Shown in pieces: positions 1-64,000 of a DNA stretch of 64,000 nucleotides (its first letter is position 1; every line of letters begins with the position of its first letter). Location: contig NZ_FXUE01000002.1 of NCBI RefSeq assembly GCF_900182935.1, forward strand, positions 806,001-870,000, written 5' to 3'. Source of the DNA: Fibrobacter sp. UWB10 (GTDB lineage Bacteria > Fibrobacterota > Fibrobacteria > Fibrobacterales > Fibrobacteraceae). The notes beneath the pieces are model-generated. The model searched no databases, was not told the DNA's origin, and was given only the letters and a program-made list of their open reading frames with translations. The position numbers and the translations under genes were made by a program.

Positions 1-309
1 TCGGAAGCAAAGTATTTGATTGAAACCTGGCTCAAAAGCCATTATGGCAAGAATGCCAAGGTCGATACATTGCCGCTTCCGCCACAGCGTAAGCTTGACG
101 ATGGTCAGATTTTGCCGGCCAGCTACATGAACTTTATTTATGCAAATGGTGCGCTGATTTTCCCGAAGTACAAGTCTCCGAATGATGCGAAGGCGAAGGC
201 TTACTTTGAAAGCGTGTACCCGGACCGTAAGGTTATCGGGCTAGATTGCCGCACTGTGATTGAAGAGGGCGGCAGCCTGCATTGCATGAGCAAGCATGAA
301 AGTTTTTAA
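1..309 (+). CDS. aguA: Agmatine deiminase, C-terminal part (partial)
   Basis: The reading frame is open from the first base, so this is the 3' end of a longer gene that starts outside the window. The 102 visible residues match the end of the agmatine deiminase / PPAD-like family, which converts agmatine to N-carbamoylputrescine in polyamine synthesis. The motif GGSLHCMSKH near the end holds the family's catalytic cysteine (GG-x-x-HC). The stretch DGQILPASYMNFIYANG is also typical. A TTG at 16 is an internal codon and not a start. The gene converges on the next one with a shared hairpin terminator between them. Confidence 0.85.
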   Translation, partial: SEAKYLIETWLKSHYGKNAKVDTLPLPPQRKLDDGQILPASYMNFIYANGALIFPKYKSPNDAKAKAYFESVYPDRKVIGLDCRTVIEEGGSLHCMSKHESF

Positions 310-473
310 GGGAAACCCTTAAAAATCTTTTTTATAATGCGGGAGGGGCCCCAGCTCGGAGTTGCGAAGGCCGCCCGGTCCCCTCCCTGCACCCTCCCCT
401 TCCCTGGCCGACGCAGCCAGGACCTTGTCGATGAAGAACATTTGTTCTTTTTAACTATTTATCCTCACAACAA
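310..473. repeat. GC-rich intergenic repeat between convergent genes
   Basis: No gene is visible here. A GC-rich block at about 345-405 has opposed G-runs and C-runs around the words CGGAGTTGCGAA. It resembles the block at 22796-22890 (words GACGGAGTGCGAA between G-runs and C-runs), so it is probably one copy of a dispersed genomic repeat. No function is claimed. Confidence 0.4.
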
Positions 474-503
474 AAAAACTGTGACTTGAAAATCACAGTT
501 TTT
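474..503. terminator. Bidirectional hairpin terminator
   Basis: An 11-bp perfect stem (AAAAACTGTGA / TCACAGTTTTT) with an 8-nt loop gives a U-run in both directions. It sits between the convergent agmatine deiminase and Mur ligase genes. Confidence 0.85.
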
Positions 504-533
504 ATAGAGTTCTAATTACAAGAATTACATGAT

Positions 534-1940
534 TTATTGTTCTAGTAATTTTTGAACATGTTGCGCGAAGGCTTGGAGGCTGGGGTCGCGGGCACCCATT
601 AAGAGGATGGTATCGCCGGGCTGAGCCACTTCAACCATTTTCTCAGCGCACTTGTCGCGATCTTCGATGTAGATGGCTTCGCAGCCCTTCAGAAGCAAAT
701 CATCGGCGAGGTCACCGGCGCTGATGTCGCGGGTGACGGTGCCGCCAGCATAGTAAATCTGGCTGAAGAAGATGACGTCGTTGTCGCGGTCGTCGTCAAA
801 GTCCTTCGGGCGAAGCGTCTTCGAGATGAATTCGACAAGGTCATTGCGGAGGAATCGCGTGGGGCCAAAGCCGTGAGGCTGGAACCAGGCGATGACGCGG
901 CCTTCAGTAAAGTCCTGTGCGCTCTTGATGCTGGCAGCAATTTTCGCCGGATTGTGGGCGAAGTCGTCTACGAGAGTCACGCCGTTGAAGGTTCCGAGAA
1001 TCTGGTGACGGCGGAATACGCCTGGGAATGTGGCAAGGGCGTCGGCGCAGGTGTGCAGTGTTACGCCTGCGCGGAGAGCGGCAGCCGTTGCGGCCAGGGC
1101 ATTTTCCATATTGTGCTTGCCCGGGAGCGGCACGACGAATTTTACCAGTTCTGCCTGGTGGCGCACACGGAACTGAATCGAGGTTCCGACAGACTTGAAG
1201 TCTGTGCCCTGCACGCCTACATAGTTTTCGAATCCGAAGTCGAATTCACGGCCGGCGCTGAATTTCTTAGCGAGCGGATGCGCGTCGTTCACGATCAGAA
1301 TCTTGCCGTTGTCCAAAATGTTGTGGCTGAACTTGAGGAAGATTTCTTGGAGTTCGTTCATTTCCTTGTGGTCCTTGTCCACATTCAGAATCAAACCGAT
1401 TTCGGGTTCGTAGCGGACCAGCGTTCCGTCGCTTTCGTCTGCTTCGACAACGAGCCATTCACCCTTGCCCGAAACGGCGTTACCAATCTTGCCTTCTTTC
1501 TGCAAGTTCACGAGGCCAGCACCCGTCATCACGGAAGGCTGGAGGCCTGCATACTGCAAAATGTGATAAATCATGGCGGTCACGGTAGACTTTCCGCTGG
1601 TGCCCGAAACGGCGATGGTCTTTGCTTCTTTAGAAATCTTTGCGAGCATTTCGCTGCGGTGCATCACCGGGATTCCGAGCTCTTTGGCGCGCTTGAGGTC
1701 CGGATTCGAGTCTTCAATGGCGGTACTTACCACCACTGCATTCAAGCCTTCTACAACGCCAGAGCCGTCCTGCGGAAAGCACTTAACGCCACATTCTTCA
1801 AGCTGATTCATAACGAGGGGCTTTTCTGCCGCACTAAACTGGCGGTCCGAACCGCTAATTGCTACACCCTTGCCAACAAGATACTGGGCAATGGCACTCA
1901 TGCCTACGCCCGCAACACCGATAAAAAAATAAGATTCCAT
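534..1940 (-). CDS. MurC/Mpl-like Mur ligase
   Basis: The 468-residue protein has the three-domain build of Mur ligases, which join an amino acid or peptide to UDP-N-acetylmuramate in the cytoplasm. Seen: an N-terminal UDP-binding motif GVAGVGMSAIA, a P-loop GTSGKSTVTAM at about 113, EADESDG at about 167, and DDFAHNPAKIAASI at about 325. Canonical MurC and Mpl have GTHGKTTTT and a DYxHHP-type motif, so this is a divergent branch and could be a second MurC, an Mpl-type recycling ligase or a relative with another substrate. A TACATT hexamer ends 7 nt before the ATG and no ribosome binding site is visible, so the mRNA may be leaderless. Confidence 0.75.
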   Translation of the reverse strand: MESYFFIGVAGVGMSAIAQYLVGKGVAISGSDRQFSAAEKPLVMNQLEECGVKCFPQDGSGVVEGLNAVVVSTAIEDSNPDLKRAKELGIPVMHRSEMLAKISKEAKTIAVSGTSGKSTVTAMIYHILQYAGLQPSVMTGAGLVNLQKEGKIGNAVSGKGEWLVVEADESDGTLVRYEPEIGLILNVDKDHKEMNELQEIFLKFSHNILDNGKILIVNDAHPLAKKFSAGREFDFGFENYVGVQGTDFKSVGTSIQFRVRHQAELVKFVVPLPGKHNMENALAATAAALRAGVTLHTCADALATFPGVFRRHQILGTFNGVTLVDDFAHNPAKIAASIKSAQDFTEGRVIAWFQPHGFGPTRFLRNDLVEFISKTLRPKDFDDDRDNDVIFFSQIYYAGGTVTRDISAGDLADDLLLKGCEAIYIEDRDKCAEKMVEVAQPGDTILLMGARDPSLQAFAQHVQKLLEQ

Positions 1941-2123
1941 GCGAGGAAATGTAGTAAATCAGGATAGTTTTAATTGAAATTTTTTGATGATCACACGGAT
2001 TCGATTTTACTAACGTAAAATCAATTAAAAAACAATCAGATATACCATGAAAAAAACGTTAGTTTTTTCCAATCCGTGTGGCATATTTAATGCGATTTGA
2101 ATCTGTTTTTATATATTAAAGTC

Positions 2124-2669
2124 ATGAACTTCTCGGATTCAAGATTCACGACGATTGCGCACCGCAACTTGTGGGGTGAATGGACGTTCGTGTTCGAGAA
2201 ATCCAAGCTGTGTAGCCTGCGCTATACGGGAGAAGGTGTTCCGAGTTCGGTTCAGGCCTGCGCTTACGCCGAGCCGGATGTGGTTCAGACTTTATCGTCG
2301 ACGGTGGCCCGCGCCTACCGCAAGGCCGTACAGCAGTTGAACCTGTACCTGGCCGGAAAGCTCCAGGAATTTTCGCTCCCGCTCAAGGTGTACGGCACTG
2401 ATTTCCAGATGAAAGTCTGGGATGCCATCACCGAGATTCCTTACGGAGAAACTCGTACCTATCAGCAGGTTGCCGAAGCGGTTGGAGAGCCCCGCGCCAC
2501 GCGTGCCGTGGGCGCCGCCCTCCGCGCGAACCCGTTACAGATTATCCTCCCCTGCCATCGCGTGGTGGGCAAGGGCGGAAGCCTAGTCGGCTACGCCCTG
2601 GGGCTTGATCTCAAGCGGAGACTCCTCGTTATCGAAGGCGCAATCCCGCAGGAACTCCTATTAGAGTAA
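2124..2669 (+). CDS. ogt: Methylated-DNA-[protein]-cysteine S-methyltransferase
   Basis: Suicide repair protein that moves alkyl groups from O6-alkylguanine to its own cysteine. The C-terminal domain is complete: helix-turn-helix region EIPYGETRTYQQVAEAVG, then the active-site motif LPCHRVVGKGGSLVGY. It is 181 residues long with this start, usual for Ogt. An upstream TTG at 2097 keeps the frame open, but the ATG at 2124 is preferred: TATATT (2112-2117) lies 6 nt before it, which would put the transcript start at or next to this ATG. No ribosome binding site is seen. A long hairpin follows the gene. Confidence 0.85.
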   Translation: MNFSDSRFTTIAHRNLWGEWTFVFEKSKLCSLRYTGEGVPSSVQACAYAEPDVVQTLSSTVARAYRKAVQQLNLYLAGKLQEFSLPLKVYGTDFQMKVWDAITEIPYGETRTYQQVAEAVGEPRATRAVGAALRANPLQIILPCHRVVGKGGSLVGYALGLDLKRRLLVIEGAIPQELLLE

Positions 2670-2688
2670 GCATTCTTGCCGAGGCTTG

Positions 2689-2710
2689 CAAACAGGTATT
2701 AACCTGTTTG
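2689..2710. other. Perfect 9-bp inverted repeat
   Basis: CAAACAGGT-ATTA-ACCTGTTTG lies 20 nt after the ogt stop. It has no U-run, so it could be an RNA-stabilising hairpin or a protein site rather than a terminator. Confidence 0.45.
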
Positions 2711-2721
2711 TAAGACGAAGG

Positions 2722-2774
2722 AAGACCAAAGACAAACTAATCCTTTTGGAGTTCTCATAGATCTTTGGTCTTTT
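2722..2774 (+). terminator. Long-loop hairpin terminator after ogt
   Basis: An 11-bp perfect stem AAGACCAAAGA / TCTTTGGTCTT with a loop of about 29 nt is followed by T residues. Confidence 0.6.
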
Positions 2775-2784
2775 CACAAATCGT

Positions 2785-2816
2785 AAAAAAAGCACCCCGG
2801 AGAACCGAGGTGCTTT
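2785..2816 (-). terminator. Hairpin terminator of the 55-residue gene
   Basis: The stem AAAGCACC / GGTGCTTT extends inward with CGG/CCG pairs. On the minus strand it ends in a T-run and lies 12 bases past the small gene at 2828-2995. Confidence 0.75.
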
Positions 2817-2827
2817 CAACTAAAGGC

Positions 2828-2995
2828 TTATTTGCCCGTCGTCGAGGCTTTGGGCTTCTGGCGTAGCGGGCGGAGTCTAATAAATTTTTTACCGCTGTGG
2901 ACCGGGAGCGCTTTGACTCCCTCGCCAGCATGCGACACGCGGACCTCCCCTGCTAGTTCCGTCTGCCCAGTAAATAGGTTATGATTGATAGCCAT
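2828..2995 (-). CDS. Small basic protein of 55 residues, unknown function
   Basis: This reading frame encodes MAINHNLFTGQTELAGEVRV... and ends ...KASTTGK. It is basic (many K/R in the second half), with no membrane segment or signal peptide. Support for it as a gene comes from its surroundings. A consensus-like promoter stands directly upstream: TTGACA at 3024-3029, a 16-bp spacer, TAAATT at 3002-3007, then 6 nt to the ATG. A strong terminator lies just downstream. It would be a leaderless message. I do not recognise the family. Confidence 0.6.
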   Translation of the reverse strand: MAINHNLFTGQTELAGEVRVSHAGEGVKALPVHSGKKFIRLRPLRQKPKASTTGK

Positions 2996-3001
2996 ACTTT
3001 G

Positions 3002-3029
3002 AATTTACTAAAAAATTTTTTTCTGTCAA
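3002..3029 (-). promoter_or_regulatory. Sigma-70-type promoter for the 55-residue gene
   Basis: Minus strand: TTGACA, 16-bp A/T-rich spacer, TAAATT. The -10 box ends 6 nt before the start codon at 2995, which predicts a leaderless transcript. Confidence 0.6.
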
Positions 3030-3147
3030 CTATTCCAAATTAAACTACTTGGCGAGAAGAACATCCTTTGGGCTACATTCGTTTTTTTTATATTGTTAGG
3101 GCAAAATTTTGGTTGCGCCCCTGGCGGACCGCAAAAAAGGAACATAT

Positions 3148-4533
3148 ATGAGAAACTCGCTCAAGATCGAAGGTCAGGTCAAGACTTACCTTAAAGAAGA
3201 TGAACTCCCGAAGGCATGGTACAACGTCCGTGCCGACATGAAGAAGAAGCCCGCTCCTCTCCTGAATCCGGGTACCGGCAAGCCGGTTACGTTCGAAGAC
3301 CTTCAGCCGGTTTTCTGCGACGAACTCATCAAGCAGGAACTCGATAACGATACCGCTTACATCGAAATTCCGGAAGACATCCGCACGTTCTACAAGATGT
3401 ACCGTCCGTCTCCGCTCGTTCGCGCCTACTTCCTCGAACAGGCACTCGGCACTCCGGCTCACATCTACTACAAGTTCGAAGGCAATAACACCTCGGGTTC
3501 TCACAAGCTCAACTCCGCTATCGCTCAGGCCTACTACGCCAAGAAGCAGGGCCTCAAGGGCGTGACGACCGAAACGGGTGCAGGCCAGTGGGGCACCGCC
3601 CTTTCGATGTCCAGCGCCTTCTTTGGACTGGACTGCCAGGTTTACATGGTGAAGGTTTCTTACGAACAGAAGCCGTTCCGCCGCGAAGTCATGCGCACCT
3701 ACGGTGCCTCTGTGACTCCGTCTCCTTCCATGAACACCGAAATCGGTAAGAAGATTAACGCCGAATTCCCGGGCACCACCGGTAGCCTCGGCTGCGCCAT
3801 CTCCGAAGCCGTGGAAGCAGCCGTGAAGCAGCCGGGTTACCGCTACGTTCTCGGTTCCGTGCTGAACCAGGTGCTCCTCCACCAGTCCGTGATCGGTCTC
3901 GAAACCAAGGCCGCTCTCGACAAGCTCGGCGTGAAGGCCGACCTCATCATCGGTTGCGCCGGCGGTGGTTCTAACCTCGGCGGTCTCGTAAGCCCGTTCA
4001 TCGGTGAAAAGCTCCGTGGCGAAGCCGACTACGATATTCTCGCTGTGGAACCGGCAAGCTGCCCGAGCTTCACTCGCGGTAAGTACGCTTACGACTTCTG
4101 CGATACCGGTAAGGTTTGCCCGCTGGCCAAGATGTACACCCTCGGCTCCAGCTTCATTCCGTCTGCCAACCACGCCGGTGGCCTGCGCTACCACGGCATG
4201 AGCAGCATCCTCTCTGAACTCTACGATCAGGGCCTGATGCGTGCAACGTCTGTGGAACAGACCAAGGTGTTCGAAGCCGCAAAGCTCTTCGCCCAGACCG
4301 AAGGTATCCTCCCGGCTCCGGAATCCAGCCACGCTATCCGCGCTACCATCGACGAAGCCCTCAAGTGCAAGGAATCTGGCCAGGCCAAGAACATCGTGTT
4401 CGGCCTCACCGGTACGGGCTACTTCGACATGGTTGCTTACCAGAAGTTCAACGACGGTGAAATGAGCGACTACATCCCGACGGATGAAGACATCGCCAAG
4501 AGTCTCGCTCAGCTCCCGCAGGTCAACGGCTAG
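3148..4533 (+). CDS. trpB: Tryptophan synthase beta chain, TrpB2 type
   Basis: PLP enzyme that condenses indole and serine to tryptophan. The PLP lysine sits in NTSGSHKLNSA, the phosphate-binding glycines in GCAGGGSNLGG, and the C-terminus has GLTGTGYFDM. At 461 residues, with the N-terminal section LPKAWYNVRADM, it fits the longer TrpB2 subfamily, which often occurs without trpA. No trpA or other trp gene is adjacent. The frame is open from 3109, but AAAAAAGGAAC just before the ATG at 3148 decides the start. A 38-nt leader separates it from the first upstream candidate and a strong terminator follows. Confidence 0.92.
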   Translation: MRNSLKIEGQVKTYLKEDELPKAWYNVRADMKKKPAPLLNPGTGKPVTFEDLQPVFCDELIKQELDNDTAYIEIPEDIRTFYKMYRPSPLVRAYFLEQALGTPAHIYYKFEGNNTSGSHKLNSAIAQAYYAKKQGLKGVTTETGAGQWGTALSMSSAFFGLDCQVYMVKVSYEQKPFRREVMRTYGASVTPSPSMNTEIGKKINAEFPGTTGSLGCAISEAVEAAVKQPGYRYVLGSVLNQVLLHQSVIGLETKAALDKLGVKADLIIGCAGGGSNLGGLVSPFIGEKLRGEADYDILAVEPASCPSFTRGKYAYDFCDTGKVCPLAKMYTLGSSFIPSANHAGGLRYHGMSSILSELYDQGLMRATSVEQTKVFEAAKLFAQTEGILPAPESSHAIRATIDEALKCKESGQAKNIVFGLTGTGYFDMVAYQKFNDGEMSDYIPTDEDIAKSLAQLPQVNG

Positions 4534-4539
4534 CTAAAA

Positions 4540-4573
4540 CGTCATTGCGAGGAACGCAGTGACGAAGCAATCC
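4540..4573. repeat. Palindromic repeat of the GTCATTGCGAGG type
   Basis: The words GTCATTGCGAGGAACGCAGT and GACGAAGCAATCC form an imperfect palindrome. Repeats of this wording are common between genes in many bacterial genomes. It lies between the trpB stop and its terminator. Confidence 0.6.
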
Positions 4574-4588
4574 ATCCTTAAATAGATT

Positions 4589-4615
4589 AGCCCCGGATTT
4601 AATCCGGGGCTTTTT
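4589..4615 (+). terminator. Terminator after trpB
   Basis: AGCCCCGGATT / AATCCGGGGCT stem with a 2-nt loop, followed by TTTTT. Confidence 0.9.
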
Positions 4616-4639
4616 GCTTATATCTTTAATCGTTCTGTC

Positions 4640-5710
4640 CTAGTTCTTGCTACCAGTGACGCGGTAGCGGAATTCTCGCCCATTCTTTTTGAAGCGAACG
4701 AATAGGGCCTGTTCCTTTTTGTCGTAATAGAGCTTCGGCTGTTGCGGTTTTACGGCCTGCAGGCGCGGCAAGCTGCGGATAGCATCCGTGCTGTCCTGTT
4801 TTGTGGAATCCGTCACCACGGAATCTGTTTTGACCGAATCCGTCTTCACGGTATCTTTTGAGGTCGTATCAGGCTCGGGTTCTTGAGCCTTCAAAAGTTC
4901 CAGCATTTTTTCGGCATAGCGTTCGCCAAACGTCTGGTAACCTTCGCGCGTAAAGTGCAGCGTATAGCTGGCTTCTTTAAGTGCCGGGCAGCCCTGTGCC
5001 GAAATCAAGTGACCGTTCGGAATAAGGTCTGCCGCCTGCTTTACTGCGTCGTTGCGCCAGCCGAGATCGCCCGTAGGAGCAAGTTCGCCAATCAGAATCG
5101 GAGTCTTTTCCGGGTCGAGTTCCAGCTCGGCAATCAGGTCGTCGTAGACTTTTTTCACACGTTTCGGCCAGTCGTTCATCTGGTAATCCGCTTCGCCCTG
5201 ATGGAAGAGGAATCCCTTAATGACGCCTTTCTGCTTTGCGATTTTTCCCATCTCGACAATGCGCTTGTAAGCATCGCCTCCGTATTCGTCCAGGTACTGA
5301 ATCCACCAGGTATCGCCCTTGTTCTTGGCGTTCTGCACGTAACTCTTGTTGCGGTCCTTGTCGAACAGGTCAATGCTCTGCCCACCAATCGCCACGTTCG
5401 CGACAGCCACCGTAATGCTATCCGGCAATTCCTTGATCATTTTGCGACCGAAGAAATCGACAATGCCGACCTTGGATTGGCTATGCCCCATCGGGGGTGC
5501 CGCCGGGTAAAACTCACCCACGGTCTGCCCGGAATGGTTGCCTGCACGCAGCACCTGGAACCGTGGATTGGTTTGACGGTCCGAATCGGTCACGGTCGCC
5601 TGCCCCGACATATTCGACTGTCCGTAGGCCAGGTAGATATGTAGATTAGGGTCTTGAGCCAAGGCGGCGACACAAAGCGCCGTCGTCAAAAACAGGGATT
5701 TTCCAAACAT
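4640..5710 (-). CDS. Secreted carbohydrate esterase (CE6 / SASA domain)
   Basis: A 356-residue exported esterase that probably removes acetyl groups from xylan. After a signal peptide (MFGKSLFLTTALCVAALAQ) comes the SGNH-like domain: YGQSNMSGQ with the catalytic serine at about 35, and FHQGEAD near 190, as in CE6 / sialate O-acetylesterase-like proteins. A Thr/Ser/Asp-rich linker with repeated KTDSV units (about 280-305) leads to a short basic C-terminal section, probably a cell-surface or secretion tail. The frame extends to 5779, but AAGGAGGCTCGT before the ATG at 5710 sets the start. A hairpin terminator of the next gene lies upstream. Confidence 0.82.
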   Translation of the reverse strand: MFGKSLFLTTALCVAALAQDPNLHIYLAYGQSNMSGQATVTDSDRQTNPRFQVLRAGNHSGQTVGEFYPAAPPMGHSQSKVGIVDFFGRKMIKELPDSITVAVANVAIGGQSIDLFDKDRNKSYVQNAKNKGDTWWIQYLDEYGGDAYKRIVEMGKIAKQKGVIKGFLFHQGEADYQMNDWPKRVKKVYDDLIAELELDPEKTPILIGELAPTGDLGWRNDAVKQAADLIPNGHLISAQGCPALKEASYTLHFTREGYQTFGERYAEKMLELLKAQEPEPDTTSKDTVKTDSVKTDSVVTDSTKQDSTDAIRSLPRLQAVKPQQPKLYYDKKEQALFVRFKKNGREFRYRVTGSKN

Positions 5711-5797
5711 ACGAGCCTCCTTTTTACCACACCAAACAATACCAAGATAATAAATGCAAATGAAAAATGGAGTTTGCATTTGTGCAAAATCATAAAA

Positions 5798-5826
5798 TTA
5801 AAGGGAGGATAAATCCTCCCTCTTTA
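5798..5826 (-). terminator. Terminator of the HExxH/hexapeptide gene at 5845
   Basis: AAAGGGAGGAT-AA-ATCCTCCCTCTTT forms a long stem with one bulge, just past the stop codon at 5845. Confidence 0.8.
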
Positions 5827-5844
5827 ATCGGCTATGCTTTATGC

Positions 5845-8094
5845 CTAGCGAACGTTTATGCGATGCATTTTATGGGTGTTTTTGCCGCGAACCAGGTACA
5901 AACCGCTGTTGAAACCGGCTGCACGGAGAGTTTCGTTCAAAGATACACCCTGGGTCATATTGACAGAGCCGAGACGTTTGCCCTTTAAGTCAAAGACTTG
6001 GAACGTTTCGTCTGTAGCCTTCAAGTTGGTATTCTGCGCAGGCGAAATCGATGCGATAATGGGCTTTTGTACCCTATAGTAATCTTCGTAGATTCTGTAC
6101 CATTCGGCATTTTCGATACTTGCAGTAACTTCAACCATGGGTTCTGTACGATTGGCACCGAAATTGTCATTATTCACCTTGTTGGTATCAATGTTGCCAT
6201 AGAAAACGCCCTTGGTATAATCCTTCATCGGTTCATACGGATCAGGTTCAAAATCGCCAAGCAGCTGCGCCGTTCCGGAAACATTCATATTATCCAACGG
6301 CACAAATACGGTGTAAATCTTGGCATCGTCTTTAATTTTGCTGTTCTTAATTACCGAAAGAGCGCCAATTTTCGCATTTCCGCGAATGTTACCGCTTACG
6401 ATCCAGGCATCGTCTTCGATTACAGCGTTTTCTCTAAAGTAACCCGCTGAAATAAAGGCTCGATCGCGAACAATAACATTTCCATCAAATGTACCGCCAT
6501 CAACTACTGCGAAGTCTTCAATGCGTACATTTCCAATCATCTTACCGCCATTCACTACGGCATTCGGGCCAACGTATACAGAGGGCGCAACATAAGCTGT
6601 GTTACTTACGAAACCGCCACCATTTTCATGCCTTCTGTAATTGGTTGTATCGGCAGGCACCCAGAAGTTCTTGTTGTAACCTTCAGGCTTGCCGTTATTG
6701 ATTTGAATCATGTACGGATAGCGATAAATGCTGTAGTAGAATTGGTCAAACAGAATTTTGTGCATTTCAGTCGGTGTAGCGGCAACAGCAAGCCACAGGG
6801 CCTTATCGTCAGCTTTGGTTTCAATATCAAGATTGAATGCCGTACCAGCCTTCATTTCGCTATAACGCGGTGTACCATCGGCACCTTCTGCAATCAGGCC
6901 AACTCTCCAGCCCGAAGCGGGATTTGGCACTTGATCCGGGGAATATTTGCACCAATGAACTCCGTTCACATCGTGCCTATCAAAACAATCGTAGCCATCA
7001 ACGACCTTCTCATCTTGAACGATACCGCGGAACTTGACCTTTACGCGTCCCACGCTATCGGGGTAAATACGCACAAGGTTATAGCCCCAGCGCTGCGGCG
7101 CCCAATAGCTCGGCGAAATGTAACGGTTGTCTGCAGAGTCAATCCTATTGAGCATCGTGACGCGGGCATGAGAATTCGCCTTTCTTAAAGAATCTGTACT
7201 ACGCCGTGTCGAAAACTCGTAGTCGCCCCATTTTTCTCGGTACATTTTTTTGTGAGTTTTCTCATATTCAAGAGTTGCCTGTCTCATGGCGAAACGTCCG
7301 AATTCGTCGTTCAAAGAATCAAGCGTCCAGTTGTCAAAAACAGCAAGCATCGCATCAAACGGCGTTTGGTCAACTACCCCTTTGGGAGAATCGGTCCATA
7401 TTTTGTTCACCACTCGAGCACCAGCAACTCCACCGCCAAATTTTTCTTTTAGATGTTCCAAAAAATGCCAGTTGTTGTACTGGTCTATCGAAGAACCATA
7501 ATAGATATAAGGGAAATCAATCAATTGCTCGGATCCATTAGGAACCCTATCTGAAAAATGCTGATGCATCGTCCAGTTTGCATGGGATTCAACAATCCAC
7601 CCTGCAAAGCTACCATCTCCTATATCACCTGCAAAGCTTTGCAATCCATGAGCATACTCATGCGCAAGTTCCATATAGGCATATATTTGGCTTTCTCCTG
7701 CCCAAATGCCGGCCGAACACTCACCATTGTCATCACAAGCGTCTCCGTCTCGACCTCCATAAAGATAATTGATGATTTCATCGTTTAGAATATACACATT
7801 GTTCTTTATTTTGTTGTTTGCATTACTCGGTTGCGGAAGCATCCATTTTAATGAATCATGATAAAAATGAAATGTACTCTCAAGAATGTTTAGTGTTCTT
7901 TGAACCTGAGCAGAATCTACGTTTATCGAATTATAGATTCCATTGTAATATCCATCGTATATGCAAACAGCAAAATGATCGGACGAATTAATTTGCCGAT
8001 ATCCTTTTGTAGGGCACACAGATGTCCAAGTCGTAGCCTCGGTGCACGCAAGGCCGCCTAAAAGTGCGATTCCTATCGCAATTGTTTTCTTCAT
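5845..8094 (-). CDS. Secreted HExxH protein with hexapeptide-repeat stalk, copy 1
   Basis: A 749-residue exported protein. Seen in order: signal peptide (1-20); a domain with the zinc-protease-like motif AHEYAHGLQ at about 144-152 followed by ESHANW, resembling DUF6055; a beta-rich middle; a stretch of about 100 residues (roughly 530-640) of hexapeptide-type repeats (AVVNGGKMIGNVRIEDFAVV...), predicted to form a left-handed beta-helix; and a C-terminal tail FQVFDLKGKRLGSV...GLYLVRG...HRINVR like type IX sorting tails. Substrate unknown. The start is set by AGGAG before the ATG. The neighbour at 8252-10558 is a clear paralogue. Confidence 0.75.
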   Translation of the reverse strand: MKKTIAIGIALLGGLACTEATTWTSVCPTKGYRQINSSDHFAVCIYDGYYNGIYNSINVDSAQVQRTLNILESTFHFYHDSLKWMLPQPSNANNKIKNNVYILNDEIINYLYGGRDGDACDDNGECSAGIWAGESQIYAYMELAHEYAHGLQSFAGDIGDGSFAGWIVESHANWTMHQHFSDRVPNGSEQLIDFPYIYYGSSIDQYNNWHFLEHLKEKFGGGVAGARVVNKIWTDSPKGVVDQTPFDAMLAVFDNWTLDSLNDEFGRFAMRQATLEYEKTHKKMYREKWGDYEFSTRRSTDSLRKANSHARVTMLNRIDSADNRYISPSYWAPQRWGYNLVRIYPDSVGRVKVKFRGIVQDEKVVDGYDCFDRHDVNGVHWCKYSPDQVPNPASGWRVGLIAEGADGTPRYSEMKAGTAFNLDIETKADDKALWLAVAATPTEMHKILFDQFYYSIYRYPYMIQINNGKPEGYNKNFWVPADTTNYRRHENGGGFVSNTAYVAPSVYVGPNAVVNGGKMIGNVRIEDFAVVDGGTFDGNVIVRDRAFISAGYFRENAVIEDDAWIVSGNIRGNAKIGALSVIKNSKIKDDAKIYTVFVPLDNMNVSGTAQLLGDFEPDPYEPMKDYTKGVFYGNIDTNKVNNDNFGANRTEPMVEVTASIENAEWYRIYEDYYRVQKPIIASISPAQNTNLKATDETFQVFDLKGKRLGSVNMTQGVSLNETLRAAGFNSGLYLVRGKNTHKMHRINVR

Positions 8095-8202
8095 GATGAC
8101 TCCTATTCCCTCAAGGGACCATTCCCAAAGGGAATAGAAGCAATATACTCTATTTTGTACTTAAACGATTGAAGACAAGTTTTGTATAATCAAAATAAAA
8201 TA

Positions 8203-8228
8203 AAGGCCATCTTGTGAAAGATGACCTT
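8203..8228 (-). terminator. Terminator between the two paralogues
   Basis: AAGGCCATCTT / AAGATGACCTT stem with a GTGA loop and a T-rich minus-strand exit, just past the stop of the gene ending at 8252. Confidence 0.7.
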
Positions 8229-8251
8229 ATCAATAACTTAATTAATTTGTC

Positions 8252-10558
8252 CTATTTAACGAAACGTTTGGTAAGTTTTCCCTTTTCCGTTCTTACGATA
8301 ACATAATAAATTCCTTGCGGGAACTTGGCGATAGACATTGTTGACGGACTCCCCTGTTGCATTAAGAGAATGCGCCCTTGATAGTCTGTAATGGCAACGC
8401 TTCGCGTTCCTTGAGGAAGCTGGAGTTGTAACACATTGTCAGTCTTGTATACACCAAGATTGCGATTGGGTGAATCATTCGTAATTCGAGTGATTACGCC
8501 TGTAGAATCTTCCTTGATTGCATACCAAGTAGCCTTCTCGATGCTTGCGGTTGCATCGGTCGGAGGTGTGGTGAGGTTTGCGCCGTAGCTTGCATTATTC
8601 AGCATGCCGTCGTCGACCATGCCGTAGAAAATTCCCTTGGAAATTTCCTTGGTGAAGTTGTTTTCGAGGTCGCCGCGGAGCTGTGCCGTGCCAGAAAGCT
8701 TTTTGTCGGTAACGGCCCACATAACGCCATAAACTTGGGCGTTGTCGGTCACGGTGGTGCTGCCCGCAATAATTGAGAGCGCGCCGACCTTCGCTTTGCC
8801 GGTAATGCTTCCGCTAACGAGCCAGGCGTCTTCTTCGAGCACGGCATCGTCGCCGACGGTTCCCGCAGTCACGAGCGCGCGTCCGCGGACAACGGCATTC
8901 CCGCTGATGGTGCCGCCGTCTACGACCGCGAAGTCTTCGATGCGGGCATTGCCGGACACGGTCCCGCCATTTACGACGGCATCGGGCCCCACGTAGGCGG
9001 TCGCGGCCACATTCGCTTTACCGCTCACGAGGCCGCCCCCGTTTGCATGCTTGCTGTAACTGCTAGCATTTAAGGGCTTCCAGAAACCCCTGTTGTAGCC
9101 TTCGGGCGCCCCGTTTACGACTTCGATCATGTACGGATAGCGATAGATGCTGTAGTAGAACTGGTCCCACAAAATCGTCTGCATTTCAGTCGGAGTCGCC
9201 GTCACGGCAAGCCACAAAGCCTTGTCACCAGCCTTCGTCTCGATGTCGAGATTGAAGGCGGTTCCATGCTTCATTTCGCTGTAACGGGGCGTTCCGTCCG
9301 CGCCCTCCGCGACTAGCCCGACTGTCCAGCCCGAGGCCGGGTCCGGCAGCTTGTCGGGCGCGTAATTGCACCATTTGTAGGTTTTGCCCTTGTAGTAGTC
9401 CGTATTGTCGCCAAAGCATGGGTAACCGCTAACAGCTGGCTTATCCTGCACAATGCCGCGGAACTTGATCGTAACCTTGCCGGCAGAATCCGGATAGATT
9501 CGCACCAAATTGTAGCCCCAGCGCTGCGGCGCCCAGTAGCTCGGCGAAATGTAATGGTCTGCGCATTCCTTACCCGCCGCGCATTCCATCTTGTTCAGCA
9601 TAGTCACGCGCGGGTGTCTGCGGTACAGGTCGCCCCAGCCCGAGGCCGTGCGACGGGTGGCAAACCCGTAGTCGCCCCAAGATTTTTTGTACAAGGCCTT
9701 TTTTGCAGGCGCATATTCAAGCGTCGCATTCTTCATGGCGAATTTGCCAAATTGCGCATTCAAGCTATCGAGCGACCAGCCGTAAACCATCATCATCGCG
9801 GTAAACGGGGTCTGTTCCATGCGGCCATCTTCCCCATCGCGAATCGATTCCATCCAAATGCGGTTGACTTCGTGCGCGCCCTTGTTGCCTCCACCAAATT
9901 CCTCCTTGAGGTGTTCCAGGAATTGCCAGTTGCAATAACGGTCGCGCGTGGAACCGTAATACAGGTACGGGTAATTGATTAAATATTCCGCGCAGTGGGC
10001 GTCATCTGGATTATATTGGTGCGCCATCCAGTTTGCATGGCTTTCCGCCATCCAACCCGCATGGCTGTTGTTGCCGAGCCAGCCCGCAACGCCCTGCAGG
10101 CCGTGTGCAAATTCGTGGGAGGTACCCCAATAATCTTTTAGCGAACCCACGCCGACCCACATGCCCGGGCCATATTCGCCATTCAAGTCTTTAACGAAAT
10201 CCTGGCCGCCATAAAGGGCCGCCATCACGGAATTATCGTACACGTAAATGTTGCTTTTAAGCTTTTTGTCGGCGCTCTTCGGGAACGGCAACATCCAACC
10301 GAGCGAATCTATATAGAAGGAATAAACCTTCTCAAGCGACTGAAGAACGCCCTGGGCATCCGAATTCGGAATAGAGACGTTATTCGCCTGGCCGTCATCG
10401 GTCGTGGGCTTTTTACAGACCTCAAAATGATCCGATTCTGCAATTTGCGTAAATCCGTTACTTGCGCACTGGTTTACCCATTCAATGGCGGCGTTCGCGC
10501 TTACTGCACCTGCGCAAAATACCGCCATGGCAAAATTTATACCATGATTGACTTTCAT
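8252..10558 (-). CDS. Secreted HExxH protein with hexapeptide-repeat stalk, copy 2
   Basis: A 768-residue paralogue of the neighbouring gene with the same order of parts: signal peptide ending near SANA, SHEFAHGLQ at about 148, SYWAPQRWGYNLVRIYPDS, hexapeptide repeats (AYVGPDAVVNGGTVSGNARI...), and a C-terminal tail ending ...IYYVIVRTEKGKLTKRFVK. Codon use in much of this copy, above all the repeat part, is more GC-rich than in copy 1, so the copies are not a very recent duplication or one has been renewed by recombination. The first ATG at 10558 follows GGGAA; an internal ATG ten codons on would also leave a signal peptide. Confidence 0.75.
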   Translation of the reverse strand: MKVNHGINFAMAVFCAGAVSANAAIEWVNQCASNGFTQIAESDHFEVCKKPTTDDGQANNVSIPNSDAQGVLQSLEKVYSFYIDSLGWMLPFPKSADKKLKSNIYVYDNSVMAALYGGQDFVKDLNGEYGPGMWVGVGSLKDYWGTSHEFAHGLQGVAGWLGNNSHAGWMAESHANWMAHQYNPDDAHCAEYLINYPYLYYGSTRDRYCNWQFLEHLKEEFGGGNKGAHEVNRIWMESIRDGEDGRMEQTPFTAMMMVYGWSLDSLNAQFGKFAMKNATLEYAPAKKALYKKSWGDYGFATRRTASGWGDLYRRHPRVTMLNKMECAAGKECADHYISPSYWAPQRWGYNLVRIYPDSAGKVTIKFRGIVQDKPAVSGYPCFGDNTDYYKGKTYKWCNYAPDKLPDPASGWTVGLVAEGADGTPRYSEMKHGTAFNLDIETKAGDKALWLAVTATPTEMQTILWDQFYYSIYRYPYMIEVVNGAPEGYNRGFWKPLNASSYSKHANGGGLVSGKANVAATAYVGPDAVVNGGTVSGNARIEDFAVVDGGTISGNAVVRGRALVTAGTVGDDAVLEEDAWLVSGSITGKAKVGALSIIAGSTTVTDNAQVYGVMWAVTDKKLSGTAQLRGDLENNFTKEISKGIFYGMVDDGMLNNASYGANLTTPPTDATASIEKATWYAIKEDSTGVITRITNDSPNRNLGVYKTDNVLQLQLPQGTRSVAITDYQGRILLMQQGSPSTMSIAKFPQGIYYVIVRTEKGKLTKRFVK

Positions 10559-10606
10559 ACATTTTTCCCAAACAACACACCCACATGGGCGCTATAAATA
10601 AATATA

Positions 10607-10629
10607 AGCTCGTTTAGCTAAAACGAGCT
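10607..10629 (-). terminator. Terminator after the membrane protein gene at 10696
   Basis: AGCTCGTTT / AAACGAGCT stem with a short loop and a T/A-rich exit on the minus strand. Confidence 0.7.
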
Positions 10630-10695
10630 CTTGTATACGAAATTAAACAATTTGTCACTGAGTTTTGTTCAACAGGCAAAATTACGTCTTTCTAC

Positions 10696-11655
10696 CTATT
10701 TTGCCTTTTGGGTTTTTGCGGTAGAATCTTTGGAATCGGTTGCCTTCGGGTCTTCGACCTTTTTCTTTTCTGGGCGACCGATATTCTTGTAATTAGGCGT
10801 AATATTTATACAGGCCGGAATCTTGGGTGGTTGTCTGTAGAGAGCGAGATCCGGGGTAAATACCCCCTTGGCCTCGGAATAAATACTCCATTTGGTCCCT
10901 GCAGGGCAGCCTTCGATAGGCACTCTTGAAAATGCACTAAACCTGGCTCCGGTAATTTTGTATTCAAAGAATTCTGTAGAAGAAGTATCCGGCAACTGCA
11001 ATGCCTTGGGGCCACCGACCTTCTTTGCTCTGGCAAAATAGGCCTTTTGTGCCTTAATATAGTCCAAAGTATGCTGTTCCAAATCTTCGACTGCCGCTTC
11101 TACATTTGCAATTTTAGCCGATTCTTGGCAACTGCGAATTCCTGCGAAACCGCCAACCAAGACGATAATGGTCACAACCGGAATAGCCAGCTTTTTGAGC
11201 GGAACTTCACCAATATTGTTCAGCAATTCACGGAAAGAAACGTCTTCGCCATTTTCTTCGACACCATAACCATCCCATTTCAGGAGCTTGATGGCCACAA
11301 GAACATGGACAAAAGACTTGGGCATTGCAAGCCCAACCAAAGCAATAGCAAGCAACAGGATTGCTATAAACAAGATAAATGACAAGACAGAATCAACCGA
11401 AGGGAGCAACTCCTGAGCGTCTTGAAGCATTTTGAACAGCTGACGGTCTTCGGCAAAGTTCTGGAGCGCCATTCGGCCTGTAAAACTGTCATAGCGCGTA
11501 AGGCCAAGCTGAATGCCTTCGGTAGCCATTTCCAGCACTGCAGCAAGCGCTCGTTCCAAGAACAAGAATACCATGCCAACAAGGGCAATCAGCGACGAAA
11601 TTACTCGTGCCGTGCGTACCGGAGTCAAACCTTTGTTTTTCTGTTCTTTTCTCAT
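10696..11655 (-). CDS. Membrane protein with pilin-like periplasmic part, unknown function
   Basis: A 319-residue protein with three hydrophobic segments (about 14-40, 87-110 and 155-175). A section after the third begins with a helix (AVEDLEQHTLDYIKAQKAYF) and ends in a Lys/Asp-rich tail. A hydrophobic helix followed by ...AQKAYF... and a small beta domain recalls type IV pilin-like subunits, but there is no pre-pilin cleavage site at the N-terminus, so this is only a resemblance. It lies 85 bp beyond the lipid-recycling gene in the same direction, with a repeat hairpin between. Confidence 0.6.
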   Translation of the reverse strand: MRKEQKNKGLTPVRTARVISSLIALVGMVFLFLERALAAVLEMATEGIQLGLTRYDSFTGRMALQNFAEDRQLFKMLQDAQELLPSVDSVLSFILFIAILLLAIALVGLAMPKSFVHVLVAIKLLKWDGYGVEENGEDVSFRELLNNIGEVPLKKLAIPVVTIIVLVGGFAGIRSCQESAKIANVEAAVEDLEQHTLDYIKAQKAYFARAKKVGGPKALQLPDTSSTEFFEYKITGARFSAFSRVPIEGCPAGTKWSIYSEAKGVFTPDLALYRQPPKIPACINITPNYKNIGRPEKKKVEDPKATDSKDSTAKTQKAK

Positions 11656-11671
11656 AAGCGAATGTCGATGT

Positions 11672-11745
11672 AAAATGTGTGATGTGAAATGTGCAATGTT
11701 AAATTACAAAATTATCCATTACTCATTACACATTGCACATTTATT
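11672..11745. repeat. GTGTGA-word intergenic hairpin
   Basis: A 13-bp perfect inverted repeat AAATGTGCAATGT (11687-11699) / ACATTGCACATTT (11730-11742) lies inside a run of short words built from TGTGA and TAATG. Its right arm overlaps the stop codon of the gene ending at 11741. Similar word-runs occur at 34312, 54018 and 61424. Confidence 0.6.
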
Positions 11746-14700
11746 TTACACCCGCGAGTTCCCTAGCGACCTTCTTGGCGGTCGTAAAGTCGGCCTTACC
11801 AGTACCGAGTTTCGGTACCTTTTCGACCTTGAAAGCGAGCGCCGGGAGCATAATCGGCGGGAATCCGCTTGCGCGAAGTTCCGAAAGCACGTCCTTCGGG
11901 TCTTTTTCGCCCTGGTACAGGAGCACAATCTTTTCGCCCTTCGCAGAGTCCGGAATGGTCGTAATCAGGTAATCGCAACCTTCCAAGACAGGCGTATCCT
12001 GAATCTTCTTTTCAACGGCACCGAGGCTGATCATTTCGCCGCCGAGCTTTGCAAAACGGCTGTAGCGGTCAACAATTGTCAAGAATCCGTCTTCGTCGAG
12101 GTAGCCCTTGTCGCCGGTACGGTAGTAACGAATGCCGTCGATTTTCACGATCACGCTGTCGGTACGTTCCTGGTCCTTCAAGTAGCCCTGCATCACCTGG
12201 CAGCCACCGATCAAAATCATGCCCGCCTCGCCTGTCGGCAACGGAATGTTCGTTTCGGGGTCCACAATCAGGAACTGCGTACCCGGAAGAGCCGGGCCCA
12301 CGGTACCAGGCTTGTTGTTCACCTGGAGCGTCATGTAGTCGTTATGCAAGGTATTTTCGGTATTCACCGAGGCTACCGGGGCGGTTTCAGTACAACCGTA
12401 TCCTTCGTAGATTTCCTTACCGAACTTGAGGCGGAAAGCAGTAGCAAGTTCCGGGCGCAAGGCTTCGGCACCGGCAATAATCACACGCACATACTTAAAC
12501 ACCAACGGGTGCACGTAACGGCTCACCGTAAAGGCGCGCAAGAAGGTCGGGGTTGCCACCATACAGGTCACATGGAATTCCGAGCAAACGCGGGCCATGG
12601 TCTTCACGTCGGTCGGGTCAGCCACAGCCACAATCGGGCAACCTTCAGTCAGGTTCAAGAGCGTCGTGACCGTCAGGCCAAAGCTATGGAACAGCGGGAG
12701 TTCCGAAAGCATCACGTCGCCACGGCTCACATTCAAGATACAAGCGAGCTGCTGAATGTTACCCATCAAGTTGCGGTGAGAAAGGAGTACCCCCTTCGGC
12801 GTACCTTCGGAACCGGAACTGAACACGATTACAGCCGTGTCGTCGATGCTTGTACGCTTGCAGAACAAGAAGGTAATCAACCAAGCCGGGAACAGAATGC
12901 AAAGCACCAACAGGGCGGCAATCTTTGCCTTCGGGATTTCCTTCATCAAGTCTTCGGCATAAAGAATGCGCACCTTGTCCGAGGCAATTTGAGAATAGTC
13001 GTTACCGCGGCCCTTCAACTTCTGGACAAACTGCTTGCTCGAAATCACCGTTTTCACATCGGCACGTTCGCAGCAGAACTTGACGTTATCGACAGACGAG
13101 GTATAGTTCAGGTTCACGTTGGTCTTGCCCATGACCCAGAGCACCAGGTTCACAATCACGCCAGCGGGGCTCGGCGGGAGCATAATGCCGATATTCTGTT
13201 CGTCCTTACCCAGCTTTTTCTTCAAAAGCCCGCGGAACGCCATTACGGCACCCATGAGCTTGTAACCCGAGAAGTGACCGCCATCAGTATTATAAATAGC
13301 CGGACCATGCTTCACGTAGCGCTTGCAAGTACGAATCCAAGAGGCCGCAATTGGGCGTACGAACTTGACGGCGTACTTCCAAGCATCAATCGAAATTCTA
13401 CGGATAATGGCACGAACTTCGTTAGGAGGAGTATTGGCCGGAATAGCCTTACCAAAAGCAACCGTTACCGCACGGTCAGCAGAGGCACCGTACATGTCAG
13501 AGCCGCTGTAGCTATAGTTCGTTCCCCACAGACCCTGAATATAGAACGGAATAATCATGGCATGGGTATCGTCCACAGCCGCCGAATAGTCAATAGTGAA
13601 CGGTTCCACGTGCGGGGACTTGGACACCTCGCCCGTCGGGAAAATCACCACGGCCTTGCCCGCCAAGAGTGCTTCATGGATCTTGTCCATAGCCTCTTTG
13701 GGGTTGTTATTGTCGATACGGATCATGCCTAAGCGCTTCAACACCGCACGCAAATACCATTTTTCGAAGTGGTCCTTGTTGCTTGCAATGCAAAGGGCAC
13801 GCGGAGATGCCATCTGCAACATAGCCCAGTCAACAAAGCTATGATGGTTACCCACCAAGAGCACCGGACCTTCGTTCGGAATGTTCTGCACGCCCAAAAC
13901 ACGGATTTTGTAGCGGTTGAACACGAGCTTCAGCATCGAACGGAGCAATGCCTGCGGCAAGTTCGAAATCGTCCATACGAACACGAGCATCGAAATGACG
14001 GCGATACCAAGGAAATAACGCTGGGGCTCAATATCGGTATAATGGACCAAAGCCGAGAACAAGAACAGGAATACAATCAGCACGATTGCCTGAATCATGT
14101 TTGCAAGTGCAAGTACCGAGCCGGAGTTATTCGGGCGCGTATTATATTGCAACAGGGCGTTCACCGGCACCAAGAACAGGCCTCCGAACACACCGGTCAA
14201 TGAATAAAGCACCACAAGAGCCACCGGATGCACAAAGAACGGCACCAGGAACATGCACACGGACACGCCAATCATGCCCATCGGGATAAAGCCTGTTTCG
14301 ATAAAATCGCGGGACTTGGTGGCGGCAATAATGGAGCCCACCATCAAACCAGCAATCGCAAAGGCCAGGTAATTTTGAATCGTATTGATATCGTGGGAGC
14401 CCGAAACGTCCTGATACATGAGCACGAACACCTGAGCCAAGGCCCAGAACATCGAAAGCGCGATAATCGAAGCACGGAGGGTCGGCACGCGCCAACCCAG
14501 GCTCAAGTGCTTCTTGACGTTTTCAATATTCACATTCGGGTTTTCGTACTTGACCTTGGGCACCAAGAAGCTTGCCACCGTACCGAGAATGGCAACACCG
14601 GTCAAAATCCAAGGAATCACAATCGATTTGCTGGTAATGAAATTCACGGCCGCATAAGAATGCAGCGATTCCAGGTTAATCAGGTTCACGCCCACCACGG

Positions 14701-15169
14701 CAAGCCAAGAGGCGCAAATAATGCCACCCAGACCAAAAATCTGCAAAAACGCATTCGCAAAGCTCAGGTTGCGAACGCCGAACATTTCCTTTAGAATACC
14801 GTATTTGGCGGCACTATGCACTGCAAAACCACAGCTCAAGCCAATAGACAGCCAGAATGCCACGCGCGGGCAATTGCAAGAAACGAGCACAGCCTGCGCA
14901 ATCACGAATACCGTCATGAACAGCGCCGACCAGGCAAGCACCTTGTTCTTCGAGAATTTATTGGTGAAAAAGCCCGCAAAGAAAACCATCAAGATGTACG
15001 GAGCGAGGAAGAAAATTTGCAGCATGAACGCTTGCCATGTCTGCCCCGATTCTACGTTGGTGAAAGACCCGGACAAAATCTTCTGGGCGTAAATGAACAC
15101 ACCCATCTGAACAAAGGTCATCGCAAGGATGGACAAAAAGTAGCGAATCGCGCCCTTAGTTTTCCACAT
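11741..15169 (-). CDS. aas: MFS lysophospholipid flippase / acyltransferase / acyl-ACP synthetase fusion
   Basis: A single 1142-residue protein joins three activities. Residues 1-410 are a 12-segment MFS transporter like LplT. Residues 430-610 are a PlsC-type acyltransferase with NHHSFVDW (the HX4D motif) and FPTGEVSKS. Residues 640-1142 are an AMP-forming acyl ligase with VFSSGSEGTPKGVLLSHRN and GTGKADF near the end. In E. coli LplT and Aas are separate proteins that bring lysophosphatidylethanolamine inward and re-acylate it, so the fusion should do this in the inner membrane. The start follows GGAAGG. An alternative is a role in other lipid acyl transfer. Confidence 0.85.
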   Translation of the reverse strand: MWKTKGAIRYFLSILAMTFVQMGVFIYAQKILSGSFTNVESGQTWQAFMLQIFFLAPYILMVFFAGFFTNKFSKNKVLAWSALFMTVFVIAQAVLVSCNCPRVAFWLSIGLSCGFAVHSAAKYGILKEMFGVRNLSFANAFLQIFGLGGIICASWLAVVGVNLINLESLHSYAAVNFITSKSIVIPWILTGVAILGTVASFLVPKVKYENPNVNIENVKKHLSLGWRVPTLRASIIALSMFWALAQVFVLMYQDVSGSHDINTIQNYLAFAIAGLMVGSIIAATKSRDFIETGFIPMGMIGVSVCMFLVPFFVHPVALVVLYSLTGVFGGLFLVPVNALLQYNTRPNNSGSVLALANMIQAIVLIVFLFLFSALVHYTDIEPQRYFLGIAVISMLVFVWTISNLPQALLRSMLKLVFNRYKIRVLGVQNIPNEGPVLLVGNHHSFVDWAMLQMASPRALCIASNKDHFEKWYLRAVLKRLGMIRIDNNNPKEAMDKIHEALLAGKAVVIFPTGEVSKSPHVEPFTIDYSAAVDDTHAMIIPFYIQGLWGTNYSYSGSDMYGASADRAVTVAFGKAIPANTPPNEVRAIIRRISIDAWKYAVKFVRPIAASWIRTCKRYVKHGPAIYNTDGGHFSGYKLMGAVMAFRGLLKKKLGKDEQNIGIMLPPSPAGVIVNLVLWVMGKTNVNLNYTSSVDNVKFCCERADVKTVISSKQFVQKLKGRGNDYSQIASDKVRILYAEDLMKEIPKAKIAALLVLCILFPAWLITFLFCKRTSIDDTAVIVFSSGSEGTPKGVLLSHRNLMGNIQQLACILNVSRGDVMLSELPLFHSFGLTVTTLLNLTEGCPIVAVADPTDVKTMARVCSEFHVTCMVATPTFLRAFTVSRYVHPLVFKYVRVIIAGAEALRPELATAFRLKFGKEIYEGYGCTETAPVASVNTENTLHNDYMTLQVNNKPGTVGPALPGTQFLIVDPETNIPLPTGEAGMILIGGCQVMQGYLKDQERTDSVIVKIDGIRYYRTGDKGYLDEDGFLTIVDRYSRFAKLGGEMISLGAVEKKIQDTPVLEGCDYLITTIPDSAKGEKIVLLYQGEKDPKDVLSELRASGFPPIMLPALAFKVEKVPKLGTGKADFTTAKKVARELAGVK

Positions 15170-15254
15170 ATTAAACCTTCCGAAAAATGTAATCCTTTAT
15201 AGTGTAACCTTACAAAAAGGATGAATAAAACTTTTGAAGGAAATTTAAAAAAAT

Positions 15255-15275
15255 CCCCGGTATAACCAACCGGGG
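15255..15275 (-). terminator. Terminator after the DUF2798-like gene
   Basis: CCCCGGT / ACCGGGG stem with a minus-strand T-run at 15247-15253. Confidence 0.8.
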
Positions 15276-15326
15276 AATATCCGAAATAATCTATTTGCAA
15301 GTTAACTATGTAACTAAAAGTTTATC

Positions 15327-15863
15327 TCATTGCTGAGGCTTGGGCGGCATGCCGATTCCAGCCGATTTGAAGGCTTTTTTGGCGATAAAGGGCATTGCGA
15401 TAAAAATCATGATATAGCCGAATATGAAACAGGCTATCTGCGAACCCACGAACATGGGCAAATAAGGCGGCTTATGGTCGGGCGGCATGAGCACGAAATA
15501 GGCAAAAGTCACCATGACGGCGGTCATGAGCGGTGTATAAATCAGGTTAGAAACGAAGGTTTCGATGGCGTGAGTCGTGATTTTATGCGGCGTCAGGTGC
15601 AATTTTTGGCCAAGAGCGGCATTCACCTTGCCCATGGGCACCACAAAACCGATACCGAAACTCACCACAAAGCTCAAAATAAAGCTACCGAACCAGCCAA
15701 TAATAATCGGAGCAAGCGGCATTCCAGCGGGGCGTTCTGCCGTAGCAGTGCCAAAAATACTGAGCGTAAAGCTCATCCACAAAGCCATCATAAACGAAAT
15801 TTTCAAGCCGACGGCCTTCATTTGGGCCGGATTCGGACCGCGATTCGGTGTTTCTGTACTCAT
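15327..15863 (-). CDS. Four-helix membrane protein, DUF2798-like
   Basis: A 178-residue protein with four predicted membrane segments. Two segment pairs with the pattern SFMMALWMSFTLSIFG and ...PLMTAVMVTF resemble the DUF2798 family, whose function is unknown. The frame reaches 15923, but AAAGG before the ATG at 15863 gives the better start. It is followed by its own terminator and appears to be a single-gene unit. Confidence 0.6.
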   Translation of the reverse strand: MSTETPNRGPNPAQMKAVGLKISFMMALWMSFTLSIFGTATAERPAGMPLAPIIIGWFGSFILSFVVSFGIGFVVPMGKVNAALGQKLHLTPHKITTHAIETFVSNLIYTPLMTAVMVTFAYFVLMPPDHKPPYLPMFVGSQIACFIFGYIMIFIAMPFIAKKAFKSAGIGMPPKPQQ

Positions 15864-15992
15864 AAGGAACCTTTCTTTTAATTTATGTTTACAAAGATAT
15901 ACTCTTTTTTCAAGAAAAAGCATTTCTGTTCAAATAATTGTAAAAAAGTCGTTGTATGTTTCAAAACAAAACAACTTTCTAATCTTTGCACT

Positions 15993-16007
15993 TGGCATGA
16001 AAATTGC
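15993..16007 (+). promoter_or_regulatory. Sigma-54-type promoter of grpE
   Basis: TGGCAT-N5-TTGC with exactly 10 nt between the GG and GC doublets fits the -24/-12 sigma-54 pattern, with one change from TGGCAC. It lies 75 nt before the grpE start. Nothing resembling a CIRCE operator was seen. Confidence 0.75.
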
Positions 16008-16015
16008 TAAATATA

Positions 16016-16040
16016 GGGCGAAAAATGTAAAACAGCGCCC
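16016..16040 (+). promoter_or_regulatory. 5'-end hairpin of the grpE leader
   Basis: GGGCG / CGCCC with an A-rich loop starts 8 nt after the -12 GC, so it would be at the very 5' end of the mRNA. The dnaK leader has the same hairpin at the same distance. Confidence 0.55.
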
Positions 16041-16081
16041 CGCCATATCAATGTGAGGCATTTTAAAAGGATTTTTTAGAA

Positions 16082-16735
16082 ATGGCAGAAGATTTGAATC
16101 AGCAGGAACCGACCGCAGAAGAAAAGGCAAAATTCGAACAAGACGTGCTCAAGGCCGCCGAAGAAGCCATGAAAATGGAAGCCGAAGCCAACAAGGCCGA
16201 CACATCTGACGCCCAGGCTGAAGCCGCCGAGCAACCCGCTGAAGCTGCAGAAAAACCGGCAGAACCTGCCGAAGCCGCTCCCTCTGCTGAAGAAGTTCTG
16301 AAGCAGCAGCTGGCCGATGCCACTGACCGCAACCTGCGCCTGATGGCCGAATTCGACAACTACCGCCGCCGCACCGCCAAGGAACAGCTCGAACTCATCG
16401 AGACCGCGAACGGCAAACTCCTGGAAAAACTCTCCGAAGTGCAGGACAACTTCGAGCGCGCCTTCGCCAGCGAAAACAAGGCCCAGGATTTGGAAGCCTT
16501 CGAGAAGGGCATGCAGATGATCTACAACCAGTTCGCAAAGATTTTGACCGACGCGGGCCTCGAGCAAATCGACCCGACCGGCGCAGAATTCGACCCGAAC
16601 ATGCACGAAGCCCTGATGCAGCAGCCCAGCGAGACCGTGCCCGAAGGCCACGTGGTCACCGTGTTCCAAAAGGGCTACAAACTCAAGAACAAGATTCTCA
16701 AGACCGCGAAGGTCATCGTCTCTTCCGGAAAATAA
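16082..16735 (+). CDS. grpE: GrpE nucleotide exchange factor
   Basis: The 217-residue co-chaperone opens the DnaK nucleotide site. The first 75 residues are an Ala/Glu-rich, low-complexity extension. From about 80 come the long coiled coil (LMAEFDNYRRRTAKEQLE) and the C-terminal beta domain (GAEFDPNMHEALMQQPSETVPEGHVVTVFQKGYKLKNKIL is the usual region). The ATG follows AAAAGGA. Unlike most bacteria, where grpE stands next to dnaK, here dnaK lies 6.3 kb downstream past unrelated genes. Both have sigma-54-type promoters. Confidence 0.95.
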   Translation: MAEDLNQQEPTAEEKAKFEQDVLKAAEEAMKMEAEANKADTSDAQAEAAEQPAEAAEKPAEPAEAAPSAEEVLKQQLADATDRNLRLMAEFDNYRRRTAKEQLELIETANGKLLEKLSEVQDNFERAFASENKAQDLEAFEKGMQMIYNQFAKILTDAGLEQIDPTGAEFDPNMHEALMQQPSETVPEGHVVTVFQKGYKLKNKILKTAKVIVSSGK

Positions 16736-16762
16736 ACCTGCGCGACACTCCCCCGCTTTTTA

Positions 16763-16795
16763 GGCACAGTTACGCTTTGTACTGTGCCATTTTTT
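16763..16795. terminator. Bidirectional terminator overlapping the rhuM 3' end
   Basis: GGCACAGT / ACTGTGCC stem followed by TTTTTT ends grpE transcription. On the other strand the same hairpin encodes the last residues and stop of the RhuM-like protein. Confidence 0.8.
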
Positions 16796-17816
16796 CGTGC
16801 AATTCCAAAAAGTAGTCGAAATCGCTGTGGAAAAGCTTATCCTGAACCACGCGATATTTTTCCCATTCCGTAATGGCGTGGGCCACTTCCATCGAAATCT
16901 TACCCGCGTTTGTCAAAAGTTCGTGCTCCGTAGCCTCAAGAATGCGGTCAAGGTGCCTCGCCCAGTCTTCCATCGTCATGGGAATGTGCCTTGCGGCCTG
17001 CATTTCTGCAAAATCCAGATAACCCGAGACAATCAGCTCCAGGGCCTTGAGTTCATCTTCTTCAAGATAATTCTTTGCGACAATTACGTCGGACTGAAGA
17101 ATTTTGCCCTTTGGAGATGCCGCCCAGGTCTTCAACCCCATGTGCTCCTTTTGGCTGTCAGCCCGTTCTACAATGAGTTCCGCCGCCGTATGGCCGTGAA
17201 TCGCCCAATGGAGTTTGTTTTGGACCTTCTTGAAAAAATCCCGGGTGATTTTTGCAGAGGGATCGTAATCTAGCGCAGTCGAATAGATATCAGTCACCTT
17301 CTGGTAAAAGCGTCGCTCCGACACGCGGATTTCTCGAATGGCTTCCAATTGCCGCTCGAAATAGTCTTCGGTAAGGATTGTCCCGAAATTCTTGAGCCGC
17401 TCCTTGTCCATGACCCAGCCCTGGATGGTGTAATCCTTGACAATTTGCCCCGCCCACTTGCGGAACTGCACCGCCCGCTCGTTGTTGACCTTGAACCCCA
17501 CGGCAATAATCATCTGGAGGTTGTAGTGATTCGCCTGGTAATTTTTCCCATCGCCAGCAGTTATTAAGTATTTCTTAATAACTGAATCTTCTGCTAATTC
17601 CCCATCTTCGAGAATGTTCTTGATATGCTGATTTATTGCCGGAACGCTAACCCCGTACAGTTCTGCCATCATTTTTTGCGTGAGCCATACGTTTTCGTCT
17701 TCGTAACGCATTTCAACGCTCTGTTCGGAACCGCCCACAGCAGCCACATAAGTCAAGTATTCTGCAGCGGAACTGCGGATAGACACGGGATTGATTTTTT
17801 GACCATTTTTGCTCAT
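16770..17816 (-). CDS. RhuM family protein
   Basis: The 348-residue protein matches the RhuM / 'virulence protein' family, cytoplasmic, found in genomic islands and near restriction systems. Typical parts: VWLTQKMMAELYGVSVPAINQHIKNI (helix-turn-helix-like) at about 45, IKKYLITAGDGKNYQANHYNLQMIIAVGF, and FRKWAGQIVKDYTIQGWVMDKERL. Its molecular role is not established. No restriction-modification genes are next to it. The start at 17816 is preferred over 17870: TATATT lies 9 nt upstream. It lies in the accessory segment that separates grpE from dnaK. Confidence 0.8.
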   Translation of the reverse strand: MSKNGQKINPVSIRSSAAEYLTYVAAVGGSEQSVEMRYEDENVWLTQKMMAELYGVSVPAINQHIKNILEDGELAEDSVIKKYLITAGDGKNYQANHYNLQMIIAVGFKVNNERAVQFRKWAGQIVKDYTIQGWVMDKERLKNFGTILTEDYFERQLEAIREIRVSERRFYQKVTDIYSTALDYDPSAKITRDFFKKVQNKLHWAIHGHTAAELIVERADSQKEHMGLKTWAASPKGKILQSDVIVAKNYLEEDELKALELIVSGYLDFAEMQAARHIPMTMEDWARHLDRILEATEHELLTNAGKISMEVAHAITEWEKYRVVQDKLFHSDFDYFLELHEKMAQYKA

Positions 17817-17929
17817 TTGAACACTAATATATATAAATTGAACGCCGCCGTCAATAGCCGGAGAGGACAATTTGTGTGAAAATAAACTAAATTATGGGTG
17901 TAGATTTTTGAGGTTACCGGAGGTCTTCT

Positions 17930-19081
17930 GTGAAGATTTTTGCAAACGCTTTGGCTCTGTCCATTCTCCTAGCCCTGCTAGCAGCATGTGGCGATGAATC
18001 CTCTTCTTCTGTTTCGCCGGAACCCCGCCAGTGCGAGGAACAGAGCGATGATTGCGATGACGCAAGTTCTAGCAGTGAAAAAATTTCCAAAAATTCTTCT
18101 AGCTCGCAAAAGAGCGCCGATAAGGGCAAGTCTTCTTCTAGCGAGAAGAATGTGAAGGAATCTAGTTCCTCAACAACTACCAAGAATTCTTCTAGCTCCG
18201 TCAGTGGCGATAAGAGTAGTTCTTCCGTCAAAAAAGAAGAATCTAGCAGCAGCGCTGTGAAGTCTTCTTCCAGTGTAACGCCGAAGTCGAGCAGCAGTGA
18301 AGAAGTTAAGCAGTCTTCTTCGAGTGTTGTGGCTTCGAGTAGTAGCGTTACCTCTTCTGAAACGGTGAAGTCGAGTAGTAGTAAACAGAACCCTTGGGGC
18401 ACAGAAGAAGAATGGTGGCCGTTTAGTTGTAATGCCTTTGGTGGGTGTCTTGAATTTACGGATAAAAGAAACAATCGCACATACAAATATTTGAAGTTTG
18501 AAGGTAAGGATACCACGGGAGAGGCTGCGACTATTTACGCGATGGTGGAAAACTTGAATGTTGGTGAAATGGTTCGTGGTTATAAGGACCAAAAAGATGA
18601 TTCAAAAATAGAACGTTACTGCTATGATAATGATACTTTAAATTGCCTTTATTATGGAGGCCTCTATCAGTGGGCTGAAATGATGCAATTGCCGTTCGAA
18701 TGCAATAGTAAGAGTTGTGCCGATTCGATAAAGCCCAATCATCAAGGTGTATGTCCTGAAGGTTGGCGCTTGCTGACATATAATGATTTCTACATCATTG
18801 TCAACAGTAACGGAAATACGCATGGCGTTGAGGGCGTACGTTCTTCCTTTGGCTTTGGTGGGTATAATACAACTGGTTACAGTCTTGTCGGTGCTGGATA
18901 TAATTGGGATTATTCTTTTGAACGATTGAATGAATCTACATATTGGCATTATCCACAGGAAGGATCTATAGGGAATAATACATCATTTGTTGGGTATCAG
19001 GGTCGTACTTCGACTAAAATAGGAACGCAAAGTACTTACAAGACCCATGGATTTTCCGTCCGTTGTGTAATGGTTGAATAA
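17930..19081 (+). CDS. FISUMP-domain lipoprotein, copy 1
   Basis: A 383-residue lipoprotein. The signal peptide ends in the lipobox LLAAC. Residues 25-155 are a linker of SSSS blocks every 7-10 residues. The C-terminal domain (about 165-383) has the Fibrobacter major paralogous (TIGR02145) pattern: YAMVENLNVGE, YGGLYQWAEMMQLP, CPEGWRLLTYNDF, GAGYNW, HGFSVRCVMVE. It is probably on the cell surface; its function is unknown. It starts with GTG after a strong GGAGG. A second copy lies inverted at 62519-63550; the linkers, the 5' leader and the 3' flank are nearly the same in both. Confidence 0.88.
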   Translation: MKIFANALALSILLALLAACGDESSSSVSPEPRQCEEQSDDCDDASSSSEKISKNSSSSQKSADKGKSSSSEKNVKESSSSTTTKNSSSSVSGDKSSSSVKKEESSSSAVKSSSSVTPKSSSSEEVKQSSSSVVASSSSVTSSETVKSSSSKQNPWGTEEEWWPFSCNAFGGCLEFTDKRNNRTYKYLKFEGKDTTGEAATIYAMVENLNVGEMVRGYKDQKDDSKIERYCYDNDTLNCLYYGGLYQWAEMMQLPFECNSKSCADSIKPNHQGVCPEGWRLLTYNDFYIIVNSNGNTHGVEGVRSSFGFGGYNTTGYSLVGAGYNWDYSFERLNESTYWHYPQEGSIGNNTSFVGYQGRTSTKIGTQSTYKTHGFSVRCVMVE

Positions 19082-19170
19082 CCATCACTTTCAAACTGTA
19101 AAATTTTAAATAAAAAACAAAAAACTAGGCATTCCTGGGGGGAATGCCATTGGGAGTTATTATGTCCAAG
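19070..19170. repeat. Conserved 3' flank of FISUMP genes, copy 1
   Basis: This stretch, from the end of the FISUMP gene to ATGTCCAAG, recurs on the opposite strand at about 62432-62530 with only a few differences. It holds a hairpin GGCATTCC-TGGGG-GGAATGCC, then TGGGAG as a ribosome binding site, then ATG. Confidence 0.85.
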
Positions 19171-19230
19171 AAGAACATCAAGAACAACAAGAAAAATTCC
19201 ACCCGCAAGAACTACAAAATGGACGCCTAA
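19162..19230 (+). CDS. Possible 22-residue Lys/Asn-rich peptide
   Basis: The frame encodes MSKKNIKNNKKNSTRKNYKM plus DA. It is preceded by TGGGAG at good spacing and by a conserved hairpin. The same hairpin, binding site and first codons ATG-TCC-AAG occur downstream of the other FISUMP gene, where the frame then diverges and stops after 16 residues. Retention of start signals in both copies favours translation; divergence of the rest argues against a conserved peptide function. Confidence 0.4.
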   Translation: MSKKNIKNNKKNSTRKNYKMDA

Positions 19231-19249
19231 AGGCGTCTACGGCTGCGTT

Positions 19250-19287
19250 CGGTCATGCCAAAACGCAAGCGTTTTGTCGCGACACTC
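19250..19287 (+). repeat. Palindrome element with conserved flanks, copy 1
   Basis: CGGTCAT, then CAAAACGC-AA-GCGTTTTG, then GCGACACTC. The copy at 62380-62417 has the same flanks around an unrelated palindrome. Confidence 0.6.
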
Positions 19288-19353
19288 ACTTGCACGTTAC
19301 TGAAGCTCTTGAACCGCGTCTGCACTAAAGCGACGGCGAATGCCTGGCCGCTA

Positions 19354-19393
19354 AGCGAACATTCGTCGGGCGAAGCCCGAGGCCATGCGAGCG
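19354..19393 (+). repeat. 40-bp direct repeat, copy 1
   Basis: It matches 19602-19641 at 37 of 40 positions. The central hairpin is CGGGC-GAA-GCCCG here and CGGCC-GAA-GGCCG there, a paired compensating change. Confidence 0.7.
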
Positions 19394-19440
19394 TGCGGAG
19401 CAGGCTGAGCCGGAGCGCTTTTTTCGGACATGAAAAGCTG

Positions 19441-19460
19441 ATGCCGATTTCCATCGGCAT
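19441..19460. repeat. Short palindromic repeat (ATGCCGAT hairpin)
   Basis: ATGCCGAT-TTCC-ATCGGCAT followed by GAC. A related hairpin ATGCTGAC-CTTC-GTCAGCAT lies at 63615-63634 in the same flanks (GCTG before, GAC after). Confidence 0.6.
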
Positions 19461-19601
19461 GACGCGGGCGGGGAAAGGAGGTGCCGGCTTCCCCGTTCCG
19501 AGGACCATATCCACTAAGCAGCAAAGCTGCAAGTGGCTATTGGCAAGTGCGGCAAGACAACCGGAAATGAATGCCCTAAGGCGGAAGAAGATAAGTCGTC
19601 G

Positions 19602-19641
19602 AGCGAACATTCGTCGGCCGAAGGCCGAGGCCATGTGAGCG
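19602..19641 (+). repeat. 40-bp direct repeat, copy 2
   Basis: The partner of 19354-19393, 248 bp further on, with the compensated hairpin change described there. Confidence 0.7.
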
Positions 19642-19680
19642 AGGCGAGCTTAGCTCTGGAGCCGTGGGCATTTGTAGCCC

Positions 19681-19733
19681 AAGGCGTTACGGGCGCGGCG
19701 ATTGAGCGCCCGTTCGAGGGGGTGCTGGAAGAC
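19681..19733. repeat. GC-rich repeat ending GGGGGTGCTGGAAGAC
   Basis: GGCGTTACGGG...GCGCCCG...GAGGGGGTGCTGGAAGAC has a close relative at 63656-63701. Both are followed later by GGCTGCAAGCAGGGGG and a C-rich run. Confidence 0.55.
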
Positions 19734-19749
19734 TTGCCCTGGTTCAGTC

Positions 19750-19795
19750 TAGATCCTTCGACTCCACTGCGTTCCGCTCAGGATGACACAAGGGC
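19750..19795. repeat. Palindromic repeat GATCCTTCGACT...CTCAGGATGAC
   Basis: It belongs to the same family as the copy read in frame inside hemC (29103-29148). This one is intergenic. Confidence 0.65.
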
Positions 19796-19925
19796 AAGGC
19801 TGCAAGCAGGGGGAGCCTTCCCCCACCTTTGTAAAAATGTCAATGATAAGTTAATCCCGGGGCGTTCCGCGGGGCTTTTCGCGATATATCTTTATCTCTG
19901 GTGTAAAACATGTTTGGAGATTAAG

Positions 19926-22034
19926 ATGAAAAATATTTTATCCGTTACTTCTGTATTGGCTTTGGCTGGAATGGCCTTTGCCCAGCAACCAATCATTACA
20001 ACCAACTACACGTGTGACCCGGCGCCCTATGTCCATGGGGATACGGTTTACCTGTACACGACCCACGACGAGGACAATGCCGAAGGGTTCGTCATGTACG
20101 ACTGGCTGTTACACACGTCTACAGACATGGTCAACTGGACTAGCCACGGGGCTGTGGCCTCCCTGAACGATATCCAGTGGAGTACTAAGACCAATGGCGC
20201 TTGGGCCGAGCAGGTTGTGTTTCGCAATGGCAAATGGTACATGTACGTCCCCATTCACGGCAACGGCATTTCCGTCTTGGTGGCAGATAGTCCCTACGGC
20301 CCCTTCAAGGAACCTCTGAACAAGGCCTTGGTTTGGCAGCGGCAACATTGGAACGACATCGACCCCACCGTATGGGTGGATGATGACGGCCAGGCCTATT
20401 TGTACTGGGGAAATCCCGACCTCTATATGATCAAGCTTAACGAAGACATGATCAGTACTTCCGGCAATATTGTTACCTACCCCAAGATCAAGGATTACCA
20501 GGAAGGCCCTTGGCTCTACAAGCACGATAAACATTACTATATGGCTTTTGCTTCCACCTGCTGTGCCGAAGGCATCGGTTACGCCATGAGCGACTCCCCC
20601 ACGGGCCCCTGGACCTACAAGGGCGACATTATGCCTCATTCCTCCCGCAGTAATGGAAACCACCCGGGAATTGTGGATTACAAGGGGAAATCATACGTTT
20701 TTGGCCATCATTACCAGCTTTGGCACCAGAAATCCGATAAAATGGGCCTTAAGTTCCAGCACAAGGAACGCCGTTCTGTTGGCGTTGCCGAGATGAAGTA
20801 TAATGCCGACGGAACCATCCAGAAGATTGAGTGGTGGCCGGATAATGGTGTGGCCCAGCTGGAAGATTTTGACCCGTACAAGCGCGTGGAAGCGGAAACC
20901 ATGTCGTGGGGCGAAGAAGTGAGGGTCCGTAAGAGCGGTGCTGCCGGCAATACGGTTCTCACCAACCTTACCGAAGGCAAGTACACCAAGATTAGCGGCG
21001 TGGAATTCGGTGACGCCGGCGCAGAATCCTTCTCGGCTTCCGTTTTGAGCGTTAAGAGGGCATCCTCCGTTACGGTTCGCCTGGACAAGGTGGATGGCCC
21101 CGTGGTTGCCAAGGCTGAATTCAGTAAGGACGGTCTGGTGACCGTGCCTGCCGAAGGTGCAGTTGGCAAGCATGATGTATTCTTCATGTTCGCAGGTGAT
21201 TTCGAAGCCGATTACTGGGAATTTGAAGACAGCAAGACCGCAGTTCCTCAGGGGCCGTTCTGCAAGGCGAAACTCAACGACCCCGAGGCAAAATGCAATT
21301 TGCCGGTTGTGGGCGCGAAGGTCGAGGGCACGGCCAACTTCATCGACTTCGAGAACTACGATGTGGGCGGTGCGGGCAAGGCTTACTACGACATGGACAC
21401 CAAGAACCAGGGCGGCGAATACCGCGAAGACCGCGTGGACATCGTGAAGAACGGCGACGGATTTGCCGTGGGCTACACGCAGAAGGGCGAATGGCTCGAA
21501 TACACCGTGAACGTGCAGGCCGGCGGGAAGCTTCCCTTTGAACTGAGCTACGCAAGCGGCATGGACAACACGGGCGTGCGCCTGTTCATGGACGACGAGC
21601 CGATTACCGACACGCTCGCGCTCACGGGCACCGGGGATTTCGACACCTACGGCACCTTCAAGGGCACGACCACCAAGGAACTCACCACGGGCGAACACGT
21701 GCTCAAGGTGATGGTGACAAGTGACTACGTGAACCTCGACTGGATTGCCTTTGGTGAAAGCGAAGGCAGCGCCGAGGACATCAGGAACGGAACCACGGGC
21801 ATCGTGCCGAAAATCGCCGCCGGAGCCGCGGGCGTGGCAAACGCTTTCGCGAGGGCCGCGGGCAGCTACAAGGTATTCGACCTGATGGGCTCCGAACTCG
21901 GGAACATCCGCCTGAACGCCGGCGCGACGCTGACGGACCTCAAGGCCGGACTCAAGACCGCCGGCTTCGGGAGTGGCGTCTACGTCGTCCGCAACCCTGC
22001 TGGAAAGACTTTGAAATTGCAAGTCGGGGAATAA
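19926..22034 (+). CDS. Secreted GH43 glycosidase with CBM6 and C-terminal sorting tail
   Basis: A 702-residue exported enzyme, probably an arabinofuranosidase or beta-xylosidase acting on arabinoxylan. After the signal peptide (ends FAQQ) the five-bladed GH43 domain shows DPAPYVHGDTVYLYTTHDED (catalytic base Asp), DIDPTVWVDDDGQ (central Asp) and EGPWLYKHDKHYYMAFAS (acid Glu). A linking beta domain (about 315-435) leads to a CBM6 module (about 450-600; VGYTQKGEWLEYTVNV, YVNLDWIAFG). The end (SYKVFDLMGSELGNIRL...GSGVYVVRN) resembles type IX sorting tails. From about 21240 on the DNA is visibly more GC-rich than the catalytic part, which suggests module shuffling. GGAG precedes the ATG. Confidence 0.88.
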   Translation: MKNILSVTSVLALAGMAFAQQPIITTNYTCDPAPYVHGDTVYLYTTHDEDNAEGFVMYDWLLHTSTDMVNWTSHGAVASLNDIQWSTKTNGAWAEQVVFRNGKWYMYVPIHGNGISVLVADSPYGPFKEPLNKALVWQRQHWNDIDPTVWVDDDGQAYLYWGNPDLYMIKLNEDMISTSGNIVTYPKIKDYQEGPWLYKHDKHYYMAFASTCCAEGIGYAMSDSPTGPWTYKGDIMPHSSRSNGNHPGIVDYKGKSYVFGHHYQLWHQKSDKMGLKFQHKERRSVGVAEMKYNADGTIQKIEWWPDNGVAQLEDFDPYKRVEAETMSWGEEVRVRKSGAAGNTVLTNLTEGKYTKISGVEFGDAGAESFSASVLSVKRASSVTVRLDKVDGPVVAKAEFSKDGLVTVPAEGAVGKHDVFFMFAGDFEADYWEFEDSKTAVPQGPFCKAKLNDPEAKCNLPVVGAKVEGTANFIDFENYDVGGAGKAYYDMDTKNQGGEYREDRVDIVKNGDGFAVGYTQKGEWLEYTVNVQAGGKLPFELSYASGMDNTGVRLFMDDEPITDTLALTGTGDFDTYGTFKGTTTKELTTGEHVLKVMVTSDYVNLDWIAFGESEGSAEDIRNGTTGIVPKIAAGAAGVANAFARAAGSYKVFDLMGSELGNIRLNAGATLTDLKAGLKTAGFGSGVYVVRNPAGKTLKLQVGE

Positions 22035-22074
22035 GTTCCCGCGAGACAATCCGCCTCCCCCATACTTTAAAATA

Positions 22075-22107
22075 CCCCGACCTCTCGTAAAGAAGGCCGG
22101 GGTTTTT
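22075..22107 (+). terminator. Terminator after the GH43-CBM6 gene
   Basis: CCCCGACCT / AGGCCGGGG stem with one mismatch, followed by TTTTT. Confidence 0.75.
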
Positions 22108-22135
22108 AGCGTCAATGTTTAATGTATTTTTGAAC

Positions 22136-22450
22136 TTAGCAAATTATTCCCAAATTTTTCAAATAATCCATCTTGCTTCCGAGAATACGGATTATCAATA
22201 CCTTGTCAAGTTCAATTCTATAAAAGACAATACTGTTCGCGACAGACAAATATCTATAGCGAGCAAGTGTTTTTACTATTCCCTTCAAGGAAGGTCCAAG
22301 TTCCGGAAAAATGGCCAACTGATCAATCGCATCAAGAATTTCAATAATCCTATTGTTTGCAGCAATGGGACTCTTTAATTCTTTCTCGATGTATTCCTTG
22401 ATGTTGTCCAGATCTTCGCTTGCCTTTGGCGAAAATACGATTGCGGCCAT
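22136..22450 (-). CDS. RelE/ParE-type toxin
   Basis: A 104-residue protein with the ParE/RelE fold signature: SPKASEDLDNIKEYIEKEL, then ...RYRYLSVANSIVFYRIELDKVLIIRILGSKMDYLKN. Members block translation or gyrase; the target cannot be told from sequence. Its ATG touches the antitoxin stop (TAG-ATG), so the two are translationally coupled with the antitoxin first. Confidence 0.82.
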   Translation of the reverse strand: MAAIVFSPKASEDLDNIKEYIEKELKSPIAANNRIIEILDAIDQLAIFPELGPSLKGIVKTLARYRYLSVANSIVFYRIELDKVLIIRILGSKMDYLKNLGIIC

Positions 22451-22696
22451 CTAGACCTCGTATTTCTTTCGGACATCGGCGGCCATCATCCAGCCATTCT
22501 GCTCTGCGGAGCGTTCGCCTTCTTCAAGGGAGTGCTTCAACTTGAGTTCGGCAACCATCCGTTCGTATTCGTTGATATCGATGACGACGTAGCACCCCCT
22601 GCCGTTTTTCGTCAAAAAAACCGGAGCATCCTCGGACACCTTCTGTAGCACTTCATTGTAATTGCGCAAGTCTGAAACAGGTAAAATACAGGGCAT
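22451..22696 (-). CDS. Phd/YefM-type antitoxin
   Basis: An 81-residue antitoxin: MPCILPVSDLRNYNEVLQKV, then APVFLTKNGRGCYVVIDINEYERM, the DNA-binding Phd/YefM domain, and a charged C-terminus that should wrap the toxin. The frame opens at 22711, but GGAGG five bases before the ATG at 22696 gives the start. TATATT upstream suits a promoter that the complex itself would repress. Confidence 0.82.
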   Translation of the reverse strand: MPCILPVSDLRNYNEVLQKVSEDAPVFLTKNGRGCYVVIDINEYERMVAELKLKHSLEEGERSAEQNGWMMAADVRKKYEV

Positions 22697-22795
22697 AACA
22701 ACCTCCATCATAAATATACATAATTTTAAGTAAAATTACAAGAAGAATTTGTAGTAAAATAAAAAAGATTGCTTTTGTGCAATATTTTTTGAAGG

Positions 22796-22890
22796 GCCGG
22801 GGTTTTTAAGGGGTGTCCCCTTAGGCGAGGGGGTGGAGAGCGACGGAGTGCGAACCAGGGGGAGGCTTCCCCCTCCCCTCCTACACAGAG
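22796..22890. repeat. GC-rich intergenic repeat
   Basis: Opposed G-runs and C-runs around GACGGAGTGCGAA, similar to the block at 345-405. The rest of the gap up to dnaK holds a GCCCC-GATTTA-GGGGC hairpin with T-run (22919-22939) and the dnaK promoter. Confidence 0.5.
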
Positions 22891-22987
22891 CGTTTTAATA
22901 TGAAACACGCCTTTTTTGCCCCGATTTAGGGGCTTTTCTTGTTTCAGAACGAAACAAAATGGCCGTTTTTTGCCAGTTATTAGCATT

Positions 22988-23002
22988 TGGCACGGGTTTT
23001 GC
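22988..23002 (+). promoter_or_regulatory. Sigma-54-type promoter of dnaK
   Basis: TGGCAC-GGGTT-TTGC is an exact match to the sigma-54 -24/-12 consensus, with 10 nt between GG and GC. It lies 76 nt before the dnaK ATG. Confidence 0.85.
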
Positions 23003-23010
23003 TTATGTAT

Positions 23011-24980
<1,970 letters not shown>

Positions 24981-25090
24981 TTTCAACCTTGAAAAATCAA
25001 ACAGGATTCGCCTCCCAAAAAGGGGCAATCCTTTTGTTGTAAAGAAACGATTCTTGATTTTTTATATGACGAGTTTGCCCGGAGGGCAAA

Positions 25091-26233
25091 ATGGCTGAAA
25101 AAAGAGATTATTACGAAGTTCTAGGCGTCGGCAAGGACGCAAGTGCTGATGAAATCAAGCACGCGTACAAGAAGCTTGCCATCAAGTACCACCCGGACAA
25201 GAACCCGGGCGACAAGGAAGCCGAAGAGAAGTTCAAGGAGGCTGCCGAGGCCTACGATGTGCTCAGCAACCCCGAGAAGCGTAAGCAGTATGACCAGTTC
25301 GGCTTTAACGCCCCCGGTGGCGGTTTTGGTGGCGGCGGATTCGGTGGCCAGGGATTCTCTTTCGAAGATATCTTTGCGAACTTCGGCGATATTTTCGGTG
25401 GCGGATTCGGTGGTTTTGGCGGCAGCCGTCGGGGCGGTCGCAAGGCCGGGCCTCCGCGCGGTAACGACTTGCAGATCAAGGTGGCGCTCAGCTACAAGGA
25501 AATCTTCGAGGGCTGCACCAAGAAGGTTCGCCTGAAACGCTACACGCCGTGTACGGAATGTAACGGCAAGGGCGGCACCGACATCAAGACTTGTGAAACC
25601 TGTAAGGGTACGGGGCGCGTGCGCCGCGTATCTGGCGGGTTCTTCCAGATGGTTTCCGAAAGCGCCTGCCCCACCTGTAACGGCATGGGCGAAGTCATCG
25701 CGAACCCGTGTAGCCGTTGCCGCGGCGAGGGCCGTGTGCAGGAAACGGAAGAAATTTCCATCAAGATTCCGGCGGGCGTTGCCGAGGGACAGTACCTGAA
25801 CCTGCGTGGCGAAGGCAACTGCGGGCCTCGCGGCGGTGCCTGCGGCGATTTGTTGGCAGTGATTGCCGAAAAGCCCGACGACTTCTACACCCGCGAAGGC
25901 GACGATTTACACTGCGAAATCAAGGTGCCGGTCCACAAGCTGGTTCTTGGCGGTACGCAGCGAATCCCGACGCTGGACGGTAGCGAAGTGCAGATCAAGA
26001 TTGCGGCCGGCACTCAGGCCGGGAGCATCTTGCGCCTGCGCGAACAGGGCCTGTACCCGCTGAACAAGCGCGGCGACCGTGGAAGCCTCTACGTGAACAT
26101 CGGCGTGGAAATCCCGAAGGACCTTAGCCGCGAAGAGAAGGAACTCTACCAGAAACTCGCGGAACTGCGTCACGACAAGGAAACCGCACAGGAAGAAAGC
26201 TTCCTCGAGAAGATGAAGAACCTGTTCAAGTAG
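25091..26233 (+). CDS. dnaJ: Hsp40 co-chaperone DnaJ
   Basis: A 380-residue class I J-protein. The J domain holds YHPDKNPGD (HPD at about 33). It is followed by a Gly/Phe-rich stretch (70-115) and four CxxCxGxG zinc motifs ([32 protein letters not shown]), then the C-terminal substrate domains. It delivers substrates to DnaK and triggers ATP hydrolysis. A CGGAGGG binding site precedes the ATG. It may be read from the dnaK promoter or from a TATATG-type box just upstream. Confidence 0.97.
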
Positions 26234-26278
26234 GAAGTAGACAGTAGATGGTAGGAAGTGACGGGGCGTCGCCCCGAA
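26232..26278. repeat. AGTAGACAGTA / GTAGGAAG repeat with GC hairpin
   Basis: The words AGTAGACAGTA and GTAGGAAG are followed by the hairpin GGGGCGTCGCCCC. The same pairing of words and a GC hairpin is found inside the fused ahb gene at 33790-33838. Confidence 0.6.
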
Positions 26279-26297
26279 ATCCCCAAAAAAGATTCTC

Positions 26298-26324
26298 CCG
26301 GACAGCAATGCCCGGGATTTTTTT
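26298..26324 (+). terminator. Terminator after dnaJ
   Basis: CCCGG / CCGGG stem with a 10-nt loop and a following T-run that also contains the TATAAT of the next gene. Confidence 0.65.
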
Positions 26325-26336
26325 ATAATTACATTC

Positions 26337-26993
26337 ATGAACAAATTCATCGCCATCGTACTTTTAATATGCACCATCGCATTTGCGGACGAAGATGGCG
26401 TAGTCCCCGAAGTAGATAGGAAAAGACAAATTGACCCCGCCCTTATTTTGGGAGGTTTCGGATATTCCTCTCTAGACAGAATTGCAATCGAAGGATTTAT
26501 TTTAAATGGATTTCAGCCGTTTAAAAACATAGGCTTATATCTTGAATATTCCCCACGGCTAGATTTAAGGTTAGATGCTGATGAGCCATCTTATGGTAGC
26601 TTAAGTGTTTTTGCGATTGCAGGCACGGCAAATCTAATATTGCAAGCCAATGAAAGCTACAAAGAGGAAAAAGAAGAAAAATCTGTTGCCTACTACATTG
26701 TTTTCGGATCATTATGGCTTTCTTCAGGTACATCCTATTATGCTCTTTTGGGAAACAACATGATTGGCCTATCCATATTCGAAAATCATCTATTTGAATG
26801 GTGGATAGACAAAGACGATTGGGATATGAGAGAAGTTGGATTTATGGAAAGCGTCGGCCTGCAGGCCAATTTACTTTTTATGTTTGTCGGTGGAGGTGTT
26901 CAGTTTGAAGTAACGAATAGACGGCGGAATCTCGGCGTTTTCTTTCATATAAAGCTTTTCCCCATATTTTTTGAAAGATTTCCCCATGAGTGA
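26337..26993 (+). CDS. Exported protein of unknown function
   Basis: A 218-residue protein with a signal peptide (MNKFIAIVLLICTIAFA) and alternating hydrophobic/polar strands rich in aromatic residues, ending in phenylalanine-rich KLFPIFFERF, which suggests a small outer-membrane beta-barrel. No family is recognised. TATAAT (26324-26329) ends 7 nt before the ATG and there is no ribosome binding site, so the mRNA is probably leaderless. Lower GC than its neighbours. Confidence 0.6.
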   Translation: MNKFIAIVLLICTIAFADEDGVVPEVDRKRQIDPALILGGFGYSSLDRIAIEGFILNGFQPFKNIGLYLEYSPRLDLRLDADEPSYGSLSVFAIAGTANLILQANESYKEEKEEKSVAYYIVFGSLWLSSGTSYYALLGNNMIGLSIFENHLFEWWIDKDDWDMREVGFMESVGLQANLLFMFVGGGVQFEVTNRRRNLGVFFHIKLFPIFFERFPHE

Positions 26994-27051
26994 CATTTTG
27001 TAGATTGTGAGGTGTTTAACAGGAGAACAAATTCTTCTGGTGGGAGACACA

Positions 27052-27636
27052 ATGAGAAAAGTGGTCATTTTGAATGCGAGCCCGCGCAAAGACGGAAACA
27101 TCAGCCAAATGCTGAATATCATAGGCGACACTTTGTTTGAAAATGGCTCCGAAGTCAATATTGTTGATGTCTGCAAGCTGGAATTTCGCCCGTGTATCGG
27201 CTGCATGAAATGCCGTAGCACTCACGATTGCGTGATGCCTGAAGACGACGCGAAACGAATTTTGCGCCTGGTGCAAGAAAGCGACGCCCTTGTGGTCGGT
27301 TCACCTTGCTACTGGGGCAACATGACCGGACAACTCAAAATGCTATTTGACCGCTGGGTTTATGGAATGATGGACCACAGCGAACGCGATTACCCGATTC
27401 CACTGTTAAAAGGAAAGAAAGCTGTCATTGTGACGACATGCACTACCCAATGGCCATTCAACCTCATTTTCAAGCAGTCAGCGGGCACCGTCCGTGCCCT
27501 CAAGGAAATCCTTTGCTGGAGCGGATTCAAGATTGCAGGCGTGATTCAAAAAGGCGCAACCCACAAAAGGCCCGGTCTTTCGCCCAAAGAAATTGCCAAG
27601 TGCAAGAAAATTGCTTTGTCACTTGGTTCGCATTAA
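27052..27636 (+). CDS. NAD(P)H-dependent FMN oxidoreductase (iron-sulfur flavoprotein type)
   Basis: A 194-residue flavodoxin-like protein: MRKVVILNASPRKDGNISQML binds FMN phosphate, CIGCMKCRSTHDCVM is a cysteine cluster like that of iron-sulfur flavoproteins, and SDALVVGSPCYWGNMTGQLKMLFDR is the usual second motif. It likely moves electrons in an anaerobic redox process. The ATG at 27052 follows GGGAG; the frame opens earlier without a binding site. Confidence 0.82.
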   Translation: MRKVVILNASPRKDGNISQMLNIIGDTLFENGSEVNIVDVCKLEFRPCIGCMKCRSTHDCVMPEDDAKRILRLVQESDALVVGSPCYWGNMTGQLKMLFDRWVYGMMDHSERDYPIPLLKGKKAVIVTTCTTQWPFNLIFKQSAGTVRALKEILCWSGFKIAGVIQKGATHKRPGLSPKEIAKCKKIALSLGSH

Positions 27637-27662
27637 AGGCGTGAAAACGCAATCGGGCTAAA

Positions 27663-28814
<1,152 letters not shown>

Positions 28815-29768
28815 TTAAAGTTGTTCGCGGATTTTTTGTGCAAGGGCGATGCCAGCGGCGCGGGCCTGTGAAACAGAGTCAGCGGCGCGGGCGTCAAGGG
28901 GCTGCGTAACTTGAGCGCGGAGCAGGCGTTTGCAGGATTCATCCCAGTAAATGCCGCGAAGCGCGAGGGTGCACGCATCGCTAAATTCAGCGAAGCTTGC
29001 GACCGGGAATTGACAGCCGGCGTTGAGGGCCTTGAGGTAGGCCATTTCGGCGACAGCAATGCAATAAGTTTCGGCGTCATTGACTCGCGCAAGAATTGCA
29101 TCCAGATCCTTCGACTTCGCTTCGCTTTGCTCAGGATGACACGATGACAAAGTTTCTATCGCAAGGATGCCTTGGCCAGAAGCCGGGAGCATTTGTTCTG
29201 TGCTAAAGTATTCAGTCACCTGGTCGGCAAGCCCCATGCGCTTGAGGCCGGCGGCGGCGAGCACAACGGCGTCAAGTTCCGCAAGTTTACCGAGGCGAGT
29301 CTGGATATTCCCGCGAATAGGCACGTATTCCAAATCCGGGCGAAGCGCCTTCAATTGCACCACACGGCGAATGCTACCAGTGCCGACGCGGGCCCCGGCG
29401 GGCAAATCCATAAACTTAATTCCGGCGGCTCCCCCACGGGCAATAAATGCATCGCGCGGGTCTTCACGCTTCAATACCGCCGCAAGCTTAAATTCAGGCA
29501 AAACTTCAGCCGGCATATCCTTCAGGCTGTGAACCGCAATGTCGGCGCGGCCTTCTAAAAGGGCAACTTCAAGTTCCTTAATGAAAACGCCCTTGCCCCC
29601 AAAGCTAGCCAAAGATTTATCAAGACGGCGGTCGCCTTCGGTCGTCATCGAGACAAGTTCATAGCTCAGTCCCGGATTCACCGCCACAATGGCATCGGCC
29701 GCCATAGTCGTTTGTGCCAAGGCAAGCGCACTCTTGCGGGTTGCAACACGCAGCTTACATTCAGTCAT
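28815..29768 (-). CDS. hemC: Porphobilinogen deaminase with an in-frame palindromic repeat
   Basis: The 317-residue enzyme links four porphobilinogens to hydroxymethylbilane. Seen: RVATRKSALALAQT at the start, VHSLKDMPAE, GTGSIRRVVQLKALRPDLEY, and LNAGCQFPVASFAE, whose Cys carries the dipyrromethane cofactor. Between LAIET and ILARVNDAET lies an extra CHPEQSEAKSKDLD, encoded by a dispersed palindromic repeat. The start at 29768 overlaps the hemA stop by 8 nt. The protein looks intact, so the insertion is probably tolerated in a surface loop. Confidence 0.93.
   Translation of the reverse strand: MTECKLRVATRKSALALAQTTMAADAIVAVNPGLSYELVSMTTEGDRRLDKSLASFGGKGVFIKELEVALLEGRADIAVHSLKDMPAEVLPEFKLAAVLKREDPRDAFIARGGAAGIKFMDLPAGARVGTGSIRRVVQLKALRPDLEYVPIRGNIQTRLGKLAELDAVVLAAAGLKRMGLADQVTEYFSTEQMLPASGQGILAIETLSSCHPEQSEAKSKDLDAILARVNDAETYCIAVAEMAYLKALNAGCQFPVASFAEFSDACTLALRGIYWDESCKRLLRAQVTQPLDARAADSVSQARAAGIALAQKIREQL
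29103..29148. repeat. Palindromic repeat inside hemC
   Basis: The words GATCCTTCGACTTCGC and GCTCAGGATGACACGATGAC match the intergenic repeat at 19750-19795. It is read in frame in hemC, adding about 14 residues. Confidence 0.75.
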
Positions 29769-31089
29769 TGTTCGCCCCCAAGCACTTGAGGAACACCTGC
29801 ACATCTTCAGGCGAATTTTCGGCCTTCACCTTATACAAGAAATCGTTGGCCATCTTTTTGGCAAAACGTTCATACATCATTTGCACGCGGTGGCGATCTT
29901 CTTCCGGCAAGTCAGGCATGGAGCGCAGCAATTTTTCGGATTCTTCATTCGCCGACTTCAGCATTCTTTCAGCATGCACACTAATCTGTTTCGAGACTTC
30001 GTCCATGCGCATCCACTGCAAGAATTCGTCAATGCCTTCTTTCAGAATCTTCTGGGCGGCTTCAAGCTCGATCATGCGCAGGCGGCGATTTTCAGACACG
30101 ACCTTTTCAAGGTCATCGACGCAAACGTATTCAACGCCCGGAAGATCCCCAATGCTAGATTCAGCATTACGCGGGCTTCCCAAGTCAACAATCAAACGCT
30201 TTGTCTTATTGCTTACACCAGGATGTTCTGCGACCTTGCTGCAATGATGTTCGAATACGACATCGAGTGCACCCTTTTTCGCGGTAGAACTATCTGTACT
30301 TTTAACAAATCCGCAAGCCTCGGTGAATTCTTCTTTCGTAATGATTGGCTCTTGGCAAGCGCTGCAAAGAATCACCACATCGCATTTGCCAAGCACTTGG
30401 TAGCGGTCTTCAAACTTGACCGGAGTGAGCACGTCTGCAAATTTTTCAGCATTTGCAAAGGTCTTGCTGCTCGCAAAAATCTTGGTGGTATTCTCTTGCA
30501 CATACTTGAGCATCAAGGAGCCCATTTCGCCGAGGCCCACAATGTACACTGTACGATTTTCTAGGTCATCGAAAGTGTGCTGCACCTGTTTCATGGCTAG
30601 GAACGGAATATTGCAGCTGAGTTTGCTCAAGTTGGTTTCTGTCTTGATGCGCTTGGTGGTGTGAATGGCGCTCTGAAAGAGCTTGTTCAGGGTATTCCCC
30701 GTTGCATGCAACTGGTGCGCCGTTTCGTAGGCGCGGCCAATCTGGTGTAAGATTTGGTCTTCACCCATTGCCACCGAATCAAGACCCGCACACACGTTCA
30801 TAACGTGGTGCGCCACCTCGTCGCCCGACTTAAAATAAAAGAATTTCGCAAAATCGTCGTAACTCTGCCCCGCCAGTTTGCAAACATACTGGACAAGTTC
30901 GGCGTCGGTCAAGTCGCGGTCAGAGGCTACATAAACCTCGGTGCGGTTACAGGTCGCAAGAATCAAAAGTTCATCGAAGGGAGAATTGCTCAACGCATTG
31001 GTTTTGACATCCATCGGGATGTAGAACTTTTCGCGGACTGCGATTTCGGCCACCTTGTGGCTCATGCCTGCCATGTAGATTTTGCGCAT
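29761..31089 (-). CDS. hemA: Glutamyl-tRNA reductase
   Basis: The 442-residue enzyme makes glutamate-1-semialdehyde, the first step of C5 tetrapyrrole synthesis. ATCNRTEVY holds the catalytic Cys at about 48, followed by the shikimate-dehydrogenase-like NADP fold (VYIVGLGEMGSLMLKY) and a helical dimerisation tail. TAAATT lies 6 nt before the ATG and no binding site is seen. It overlaps hemC by 8 nt, so the two are co-translated. Confidence 0.93.
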   Translation of the reverse strand: MRKIYMAGMSHKVAEIAVREKFYIPMDVKTNALSNSPFDELLILATCNRTEVYVASDRDLTDAELVQYVCKLAGQSYDDFAKFFYFKSGDEVAHHVMNVCAGLDSVAMGEDQILHQIGRAYETAHQLHATGNTLNKLFQSAIHTTKRIKTETNLSKLSCNIPFLAMKQVQHTFDDLENRTVYIVGLGEMGSLMLKYVQENTTKIFASSKTFANAEKFADVLTPVKFEDRYQVLGKCDVVILCSACQEPIITKEEFTEACGFVKSTDSSTAKKGALDVVFEHHCSKVAEHPGVSNKTKRLIVDLGSPRNAESSIGDLPGVEYVCVDDLEKVVSENRRLRMIELEAAQKILKEGIDEFLQWMRMDEVSKQISVHAERMLKSANEESEKLLRSMPDLPEEDRHRVQMMYERFAKKMANDFLYKVKAENSPEDVQVFLKCLGANND

Positions 31090-31109
31090 AGGCTAAATTT
31101 AGAAAAAAC

Positions 31110-32375
31110 TCATTGGCCTATTTCGTTATCAATCCACTGGTAACGTTTTTTCATCCACTCGGTCATGACCTTCACCGCTTCATCATACGAATCGTACGGA
31201 TCCTTGAGCGCCCAGTTTTCTGTATTTCCGATAACTGGCCAGCGACGGTATTCGTTCTTGACCGCTTTTTCAATAATCGCGCGATAAATCGGAATGCTAT
31301 CAATAAGCATCTTGAACGTTTCGCGATGTTCTCTCCAATAAACCGAGGCAGCTGAATCAACGACCGCATTACGCATGATGTAGTAATTCAGTCGATACCT
31401 GCGAATATACCAATCTTCCGGATTTTTGTTCTGTTCACGCGATGCATTTCCAAAAGCCAAATCAAAATCCCATACAGGCCCATAATGGATTGTCTCGCCT
31501 TTTTTCCAAGTCAAATAAATGCTGCGGCCGTAGTTACCATCTTCATTCTTGGAATATTCTTGCATCCAATAAAACAACACGTAATCTTCAACATCAAGCC
31601 AATCCAGAATTTCAATACTTTTGTGCTCGTATCGGTGGTACTGAACCAAATCTTCAAAATCATTCAAATGGTCTAGCAAAAGCTGTTCCGTTTCGGGCGA
31701 CGGATTTTTGGGTGACTTGATGTGATAATAGTAGTCGTTTTTAGTCTGAATGTACGGCGGGTCGTATTTCTTGGAGTCTTCTTTTTCAGCAAGGAATGTC
31801 GTGTCGCTTTTTTCGATGTCTACGCGATTTTTGCCCACCTTAATGGTTTCTGCCAACAAATACAACCCCATATAATTGCGGTTCAGGTAGAGTTCCACAA
31901 ACTGCATTTTGGGCGTATACTTGGCACCAAGCCATTCCGAAAGGCGCGTCATCATGTAATTTCGCAAATGAGACTTATCGCCAAAATTTGCAATAAGAGC
32001 CCAATCTTTATTCTTAGGCATTCCAAAAAGCGACACTTTGTCCGAGAATTCCAATTTCATGCCATACTTGGGCATTTTAAAGCTGGAATTGCCACGCCCA
32101 CGCACGGTGAGTTCGTAGACTTCGCTTTCGGGCGATTTTTCGCCGTAAATTTGCATACGCGAAGGAATTTCGGTTTCTCGGTCACGAACGCCCGCAAAAT
32201 CTTCGGTTTCAATCACGACTCGCGGCACTCCGGCATACGGGTACATCGAATCATCCATAGGGAGAATATCAGGGTCACTTTCGGTTTCGGTCCAAAAACA
32301 TGCAGTAAAACAAATGCAGCAAAGGATTGCGGCAAGCTGTTTGTACAAGTTTATTTTGCGGGCCATTAAACGCAT
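31110..32375 (-). CDS. CotH-like kinase-fold lipoprotein
   Basis: A 421-residue protein with the CotH pattern: RGRGNSSFKMPKYGMKLEF, DWALIANFGDKSHLRNYM, NRNYMGLYLLAE and GPVWDFDLAFGN. Some CotH proteins phosphorylate secreted proteins. The signal peptide ends in a lipobox (CFTAC), so it is probably a surface or periplasmic lipoprotein. The frame opens at 32405, but TATATT exactly 7 nt before the ATG at 32375 favours that start and a leaderless mRNA. The next gene, hemA, starts 20 nt after its stop. Confidence 0.82.
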   Translation of the reverse strand: MRLMARKINLYKQLAAILCCICFTACFWTETESDPDILPMDDSMYPYAGVPRVVIETEDFAGVRDRETEIPSRMQIYGEKSPESEVYELTVRGRGNSSFKMPKYGMKLEFSDKVSLFGMPKNKDWALIANFGDKSHLRNYMMTRLSEWLGAKYTPKMQFVELYLNRNYMGLYLLAETIKVGKNRVDIEKSDTTFLAEKEDSKKYDPPYIQTKNDYYYHIKSPKNPSPETEQLLLDHLNDFEDLVQYHRYEHKSIEILDWLDVEDYVLFYWMQEYSKNEDGNYGRSIYLTWKKGETIHYGPVWDFDLAFGNASREQNKNPEDWYIRRYRLNYYIMRNAVVDSAASVYWREHRETFKMLIDSIPIYRAIIEKAVKNEYRRWPVIGNTENWALKDPYDSYDEAVKVMTEWMKKRYQWIDNEIGQ

Positions 32376-32499
32376 CAGCCGAAATATAATTCTTTTACGG
32401 GTCATACGGCTGTGATTTCTGTAACGTGAAATTGCTTTTTCGATTAATACAAACTTTTTTATTCACTTGTCTACTATTTACTTTTATATATTTCAGAGC

Positions 32500-33309
32500 A
32501 TGAACAAATTCTTCGGGTGCTTTCTGTTATTTGCTTGCGTAGCATGCTTTGCTACGGAGAGCCTGCACCCGATTGCAGCGCCCACGACCCAAGTTGGCAT
32601 TCAAGGGACGGTCGAACTTGACGAAGACGTTTACAGCGGTGATTTGGAAGTCTCGGCAGAATACGCAGTGCACCCACGCTTCAGCCTTTACATAGATGGA
32701 GCATTCCGATTCTTGAGCTATAGCTACGAGTTTTCAACCAGTGGCTACATTCACAATTACTGCAATCTGCATGTGAACGGCTTTAACGAAACTTATGTGG
32801 GAGCAAAAGGCCTGATTTTCCCTTATTTAGGACTGAATCTCGGCTGGCGATTCCCACCCGGCGAAGGCTCCCAAAAGAACCGCTTTCACCGCCTGAATAT
32901 AGAGCCGTTCAGCCTGTTGCGAGTTTCCAAGAATCTGACGGTCGGCACTGCAATCCGCTACAACACATCCCTCGAAGACAAAAACTATAAGCCTGGTGAC
33001 GAAATCGGATTCATGGCCTCGTTCGTTTGGAAACCGGGCTGGAACGATTCCTTAAAAAAAGGCTGGGAATTCAGCGAAGTATTCCTTTACCAAGCGCGAA
33101 TCGAAGAATCCGAAAACAGGAACTTGGACAAGCCCTATCGCGGCATGAAAGACAAATACCGCGGCATGAAAATGAAGTTTGACGCCATGCGCTACTTCAA
33201 CATTGCAGGCTTTTCTACCGGATTCGGGATGAATTACGAAATTCACGAAGGCACGCTATTCGGCTTCGAAGCTGGTCACCGCGTCGGAATCGAAATGAAA
33301 GTCCGATAA
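32500..33309 (+). CDS. Exported protein, probable outer-membrane beta-barrel
   Basis: A 269-residue protein with signal peptide MNKFFGCFLLFACVACFA and many amphipathic strands (LYIDGAFRFLSYSYEF, YLGLNLGWRF, STGFGMNYEI, ending GHRVGIEMKVR), as in small outer-membrane barrels. The cysteines in the signal region could also be a lipobox. Not recognised further. The frame opens at 32467, but TATATT (32487-32492) lies 7 nt before the ATG at 32500. Confidence 0.6.
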   Translation: MNKFFGCFLLFACVACFATESLHPIAAPTTQVGIQGTVELDEDVYSGDLEVSAEYAVHPRFSLYIDGAFRFLSYSYEFSTSGYIHNYCNLHVNGFNETYVGAKGLIFPYLGLNLGWRFPPGEGSQKNRFHRLNIEPFSLLRVSKNLTVGTAIRYNTSLEDKNYKPGDEIGFMASFVWKPGWNDSLKKGWEFSEVFLYQARIEESENRNLDKPYRGMKDKYRGMKMKFDAMRYFNIAGFSTGFGMNYEIHEGTLFGFEAGHRVGIEMKVR

Positions 33310-33318
33310 TCGGGCTTT

Positions 33319-34302
33319 TTAAGCGAAAAATTTAAAGCTCGTTTTCTTGAGTTCACGCACAGAATGCAAAACAACATAATCAGGGTTGCCGATTGATTCG
33401 GCAGCCTCTTTAATATTGCGGTCAAGCTCTTCAGCTGACTGGGCATGCATCATAGCATAAAGCGTGTACGGGAAACCTTCGAAAGCCGGGCGCTCGTAGC
33501 AATGCGAAATGAATGGCTTGCTTGCAAGAATTGCACCAGCAGGATTAACCGAGTTCCTGTCTACTGTTTCCGCAAAGCAGACCATGGCATTAAAAGCAAA
33601 ACCGGCCTCTTGATGTCGAAGAATCGCCCCGAAGCGGCGCATACGTCTTAACGCCAAGTCCTCGCGTAGTTCGTCACAAGAAACGTCCCAATCCTTGAAC
33701 GGGGTAAGTGTATGCGGAATGTCGTTGCAAGCAATACGAATACGGACGTGGTCGGAAGAGGAAAGTTCCGTACACGATTCAACAGCATTCTTCCTACCTA
33801 CTGCCAACGGTTTACTGTCTACTGGCGCTCCAGCGCCCTTCATCACCGTGTTAATCTTGAACTTCTCGGTCGCATTTAGAATATGGACATCGTGCAATTC
33901 CGTATTCGCACAAACTTCATCGACAATCTTTTGAATCTCCGCTTCGGATTGGGCGATGACCGTAAACCACACGTTGTATTCGTGGCTGCGCACGTAATTG
34001 TGGGTAATGGCAGGAATCACATTAACAACGGCAGCAAATTTTTCTAGAGCAGAATCGTCGGCAGCGCCGGAAACGGTTGACGGCACCTTGCCCGCACAAA
34101 GGCGAGAAATAAACCCGAGCGCTTTGGAGTCGTACACTCCCCCAATACGGCGGATTATGCCCGACTGGCGCAAATTCTCGACTGCAGCAAAAACGCTCTG
34201 TTCGTCGGAACCAAGCTGCTCCGCCAGCACCTGATACGGGCGTTCTTCCAGCGGAAAAGCGTCCTGGATGACAGAGAGAAGAAGCTGTTCAAGTTCAGTC
34301 AT
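33319..34302 (-). CDS. Siroheme decarboxylase, AhbA-AhbB fusion
   Basis: A 327-residue protein with two Lrp/AsnC-like halves, about twice the size of a single AhbA or AhbB. The N-half has a helix-turn-helix (IIRRIGGVYDSKALGF) and ITHNYVRSHEYNVWFT. The C-half has MRRFGAILRHQEAGFAFNAMVCF and SHCYERPAFEGFPYTLYAMMH. AhbA/B decarboxylate siroheme to 12,18-didecarboxysiroheme. The linker (about 150-170) is encoded by a dispersed repeat. The gene follows the AhbC-type gene with a repeat hairpin between, so both likely form one transcript. A NirDL-like heme d1 role is less likely, as no other nir genes are seen. Confidence 0.82.
   Translation of the reverse strand: MTELEQLLLSVIQDAFPLEERPYQVLAEQLGSDEQSVFAAVENLRQSGIIRRIGGVYDSKALGFISRLCAGKVPSTVSGAADDSALEKFAAVVNVIPAITHNYVRSHEYNVWFTVIAQSEAEIQKIVDEVCANTELHDVHILNATEKFKINTVMKGAGAPVDSKPLAVGRKNAVESCTELSSSDHVRIRIACNDIPHTLTPFKDWDVSCDELREDLALRRMRRFGAILRHQEAGFAFNAMVCFAETVDRNSVNPAGAILASKPFISHCYERPAFEGFPYTLYAMMHAQSAEELDRNIKEAAESIGNPDYVVLHSVRELKKTSFKFFA
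33790..33838. repeat. Dispersed repeat forming the linker of the ahb fusion
   Basis: On the minus strand: hairpin GGCGCT-GGA-GCGCC region, AGTAGACAGTA, and GTAGGTAGGAAG, matching the composition of the intergenic repeat at 26232-26278. It is read in frame. Confidence 0.65.
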
Positions 34303-34311
34303 GTAAAACTA

Positions 34312-34376
34312 GAAGTGAGTGGTGTGGAGTGTGAGGTGTGAAATGATTTTCATTACACATTCCACACTACACATTA
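34312..34376. repeat. GTGTGA-word intergenic hairpin
   Basis: GTGTGGAGTGTGAGGTGTGA and ATTACACATTCCACACTACAC face each other as an imperfect inverted repeat, starting at the stop of the AhbC-type gene. Confidence 0.6.
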
Positions 34377-35546
34377 TCCATTAATTTCCTCGTCCGTCAG
34401 GTAGCAAGCCGGATCCTGTTCCCAGAAATCGCCTGTCACCGCTTCGGCTCGAGTACGGAAGTTGCCATTGCAAAGATTCAAGTAAGCGCACTTGGGGCAG
34501 CGGCCCTTCAGAATCGGCTTGCGGTTCTTGAGGCCAGCCATAATCGGGTTCGATTCATCGCTCCAGATTTCACCAAAGCTACGTTCGCGCACGTTACCCA
34601 GCGTAATGTATTGCGTAAACTGGTCGGGGTGCACATTACCAATGCTATCGATGTTGCCGAATGCCATACCGCTGCGGTTACCGCCATTGCGCTGGATAAG
34701 TTCCAGAACCTTTTCGGCACGGGCAGGGTCTTCGCGCAACATGCGGCGGTACAGGTAGACTGCATCGGCGTGGTTGTCCACCGTCAAAATTTCCTTGTCG
34801 ATTCCACGCTTCTTGAAGTCGAGCGTGCGGTCGATAATCAAGTCCATCGCCTTGCGGCTTTCTTCATGATTCAAGTCGTTTGCAACCATGGCCGAACCAC
34901 GGCCGCTATAAACCAGGTGATAGAAGCACACGCGGTCAATGTTTTCAGCTTCAAGCAAGTCGAAAATGGCGTTCAGATCTTGCACATTGTAGCGCGTAAT
35001 CGTAAAGCGCAGGCCCACCTTCTGGCCAGTCGCCACACAGTTGCGGATCCCGCGCAAGGCAAGCCTGTAAGCGCCTTCTTTGCCGCGGAACTTATCGTGC
35101 GTAGCCTCGCAGCCATCCAAGCTAATACCCACGTAGCCCACGCCCATATCCTTGAGTTTTTGGGCCACATCGGGCGTAATGCAGGTGCCGTTCGTGCTGA
35201 TCGTCGGGCGAATTCCCTTGCTGGCAGCGTAGTTCGCGAGTTCAAAAAAATCCGGGCGGAGTAACGGTTCTCCACCACTGAACAAAATAACCGGGACCTT
35301 GAAATCGGCCAACTGGTCAATCAAAGCCAAGCCTTCTTCGTGGGTCAGTTCGTTCTGGTACTTGATGGCCTCGGAGCGGGCGTAGCAGTGCACGCAGCTC
35401 AGGTTGCAAGTCTTGGTGCAGTTCCACACCACCACAGGGCCACGACCCGGCGCAACGCCGTTCTTGCATTCATGGGCCTTGGGTTCGTAACGCAGCTGGT
35501 CGCCGTAATTCGGCGTGTCCATCAAAAGCTTGGTAATACTGATCAT
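34374..35546 (-). CDS. AhbC/NirJ1-type radical SAM protein
   Basis: A 390-residue enzyme. CNLSCVHCYA at about 50 binds the radical-SAM 4Fe-4S cluster, and CPKCAYLNLC...C near the C-terminus is a SPASM-type second cluster. The N-terminus MISITKLLMDTPNYGDQLRY is typical for AhbC/NirJ1, which removes acetate side chains from didecarboxysiroheme to give Fe-coproporphyrin III. Next to the AhbA/B fusion this fits anaerobic heme synthesis. AhbD is not in the window. TATCTT lies 7 nt before the ATG. Confidence 0.82.
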   Translation of the reverse strand: MISITKLLMDTPNYGDQLRYEPKAHECKNGVAPGRGPVVVWNCTKTCNLSCVHCYARSEAIKYQNELTHEEGLALIDQLADFKVPVILFSGGEPLLRPDFFELANYAASKGIRPTISTNGTCITPDVAQKLKDMGVGYVGISLDGCEATHDKFRGKEGAYRLALRGIRNCVATGQKVGLRFTITRYNVQDLNAIFDLLEAENIDRVCFYHLVYSGRGSAMVANDLNHEESRKAMDLIIDRTLDFKKRGIDKEILTVDNHADAVYLYRRMLREDPARAEKVLELIQRNGGNRSGMAFGNIDSIGNVHPDQFTQYITLGNVRERSFGEIWSDESNPIMAGLKNRKPILKGRCPKCAYLNLCNGNFRTRAEAVTGDFWEQDPACYLTDEEING

Positions 35547-35563
35547 GAGCCCAAAGATAGAAA

Positions 35564-35589
35564 AATAACCCCGGTTGCCCGAGGTTATT
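35564..35589 (-). terminator. Terminator after the LpoB-like gene
   Basis: AATAACC / GGTTATT stem extended by CGG/CCG pairs. It lies in the spacer that also contains the ahbC promoter. Confidence 0.65.
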
Positions 35590-35621
35590 AAAAGCTTTCT
35601 CTATTAAGTGTTGTGTTGCGA

Positions 35622-36227
35622 TTAAAGCTTCACAGAATCCTTAGAGATGAACTTCTTGATCTTCTTGTCGCCCATCCAAAGCTTCTTGTGGCTCTGGAGG
35701 TCGGTGAGTTCGAGGTCCACCTGATAGAAGATAACGGCCTGGCCGCCTTCCTGGTCCACGATGGTGTTGATGGTACCGGTCAGCATCCAGTCAGCACCCG
35801 TTTCCTGGTTAAGTTCCTTGGCGGTTTCTTCGGTAGCGTTACCCTGCTGGTCAGCAACTTCCGTGCGAAGTTCGGCGCGTTCGCGGGAGTTGGCAACAAA
35901 GTCAACAGCACCGGAATTCAGAAGAGCGCGTTCCATGTCCTTAATGAAGGTTTCAACGCTAATGTGTTCGTGGCTCTTGTTGCGAACCTTACCGATCACG
36001 ACGGTCGGGGTCTTGCCCATTTCGCCGATAACCTTTTCAATCTTTGCGCTCTTCAAGCAGCTCAGAATCATTTCGTCGGCCACCAAGCGGGAGTCCGTAT
36101 CATTCCACTTACCAGAAAGGTCGGTCGTGGACGTTTCATCGATACGAGACACAGTCTTACCGCCACTGCTGCAAGCAACCATGCAGAGGCTGCAACCGAG
36201 AGCGAGGATAGCAAATAGTTTACGCAT
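35622..36227 (-). CDS. LpoB-like penicillin-binding protein activator lipoprotein
   Basis: A 201-residue lipoprotein with lipobox CMVAC. The domain VIGKVRNKSHEHISVETFIKDMERAL...ADWMLTGTI...YQVDLELTDLQSHKKLWMGDKKIKKF matches LpoB-type proteins, which in E. coli stimulate PBP1b from the outer membrane. The partner in this organism is unknown. The start at 36227 follows AAGGAG; the open frame extends upstream to 36329 without support. Confidence 0.8.
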   Translation of the reverse strand: MRKLFAILALGCSLCMVACSSGGKTVSRIDETSTTDLSGKWNDTDSRLVADEMILSCLKSAKIEKVIGEMGKTPTVVIGKVRNKSHEHISVETFIKDMERALLNSGAVDFVANSRERAELRTEVADQQGNATEETAKELNQETGADWMLTGTINTIVDQEGGQAVIFYQVDLELTDLQSHKKLWMGDKKIKKFISKDSVKL

Positions 36228-36327
36228 TAGATTTCTCCTTGTAAAATTTTTAAGAAATGTAACAAGAAATGGTTTATTGGTCAATAGACCTTGGACTTTC
36301 GCCGATAAGACGCCGGATTTTGCAGAC

Positions 36328-36362
36328 AAAAAAATCCCCAGGCTTTAACCCGGGGACTTTTA
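36328..36362. terminator. Hairpin terminator between 35622 and 36388 genes
   Basis: TCCCCAGG / CCCGGGGA-type stem with T-runs on both sides; on the minus strand it ends the Lys-rich gene. Confidence 0.7.
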
Positions 36363-36387
36363 AATCCAACAGTTTTGTTAGAACGAA

Positions 36388-36675
36388 TTACTTCTCAGCG
36401 AATTTCTTAGAGGCAGCCTTGACCTTCGGGTCATTCTGGGCGTCCTTGATCTTCTGCTTGATACCGTCTTCAATCTGCTTCTTGAGCTTGGCGGCGAGGG
36501 CGGGGAAACGTTCTTCCAGGGAATCGCTAAAGACAGCCGGTTTCTTGGGAGCTGCGGGACCCTTACGCTTGGCGTTCAGGGGGCGCTTCTTCTTGGCCGG
36601 GGCCTTCTTTTCTTGGGATTTTGTTTCCTGAGGCTTGACTTCTTCTGTGGATTTGACTTCAGTTTCTTCTGACAT
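36388..36675 (-). CDS. Lys/Ala-rich basic protein, unknown function
   Basis: A 95-residue protein. The first half is a charged, disordered Glu/Lys then Lys/Pro/Ala stretch (KKAPAKKKRPLNAKRKGPAA). The second half is a probable helix pair (SLEERFPALAAKLKKQIEDG...). It could bind nucleic acid, but no family is recognised. AGAGGT precedes the ATG at 36675. Confidence 0.6.
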   Translation of the reverse strand: MSEETEVKSTEEVKPQETKSQEKKAPAKKKRPLNAKRKGPAAPKKPAVFSDSLEERFPALAAKLKKQIEDGIKQKIKDAQNDPKVKAASKKFAEK

Positions 36676-36772
36676 AATAGACCTCTTGGAAATATTGTTA
36701 ATTTGACGGCGCAAAAATAGTAAAATTTCTGGCCATTCCTAGGTTTTGCAATTAAAAATTATGTTTTTTAGG

Positions 36773-38692
36773 CTAAAAACGCCTATTTTCGAGCCAATGA
36801 GCAAGCACGGTAATGTCGGCGGGGCGTACGCCGGGAACACGGCTAGCCTGGCCGAGCGTTAAGGGCTTGTGGGCGTTTAAGCGCTGGCGGCTTTCGATAC
36901 TGACCGCGGTCACCTGCATGTAGTCAAAGTCGACGGGCAGGCGCACGGATTCCATCTTCTTCTGGTCGTCGATTTCGCGGGCCTGCCGGTCGAAGAATCC
37001 TGCGTAGATTTCTTCGGCGTACATGAACCACTGGTCGCGGCGAGTAAGATTCAGGTCGGGCAGCGCGGTCCGGAACAGTTGCTCAGGGTCGATTCCCGGA
37101 CGGCGCAGCACGTTAATCCAGCGGGTGCGCTCGGTCGAAAGAGCCTGACCACCGGCTTCGAGAATCGGATTTGCCTGGTCGGGCGTTGCCGATTCTTCGG
37201 TCATGCGGGTGCGGGCGGTCGCCATCAATTCCTGACGGCGCTTCCAATCGGAGTAGTCGCTGTCCGAAATCATGCCAATCTTGTGGGCACGTTCCTTGAG
37301 GCGAGTTTCTGCGTTATCACTACGGAGGAACAATCTGTATTCGGCGCGACTCGTGAACATGCGGTAAGGTTCATCAAGCAGAATATTCACCAGATCATCG
37401 GCCATCACGCCTAGATAGCTATCCGAACGGCCAAGAATCAAAGGTTCTTCGCCCTTGATCTTAAGGGCGGCGTTAATGCCAGCCAAAAGACCCTGACCGG
37501 CGGCTTCTTCGTAACCGCTCGTGCCGCAGACCTGACCTGCGAAATAGAGTCCGGGAACCTTCTTGCATTCAAACGTCGGGTAAAGCTGCGTGGCGTCTAC
37601 GGAATCGTATTCCACCGCATAACCAATCTGCAACACGCGGGCACGGGTAAGTCCCGGAATCGTGTGGATAGCGGCCAGCTGAATGTCTGCCGGAAGGCTA
37701 GAGCTAAAGCCGTTGATATAGACACGACCGATATCCGCCTGTTCCGGTTCAAGGAACAACTGGTGGCCGTCGCGGTCGCCAAAGCGGTTAATCTTGTCTT
37801 CGATACTCGGGCAATAACGCGGGCCCTTGCCGTGAATGCGGCCGCTGAACATGGGGCTATCCTTAAAGCCGCTACGCAGAATGTCGTGCGTTTTAAGGTT
37901 CGTGCGGGTAATCCAGCACACGCAATCGTTACGGATAAATTTATTTGCCGGGTCACCCCAGAAATAATTTGCATCGCGGCCAGGAACGGTTTCTGCCAAA
38001 TGGCGGTCGCTCATAGGCCACGGAGCATCGTCACCACGTTGCACGTCGCATTCGTTAAAATCAATGGAATCAGGATCCAAGCGGCTCGGCGTACCCGTCT
38101 TAAGGCGACGGAGTGCAATCCCTTCGCGGGCAAGACATTCCGACAGTTTGTCGGCGCTGGGCTCGCCCACTCGCCCGCCGATGCTCGTTTCAAGCCCGGT
38201 AAACATCTTGGAAGCAAGGAACGTACCGCTCGTAATCACAAGCGAACGGGTAATATAGCGTTCACCGCTCAAAAGCGTGAGTTCCAAGCGACCATCAGTC
38301 ATACGTTCAAACGCGGCAAGTTCGCCTTGAATGACCGAAAGCCCAGGCAAGTTCGTAATGACTTCGCGGGCCACTTCGCTGTAGTACTTCATGTCGCACT
38401 GGGCACGCGGGCCCCACACGGCCGGCCCCTTGCTCATATTGAGCATGCGGAACTGGATGCCCGCCTTGTCGGTCAAGAGCCCCATCAAGCCACCGAGCGC
38501 ATCGATGTCTCGAACAATCTGGCCCTTCGCTACCCCGCCTACGGCCGGGTTACAGCTCATACGCCCGATGGCATTAATATCCATCGTGAGCATGGCAGTC
38601 TTTACGCCCAACTTCCAGGCGGCATGAGTCGCTTCGATGCCGGCATGACCGCCACCGACGACTACAACGTCAAATTCAGCAACAAGTGACAT
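36773..38692 (-). CDS. mnmG: tRNA uridine-5-carboxymethylaminomethyl modification enzyme MnmG
   Basis: The 639-residue FAD enzyme works with MnmE to modify U34 of tRNAs. Seen: VVVGGGHAGIEATHAAW (FAD fold), the CNPAVGGVAKGQIVRDIDALGG signature, GLYFAGQVCGTSGYEEAAGQG, and the C-terminal helical domain (LTLGQASRVPGVRPADI). It starts 9 nt after the stop of the thioredoxin-type lipoprotein gene, so the two are probably co-transcribed. mnmE is not in the window. Confidence 0.96.
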   Translation of the reverse strand: MSLVAEFDVVVVGGGHAGIEATHAAWKLGVKTAMLTMDINAIGRMSCNPAVGGVAKGQIVRDIDALGGLMGLLTDKAGIQFRMLNMSKGPAVWGPRAQCDMKYYSEVAREVITNLPGLSVIQGELAAFERMTDGRLELTLLSGERYITRSLVITSGTFLASKMFTGLETSIGGRVGEPSADKLSECLAREGIALRRLKTGTPSRLDPDSIDFNECDVQRGDDAPWPMSDRHLAETVPGRDANYFWGDPANKFIRNDCVCWITRTNLKTHDILRSGFKDSPMFSGRIHGKGPRYCPSIEDKINRFGDRDGHQLFLEPEQADIGRVYINGFSSSLPADIQLAAIHTIPGLTRARVLQIGYAVEYDSVDATQLYPTFECKKVPGLYFAGQVCGTSGYEEAAGQGLLAGINAALKIKGEEPLILGRSDSYLGVMADDLVNILLDEPYRMFTSRAEYRLFLRSDNAETRLKERAHKIGMISDSDYSDWKRRQELMATARTRMTEESATPDQANPILEAGGQALSTERTRWINVLRRPGIDPEQLFRTALPDLNLTRRDQWFMYAEEIYAGFFDRQAREIDDQKKMESVRLPVDFDYMQVTAVSIESRQRLNAHKPLTLGQASRVPGVRPADITVLAHWLENRRF

Positions 38693-38701
38693 TAGAAGCG
38701 A

Positions 38702-39985
38702 TTACTTCTTTTCTTCAGCCTTCGGAGCTTCAGGAGCCCATTCAACCTTCTTGCCAGCGACAAGATCAGCGAGGTCCTTCTTCATCATATCTTTCTGGCT
38801 TTCGAATGCAGCATACATCTTGTATGTGCCATCCGGATTCACCGCGTAAACCTTGGGAACATAGCCATCGCTGTAGAGTTCACCGAACTGGCGAGCTTCG
38901 TCCCAAACCACGTTAATGGTTTCGTCCCACTTGGCGTTATCCATGAACTTACGGATACCCACCTTCTGGTTACCACCGCTAGCAACGGCGAGCGTAATCA
39001 AGCCCTTCGGAGCAAATTCCTTGGCCATTTCGAGCACTTCGGGTGCTGCATGGGCGCAGTGACCGCAAGTAGCAGAGAAGTACATAATGAACAGCGGCTT
39101 GCCTGCAAACGGTTCGAGGTTTTCGAGATCCTTCGCAATGGCCTTATCCACAGAAATCTTCGTGGCCTTCACCTTGAAGTTCACCTTTTGCGGCATACCG
39201 TTAGAGAGCGTATCGCCACGGAGCGGAGCAATTTCTTCTTTGAGCTTGGCTTCTTCTTCCTGCTGCTTCTTGATTGCTGCGGCACGCAAATCCTGCATCT
39301 TCTGCTGGTAGCGCTGACCGACAGCGGCCAAAGAATCCTGCGGAAGCTGGAGAGCGTACGTGGAATCAGCCACCTTGGCCACAGATTCCTTGATACCCAG
39401 AATGAAGTAGTCTACATCAAATTCAGTCTGGAACTGGTTGCCGATAGCAATGAGCTGGTTGGCAAACTGGAGACCGAGCAAGTAAGAGAACTTGGTGTTA
39501 TCCGGAGAATCGCCCTTAATAACCACTTCTGCACCCGTAGAAGCCGGAGCTTCGGCAATCGGCTGAGAGCGAGCCACAGAATCAATGTAAGCCTTAATCT
39601 TGTCGTTATCGCCTTCGGCCAACATAGCGCTATCCGGGCGAGTTTCATCGACACGCTTACGAGCAATTGCCGTGTAGCGGTTGCCAACAGCCTGCAAGCT
39701 GTCGTTATCCATCTGCACCTTGAAGTTCGTGTCCTTATTAGCCTTCACGTTGTCGCGAATAGCCTGAACAAGGGCATCTTCATAAATCTTTTCACCCATC
39801 TGGCGCGGAATAATCGTAAAGTTCTGGCCACCGAACTGAGCACCGAGCATATAAGCAAACTTTTCGTCGTCGGTCGTATTAGCGGTAATGGCAGCAGGGG
39901 CTTTTGCAATAGGCTTTTCACCACATGCCATAAGACCAAATGCAGCCAATGCTGCAGAACCAAGAGCAATCTTCTTCATGTCCAT
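38702..39985 (-). CDS. Lipoprotein with two FKBP-N-like repeats and a thioredoxin domain
   Basis: A 427-residue lipoprotein (lipobox GLMAC). Two similar sections (about 35-120 and 165-250; KFAYMLGAQFGGQ and KFSYLLGLQFANQ) resemble the FKBP-type N-terminal dimerisation domain. After a charged helix comes a TlpA/AhpC-like thioredoxin domain with FSATCGHCAHAAPEVLEMAKEF (CGHC at about 310) and a cis-Pro region GYVPKVYAV. It probably reduces or isomerises disulfides in the periplasm. The FKBP catalytic domain is missing. AAGGAG precedes ATG-GAC-ATG, so the true start may be either ATG. Confidence 0.72.
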   Translation of the reverse strand: MDMKKIALGSAALAAFGLMACGEKPIAKAPAAITANTTDDEKFAYMLGAQFGGQNFTIIPRQMGEKIYEDALVQAIRDNVKANKDTNFKVQMDNDSLQAVGNRYTAIARKRVDETRPDSAMLAEGDNDKIKAYIDSVARSQPIAEAPASTGAEVVIKGDSPDNTKFSYLLGLQFANQLIAIGNQFQTEFDVDYFILGIKESVAKVADSTYALQLPQDSLAAVGQRYQQKMQDLRAAAIKKQQEEEAKLKEEIAPLRGDTLSNGMPQKVNFKVKATKISVDKAIAKDLENLEPFAGKPLFIMYFSATCGHCAHAAPEVLEMAKEFAPKGLITLAVASGGNQKVGIRKFMDNAKWDETINVVWDEARQFGELYSDGYVPKVYAVNPDGTYKMYAAFESQKDMMKKDLADLVAGKKVEWAPEAPKAEEKK

Positions 39986-40032
39986 AAGTATCTCCTTAGA
40001 GAAAATTTTTCCGAGCGAAAATATAGAAAAAT

Positions 40033-40058
40033 CCCCTGTAGCGGGCTACTACAGGGGG
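40033..40058 (-). terminator. Terminator after the 40080 lipoprotein gene
   Basis: CCCCTGTAG / CTACAGGGG stem with a 6-nt loop. Confidence 0.8.
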
Positions 40059-40079
40059 TTGTTTGCGTATAAAATAGGG

Positions 40080-41615
40080 CTATTCTTTCAGCAACCTTCC
40101 TACGCCACAAGCTCCTGTTTCAGAATATTTGCCAATGGCTACGATGTTGATATCTCCAGTCATTGATTCACCGCTCCATTGTTCAAGACTGATGAAGCGA
40201 ACCTGTTTTGCGGCTTCTGCACCCGGAATTTCGTTTTCGTATTCATCAAAATCATCCCAAGTCATGCATTTTTCTACCAATTCCGCCGAATCATCCAATT
40301 CAAAAGAAAAGTAATCCACGGAATCAATGCCCAAGACAAGGTCTAAACCGATTTTAGACATGTATGTTACGCAAATTCCACCCCAGTCAGTAATATCGAC
40401 CGATCTCGGGAGAGCCTCACCAGGCTCAGAGTCGTCTAAACGGAATGCCACGCCAATATGCGCATCCCTAGCAGTCCCCTTGTTGACATGCATTTTTCCG
40501 CATAAACCACCACAAACATCAATCAGATATTCCATACAATCCGCCTCATTCATGGAACAATCCGCTTTCCATTCGAACCAAGAGGCTCCCCCCTGTTCAG
40601 CATCATCGAAACTATACCAATACCCGGCCCTGCTCGTTTCGGAGCCATCGCCAAATCCGGTATTTACGCGATAATCGCCGTTAGCGCCATTCCACAGGCA
40701 TAGCGAGCTATCAGTTTCACTACTAGAACTGTTTGGCACAAAATCCGTCACTTTCACGGGTTCACTCCATTGCGGCAAAGTCGCATCGTATTTACCAATT
40801 CCCTTGATATCGAACATACCAACCTTTTCGGAGTCGCTCTTGTAAACGAACACAATTGCATTGATTTGCTTTGCTGCCGCTTCGCCGGAAAGTCTTGAGC
40901 TATCCGGAACCCATAACGGAGCCTCGAAATCGCTCCACTTAGCGCAACGCGTCACAACCTTGTCGGCACTGAGCAACTGGTCTAGTGTAGGAGCATTCTT
41001 AATCGTTTTCGGAAGCGTGATAAACGGCGCATCCAGATTCAAAGTATCGCCTGCACCGGTAGCACTAAGCAAAACATTCATCGCAAAGTCAGACGAATAG
41101 GTTACGCAAACCCCCTCCCATTCCGAGATGTCCGCCGTTGCACCATTTTCAGCCACGGTAAAGCCAATACCGGCCATAGGCATCGAACCACCATTCAGTT
41201 CTATCGTCGCGCAAATGCCTCCGCAATAGGACACGAGTTCTTCCATATCTTCATCAGAGGACTCATTTCCAACATTTACCGGATACCGAACTCTAGACAT
41301 GCCACCCATTTCACTATCAGCAAAACTAAACCAATAGCCGGCATCATCGTTTCCGACATTTACCCGAGTCATACCCTTCGCACCATTCCAGAGTTCCGGT
41401 ACAATCACAACCGTGCTGCTTGAAGAACCCTGCACTTCAGAACTACTCGAAGATTCTAGCACACTGGAGCTGCTCAATTGCACCACAGAAGAACTGCTTT
41501 CGTTTTCTCCGATGGCATTGTCATCTTCGGTAACTCCCGAAGTTTTGTTTCCTTCGGAACAGGCGACAAGGCTGAGCACAATCGTGCCTGCCAATATTTT
41601 AGTGAACTTCTTCAT
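40080..41615 (-). CDS. Surface lipoprotein with Ser-rich linker and two repeated beta domains
   Basis: A 511-residue lipoprotein (lipobox SLVAC). Two Ser-rich stretches (about 35-75 and around 295) separate two similar domains: LWNGAKGMTRVNVGNDDAGYW... and LWNGANGDYRVNTGFGDGSE..., each with GYW(F/Y)SF, YCGG(I)/VCGGLCG and DISEW.GVCVTY / DITDWGGICVTY. The beta-rich domains recall carbohydrate-binding modules, but no family is certain. GGGAGG of its binding site lies within the end of the upstream regulator gene, with 17 bp overlap, so the regulator and lipoprotein are translated together. Confidence 0.75.
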   Translation of the reverse strand: MKKFTKILAGTIVLSLVACSEGNKTSGVTEDDNAIGENESSSSVVQLSSSSVLESSSSSEVQGSSSSTVVIVPELWNGAKGMTRVNVGNDDAGYWFSFADSEMGGMSRVRYPVNVGNESSDEDMEELVSYCGGICATIELNGGSMPMAGIGFTVAENGATADISEWEGVCVTYSSDFAMNVLLSATGAGDTLNLDAPFITLPKTIKNAPTLDQLLSADKVVTRCAKWSDFEAPLWVPDSSRLSGEAAAKQINAIVFVYKSDSEKVGMFDIKGIGKYDATLPQWSEPVKVTDFVPNSSSSETDSSLCLWNGANGDYRVNTGFGDGSETSRAGYWYSFDDAEQGGASWFEWKADCSMNEADCMEYLIDVCGGLCGKMHVNKGTARDAHIGVAFRLDDSEPGEALPRSVDITDWGGICVTYMSKIGLDLVLGIDSVDYFSFELDDSAELVEKCMTWDDFDEYENEIPGAEAAKQVRFISLEQWSGESMTGDINIVAIGKYSETGACGVGRLLKE

Positions 41616-42432
41616 TTTTATCCTCCCCCCACGTCAGTGGGAATAATTGTAAATTCAAACGATAAACCCGTTCAACAGCCTTACTTTGTAAGGCAATTTG
41701 CGAAATCCTTTTGCGGCACGCCTCGAGTTCTTTTAAAATCTGTTCGTAGTCTTCGGCAGACACCCCCATGGTAAGGCCCGTAAAATTACGTTCCGAAGGC
41801 GGGAATTTGTCTATCGCTTCTCTTGCAAAGTCCGCCATTTCACGGTGCATAGAGCGTAATGCCACCGGCATCACCTCTGACGAGCCTTTCAAATGCTTAT
41901 CCGACTGTTCATAGTCCGAACCATTCTTTTTCAGCAAGCCCGTCTTTACCATAAAATCAAGCGACTCACGGACTTCTCCTGCAGTAACCCCCTGACAGCA
42001 TCGCTTGGCGATATCACCCGGAGTCGCTCCGTGCATGGCCGGAGCAAGTTCCCTCACCACCGGATGCAACCAAGATTCAAAATACTGGAAAGCCTCGCCA
42101 TCCACAATTTTTGCCTTGCAGTTCTTCGCAAGCTCCAACATGGATTCATAGGCAATTTTCTTTTCTTGGTCCGTTTTGGCGTGGCCGTAATCCACCATGC
42201 GCACAAAATATTCTAGTTCAAAACCAGCAAGATTCATTGCAACACCCACATTGGTAGCGCCCGCGGGCGAAAGCCTTGTTTTCCCCTCGCATACCAATTT
42301 CAGGTACGTTGGCGACGAAAAGCCTGCCGCATGCGCAAATTCACGCCAAGAAAAAGCCGACAAGCGCTTTTTCTCGTTATAAAAATCCTGCATATAGCAG
42401 CGATAATCTTGATATTCTGTAATCGCTTTCAT
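41599..42432 (-). CDS. TIGR02147-family regulator
   Basis: A 277-residue protein of the TIGR02147 / DUF4423 family that is expanded in Fibrobacter. The start MKAITEYQDYRCYMQDFYNEKK and FSWREFAHAAGFSSPTYLKLVCEGKTRLS (a helix-turn-helix) are characteristic. It is thought to be a transcription regulator, but targets are unknown. The true start is 42432, not the upstream 42483: TTGACT, 17 bp, TATATT, 7 nt, ATG forms a very good promoter and a leaderless start. Its end overlaps the lipoprotein gene. Confidence 0.85.
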   Translation of the reverse strand: MKAITEYQDYRCYMQDFYNEKKRLSAFSWREFAHAAGFSSPTYLKLVCEGKTRLSPAGATNVGVAMNLAGFELEYFVRMVDYGHAKTDQEKKIAYESMLELAKNCKAKIVDGEAFQYFESWLHPVVRELAPAMHGATPGDIAKRCCQGVTAGEVRESLDFMVKTGLLKKNGSDYEQSDKHLKGSSEVMPVALRSMHREMADFAREAIDKFPPSERNFTGLTMGVSAEDYEQILKELEACRKRISQIALQSKAVERVYRLNLQLFPLTWGEDKNEEVH

Positions 42433-42439
42433 GTCCACA

Positions 42440-42468
42440 AATATAAACCCAAATTTCAAGAAAGTCAA
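42440..42468 (-). promoter_or_regulatory. Promoter of the TIGR02147 regulator
   Basis: Minus strand TTGACT, 17-bp spacer, TATATT, then 7 nt to the ATG at 42432. Confidence 0.75.
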
Positions 42469-42573
42469 TAGTTTATGATACAAAAATTAAATATTTTTCA
42501 TAAATTTCAACACTTTTTATAAAAAAATCAAAATCTGTACTTTCATGATACACTTTTTAGGAGTAAACAAAAA

Positions 42574-42597
42574 GCCCCAGGCTGTTAAGCCGGGGCA
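42574..42597 (-). terminator. Terminator after proS
   Basis: GCCCC-A-GGCT / AGCC-GGGGC stem; the minus strand ends in a T-run. Confidence 0.8.
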
Positions 42598-42627
42598 AAT
42601 CGATTTAGATAGAGCCAAGAGGCCGAT

Positions 42628-44322
42628 TTATTCAGCGAAGTATGCCTTGGCCTTGGCGACAACGTCTTCGACCTTGACCATGGAGAATTCCTTTTCGTTG
42701 CGGAACTTCCATTCCACTTCACCGTTGGCGAGGCCCTTCTTGCCGATGGCGATGCGCACCGGAGAACCCCACAGGTCGGCGTCCTTGAACTTCACGCCCG
42801 GACGTTCGTCGCGGTCGTCCACGAGCACGTCAATGCCGGCAGCTTCGAGTTCCTTTTCGAACTTTTCAGCGAGTTCCATGAGTTCGGCTTCCTTGCCGAT
42901 GGGGACGATTTCCACCTGGAACGGAGCGATGGACTTGGGCCAAATCGGTCCGAAGTCATCGTGGCTGTTTTCAACAACAGAAGCCATCAAGCGGCCCACG
43001 CCGATGCCGTAGCAGCCCATGATAGCCGGAGCGGTGGTCTTTTCGGCAGTGAGGTACTTGGCGCCCATGGATTCGGAGAACTTGGTGCCGAGCTTGAAGA
43101 TGTTACCCATTTCGATACCGCGTGTTTCGGTGAGGAGTTCACCGCAGCAGGGGCACTTGCAGACTTCGGAAGCTTCGGCGATGTCGGCCACTTCGAACTT
43201 CGGGAAGTCGCGCTTCGGGTTGCAATGCTTGAAGTGGAAGCCTTCTTCGTTTGCGCCCGTCACGAGGTCGAAGGAATCAGCAATCGCTTCGTCCACGATG
43301 ATGCGCGTGTCGTGAGAATTGATTGGGGAAGCAAAGCCCGGAACCATGCCGCAAGCCTTGATGAGGCTGTCTTCGGCGGGGTAAAGTTCCTTCGCCTTCA
43401 GCAAGTTGTGGAGCTTGATTTCGGAAACGTCGAGGTTGCCCGGAACAACAACCGTGATGAGCTTGCCTTCGAAGTCGAAGAACACGCACTTGGCGGTCGA
43501 TTCAGCCGGGACGTTCAGGAACTTGGTGAGTTCGTCGATGCTTTCGCTGTTCGGCGTGGCGACCTTTTCGAGGGCCGCATTTTCGTCGCCCTTGAACGGA
43601 ACACGCTGGAACTTGGCGATTTCGCGGTTCGCCTGGTAGCCGCACTTCTTACAAAGAATCAAGTAATCTTCGCCGTTCGGGGTGTCCAGCATGAATTCGT
43701 GAGCGACCTTACCGCCCATGATACCCGTATCGCTCTGCACCACCACCGGTTCAATGCCCACGCGACGGTAAATGCGGAGGTAGGCGTCGTATTCTTCCTG
43801 GTAGTGACGGTCGAGGTCTTCCTGACTGGTGTGGAAGCTGTAGGCATCCTTCATCAGGAATTCGCGGACGCGGATAAGGCCGCCGCGGGCACGGGCTTCG
43901 TCACGGTACTTGGTCTTGAACTGGTAGAGCATCACCGGCAGCTGCTTGTAGCTGTTGAGCACGTAGCGCACGAGGTCGGTCATGGCTTCTTCGTGGGTCA
44001 TGGCGAGCACCATGTTGTGGTTGTTGCGGTCCTTGAAGCGAAGGAGTTCTTCGCCTATAGCCTGGTAACGGCCCGATTCGCTCCAGAGTTCAGCGGTCTG
44101 CACCACCGGCAAGTCCACTTCGATACCGCCAATCTTGTTCATTTCTTCGCGGATGATGTTTACGATCTTCTGGATAACGCGGAAGCCCATCGGCATCATG
44201 GAATAGATACCGGTAGAAACGGGCTTGATGTAGCCGCCGCGCATGAGGAAGATGTGGGAGGGCATGGTGGCATCGCTCGGCGTTTCGCGGAGCGTCACAT
44301 AAAAGTACTTGGAGAGTTTCAT
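42628..44322 (-). CDS. proS: Prolyl-tRNA synthetase, bacterial type
   Basis: The 564-residue class II synthetase contains the editing (YbaK-like) insertion between motifs 2 and 3 (about 225-390), marking the bacterial form. Seen: motif 2 region KTKYRDEARARGGLIRVREFLMKDAYSFH, HEFMLDTPNGEDYL and ESMGAKYLTAEKTTAPAIMGCYGIGVGRL. AAAGG precedes the ATG. Single-gene unit with terminator. Confidence 0.95.
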   Translation of the reverse strand: MKLSKYFYVTLRETPSDATMPSHIFLMRGGYIKPVSTGIYSMMPMGFRVIQKIVNIIREEMNKIGGIEVDLPVVQTAELWSESGRYQAIGEELLRFKDRNNHNMVLAMTHEEAMTDLVRYVLNSYKQLPVMLYQFKTKYRDEARARGGLIRVREFLMKDAYSFHTSQEDLDRHYQEEYDAYLRIYRRVGIEPVVVQSDTGIMGGKVAHEFMLDTPNGEDYLILCKKCGYQANREIAKFQRVPFKGDENAALEKVATPNSESIDELTKFLNVPAESTAKCVFFDFEGKLITVVVPGNLDVSEIKLHNLLKAKELYPAEDSLIKACGMVPGFASPINSHDTRIIVDEAIADSFDLVTGANEEGFHFKHCNPKRDFPKFEVADIAEASEVCKCPCCGELLTETRGIEMGNIFKLGTKFSESMGAKYLTAEKTTAPAIMGCYGIGVGRLMASVVENSHDDFGPIWPKSIAPFQVEIVPIGKEAELMELAEKFEKELEAAGIDVLVDDRDERPGVKFKDADLWGSPVRIAIGKKGLANGEVEWKFRNEKEFSMVKVEDVVAKAKAYFAE

Positions 44323-44386
44323 GGTTGTAACCTTTTAAATTTTTTCGGCGAAAATTTAGGAAAATACAATGGTTTTAGCAACAAGC

Positions 44387-45748
44387 CTACTTCATCAGCC
44401 GTTCCAAATCATCGACCGTTTTCGGGATATCTTCAGAAATATTCCTGAAGCCGTCCTTGGTTATCAGCAGGTCGTCTTCGATACGGATGCCGATTTTTTC
44501 GCGGTAGGTCTTGCCCCCAATGGTCGCCTTGAATTCGCCGTAAAGCCCCGGTTCGCAAGAAATGAGCATTCCGGGCCTTAAAACAGTATCCAAGGAGCGG
44601 GTTCCCGGTTCACCTTCGTGAATCTGTTCGCCGATAAAGTGGCTTACCCCATGCGGGCGTTTGTCGTACAATAATTTGTACGAACCCTTCGCGCCTTTGA
44701 CCAGGCGGGTTTCCAGTTCCTGCATAATGTAATCCCAAGGGACCGTCCCGATTTCCTTAAGCGAAACGCCCGGACGCACATGCTTTTGGTATTCCAGCGC
44801 CGAATCGAGCACAATCTGGTACAGCAAATTCTGTAGCGGGCTAAACTTGCCGGACACAGGAATAGTGCGGGAAATATCGCTATGCAAGCTTCCGATGCGG
44901 ATACCGAAATCTAACAGCACCAACTCCCCTGCTTTAAGCGGTTCATCCTTTTTGACGTAGTGCAAGCAGCAAGCGTTTGCTCCACCCGCGACAATCGTCG
45001 GGAAAGCCAAATCGCCATCGCTTTCACGCTGCATTTCATAATCCAGCTTCAGGCCCAAATCGCGTTCAGTCTTGAAAGTCTTCATTTCGGCGAGCACCTT
45101 ACGGAAGGCGTTATTCGTTACCGCCTGCGCTGCCACGGCATCCATAATGCGTTCAGGTTCCAGCGGGAGTCGAAGCGACCAATGCAGAGCAGCAGCACTC
45201 TTGAGCTTGATTCCTGTAGGCCTGAGCGCTTTGAGCAGCTGGTGCCTGAACCGGTCGTTGTGGTCTTCCTTGAACTTCTCAAAGTAGTAGGCGTAAGCGT
45301 AGCTTCCCTTCGGGAGCTTTTTCGCGCGGGCAACCACCGTATCCATGAGTTCATCCACCGGACGCACATCTTGGATTCCCGTAATGCGGGCAACTTCGTT
45401 ATCGCCTTCCAAAAAACCTAAACGTTTGCCATTCCAGAATTCCTTGAACGGGTCTTTGGGCGGCACGAACAGGATTTCTTCATCGGTTTTAGGGTCAAGC
45501 AGCAGGTAGCAGCCCGCCTGATTGATTCCCGTCAGGAACATGAAGGCCGGTTCCTGCACCATTTTATTCCAGATTTGCACGTAGGCTTCCTCGGTTCCGG
45601 GGTCCATGGGGATTCCTGCAAAAACGCAGAACGAATCGAGTTCCTTGAGCATGGCCTTACGGCGTTTTCTGTACAAATTCTTGGAATTGTAGCGGTCAGA
45701 CGATATAAAAACTTGCGAATAGGGCTTAGAAATTGACTTTTCGACCAT
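44387..45748 (-). CDS. pepP: Xaa-Pro aminopeptidase (M24 family)
   Basis: A 453-residue metallopeptidase that releases N-terminal residues before proline. All five metal ligands are visible: LLDFGIRIGSLHSDISRT (two Asp), HGVSHFIG (His), CEPGLYGE (Glu) and GIRIEDD (Glu). The N-terminal creatinase-type domain occupies about 1-200. AGAGG lies upstream of the ATG. It is transcribed away from the lipoprotein gene at 45861. Confidence 0.88.
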   Translation of the reverse strand: MVEKSISKPYSQVFISSDRYNSKNLYRKRRKAMLKELDSFCVFAGIPMDPGTEEAYVQIWNKMVQEPAFMFLTGINQAGCYLLLDPKTDEEILFVPPKDPFKEFWNGKRLGFLEGDNEVARITGIQDVRPVDELMDTVVARAKKLPKGSYAYAYYFEKFKEDHNDRFRHQLLKALRPTGIKLKSAAALHWSLRLPLEPERIMDAVAAQAVTNNAFRKVLAEMKTFKTERDLGLKLDYEMQRESDGDLAFPTIVAGGANACCLHYVKKDEPLKAGELVLLDFGIRIGSLHSDISRTIPVSGKFSPLQNLLYQIVLDSALEYQKHVRPGVSLKEIGTVPWDYIMQELETRLVKGAKGSYKLLYDKRPHGVSHFIGEQIHEGEPGTRSLDTVLRPGMLISCEPGLYGEFKATIGGKTYREKIGIRIEDDLLITKDGFRNISEDIPKTVDDLERLMK

Positions 45749-45860
45749 TTTTTTGCCTCTAAATAGGTAAAATTTCGGTATAAATTTACCTTTTTCGCAC
45801 CGCTTTTGCTTTAAATTATATACATTTGAGGCATCACAGACTAGAATGGAGCCTGATTAA

Positions 45861-46154
45861 ATGTCTCTTTTTAAAAATTGGAAATTGATCCTTGCAGCAT
45901 CAACTGTAGCACTGTTCACCGCTTGCGCCGGTTCTTCCGGTGGTGGTTCTTCTAGCGACGAAGATTATAGCGACGATAGCGGAACGCCTTCTGCCCAGAG
46001 ATCTGCTCCTAAGGAAAAGATTGACGAAAACAAGCTGAAAAAGACCGAAGACGAAGCTGTCGCTATTACCGAAGAAAACCACAAGCTCCGCAAGGAAATC
46101 TTCGAAGCCAAGAACAAGCTCGGTATCTCTACGGCTCCTGCTTCCGAAGAATAA
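45861..46154 (+). CDS. Small coiled-coil lipoprotein
   Basis: A 97-residue lipoprotein: lipobox LFTAC, a Gly/Ser/Asp-rich linker, then a predicted helix (KLKKTEDEAVAITEENHKLRKEIFEAKNKL) with heptad spacing, in the style of Lpp/alanine-zipper spacer proteins. GGAG lies 9 nt before the ATG. Upstream, TCGCAC-N5-TTGC has sigma-54 spacing but lacks one key G; a TATATAC box is also present, so the promoter type is open. Confidence 0.68.
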   Translation: MSLFKNWKLILAASTVALFTACAGSSGGGSSSDEDYSDDSGTPSAQRSAPKEKIDENKLKKTEDEAVAITEENHKLRKEIFEAKNKLGISTAPASEE

Positions 46155-46176
46155 TTTATAGCTGACAACGTTCTCG

Positions 46177-47130
46177 ATGAACGAACTGCGCTATTCTTTA
46201 TCAGACGACCTGAAACGAACTATTTCAGGTGAGAACGAAACGGTTTTCCGCTTATTGGAGAGCCGTTTTTGTGTTGAAATACAGACAAGACTCCCGGGAC
46301 TCCGTATTATCGAAAAGAAAAACGGCGACACGGCGGGAGTTTGCGCTGTACTTGACCAACTTAAAATGGCCGCAAAAAACGGAAAAGTCCTGACGGCAAA
46401 CCAACTCGAAAAGCTGATTGATCCGGCAGATTCTTCTGTAAGCGATTTCAAAGACCCGGACACAATTCCCTCGACTCCGATTTTCAGGAACCGCATGGGT
46501 GTCTCGGTATTCGCAAAGACCAAAGCTCAGGCCGAACTGGTACGGGCGGTCGAACACAACGACATCATCTTTGCCAAGGGCCCTGCCGGGACCGGCAAGA
46601 CCTTCTTGGCCGTAACACTCGCCGTTGCAAGCTTGGAACGCCACGAGGCAGAACGCATTTGCTTAGTGCGCCCGGCAGTTGAAGCCGGCGAATCCTTGGG
46701 CTACCTGCCCGGCGACCTCAAAGAAAAAATCGCGCCGTACTTGCGCCCCATTCACGATAGCCTCGCCGAGCTCCTGCCAGTGGAAAAACTTCGCCGTTAC
46801 GAAGAAACCGGTGCAATTGAAGTCGCCCCGCTCGCCTACATGCGCGGCCGCACGCTCAAGCGCGCCTTTATCATTCTGGACGAAGCACAGAACACTACGC
46901 CCGAACAAATGAAAATGTTCCTCACGCGCCTCGGCCAACACAGCAAGGCAATTATCACAGGTGACGCCACGCAGATCGACCTCGGCAAGGGCCAAAAGTC
47001 GGGCCTTGTGCACGCCATGAAGCTTTTGAAAGGTATTCATGGAATCGCCCAAGTGGAATTCGAGGCAACCGACGTACTCCGTCACCCGCTCGTGAAAGAT
47101 ATTTTGAACGCATACGAAAAGGAGAAATAA
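46177..47130 (+). CDS. phoH: PhoH-like ATPase
   Basis: A 317-residue P-loop protein: FAKGPAGTGKTFLAVTLA (Walker A), PYMRGRTLKRAFIILDEAQNTTPEQMKMFLTRLG-type region (Walker B), ITGDATQIDL. Cytoplasmic, linked to RNA metabolism together with YbeY. No binding site is seen at the ATG, 22 nt after the upstream stop. The 7TM-HD gene follows after 6 nt, the usual order phoH-HD; ybeY is not next. Confidence 0.9.
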   Translation: MNELRYSLSDDLKRTISGENETVFRLLESRFCVEIQTRLPGLRIIEKKNGDTAGVCAVLDQLKMAAKNGKVLTANQLEKLIDPADSSVSDFKDPDTIPSTPIFRNRMGVSVFAKTKAQAELVRAVEHNDIIFAKGPAGTGKTFLAVTLAVASLERHEAERICLVRPAVEAGESLGYLPGDLKEKIAPYLRPIHDSLAELLPVEKLRRYEETGAIEVAPLAYMRGRTLKRAFIILDEAQNTTPEQMKMFLTRLGQHSKAIITGDATQIDLGKGQKSGLVHAMKLLKGIHGIAQVEFEATDVLRHPLVKDILNAYEKEK

Positions 47131-47136
47131 ACTCCT

Positions 47137-49422
47137 ATGAAAAAGAAACAGACTAGACTTCACTTTATTATCGGCTGGGCACTTATTGTGGCCGCGTCGA
47201 TTTTCATGTTCCCCGACAAGAACATCGCTCTCCAGTCTGAACGCCCGCACTTGGGCCAGGTGAGTACACGCACGATTGTGGCTCCCATCAACTTCGAAGT
47301 TCCCAAGTCCGAACAAGAAATCGAAGCCGAAAAGACCCGCGCCGCCGAAAAGGTGAACGCCATCTTTGGCTACAACAGCGATGAAACCAACCGCGTCTAC
47401 GAAGACCTCAAGTCGTTCCTGCACAAACTCTCCCAGTATGGTTCTCTGCAAATTCAAATCAACCAGCTTACCGCAAGCGGCGAAAGCGACTCTACCCTGC
47501 AATCCAAGGTCGTGCAGGCTTCACGCATTTACGAAGTTTTAAAGCAGCGTATTTCGACCTCGGCAATTAAGCCCTTGAGCCTGAATTCCAAGGCCCGCGA
47601 CTCGCTCTTGATGGTATTCAACCGCATGCTTCAGGCAGGCGTTTCGAACACATTCATTGCAAGCACCGAAACGGCAGCCCAGCTTTACCGCGACAACTAC
47701 AACCTGCAAGATTTCAAGTACATCGTTTACACCAAGCCGAACATCACGCTTATCAAGGACAACGAAAAGACAACTGTTGAAGCAAGCAGTATCCAGCCGC
47801 TCCGCCGCCGCATCGATGAAGCTTTCGCTCAGCTCCAGATGAGTTTCCCGAACGAACAGGGACTCTTGAGCGCCTTCTACGAAACGTTGTTCGTGTTCAT
47901 GATGCCGAACGTTTTCTACTTGGAAAAAGAAACCATTTCTAGTCGCGAAGAAGCCCGCAACAAGGTGACACTCATTAAGGGCATGGTGCCGCGCGGCATG
48001 GAAATCGTGGCACAGGGCGCACCCATTACCAAGGAAATTCTTGAAAAAATCGACGCTTTGCAGCGCGCCCAGCAGAAAGAAGAAAACTCCAAGACCTTTA
48101 CCGCCATTTACGGTAACGCCCTTATCTTTGTCCTGATCATTACATTCTTCTTCTTGTTCCTTTACAACACGCCGTCTAGAGGAATGTTCAAGAATGCTCG
48201 CCAGCTTTGGAGTCTGATCGCTCTTGCCATGCTCCAGATTATCGCATTCTGGGTCATGCATCACCTTTCCGGAAGCATCAATAACATCAATATTTCCATC
48301 ATTCCAGAAAATCTGGATCTTATGTGGATTTATCCGTTTGCCTTTGCGCCGATTACTGCAACCGTGCTTTACGACCGCCATATCGGCCTTGCGTTCACCG
48401 TATTTTCTGCCATGATTTTCGGCATTTTGAACGGCTACGATTTGGCAGCCATGACTTGTGCAATTGCCGTGACTATCGCTGCAACCGCACCAATTGCCCG
48501 CATGCGTTACAGAGTGCAGTTCGTATGGGGAATTATCGTTGGCGTTGTGGCGATGGCCGCAGCCATTAGCGTGATGTTCCTGCTGCGTAACAGACTTTCG
48601 TTCGAAGCATTCTATCAGAACCTGATGGCCGCAAGTGCAAACATCGTGCTTTGCTACGCCCTGACTTCTGTGGCGCTCATTCACTTGATGGAACGTATTT
48701 TCGGTATCACCACGGTGCTTACGCTTATGGAAATGTCGGACTTTAACCGCCCGGCCCTCAAGCGCATTTCGGAATATGCCCCCGGTACATTCCACCACAG
48801 TATTCAGGTGTCTAACCTTGCCGAACACGTGGCCGACAGCATTGGCGCGAATTCCCTGCTTGTACGCGTGATGGCGCTTTACCACGACATCGGTAAGACC
48901 ATGCGCCCCGAATACTTTACCGAAAACCAGAAGCAAGGAATCAACCCGCACAACAACATCGATCCGCTCCAGTCCGTGAAGATTATTACCGGACACGTGG
49001 AACAGGGTACAGCCCTTGCCAACGAATACAACATTCCGTCGCTCGTGGCCGCAGGCATTCGCGAACACCATGGTTCTTCGATTATTCAGTACTTCTACCA
49101 CAAGGCTCTTGAAAACGCCAAGGAAACCGGCGAAGAAGTCAAGGTCGAAGATTACAGCTACAAGGGTCCCAAGCCGCAGAGCAAGGAAACCGCAATTCTG
49201 ATGCTTGCCGACATTATCGAAGCGACTAGCCGTTCCATGACCGATACTAGCCCCGAAGCATTGGCCGCCATGATCCACAAGACCATCGAAAGCCGCTTTA
49301 CCGAAGGCCAATTCAACGAATGTAACCTGTCTATTAGGGAACTGTTCAAGCTCGAACGAGCATTCCTGGATAGTTTGGACGGAACCTACCATACTCGCGT
49401 TAAATATCCAGGCCAAAAATAA
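47137..49422 (+). CDS. PgpH-like 7TM-HD phosphodiesterase
   Basis: A 761-residue membrane protein: one N-terminal helix, an extracellular domain (about 40-320), seven membrane helices (about 325-535), then an HD domain with [32 protein letters not shown] and REHHG. Relatives such as PgpH degrade c-di-AMP; whether that holds here depends on the presence of this messenger. AAGGAG overlaps the phoH end. Confidence 0.88.
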
Positions 49423-49465
49423 GGCCGTTCGACTAAAAAAAAGTGCGTTTTTAGGCCAAATTCGG

Positions 49466-49493
49466 TTGACAAACGCCATAAACTTTGTATATT
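49466..49493 (+). promoter_or_regulatory. Sigma-70-type promoter before the DUF3098-like gene
   Basis: TTGACA, 16 bp, TATATT. It can drive the small membrane protein and the following tRNAs. Confidence 0.7.
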
Positions 49494-49525
49494 TGGCTTC
49501 GTAATCTTGAGATGAGGACTTACTG

Positions 49526-49714
49526 ATGGATAAAAAGAATATCATTCTGATTGCAGTCGGTGTGTTGCTCCTCGCTATCGGTTTCATTTGCCTCGCCACT
49601 GGCCCTGCAGACAATCCGGTATCTCTCACGGTTGCACCGCTTATCCTGGTTGCCGCCTACCTGGTCGTGATTCCGGTCGGAATCCTCTGGAAAGGCAAGA
49701 AGCAGGACAAGTAA
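49526..49714 (+). CDS. Small two-helix membrane protein, DUF3098-like
   Basis: A 62-residue protein with two hydrophobic segments (5-26 and 33-56) and basic ends (MDKKN...WKGKKQDK). Pattern and length resemble DUF3098, of unknown function. GAGG lies upstream of the ATG. It is followed by tRNA-Val after 8 nt and may be transcribed with it. Confidence 0.72.
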   Translation: MDKKNIILIAVGVLLLAIGFICLATGPADNPVSLTVAPLILVAAYLVVIPVGILWKGKKQDK

Positions 49715-49722
49715 ACCCTTTC

Positions 49723-49797
49723 GGGCGATTAGCTCAGTTGGTTCAGAGCGTCTGCCTTACAAGCAGAATGTCAGCGGTTCGAATCCGTTATCGCCCA
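49723..49797 (+). tRNA. tRNA-Val (anticodon TAC)
   Basis: The acceptor GGGCGAT pairs with ATCGCCC. D-arm AGCTCAG...GAGC, anticodon loop CTTACAA in stem TCTGC/GCAGA, T-loop GGTTCGAATCC. CCA is not encoded. Confidence 0.95.
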
Positions 49798-49820
49798 CTA
49801 CCGAAAATCGGAAACGATTT

Positions 49821-49896
49821 GGGGTGGTAGCTCAATTTTGGTTAGAGCACCGGCCTGTCACGCCGGAGGTTGCGAGTTCAAGCCTCGTCTATCCCG
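49821..49896 (+). tRNA. tRNA-Asp (anticodon GTC)
   Basis: The acceptor GGGGTGG pairs with CTATCCC using two G-U pairs. Anticodon loop CTGTCAC in stem CCGGC/GCCGG (approximately), T-arm GCGAG-TTCAAGC-CTCGT. CCA is not encoded. A terminator follows at once. Confidence 0.92.
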
Positions 49897-49899
49897 CGA

Positions 49900-49928
49900 A
49901 AAAAGACCTTTCTCTGAAAGGTCTTTTT
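49900..49928 (+). terminator. Terminator after the tRNAs
   Basis: AAAAGACCTTTC-TCTG-AAAGGTCTTTTT. Confidence 0.9.
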
Positions 49929-49929
49929 C

Positions 49930-50061
49930 GTTTGTACCGCGAAGCGGGACAAACAAAATCTCGACTCTCGATTCGAGAGTTTTTTTCGTTTGTAGTCATC
50001 CCGAACTTGGTTCGCCAAAAGTCACCCTGAACTCGGTTCAGGGTCAGCTTCTTGAGGTCAG
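49930..50061. other. Further hairpins and repeat remnants between tRNA-Asp and 50062
   Basis: GTTTGT...ACAAAC around CCGC-GAA-GCGG (49930-49954), then ACTCTCGA / TCGAGAGT with a T-run (49964-49987), then TCACCCTGAACTCGGTTCAGG, a short palindromic repeat. No gene is supported here. Confidence 0.55.
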
Positions 50062-51177
50062 CTAATACAAGCGAATGCCGCGCGGGGTTCTGCGGGCCGG
50101 AGCAAGCGTTCTGCCCATGGCATCGAACTTGGCCTTCCTGATTAAAGCCGGCGGTTCCACTTTACGAACCAGCGGAATCGCAGTCGTCGAGGTATCGCTC
50201 GTGTCAGCCACTTCGGCAGAGCTTTCAATCAATTGCCAAATAAAATCATCGCCGGAGCTCTTCGGGTTCTGAACCACCGTCGTTCCGACCGCCTGCAGAT
50301 AATGTCCACTCTTGTAATTCTTGAGGTAGAACGCATTCGGCGTATTGACCGGAGCGCCTTCAAATACATACCGCTGGTGAGCACCGCCATTATAACCGTA
50401 GGTTGCCGCTCTAATGCCAGCCGCTGTGGATTCGTTCGGGATATCCACGACGCGGTTCCCGAGTTGAATGTAATATGTAACCGGATTGTCGCCCACCGAG
50501 AAAATCTTCACGAAGGTCGCCGTATCTCTACAATCCATCAATTCCAGAGCGTTGGACGAAGTAATCCCCATGCATTTCTTTGTATCGCCGAGAGACTTGA
50601 TTCTCCCCTCTTTGAAAAACGCCACCTTGAACAGTTGCTGGTAAATGGTTTCAACAAGAATCACATGGTTAATCAGGTCCTGCTCGGACTTGGCTTCGCT
50701 AGCCTGGTTCAAACCGTACGGCCAGATATGCTGACGGTCGCAATGGAGCTCCGCGTTCGGGCCGTCCATTTCACGGAGTTTTGCCTGAACCTTGTCATTC
50801 CTAAAGACACCGTCTACACATGTTGCCGCATATTCCGACGTAGTTCCGACACCCATCGTGTGCGCCATTTCGTGCATGGCGGTGGGCACCACCATGTAGC
50901 TGCGGTTTTCGCCAAAACGCAAATCACCGTTGCTGCTGGCCTCGGCTGTGGGCACGCCAGGCGCATAATACACGTTGATGTATTTGGAAAGATTCGAATA
51001 GGTGTTGTAGAGCTTGACTGCAGAATCCATCACGGTCGTAATTCGCTTGTAGGCGTCTTGCTCGTCGGAGGTCGGGTTCGCAGACTTGTGCAAAGTGTAT
51101 TCAACAGCCGAAAAGGCGTTGCCCGCAAGGCAAGCAACTAAGGCAAAAGAACATAATGCAGGGCTAAAAAATCTCAT
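50062..51177 (-). CDS. Secreted HExxH protease-like protein with ricin-type domain
   Basis: A 371-residue exported protein: signal peptide ending NAFSA; a domain with HEMAHTMGVGTTSEY at about 102 (HExxHxxGxxx, metzincin-like zinc ligands); then a beta-trefoil-like section (about 205-320; YYIQLGNRVVDIPNES, FYLKNYKSGHYLQAVG, DDFIWQLIE) as in ricin-type lectins; and a basic end RTLAPARRTPRGIRLY. Protease plus carbohydrate-binding role is inferred. A second HExxH design than that of the pair at 5.8-10.6 kb. Confidence 0.7.
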   Translation of the reverse strand: MRFFSPALCSFALVACLAGNAFSAVEYTLHKSANPTSDEQDAYKRITTVMDSAVKLYNTYSNLSKYINVYYAPGVPTAEASSNGDLRFGENRSYMVVPTAMHEMAHTMGVGTTSEYAATCVDGVFRNDKVQAKLREMDGPNAELHCDRQHIWPYGLNQASEAKSEQDLINHVILVETIYQQLFKVAFFKEGRIKSLGDTKKCMGITSSNALELMDCRDTATFVKIFSVGDNPVTYYIQLGNRVVDIPNESTAAGIRAATYGYNGGAHQRYVFEGAPVNTPNAFYLKNYKSGHYLQAVGTTVVQNPKSSGDDFIWQLIESSAEVADTSDTSTTAIPLVRKVEPPALIRKAKFDAMGRTLAPARRTPRGIRLY

Positions 51178-51244
51178 GCAATCTCCAATCCAAACACGTG
51201 TATAAATTTATATACAAAGTTAGGGTAAATCAAGTAAATTTTTA

Positions 51245-51306
51245 GTTGGAAGATTTAAGTTGGTAGAACTTAGAGATAATCTAAGCACTAAGTTCTAAGC
51301 TCTTTG
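51245..51306. repeat. Short-word intergenic hairpin
   Basis: AGAACTTAG / CTAAGTTCT is a 9-bp inverted repeat within a run of AAGTT/CTAAG words. It lies between divergent genes and resembles in style, not sequence, the GTGTGA hairpins. Confidence 0.5.
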
Positions 51307-51359
51307 TTCTTTTTTTTGTATATTAAAAACCGACTTTTAAACCCCAAAAGGAGATTTTA

Positions 51360-51755
51360 ATGAAATCCAGAATACTCGTTGCGGGAATGGCCATTATAGC
51401 CCTCGCCGCACTTTCCGGTTGTGCCGGTGGCGTAAATGCTACCAAGTCGATTGAATTTGCCGACTCCAACAAGATGATTGCACAAGATGCTAAGGTCGAT
51501 GCAGCCCAGCTCGAATCTGCAAACGCAAAACTTGACTCAGCCAAAGCCCTGCAGGCCGATGGTGACGAAGAAGATGCCGCTGCACTCGCCGAACAGAGCT
51601 CTCTTGAATACAAGCTTGCTATTGCTAACGCTGAACTTGACGCCGCCAAGAAAGAAGACGAAAAAGTTGAAAAGGAACTGAGGGGCGATGTCGAACGCAA
51701 GCTCCTTTACCAGAATATCCTTGACCAGGAAACCAAGAACGGAGGTGCCAAGTAA
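51360..51755 (+). CDS. DUF4398-like coiled-coil lipoprotein
   Basis: A 131-residue lipoprotein (lipobox LSGC). The rest is one helical, Ala/Glu/Lys-rich domain with DAAQLESANAKLDSAKAL, typical of DUF4398. AAAGGAG precedes the ATG and a TATATT box lies further upstream. Its stop overlaps the next start (TAATG), so it is translated together with the OmpA-family protein, and both probably tie the outer membrane to peptidoglycan. Confidence 0.8.
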   Translation: MKSRILVAGMAIIALAALSGCAGGVNATKSIEFADSNKMIAQDAKVDAAQLESANAKLDSAKALQADGDEEDAAALAEQSSLEYKLAIANAELDAAKKEDEKVEKELRGDVERKLLYQNILDQETKNGGAK

Positions 51756-52780
51756 TGAAAACGAGAAATCTTTTAGTCATTAGCGCCATGGCAGCCGCAT
51801 TCTCTTTTGCTGCCGAAGAAGCAGAAGGTCCGAACGCCGTAGAATCTTGCCAGACCGCAATCGATAACGCAGCCAAGAATATTCCGGCCAACGCCACCTC
51901 TGCCAAGTACACGCTCGCAGCGGCCAAGGCCAACCTCATGGAACTTGACGCCGCCTACAACGACGATGCCGAATCTGACCAAACCAAGGCTCTCGCCGCC
52001 AAGTGCGACACTTACGCCAAGACGATTGCCGCCCAGGCCGAAACCCAGAAAGTTCGCAACAGCACCGCAGAAAAGTGGGAAAAGCGCGCCGCAACGGCCC
52101 GTTCTATCGAAGCCATTCAGGAACAGATCAACAAGGCTCGCACTGGTAAGGTGAACGACCTCGAAGCCGAAAAGGCCAAGATGAAGGACCAGGAAGCCCG
52201 TCTGCAGGCCGAAATGCAGCAGAACCAGGAAAAGTTCCAGGCCGAAGCCGCCGCTCAGGAAGCCGCCTTGAAGGCTGCCAACCAGCGTGAAGCCGACCTC
52301 CAGAAGGAACTTGCCGAAGAACGTGCCAAGGCCGAAGCTCGCCAGCAGGAAGCCATGAACAAGCTGAACGAACTGCAGTCCCAGATGATTCAGGTGACCA
52401 AGTCCGCCCGCGGCATTATCCTTTCCATGTCCGACATCTTGTTCGCCGTGAACAAGGCTGACCTTAAGGCAGACCTCAAGACGAGCCTTGCCAAGGTGGC
52501 CGGTATTCTTTCTGTGTACCAGCAGTTCAATGTGTCCATTGAAGGTAACACCGACAACACTGGTTCCGAAGAACACAACATGAAGCTTTCCCAGCAGCGT
52601 GCCGATAACGTGAAGGCTTTCCTTGTGGAACAGGGTATCGCCGAAAATCGACTCACAGCCAAGGGTCTCGGTATGACCATGCCGGTCGCCGACAACTCCA
52701 CCAAGGAAGGCCGCCAGAAGAACCGTCGCGTGGACCTCGTGATCCAGGACAAGGCTCTTCAGCAGCAGGAAGCTAAGTAA
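51755..52780 (+). CDS. OmpA-family peptidoglycan-binding protein
   Basis: A 341-residue exported protein: signal peptide (to FAAE), a helical Ala-rich section, a long coiled coil (about 110-220, Glu/Gln/Lys/Ala-rich) and a C-terminal OmpA domain with SIEGNTDNTGSEEHNMKLSQ and RADNVKAFLVEQGI...GRQKNRRVDLVI. It binds peptidoglycan from the periplasm. There is no N-terminal barrel, so it is a periplasmic or anchored spacer. A strong terminator follows. Confidence 0.88.
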   Translation: MKTRNLLVISAMAAAFSFAAEEAEGPNAVESCQTAIDNAAKNIPANATSAKYTLAAAKANLMELDAAYNDDAESDQTKALAAKCDTYAKTIAAQAETQKVRNSTAEKWEKRAATARSIEAIQEQINKARTGKVNDLEAEKAKMKDQEARLQAEMQQNQEKFQAEAAAQEAALKAANQREADLQKELAEERAKAEARQQEAMNKLNELQSQMIQVTKSARGIILSMSDILFAVNKADLKADLKTSLAKVAGILSVYQQFNVSIEGNTDNTGSEEHNMKLSQQRADNVKAFLVEQGIAENRLTAKGLGMTMPVADNSTKEGRQKNRRVDLVIQDKALQQQEAK

Positions 52781-52810
52781 GCCTAACGGAATACTTTTCC
52801 ACTAAAGTCA

Positions 52811-52838
52811 CCCCGCACTTGGTGCGGGGTTTCTTTTT
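52811..52838 (+). terminator. Terminator after the OmpA-family gene
   Basis: CCCCGCAC-TTG-GTGCGGGG followed by a T-run. Confidence 0.9.
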
Positions 52839-52937
52839 TTGCATTTTGCGTGACAAAGCAGTTTAAATTTGCTATTTTTAGCCCCGTAACTTTTAAACCG
52901 GCGATGCAAGTCGCCAATCAAATCAAGAGGTAAAACA

Positions 52938-53939
52938 ATGGCAGTTTCTTACAAGGAACTCGGCCTGGTGAACACCAGGGAAATGTTTGCAAAGGCTGTT
53001 AAGGGTGGCTACGCTATCCCGGCTTTCAACTTCAACACCATGGAACAGATGCAGGCCATCGTGCAGGCTGCTGTCAAGCAGAAGTCTCCGGTGATCATGC
53101 AGGTCTCTAAGGGTGCTCGTAACTACGCAAACGGCACCATCCTCCGCTACATGGCCCAGGGTGCTGTTGAATACGCCAAGGAACTCGGCTGCGCCAATCC
53201 TCAGATCGTGCTCCACCTCGACCACGGTGACTCTTTCGAACTCTGCAAGGACTGCATCGACAACGGTTTCTCTTCCGTGATGATCGACGGTTCTGCTCTT
53301 CCGTACGAAGAAAACATCGCCCTCACCAAGAAGGTTGTTGAATACGCTCACCAGCACGACGTGACCGTCGAAGCTGAACTCGGCGTGCTCGCTGGTGTGG
53401 AAGACGAAGTCCAGGCTGAAGAATCCCACTACACCAAGCCGGAAGAAGTGATCGACTTCGCAACCCGTACTGGTTGCGACTCCCTCGCTATCTCCATCGG
53501 TACTTCTCACGGTGCTTACAAGTTCAAGCCGGAACAGTGCACTCGCGACCCGAAGACTGGCAAGCTCGTTCCGCCTCCTCTGGCATTCGACGTGCTCCAC
53601 GCTATCGAAGAAAAGCTCCCGGGCTTCCCGATCGTTCTCCACGGTTCTTCTTCCGTGCCGCAGGACGAAGTGGACACCATCAACGCCCACGGTGGCAAGC
53701 TCCCGGATGCCGTCGGTATTCCGGAAGAACAGCTCCGCGAAGCTTCCAAGTCCGCTGTCTGCAAGATCAACATCGACTCTGACAGCCGTCTCGCCATGAC
53801 TGCCGCTATCCGTAAGTATTTCGACGAACATCCGGAACACTTCGACCCGCGCCAGTACCTCAAGCCGGCTCGCGAAAACATGCAGAAGATGTACGAACAC
53901 AAGATCGTCGACGTTCTTGGTTCCAACAACAAGCTGTAA
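52938..53939 (+). CDS. fba: Class II fructose-bisphosphate aldolase
   Basis: The 333-residue zinc enzyme cleaves fructose-1,6-bisphosphate in glycolysis. Seen: IPAFNFNTMEQMQAI, LHLDHGDSFELC (zinc His), EAELGVLAGVEDEV, SIGTSHGAYKF, VLHGSSSVP and INIDSDSRLAMT. Upstream GTGACA, 17 bp, TATTTT forms a promoter; AAGAGG precedes the ATG. Third positions are strongly biased to C/G, as expected for a highly expressed gene. Confidence 0.95.
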   Translation: MAVSYKELGLVNTREMFAKAVKGGYAIPAFNFNTMEQMQAIVQAAVKQKSPVIMQVSKGARNYANGTILRYMAQGAVEYAKELGCANPQIVLHLDHGDSFELCKDCIDNGFSSVMIDGSALPYEENIALTKKVVEYAHQHDVTVEAELGVLAGVEDEVQAEESHYTKPEEVIDFATRTGCDSLAISIGTSHGAYKFKPEQCTRDPKTGKLVPPPLAFDVLHAIEEKLPGFPIVLHGSSSVPQDEVDTINAHGGKLPDAVGIPEEQLREASKSAVCKINIDSDSRLAMTAAIRKYFDEHPEHFDPRQYLKPARENMQKMYEHKIVDVLGSNNKL

Positions 53940-53966
53940 TCGCTACGAAGCTATAAGCTTAAAAGA

Positions 53967-53993
53967 CCGTGCGGGTAAAACCGCGCGGTTTTT
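53967..53993 (+). terminator. Terminator after fba
   Basis: CCGTGCGG / CCGCGCGG stem with a GTAAAA loop and TTTTT. Confidence 0.85.
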
Positions 53994-54017
53994 CTATTTT
54001 AAACAATAAAATCTGAA

Positions 54018-54066
54018 TCTTTTCTCATTATACATCACACACCCCACATTCCACATTTCACATCGC
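54018..54066. repeat. GTGTGA-word repeat, single arm
   Basis: A run of CACA/CATT words (ACATCACACACCCCACATTC and following) ends directly before the start of the zinc-ribbon gene. The matching second arm is absent. Confidence 0.5.
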
Positions 54067-54067
54067 C

Positions 54068-54307
54068 ATGCTCTGTCCTCATTGCCATTCAGAAATTAAA
54101 GACAACGCCACGTTCTGCCCGCATTGCGGGAGCGACAAAGATACCGGCTGGTCCGAGGGCGCAGAATTTACCGACCTCGAAACACCGGATTACGACGAAA
54201 TTGTCGAGAATGAATTTGGCGAAAAGAAGAACAAAGCAAACCCGCTCGCCATAGCGGCGGCAGTGATTGTGGCGCTCGCTTTTATCGCGGCGATGATCCT
54301 ACACTAG
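54068..54307 (+). CDS. Zinc-ribbon membrane protein
   Basis: A 79-residue protein: MLCPHCHSEIKDNATFCPHCGSD is a double-CxxC zinc ribbon, followed by an acidic linker and a C-terminal membrane segment (about 58-78). Function unknown. No binding site is visible; the repeat lies just upstream. Its stop shares the palindrome CTAG with the stop of the converging kinase gene. Confidence 0.7.
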   Translation: MLCPHCHSEIKDNATFCPHCGSDKDTGWSEGAEFTDLETPDYDEIVENEFGEKKNKANPLAIAAAVIVALAFIAAMILH

Positions 54308-57300
54308 ACAAGAGTCTTTTCGAGAGTTTCCAGAATTTCGGACGCTTCGTTAAAGTCGTAATCGTCCAGCAGTTCCTTCAACTTGTGGAGCAGAACTTCT
54401 TGGTTCGGCTCAAACGCAATATTTTCAATGCCATCGAGAATACGCTTGCACTGGGTCGAAGAGCAGGTATCCACCGCATCCTTTAGCGCCTTGACCGCAG
54501 AAGCGAGCTTTTGAGCGGCTTCAGGGTCATGCGACTTTTGTACCGTCGCATTCTGTTCCGAGGCAATATCAGCAAGCACAATCTGCAAGTCTTCGATTAG
54601 CGCATGCAGTTTTTCTTCGAACACATTGTAATTGCCAAAATTACACTGTTTCTGTTCGAGTTCCGCTTCGAGCGAGGCCGCCAAGTTCTGCACATGGGTA
54701 GACCCAATTGTTCCGCACAGGCCCTTGATGGTATGCACAATGCGGGTTGCTTCTTCGTAATGGAATTCTTCGATAAGCGAGCGCAAATTGAACGAATTTC
54801 CGCCATAGTCGCGCACAAATCCCTGCATAATCTTGAGGTACATATTGCGGTTATTGTTGGCATGGTAAAGGCCCGATTCCGCATCAAAGTCGCGCACCTT
54901 CTGGAAATACGAAATGAAATTCTTGTCATCTTGCGACAGGTCAGAATCATGCCCGTTGCTTGCATGCGGCGTTTCGGCGGCCACTGGCAAGAACTTCGCC
55001 ATTTCTTCGTACAAGACCGTCGGATCAATCGGCTTTACAATGTGTGCGTTCATGCCCGCTTCAAGGCATTCTTCGGTATCTTTCTGGAAGGCGCGGGCAC
55101 TCATGGCCAAAATCGGCACCTTCTTAAAGTATTCATCTTCGCGGGCACGGATTTCCTTAGTCGCGGTAAGGCCATCCATAATCGGCATCTGGATATCCAT
55201 GAGCACCATGTCGAAGGCGTCTTTCTTGAGCATGTCGAGCGCTTCTTTACCGTTATTCGCAATCATCGCGGTAAGGCCAACGCTATTCAAGAGCGACACG
55301 GCCAGTTCCTGGTTCATCTGGTTGTCTTCAACCAGCAGGATTTTCGCTTCCTTAAAGTAAATCTTGCCCTTTTCCTTCTTTTCCACCTTCTTGTAAGTCA
55401 GCGAATAACCGAAGGCTTCTTGCAGTGCACTCAAGAGCGTACTAATCTGGAGCGGCTTAGACACATTGCTGTTAAAGCCCAAGCTCTTTGCCGTATTCAG
55501 TTCGTTTTCATCGAAATGAATCGGGTGCATCAACACCTTCGGAATCGACTTCATGTTATCTGTCAAGCCATGCACAAAGTCAAATCCGTTCAAAATCGGC
55601 ATGCTGTAATCGACCAGGAATAAATCGTACGGGGCCTCGCCCGCTTCTTCGTGCGCCTGAATCAAATCCAAAGCCTCGTCTACAGAGCTAGCCTCTTCAA
55701 CCACACAGTGCAACCTATTCAAATAATGCCTTAAAATCGTACGCAGGTTCGCGCAGTCATCCACCAAAAGCACATTCTTGTTCGTAAAGCGGTCTTCGTT
55801 TTTCCACTTGGGCTCTTCGCCCGCCTGCGGCGCAATCGGTAGCGTAATCGTAAAGAAGAACTGCGAACCTACACCCGATTCACTCGAAACCTGGAGTTGA
55901 CCACCCATGAGTTCCACCAGCGACTTAGAAATCACAAGTCCGAGGCCCGTGCCGCCGTACTTGCGCGTGGTAGAACCATCTGCCTGCGTAAATGCGTTGA
56001 ACAAGCGCGACACCTGTTCCTGCGTCATGCCAATACCCGTATCCTTGACACAGATATACAGCTTGACCATGTTGTTCGCCTGCTGCAACAGCTTGACGCT
56101 CAGGGTAATGTCACCCTTTTCGGTAAACTTGGTCGCATTGTTAATCAGGTTCGTAAAAATCTGCGAAAGACGAAGCGGGTCGCCCATCAAGATTTCAGGA
56201 ATATCCGGGTCGATATCGACAATCAATTCTATCGGGCGGCCAGCGATACGCACCTCGGCAAGCGCCGCCACTTCACCAATGACATCTTGCAGCACAAGCT
56301 GCGTGATTTCCAAATCCTGCTTTTTCGCTTCAATCTTCGAGAAGTCAAGAATATTATTGATAATTCCGAGCAAAGACTTGGCAGCATGTCCAATGCGGTC
56401 TACAAAACCGCGCTGGTGGTTATCCAAATTCGTTTCCGAAATCAGGTGAGCCATACCAATAATGGCATTCATCGGCGTGCGGATTTCATGACTCATGTTG
56501 GCCAGGAATTCGCTCTTGGCCTGAGTTGCCTGTTCTGCAATTTCACGGGCGGCCACCACTTCCGAAATATCAATCATCGAAAGCATGTAGCCAACAACAG
56601 TCTCTTGCACCTTCAAGGTACAGCCTTCGCCGCGGAACCAAGTTTCTTCGGTGCCGTTTTCGGGCTTGAGCATCAAAGAATCTTTCCAGACTTCGTCATT
56701 CTGGTAAGACTTGATCATGGCCTGAATCATCGATTCCGGGAGGCCCATGTCTTTCAGTTCATTAATCGAAATTCCGACAAACGAGCGCCATTCCTTGCCC
56801 AAGAATTCCGCCAGTTGGCGTGACATATATTTAATATGCAGGTTCTTGTCGAAAATAATCAGGATCGAATGATCGCCCGAAAGCATGATCGTATCCAGAA
56901 TCGTATCTTTCTGGATTCCGCTCGTTTCATCGTTGATCATGATCAGGAATCGCGTCGCACCGTTGTCTTCGACAAGCGCCTGGAACGACATGCCCCACCA
57001 TGCTACTTCACCATCAGCATTTTGCACCCGCACAATGGTCTTACGTTCACTTGCAAGCATCTGCCCGCCCATGGCCACGCGATGCGCAAACTTCTTGAAC
57101 GCATCCGAGGGGAAGAACTTGAACAGGCTTTCTTCTTTCATGTCATCGCCATTGTTCAAGAAATCGACCACATGTGCACTCGCATGCAGAATATCAAAGT
57201 TTTCGTTCGTTAAAATAATCGTGAAGTTATCGCCTTTCCACAAAAGCGTATCGAAAAGTGTACTGGAATTCACGCTGTCATTCAAGTCGCGCTGAATATA

Positions 57301-58275
57301 GCGGCGGAACAGTAAGTGCGAGGTAATCGCCGCAAGCGCTACCAAGGCGAACACTAAAATCGCCACAATGCCAAGCACGGTCGAAGAATTATTATCGATA
57401 CTAGCAGCAATCTTGTTATGCTGACTTACATGAACCAAGTAGAACGGCAACTGCTTCAAGGGCGTCACCATAAAAATCAACTGTTGGTGGTGTTCATTCG
57501 TCTTTTCAAAGCGTAAAATGCGCCCATCCATCAGCGTATCGGAACTGAATTTGTCAGATACAAGTTCCAACAATTCTTCGACACTGTCCTGCAAGACCTT
57601 ACCGCGGTTCGTTTCGTACGGGAAATACGTGAACAGATTATCGTTTTCACTGCCCACCAACATGGTAATGCCGCCTTCTTCCTTGGCAAGCGCACCCATC
57701 GCAAGCCTTAACTGGTGAAGGTTGATATCTTCGCCGACAGCGCCCCTGAATTTTTGATAGTAGTCCCAAATCGGGTAAGAAAGCGAAAGCACCTGACGAT
57801 TGAGACTTTTGCGAATCGTCGGTCCCGTGTAGGCAAGTCCCCTTTTACGGGAAGCTTCTAGATACCAGCCCTTGGTACGGAATTCAGCCTGATCACTTTC
57901 AAGCTTGATTCCTCTGCCCGAAACAAATTCGCCGGTAGTCGTTCCGAAATACACATCGACAATGCCTTCGTCACTTTGGGTCTGCTTATAAAGAACTGGC
58001 TTGACAGCCTTTTCCTTGGTCACCTGCTGCACACGCTTGACCGTTGTCAGGAATTTTTCTTCGCGGACCTTCAAGAAAGCTTCGACTTCGGTCTGCACGC
58101 GTTCACGGAGAGCTGTTTCGGTATTCGCGACGGCAGAATCCACCAGCATGGAACGCACCGCATGCGAAAAAATAAGGACCATCGCCACTGCCGCAAGCAA
58201 TGTCGGAAGCATATAAACCACAGAAATGCGGTTACGTAAACGACGACGTTGGGCGTTCAGCGGGTTACGGGACAC
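54304..58275 (-). CDS. Hybrid sensor histidine kinase with Cache-like sensor, two PAS, two receivers and Hpt
   Basis: About 1323 residues. Order: membrane helix near 20-45, extracytoplasmic sensor (Cache-like, about 50-295), second helix (about 300-325), PAS (345-450), PAS (465-580), HisKA with FLANMSHEIRTPMN (His about 597), HATPase (LINNATKFTEKG...GLGLVISKSLVELMGG), REC1 (FLVDYSMP), REC2 (VLMDIQMPIMDG), Hpt (VHTIKGLCG) and a helical end. This is an ArcB/BarA-like phosphorelay. Two GTG codons compete: AAGGAG overlaps the one at 58281 but is well placed for 58275. The HD-GYP regulator gene lies 12 nt upstream, so it is the likely partner. Confidence 0.88.
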   Translation of the reverse strand: MSRNPLNAQRRRLRNRISVVYMLPTLLAAVAMVLIFSHAVRSMLVDSAVANTETALRERVQTEVEAFLKVREEKFLTTVKRVQQVTKEKAVKPVLYKQTQSDEGIVDVYFGTTTGEFVSGRGIKLESDQAEFRTKGWYLEASRKRGLAYTGPTIRKSLNRQVLSLSYPIWDYYQKFRGAVGEDINLHQLRLAMGALAKEEGGITMLVGSENDNLFTYFPYETNRGKVLQDSVEELLELVSDKFSSDTLMDGRILRFEKTNEHHQQLIFMVTPLKQLPFYLVHVSQHNKIAASIDNNSSTVLGIVAILVFALVALAAITSHLLFRRYIQRDLNDSVNSSTLFDTLLWKGDNFTIILTNENFDILHASAHVVDFLNNGDDMKEESLFKFFPSDAFKKFAHRVAMGGQMLASERKTIVRVQNADGEVAWWGMSFQALVEDNGATRFLIMINDETSGIQKDTILDTIMLSGDHSILIIFDKNLHIKYMSRQLAEFLGKEWRSFVGISINELKDMGLPESMIQAMIKSYQNDEVWKDSLMLKPENGTEETWFRGEGCTLKVQETVVGYMLSMIDISEVVAAREIAEQATQAKSEFLANMSHEIRTPMNAIIGMAHLISETNLDNHQRGFVDRIGHAAKSLLGIINNILDFSKIEAKKQDLEITQLVLQDVIGEVAALAEVRIAGRPIELIVDIDPDIPEILMGDPLRLSQIFTNLINNATKFTEKGDITLSVKLLQQANNMVKLYICVKDTGIGMTQEQVSRLFNAFTQADGSTTRKYGGTGLGLVISKSLVELMGGQLQVSSESGVGSQFFFTITLPIAPQAGEEPKWKNEDRFTNKNVLLVDDCANLRTILRHYLNRLHCVVEEASSVDEALDLIQAHEEAGEAPYDLFLVDYSMPILNGFDFVHGLTDNMKSIPKVLMHPIHFDENELNTAKSLGFNSNVSKPLQISTLLSALQEAFGYSLTYKKVEKKEKGKIYFKEAKILLVEDNQMNQELAVSLLNSVGLTAMIANNGKEALDMLKKDAFDMVLMDIQMPIMDGLTATKEIRAREDEYFKKVPILAMSARAFQKDTEECLEAGMNAHIVKPIDPTVLYEEMAKFLPVAAETPHASNGHDSDLSQDDKNFISYFQKVRDFDAESGLYHANNNRNMYLKIMQGFVRDYGGNSFNLRSLIEEFHYEEATRIVHTIKGLCGTIGSTHVQNLAASLEAELEQKQCNFGNYNVFEEKLHALIEDLQIVLADIASEQNATVQKSHDPEAAQKLASAVKALKDAVDTCSSTQCKRILDGIENIAFEPNQEVLLHKLKELLDDYDFNEASEILETLEKTLV

Positions 58276-58287
58276 GACCACTCCTTT

Positions 58288-59355
58288 TTAAGGATTTTCC
58301 TTAAAATGATCGTAAATCTCGGGCAATTTAGATTCTAACGACATGAAGGCATCAACGACATCAGGGTCAAACTGAGTCCCCCTGCCTTTCAAGATTTCTT
58401 CGACAGCCACTTCGTGCGGGAAAGCTTCTTTATAGGGGCGCTTCGAAACCAAGGCGTCGTACACGTCGGCCACCGACATCAAGCGCGCCCCTACGGGGAT
58501 ATCGTCACCCTTGAGCTTGTTCGGGTAACCCGTTCCATCAAAGCGCTCATGGTGATTCAAGATAATATCGGCACAAATCTTGACCAACGGATGGTCCTTG
58601 AGTTCATGCGTGGCATTCACCAGCACATCGTAACCCTTTTGAGCATGCGTACTCATCACCGCCCATTCTTCGGCATTCAGGCGGGCCGGTTTACGCAAAA
58701 TTTCATCGGGAATGCCGACTTTGCCAATGTCGTGGAGCGGAGCGGCTGTCGCATAATAATCGATATATTCGTTATTCGGAATCGCATCTTTAAAACGTGG
58801 ATGTTCGCGAAGGGTTTCGGCAAGCATCTGCACCAGCACCTGCGTACGCTTAATGTGGGCGCCCGTTTCGGGGTCGCGGTATTCGGCCAGCGCACCGAGA
58901 CTTGTCAGCATGACCTTGAGGGTTTTACGCAAATCGAGGGTCTTTTCTTCGACCAGTTCTTGCAAATGATCGCGCTGGTGCTTAAATTCCAATTGATTCT
59001 TGATACGGAGCTGCACTAAATTCGGATGGAACGGCTTGGTAATATAATCGACGGCGCCGAGGTCCAGGCCAGTCTGCTCACTCTTGGAATCGGCTTTTGC
59101 AGTCAGGAACAGTACGGGCGTATTTTCGACGAGTTTTTTTTCGTTCATCTGGCGAAGCGTTTCGTAGCCATCCATTTCTGGCATCATCACGTCAAGCAAA
59201 ATCAGGTCCGGTTTGACTTTTTCGGTCAAAAATAGGCCTTTTTTGCCATCCAGGGCCACAAAAACGTCGTACTCGCCGGACAAAATTCCTTCGAGCACTT
59301 CGATATTCGTCTTCGTGTCGTCAATTACCAAAATCTTTGCGCGCTTCCGTTCCAT
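58288..59355 (-). CDS. HD-GYP response regulator
   Basis: A 355-residue protein: receiver domain (ILVIDDTKTNIEVLEG, phospho-Asp in LILLDVMMPEMDGY, Lys in YITKPFHP), then an HD-GYP domain with HDIGKVGIPDEIL, NHHERFDGTGYP and GARLMSVADVYDAL. HD-GYP proteins usually hydrolyse c-di-GMP. The kinase follows after 12 nt. TATATT lies 8 nt before the ATG, so the leader is nearly absent. Confidence 0.9.
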   Translation of the reverse strand: MERKRAKILVIDDTKTNIEVLEGILSGEYDVFVALDGKKGLFLTEKVKPDLILLDVMMPEMDGYETLRQMNEKKLVENTPVLFLTAKADSKSEQTGLDLGAVDYITKPFHPNLVQLRIKNQLEFKHQRDHLQELVEEKTLDLRKTLKVMLTSLGALAEYRDPETGAHIKRTQVLVQMLAETLREHPRFKDAIPNNEYIDYYATAAPLHDIGKVGIPDEILRKPARLNAEEWAVMSTHAQKGYDVLVNATHELKDHPLVKICADIILNHHERFDGTGYPNKLKGDDIPVGARLMSVADVYDALVSKRPYKEAFPHEVAVEEILKGRGTQFDPDVVDAFMSLESKLPEIYDHFKENP

Positions 59356-59617
59356 ATAACCCTAATATAATGTTTAGCGGCCTGAATAGACCAACTTAAC
59401 TTATTCCAATTTGGAATATCCAATTTTTTTTGAGAAAAAGCCCTTTTGCAACATTTTTATATGTTTTCCCCTTTACAACATGTGATATAATGTACAAAAG
59501 GGGTATGGAAAAAAAGTCAACATTCTTATTAAAATTAACAAAACGCCCTCTAAAAGTGGAATTATATTTATGGATGGTCATTAGCCTATACTTTTACAGG
59601 TTTGGAGATTTTTTGAG
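59356..59617. promoter_or_regulatory. Divergent spacer with inverted repeats upstream of GH43
   Basis: A 262-bp A/T-rich gap. ATTCCA-ATT-TGGAAT (59402-59416) is a palindrome. CCCCTTT (59471-59477) and AAAGGGG (59499-59505) face each other around TATAAT. They could be operators for the GH43 gene, but this is only suggested by position. Confidence 0.4.
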
Positions 59618-61420
59618 ATGAAGCAAATTATACCGTTGGCAATCGCTTTAGCAGGAGCGTCTTTTGCGCAAGTCGATGTAGCCCCCTTCTGGCGCGCAGT
59701 TGACAGCGTAAGCAAGAGTTTTGGCAACTCAGTCAACGACCTGTATACCGACCTCTCCCTCCTCGACACCATAAAACTTGCCGGGGAAATCTTCCCCATC
59801 ACCTGGGAAAGCAGCGACACACTGTTCCTCACCAACGATGGCCACATTAACGGCAGATTTGTGGGCGAAAACAAGGAAGTGACCCTCACGGCGACTATCC
59901 TCGATGGCCTGAGCGCAAAGACACAGGACGTACCTTTCAAAATCTCCATCCATGGGTACGAACCCTACTCCAACTACCTTTTCGCGTATTTCCCGGCCAA
60001 CGACAACGAGAATATCTACTACGCGCTGAGCAACGACGGCTACAGCTTTACCGCCATGAACAACGGAAAGCGTGTGGTGGCCGCCGACACGGTTAGCATC
60101 AAGAAGGGGCTCCGCGACCCGCACGTGCTACGTGCGCCCGACGGCTGGTTCTACATGGTGAATACCGACATGAAGAGTGCCGAGGGCTGGGCAAGCAATC
60201 GCGGCATGGTGCTCATGCGCTCCCGCGATCTCATCAACTGGAAGCACGCCACCGTACACTTCCCTGACAAATATAAAGGCAAAAATTTTGCGAACGTGAC
60301 CCGTGTCTGGGCCCCCGAAACCTTCTGGGACGACACCTACGACAACGGCGACGGAACCAAGGGTCGCCCGCTCGTGTATTTTTCGCTGTTGACCAACGAT
60401 GGCACCATCAGCTACGACAAGGTTTTCTATGCCTACTCGAACAAGGACTTTACCGACCTGGAAGGCGACCCGCAGCATTTCTTTGACCGCGGCAAATCGA
60501 CTATCGATATGGATATCGTCTATAACCCGGTCGACAAGAAGTACCATGCCTTTTACAAGAACGAAGGCGACGGCGGAATCTGCAAGGTGACCGCACAGAC
60601 ACTCATGCCCAAGAGCGGAGCTACCTCGGGTTCGCAGTGGAGCAAGCCGAGTAAGGCCCTACAGCAAACGACCGAAGCTGTAGAAGGTGCAGGCGTATTC
60701 AAGCTTATCAACCAGAATTCCTGGGTGCTCATGTACGATTGCTACATGAACGGACATTATCAATTTACGAGCAGTTCTGACCTCGAAAACTTCAAGTTCG
60801 TACAGGACACCAAGACGAGCGGCGCATTCACGCCCCGCCACGGGACAATCCTCCCGGTTACCGCCCAGGAGACGGCAGCCCTCATGAAGGCCTTCCCCAC
60901 GCCAGATTTTGAACCGCGAGTGATTGACATTCCCGATTCTATCGGTGTTTGCGATGGCAAGAAGGTCGTAGCTCCGTGCAGCGGCACTAAGATTATCCCC
61001 TACGTGAAGGTCGGCAATGACGGCTGGAACGAGACGCTAGACTTGAAGGTTGCCAAGGGCGCGTCAGTCACATTTGGGCCGCACCCATGGGACGGCAAGA
61101 TTTGGAGCTGGGAAGGTCCGAACGGATTCAAGTCCACCACCCGCGAAAACACGCTCAAGAATGTGGACGGAGACTTTAGCGGTTACTACACCGTGACCTA
61201 CACCAACGAAACCGGCTGCAAAAGCATCGCCAAAATCAGAATGATCGTAGACGACCCCGACAAGCCCTACAAGGAACCGGACACCACAACGACAATCGTT
61301 TCTAAAAGGCTCCGTGACTACAGCAAATCCACGCGTTTGAACCGTAATCCGGTTTACTTTGACTTGCTGGGCAATAGACTCAAGGCCAAGCCAAGAAACG
61401 CGGTTTATATCCAACGATAA
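59618..61420 (+). CDS. Secreted GH43-like glycosidase with Ig-like domains
   Basis: A 600-residue exported protein. The signal peptide ends SFAQ. About 20-110 is an Ig-like domain of the 'atrophied' bacterial kind (ITWESSDTLFLTNDGHI). Residues 115-430 form a GH43-like propeller with LRDPHVLRAPDGWFYMVNTD (Asp), TRVWAPETFWDD, DMDIVYNPVDKKYHAFYKNE and EAVEGAGVFK (Glu). Residues 440-550 form another beta domain ending in a basic tail. Likely acts on arabinose or xylose side chains. GGAG lies 10 nt before the ATG. Confidence 0.8.
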   Translation: MKQIIPLAIALAGASFAQVDVAPFWRAVDSVSKSFGNSVNDLYTDLSLLDTIKLAGEIFPITWESSDTLFLTNDGHINGRFVGENKEVTLTATILDGLSAKTQDVPFKISIHGYEPYSNYLFAYFPANDNENIYYALSNDGYSFTAMNNGKRVVAADTVSIKKGLRDPHVLRAPDGWFYMVNTDMKSAEGWASNRGMVLMRSRDLINWKHATVHFPDKYKGKNFANVTRVWAPETFWDDTYDNGDGTKGRPLVYFSLLTNDGTISYDKVFYAYSNKDFTDLEGDPQHFFDRGKSTIDMDIVYNPVDKKYHAFYKNEGDGGICKVTAQTLMPKSGATSGSQWSKPSKALQQTTEAVEGAGVFKLINQNSWVLMYDCYMNGHYQFTSSSDLENFKFVQDTKTSGAFTPRHGTILPVTAQETAALMKAFPTPDFEPRVIDIPDSIGVCDGKKVVAPCSGTKIIPYVKVGNDGWNETLDLKVAKGASVTFGPHPWDGKIWSWEGPNGFKSTTRENTLKNVDGDFSGYYTVTYTNETGCKSIAKIRMIVDDPDKPYKEPDTTTTIVSKRLRDYSKSTRLNRNPVYFDLLGNRLKAKPRNAVYIQR

Positions 61421-61423
61421 AGC

Positions 61424-61478
61424 AATGTGAGGTGTATATCATTTCACACTTCACATCAGTCACTACACATTAACATTT
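61424..61478. repeat. GTGTGA-word intergenic hairpin
   Basis: ATGTGAGGTGT / ACACTTCACAT is an inverted repeat with one mismatch. On the minus strand the same words supply the last codons (NVNV) and stop of the TenI-like gene. Confidence 0.6.
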
Positions 61479-62086
61479 ACTGCACGACTTAATTTAATAA
61501 AAGCATTTACCGGGTCGGCATAATTCCAGATGCCCCCGAGAACAGAGACTCCCTGCACCGGGAGTTTTTTGATTTCATCCAGCGTTTCGTGGTCAACGCC
61601 GCCAAAAGCGATTACCTGGGGGATTTTTGAACCGGCTAAAGCATTCAATTTGCCCAAAACCGGCTCAATTCCATGAAATTTGACCGGCTCATACACCGAC
61701 TGCGGCTGAAATACCGGCCCCACAAGCGCCCCAGCCACCCATTCCGGCAACTGTTCCAGCTGATCCAGGCTCCGGCAAAAAGCAACCGTATTCACGCGTT
61801 TCCAACTTTCGGGAACATCGCCCAACAACGAGCCCGCCTCGGCAACACACCCGCGAACATCCAGGCGTTCCGCCAAATCCGGCGTGCCACGCACCCAAAT
61901 ACGGTCACGGCAATCCATCGGGAGCGACAAAAGCCAGCGTTCGTAATCGCTTTCAGTGGCATAAGGAGAGCCCCCTCGCCCGCGCTTCGAGAGAATCAAG
62001 CGCGAAAGCCCGCGGGAAAACATTTGCTCAATATCGTCAAATTCCGAAGCAAAATCGTCAGGAGATGTCGTAAGCCACAATCGCAT
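61463..62086 (-). CDS. Thiamine phosphate synthase / TenI-like protein
   Basis: A 207-residue TIM-barrel: MRLWLTTSPDDF, a middle ...LVGPVFQPQSVYEP, and FGGVDHETLDEIKKLPVQGVSVLGGIWNYADP, as in ThiE/TenI. The canonical ThiE pyrophosphate-binding residues are not all evident, so a TenI-type role is more likely. TATATT lies 6 nt before the ATG at 62086; the frame opens at 62128 without support. Confidence 0.75.
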   Translation of the reverse strand: MRLWLTTSPDDFASEFDDIEQMFSRGLSRLILSKRGRGGSPYATESDYERWLLSLPMDCRDRIWVRGTPDLAERLDVRGCVAEAGSLLGDVPESWKRVNTVAFCRSLDQLEQLPEWVAGALVGPVFQPQSVYEPVKFHGIEPVLGKLNALAGSKIPQVIAFGGVDHETLDEIKKLPVQGVSVLGGIWNYADPVNAFIKLSRAVNVNV

Positions 62087-62172
62087 GCAACAAATATAAG
62101 AAATGGACTGCCAAATTTTAATCGCCACACGGATTGTACTACGTACTAAAAGTGTGCAAGGTTATGACGCAG

Positions 62173-62367
62173 CAGAAAACTTGTTTTCTGTTATGGCATA
62201 ACCGTAGCCACGAACGCCAACGGCGTTAAATGCTAGGTTCGGAAGTAGGCTTGCAAGCAATCCTGCTTCTCTCGCCTTACGCATTTATCGAAATCACTAA
62301 CGTGATTTCTGAAAGGATTATTTATGTATCAGGCGCGGCTCTTGATGTTGTTGACGGCTACGCCGTC
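62173..62367. repeat. Cluster of short perfect hairpins
   Basis: Hairpins in a row: CAGAAAAC-TT-GTTTTCTG (62173-62190), AACGCC-AAC-GGCGTT (62213-62227), GCTTGCAAGC (62249-62258), GAAATCAC-TAAC-GTGATTTC (62290-62309), GACGGC-TAC-GCCGTC (62353-62367). No gene is supported in 62087-62390. Confidence 0.6.
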
Positions 62368-62379
62368 CGCGGCGTCACT

Positions 62380-62417
62380 CGGTCATAGAATCAAACAAGT
62401 TTGATTCTGCGACACTC
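62380..62417 (+). repeat. Palindrome element with conserved flanks, copy 2
   Basis: CGGTCAT, AGAATCAAAC-AA-GTTTGATTCT, GCGACACTC. See copy 1 at 19250-19287. Confidence 0.6.
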
Positions 62418-62441
62418 GTTTAGCACGCTATGCTTGGACAT
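62391..62441 (-). CDS. Possible 16-residue peptide after FISUMP copy 2
   Basis: ATG-TCC-AAG with the same hairpin and TGGGAG binding site as at 19162, then divergent codons (MSKHSVLNECRRIKLV). It runs into the palindrome element. It may be a start-signal relic. Confidence 0.25.
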   Translation of the reverse strand: MSKHSVLNECRRIKLV

Positions 62442-62530
62442 AATAACTCCCAATGGCATTCCTCCCCAGGAATGCCTAGTTTTTTTTTATTTAAAATTTT
62501 ACAGTTTGAAAGTGATGGTTATTCAACCAT
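62432..62530. repeat. Conserved 3' flank of FISUMP genes, copy 2 (inverted)
   Basis: The reverse complement of 19070-19170, with small differences, for example in the A-run and the hairpin loop. Confidence 0.85.
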
Positions 62531-63550
62531 TACACAACGGACAGAAAAACCATGGATTTTAAGTGTTTTCGTTACAGGATTTGCCGTCGAATAAAAGTCT
62601 TGCCAAGAAGCCTTTGACATCTGAGCCCCATTCAAAGATTGTTCTTCTGGATAATGCCAATACGTACCTTCTTGAAGACTAGTAAAGCTATGGTTCCAAT
62701 TATATCCTGCACCAACAAGGCTAAAGCCACTATCATTACTACCGCCAAAGCCGTATGCAGAACGAGTTCCCTTTACTCCATCCTTATTGTTATCAGCGTG
62801 CACGGCAATATAGTAGTCGTTATAAGTCAGCAGTCTCCAGCCATCAGGGCAAATTCCCTGGTGATTGGGTTTGATTAAATCAGCGCAACTTTCAGTGTTG
62901 CATCGACTCGGCAACTGCATCATTTCGGCCCACTGGTATAAACCACCGTAGTTATTGCAATTAGCCGTGTCATTTTTGTAGCAATACTTTTCAATTTTAG
63001 AATCATCTTCTTGATCTTCAAAGCCCCAAACAAATTCACCTATATCTAAATTCTCAGCCATCACCTTGATAGAGGCAGCCTTACCAGCAGTGTCCTTACC
63101 ATCAATTTGGATGTAATAATATTCGCGGCTGTTTCGCGGATCAACAAACTTGATATAATCACCTGCACGCCAAAGAATCCCTTTAAAAGCAACAGTTCGA
63201 TCATAAGAACTACTGCTCAATTCTTCCTCTTCACTACTGCTCGAAGCAACAACACTCGAAGAAGACTGCTTTACATCTTCGCTGCTGCTCGACTTCGGCG
63301 TGGCGCTGGAAGAAGACTCATTCACAACGCTGCTGCTAGAATCTTCTTTTTTGACTGAAGAACTGCTCTTGTCGCCATCAACGGAGCTAGAAGAATTCTT
63401 GGTTGCTGCCGAGGAGCTAGATTCCTTCGTCATTTCCACCGAAGAAGAGGATTCCTCGCTCGGGTCCGGAGCAGGCGCAGAACTGCTAGATTCATCGCCG
63501 CAAGCAACAAACAAAACCGCAGAAAGCAACAATGCAACAAAATATTTCAC
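62519..63550 (-). CDS. FISUMP-domain lipoprotein, copy 2
   Basis: A 343-residue lipoprotein: lipobox LFVAC, SSSS-block linker (about 20-120) and FISUMP (TIGR02145) domain with IKVMAENLDIGE, YGGLYQWAEMMQLP, CPDGWRLLTYNDYY, GAGYNW and IHGFSVRCVMVE. It starts with GTG after CGGAGG. The leader TGAGGTTATCGGAGG matches copy 1 (one change), and the linker blocks NSSSS, GDKSSSSVKKE and VKQSSSSVVASSSS are shared. Function unknown; probably surface exposed. Confidence 0.88.
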   Translation of the reverse strand: MKYFVALLLSAVLFVACGDESSSSAPAPDPSEESSSSVEMTKESSSSAATKNSSSSVDGDKSSSSVKKEDSSSSVVNESSSSATPKSSSSEDVKQSSSSVVASSSSEEEELSSSSYDRTVAFKGILWRAGDYIKFVDPRNSREYYYIQIDGKDTAGKAASIKVMAENLDIGEFVWGFEDQEDDSKIEKYCYKNDTANCNNYGGLYQWAEMMQLPSRCNTESCADLIKPNHQGICPDGWRLLTYNDYYIAVHADNNKDGVKGTRSAYGFGGSNDSGFSLVGAGYNWNHSFTSLQEGTYWHYPEEQSLNGAQMSKASWQDFYSTANPVTKTLKIHGFSVRCVMVE

Positions 63551-63575
63551 AGAAAACCTCCGATAACCTCATGAA

Positions 63576-64000
63576 TTCGGGCAGAATGTAGCATTTTCTC
63601 GGCGGAGAATGCTGATGCTGACCTTCGTCAGCATGACAACAGGCGGAGAATGCCGGGGCGTTGCGGGGCGGCGAGCGCCCGCAGAGGGGGTGCTGGAAGA
63701 CCCGGCGGAGAATGCTGATGGCCGAAGCGAATGTTTTTAGCAAGCGAACGATTCACGGGTTTTTCCGTCTGTGAGCAATAAGCCCCAAGCGTTAAGCGAG
63801 GGCGATTGCGAGAGAGAGGCTGTAAAGCCGAACAGTCTGTCATTGAGCGGGTAAAGACATCGTGAAGGCCATTGCTTGATTTATAGCCGGGGCTGCAAGC
63901 AGGGGGATTCCTCCCCCTTTAGTACTCAGATTTACGCATTTTTTCAAAAAATGTATGTTCATTCCCCTTTAATCTTTATATTTTTCATCTTGGATTTTTC
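63576..64000. repeat. Repeat-rich end of window
   Basis: No gene is supported here. It contains the ATGCTGAC hairpin (63615-63634), several GGCGGAGAATGC words, a GC-rich block ending GGGGGTGCTGGAAGAC (63656-63701) related to 19681-19733, and GGCTGCAAGCAGGGGG (about 63893). The same set of repeats is found in the spacer after FISUMP copy 1. Confidence 0.55.

Follow-up and report, generated by a model that had tools for sequence, protein, structure and literature searches.

The window analysed here is a stretch of 64,000 nucleotides from Fibrobacter sp. UWB10 (contig NZ_FXUE01000002.1, positions 806,001 to 870,000 of the forward strand), in which the chaperone genes grpE, dnaK and dnaJ lie on the plus strand. 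Members of Fibrobacter are main fibre degraders of herbivore guts. The following features were located, with positions given in the window:

15958..15972, plus strand: palindrome GTTTCAAAACAAAAC upstream of grpE, 20 bp before the TGG of the box, a proposed activator site
15992..16007, plus strand: sigma-54 -24/-12 box TTGGCATGAAAATTGC of grpE, called from sequence
16016..16020, plus strand: GGGCG, 5' arm of the inverted repeat at grpE, overlapping the predicted start (CG at 16019-16020)
16036..16040, plus strand: CGCCC, 3' arm at grpE, not kept as a partner of GGGCG in other grpE promoters
16082..16735, plus strand: grpE (PF01025, E=1.1e-43)
22892..22906, plus strand: distal palindrome GTTTTAATATGAAAC of dnaK, 81 bp before TGG
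22941..22955, plus strand: proximal palindrome GTTTCAGAACGAAAC of dnaK, 32 bp before TGG
22987..23002, plus strand: sigma-54 -24/-12 box TTGGCACGGGTTTTGC of dnaK, kept in all dnaK promoters of the genus that were read
23011..23028, plus strand: inverted repeat GGGCG...CGCCC in the dnaK leader, clade-specific
23079..24980, plus strand: dnaK (PF00012, E=3.9e-266), coding start set by comparison
25091..26233, plus strand: dnaJ, 3' of dnaK (PF00226, PF01556, PF00684)

Without their first base, the boxes read TGGCATGAAAATTGC at grpE (15993-16007) and TGGCACGGGTTTTGC at dnaK (22988-23002), and the grpE start was predicted from the distance to the -12 element. A sequence-only reading of this DNA had described a sigma-54 box followed by GGGCG...CGCCC at the same 8-nt distance in grpE and dnaK, and the letters are exact at both genes. 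TTGC and GGGCG are eight bases apart in each case, the arms at dnaK occupy 23011-23015 and 23024-23028, and the loops are unequal (15 nt at grpE, 8 nt at dnaK).

The grpE box scored 25/25 and agrees with the consensus TGGCAC/T-N5-TTGC, including the invariant GG and GC. Genome-wide counts were obtained by pattern searches of the 3.48-Mb genome (G000), in which TTGGCAYN5TTGC gave 28 matches against 5 for the reversed control, so that boxes of the grpE/dnaK type exceed chance. When the stem was added to the pattern, three matches were retained (none in the control), two of them being grpE and dnaK. Boxes were also located 5' of clpB, htpG and groES, and 5' of eight other genes: glnN, gltB, glnB, probably amtB, dapF, spoVG, a gene for a 270-aa sigma factor that was closest to RpoS models but below their cut-offs, and secA (boxes, in this order, at C3:114183, C3:176964, C3:87134, C4:264050, C2:490885, C1:373582, C5:94834, and C7:115815). 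Several of the remaining matches lie inside coding frames and are likely due to chance. Across Fibrobacter, a near-perfect -24/-12 box, mostly with zero mismatches, was found in 28/28 grpE and 25/25 dnaK promoters read, and likewise in all 30 groES and all 30 htpG promoters scored; as the genomes are related, these counts are not independent. The sequence evidence for sigma-54 promoters at the chaperone genes is strong. Both boxes being conserved throughout the genus, the separate grpE and dnaK promoters proposed earlier are borne out, and grpE, judged by sequence and conservation, has a true sigma-54 promoter.

The earlier proposal had marked the regulon by the box together with the hairpin; the box stands as a shared feature, but the hairpin does not. 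GGGCG at TTGC+8 with CGCCC 3-20 nt further on was present in one of 28 grpE promoters (this genome alone), in 13 of 25 dnaK promoters of the genus, and in none of the 30 groES and 30 htpG promoters. Three relatives (G003, G009, and G029) have the same grpE box, but GGCAC where this genome has GGGCG. What is kept instead of the hairpin is CG(A/T)AA at TTGC+12 to +16 in grpE, dnaK, groES, and htpG, and the CG at TTGC+12/13 recurs in 10 of 14 sigma-54 boxes of this genome, including those of glnN, amtB, and spoVG; clpB has it too. Transcription from sigma-54 promoters starts about 12 bp past the -12 C, and CG(A/T)AA was therefore assigned to the start-site region. By this comparison of sequences, GGGCG, the 5' arm, corresponds to the start-site region that the sigma-54 promoters of this genome share, those of nitrogen genes included, and its first three or four bases probably precede the start and so are not transcribed.

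Folding of the leaders was no better than that of shuffled sequences (mean z -0.56 for grpE, -0.76 for dnaK), and the stem search after GTAAAA likewise placed the grpE leader at shuffle level (mean p 0.43). No consensus stem was obtained by MAFFT/RNAalifold at grpE, dnaK, or groES, and the Rfam scan returned no match at the grpE and dnaK leaders and only sub-threshold matches elsewhere. With a single occurrence among the grpE promoters, no Rfam match, near-zero folding z and no consensus stem, the hairpin was dropped as a regulatory RNA. That GGGCG...CGCCC co-regulates grpE and dnaK, either as an RNA hairpin or as an operator, is thus highly improbable despite the equal distance in both genes of this genome and the 13 dnaK promoters that carry it, as it is missing at groES, at htpG and at all but one of the grpE promoters, and sigma-54 start sites here share its 5' arm in general. 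At grpE, GGGCG is part of the promoter, and no role of the hairpin is supported.

A further element, absent from the sequence-only reading, is a 15-bp palindrome, GTTTCAnnnTGAAAC, located 5' of the grpE, dnaK, and groES boxes, with two copies upstream of groES in this genome. Palindromes were called at ≥10/12 matches and ≤140 bp upstream of the box. By this threshold, they were present in 26/28 grpE, 24/24 dnaK, and 25/30 groES promoters of the genus, compared with 0.5-1.1% of shuffled upstream regions (1.1% for grpE); five groES and two grpE promoters lacked a good palindrome. The distances from palindrome to box were 9-10, 19-21, 31, 41-42, and 52 bp at grpE, 11, 21-22, and 32 bp at dnaK, and 21, 32, and 53 bp and beyond at groES. 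For the 17 distinct distances below 60 bp, including that of secA in this genome (10 bp), the best period was 10.65 bp (R = 0.90), which was reached by 0/5000 random sets; since the genomes are related, this formal value overstates independence. Below 60 bp, the upstream site keeps to a constrained face of the helix, and the groES sites beyond 60 bp are off the ladder.

Such one-turn steps across separate genes and clades would be hard to explain except by a protein facing the polymerase, and the palindrome is a strong candidate for a common activator site at grpE, dnaK, and groES. The idea that grpE and dnaK belong to one regulon is upheld in this form: the two genes share the palindrome in helical phase with the box, and groES shares it too. 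In the comparison of upstream regions, box and palindrome were common to these three genes; at clpB, the box was present, but no palindrome was found.

The combination of palindrome and box was scanned for in 84,980 species genomes, which yielded 71 matches. Fibrobacter records dominate, and in these the downstream gene, wherever it lay on the contig, was dnaK or grpE, with gaps of 20-21, 32, and 42 bp. A second block of matches, from Duganella and Stenotrophomonas, was located entirely 5' of prpB, where a near-identical palindrome lies 43-45 bp before the sigma-54 box. In Salmonella, the prp operon is known to be controlled by sigma-54 and PrpR (PMC3844500), and the prpB matches can therefore be taken as a positive control for this architecture. 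They differ from the Fibrobacter matches in that they concern propionate genes in other bacteria, with no chaperone genes among them. The remaining matches look like single chance ones. One record titled Bacillus subtilis (L320, JAHREJ010000001.1) contained a prpB promoter and gene of the Stenotrophomonas type, which points to contamination or to a wrong label.

Control of the same genes was compared in related families of the phylum. No match to HrcA was found in the genus or order (f1, f2), nor in f7 and f10; the repressor is present in f3, f4, f5, f6, f8, and f9. In the HrcA families examined, CIRCE was located 5' of groES (16-18/18 matches), and no strong sigma-54 box preceded that gene. 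In the families without HrcA, groES or dnaK mostly had a sigma-54 box and a palindrome. No CIRCE (TTAGCACTC-N9-GAGTGCTAA) was detected in the window with up to three mismatches allowed, and, HrcA being missing from genus and order, an HrcA-CIRCE regulon was rejected here. The HrcA-CIRCE system controls the same genes in related families, but in Fibrobacter, which is without HrcA, activation would replace repression. In f6 and f8, dnaK is preceded by the palindrome and a weaker box, so that mixed control may have come first. In f3, which has HrcA, the palindrome was found about 90-105 bp before the groES CIRCE, where the promoter is sigma-70-like and a sigma-54 box is missing (L401 1474-1488; L396 about 9896; L395 about 1493). 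The palindrome is therefore not strictly tied to sigma-54 and another protein is possible; f3 groES is the chief finding that speaks against an exclusive link to sigma-54.

Seven full enhancer-binding proteins are encoded in the genome. One of them, the candidate activator (gene at G000:C1:480832-482301), has orthologs in 61/61 Fibrobacterota genomes, and in f2, f3, f4, f5, f6, and f8 its gene immediately follows dnaJ in the (hrcA-)grpE-dnaK-dnaJ cluster. This cluster is broken up in Fibrobacter, where the activator gene adjoins those of a histidine kinase and a single-domain receiver (30/30 genomes). The protein contains the domains Sigma54_activat (PF00158) and Fis-type HTH_8 (PF02954) and has the properties of an NtrC-type enhancer-binding protein, i.e., an AAA+ sigma-54 interaction domain, a GAFTGA-type loop, Walker A and B, and a Fis-type HTH. 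The loop that contacts sigma-54 reads GSYTGS or GAYTGS in Fibrobacter and GAFTGA or a near variant in the others, and the recognition helix is largely conserved from f1 to f8. As for autoregulation, no palindrome or sigma-54 box was found before any of the seven activator genes. The dnaJ-linked NtrC-type protein is most likely the one that binds the palindrome, the gene order being observed directly and the binding inferred; the case for its identity is good but indirect.

The palindrome might instead be bound by another of the seven enhancer-binding proteins, or by an unrelated regulator, at promoters that are nonetheless real sigma-54 promoters, with the dnaJ-linked protein controlling something else. 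We consider this unlikely: the number of such proteins, the f3 groES palindromes without a sigma-54 box and the near-identical palindrome at prpB, owing to which sequence alone names no protein, speak for it, but among the enhancer-binding proteins examined only the dnaJ-linked one is encoded beside chaperone genes (in six families), and its orthologs are present in all 61 genomes. Less probable still is that the boxes are real and serve not stress but a link to growth or nutrients, through nitrogen-type activators as at glnN, gltB, and glnB. These genes and probably amtB do have boxes in the same genome, but the palindrome of grpE, dnaK, and groES was not found at the nitrogen-gene boxes there, and gene order links the candidate activator to dnaJ.

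The phosphate-accepting Asp of the receiver is replaced by Glu in all Fibrobacter sequences aligned; the position is Ala or Ser in f2, f3, and f5, and Asp in f4 and f8. The conserved receiver Asp of a phosphorylated, HsfA-like response regulator is thus lacking in Fibrobacter, and with Glu in its place, phosphorylation of the candidate activator is unlikely in this genus. It is conceivable, although we hold it rather doubtful, that the activator with its unphosphorylatable receiver is the heat-shock regulator of Fibrobacterota, held inactive by DnaK/DnaJ and freed when the chaperones are busy. Such restraint would account for the place of the gene beside dnaJ and, if true, would be an activator-based parallel to the titration loops of sigma-32 and HrcA.

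The 7-kb separation of grpE and dnaK, on which the earlier reading had remarked, is present in this genome but derived, as other families have grpE, dnaK, dnaJ, and the activator gene side by side. Within the genus, the interval ranges from about 0.14 kb (G035) to about 15 kb (G019), and in G035 the adjacent grpE and dnaK each already have their own box and palindrome. This fits a history in which an operon was the starting point and dnaK acquired a promoter of its own, either before genes came between or while they did. In the window, the interval (16736-22980) encodes a Fib_succ_major protein and a GH43-CBM6 enzyme and might be a hot spot for insertions. One genome of 85% completeness (G006) has, on contigs C22 and C38, two distinct grpE loci along with two near-identical dnaK loci, which may represent a duplication or a mixed bin.

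The arrangement that we regard as likely, from promoter sequences and gene order, is a sigma-54 regulon of grpE, dnaK(-dnaJ), groES(-groEL), and probably htpG under the palindrome-bound, dnaJ-linked activator. Sigma-54 RNA polymerase would wait at the -24/-12 boxes of these genes, and the activator, bound to the palindrome on the proper face of the helix, would open the promoter using ATP. In Fibrobacter, sigma-54 and a dedicated activator, not the usual heat-shock switches, seem to turn on these chaperone genes jointly, and wherever a lineage lost HrcA/CIRCE, this system seems to have taken over as the main control of its chaperone genes.

Published control of the core chaperones is by special sigma factors (sigma-32) or by the repressors HrcA, HspR, and CtsR (PMC8762339). 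The literature searched contained nothing direct on sigma-54 control of dnaK or groESL and no paper on heat-shock control in Fibrobacter. The nearest precedent is Myxococcus xanthus, in which, according to PMC9109919 (citing Ueki and Inouye 2002), the NtrC-like HsfA activates the heat-shock gene lonD. In both cases, an NtrC-like regulator would drive heat-shock genes, but in the M. xanthus HsfB-HsfA phosphorelay the target is one protease gene and HsfA is phosphorylated by a hybrid kinase, whereas in Fibrobacter the main chaperone genes would be the targets and the candidate activator has a receiver without the phosphate-accepting Asp. Sigma-54 also touches the heat-shock system through enterobacterial rpoH, which has a sigma-54 promoter (PMC3844500); rpoH, however, encodes a regulator and has several promoters, of which this is one; it does not belong to the chaperone genes themselves. 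A phylum in which HrcA/CIRCE was replaced by sigma-54 activation would represent a third way, an ATP-driven switch. The unity of the regulon would also have outlasted the break of the operon, each fragment having its own promoter and its own copy of the activator site.

At htpG, the palindrome is placed differently. It matches 12/12 in nearly all of the 30 genomes, at a constant offset of +52/53 from TGG on the downstream side of the box (L184, G000:C3:21378-21392; loci L365-L394), and may be a DNA site, an RNA element or both. In the leader it caps a longer hairpin, of which the outer stem varies and largely stays paired, with 10 pairs changed on both sides (0/500 shuffles as high). The groES leaders (e.g., L162, G000:C2 about 336080; L335-L364) folded better than shuffles (mean z -2.5). 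RNAalifold on the plain alignment gave no consensus for them, and a hairpin of the GTCCA...TGGAC type was observed shortly past the start in most genomes.
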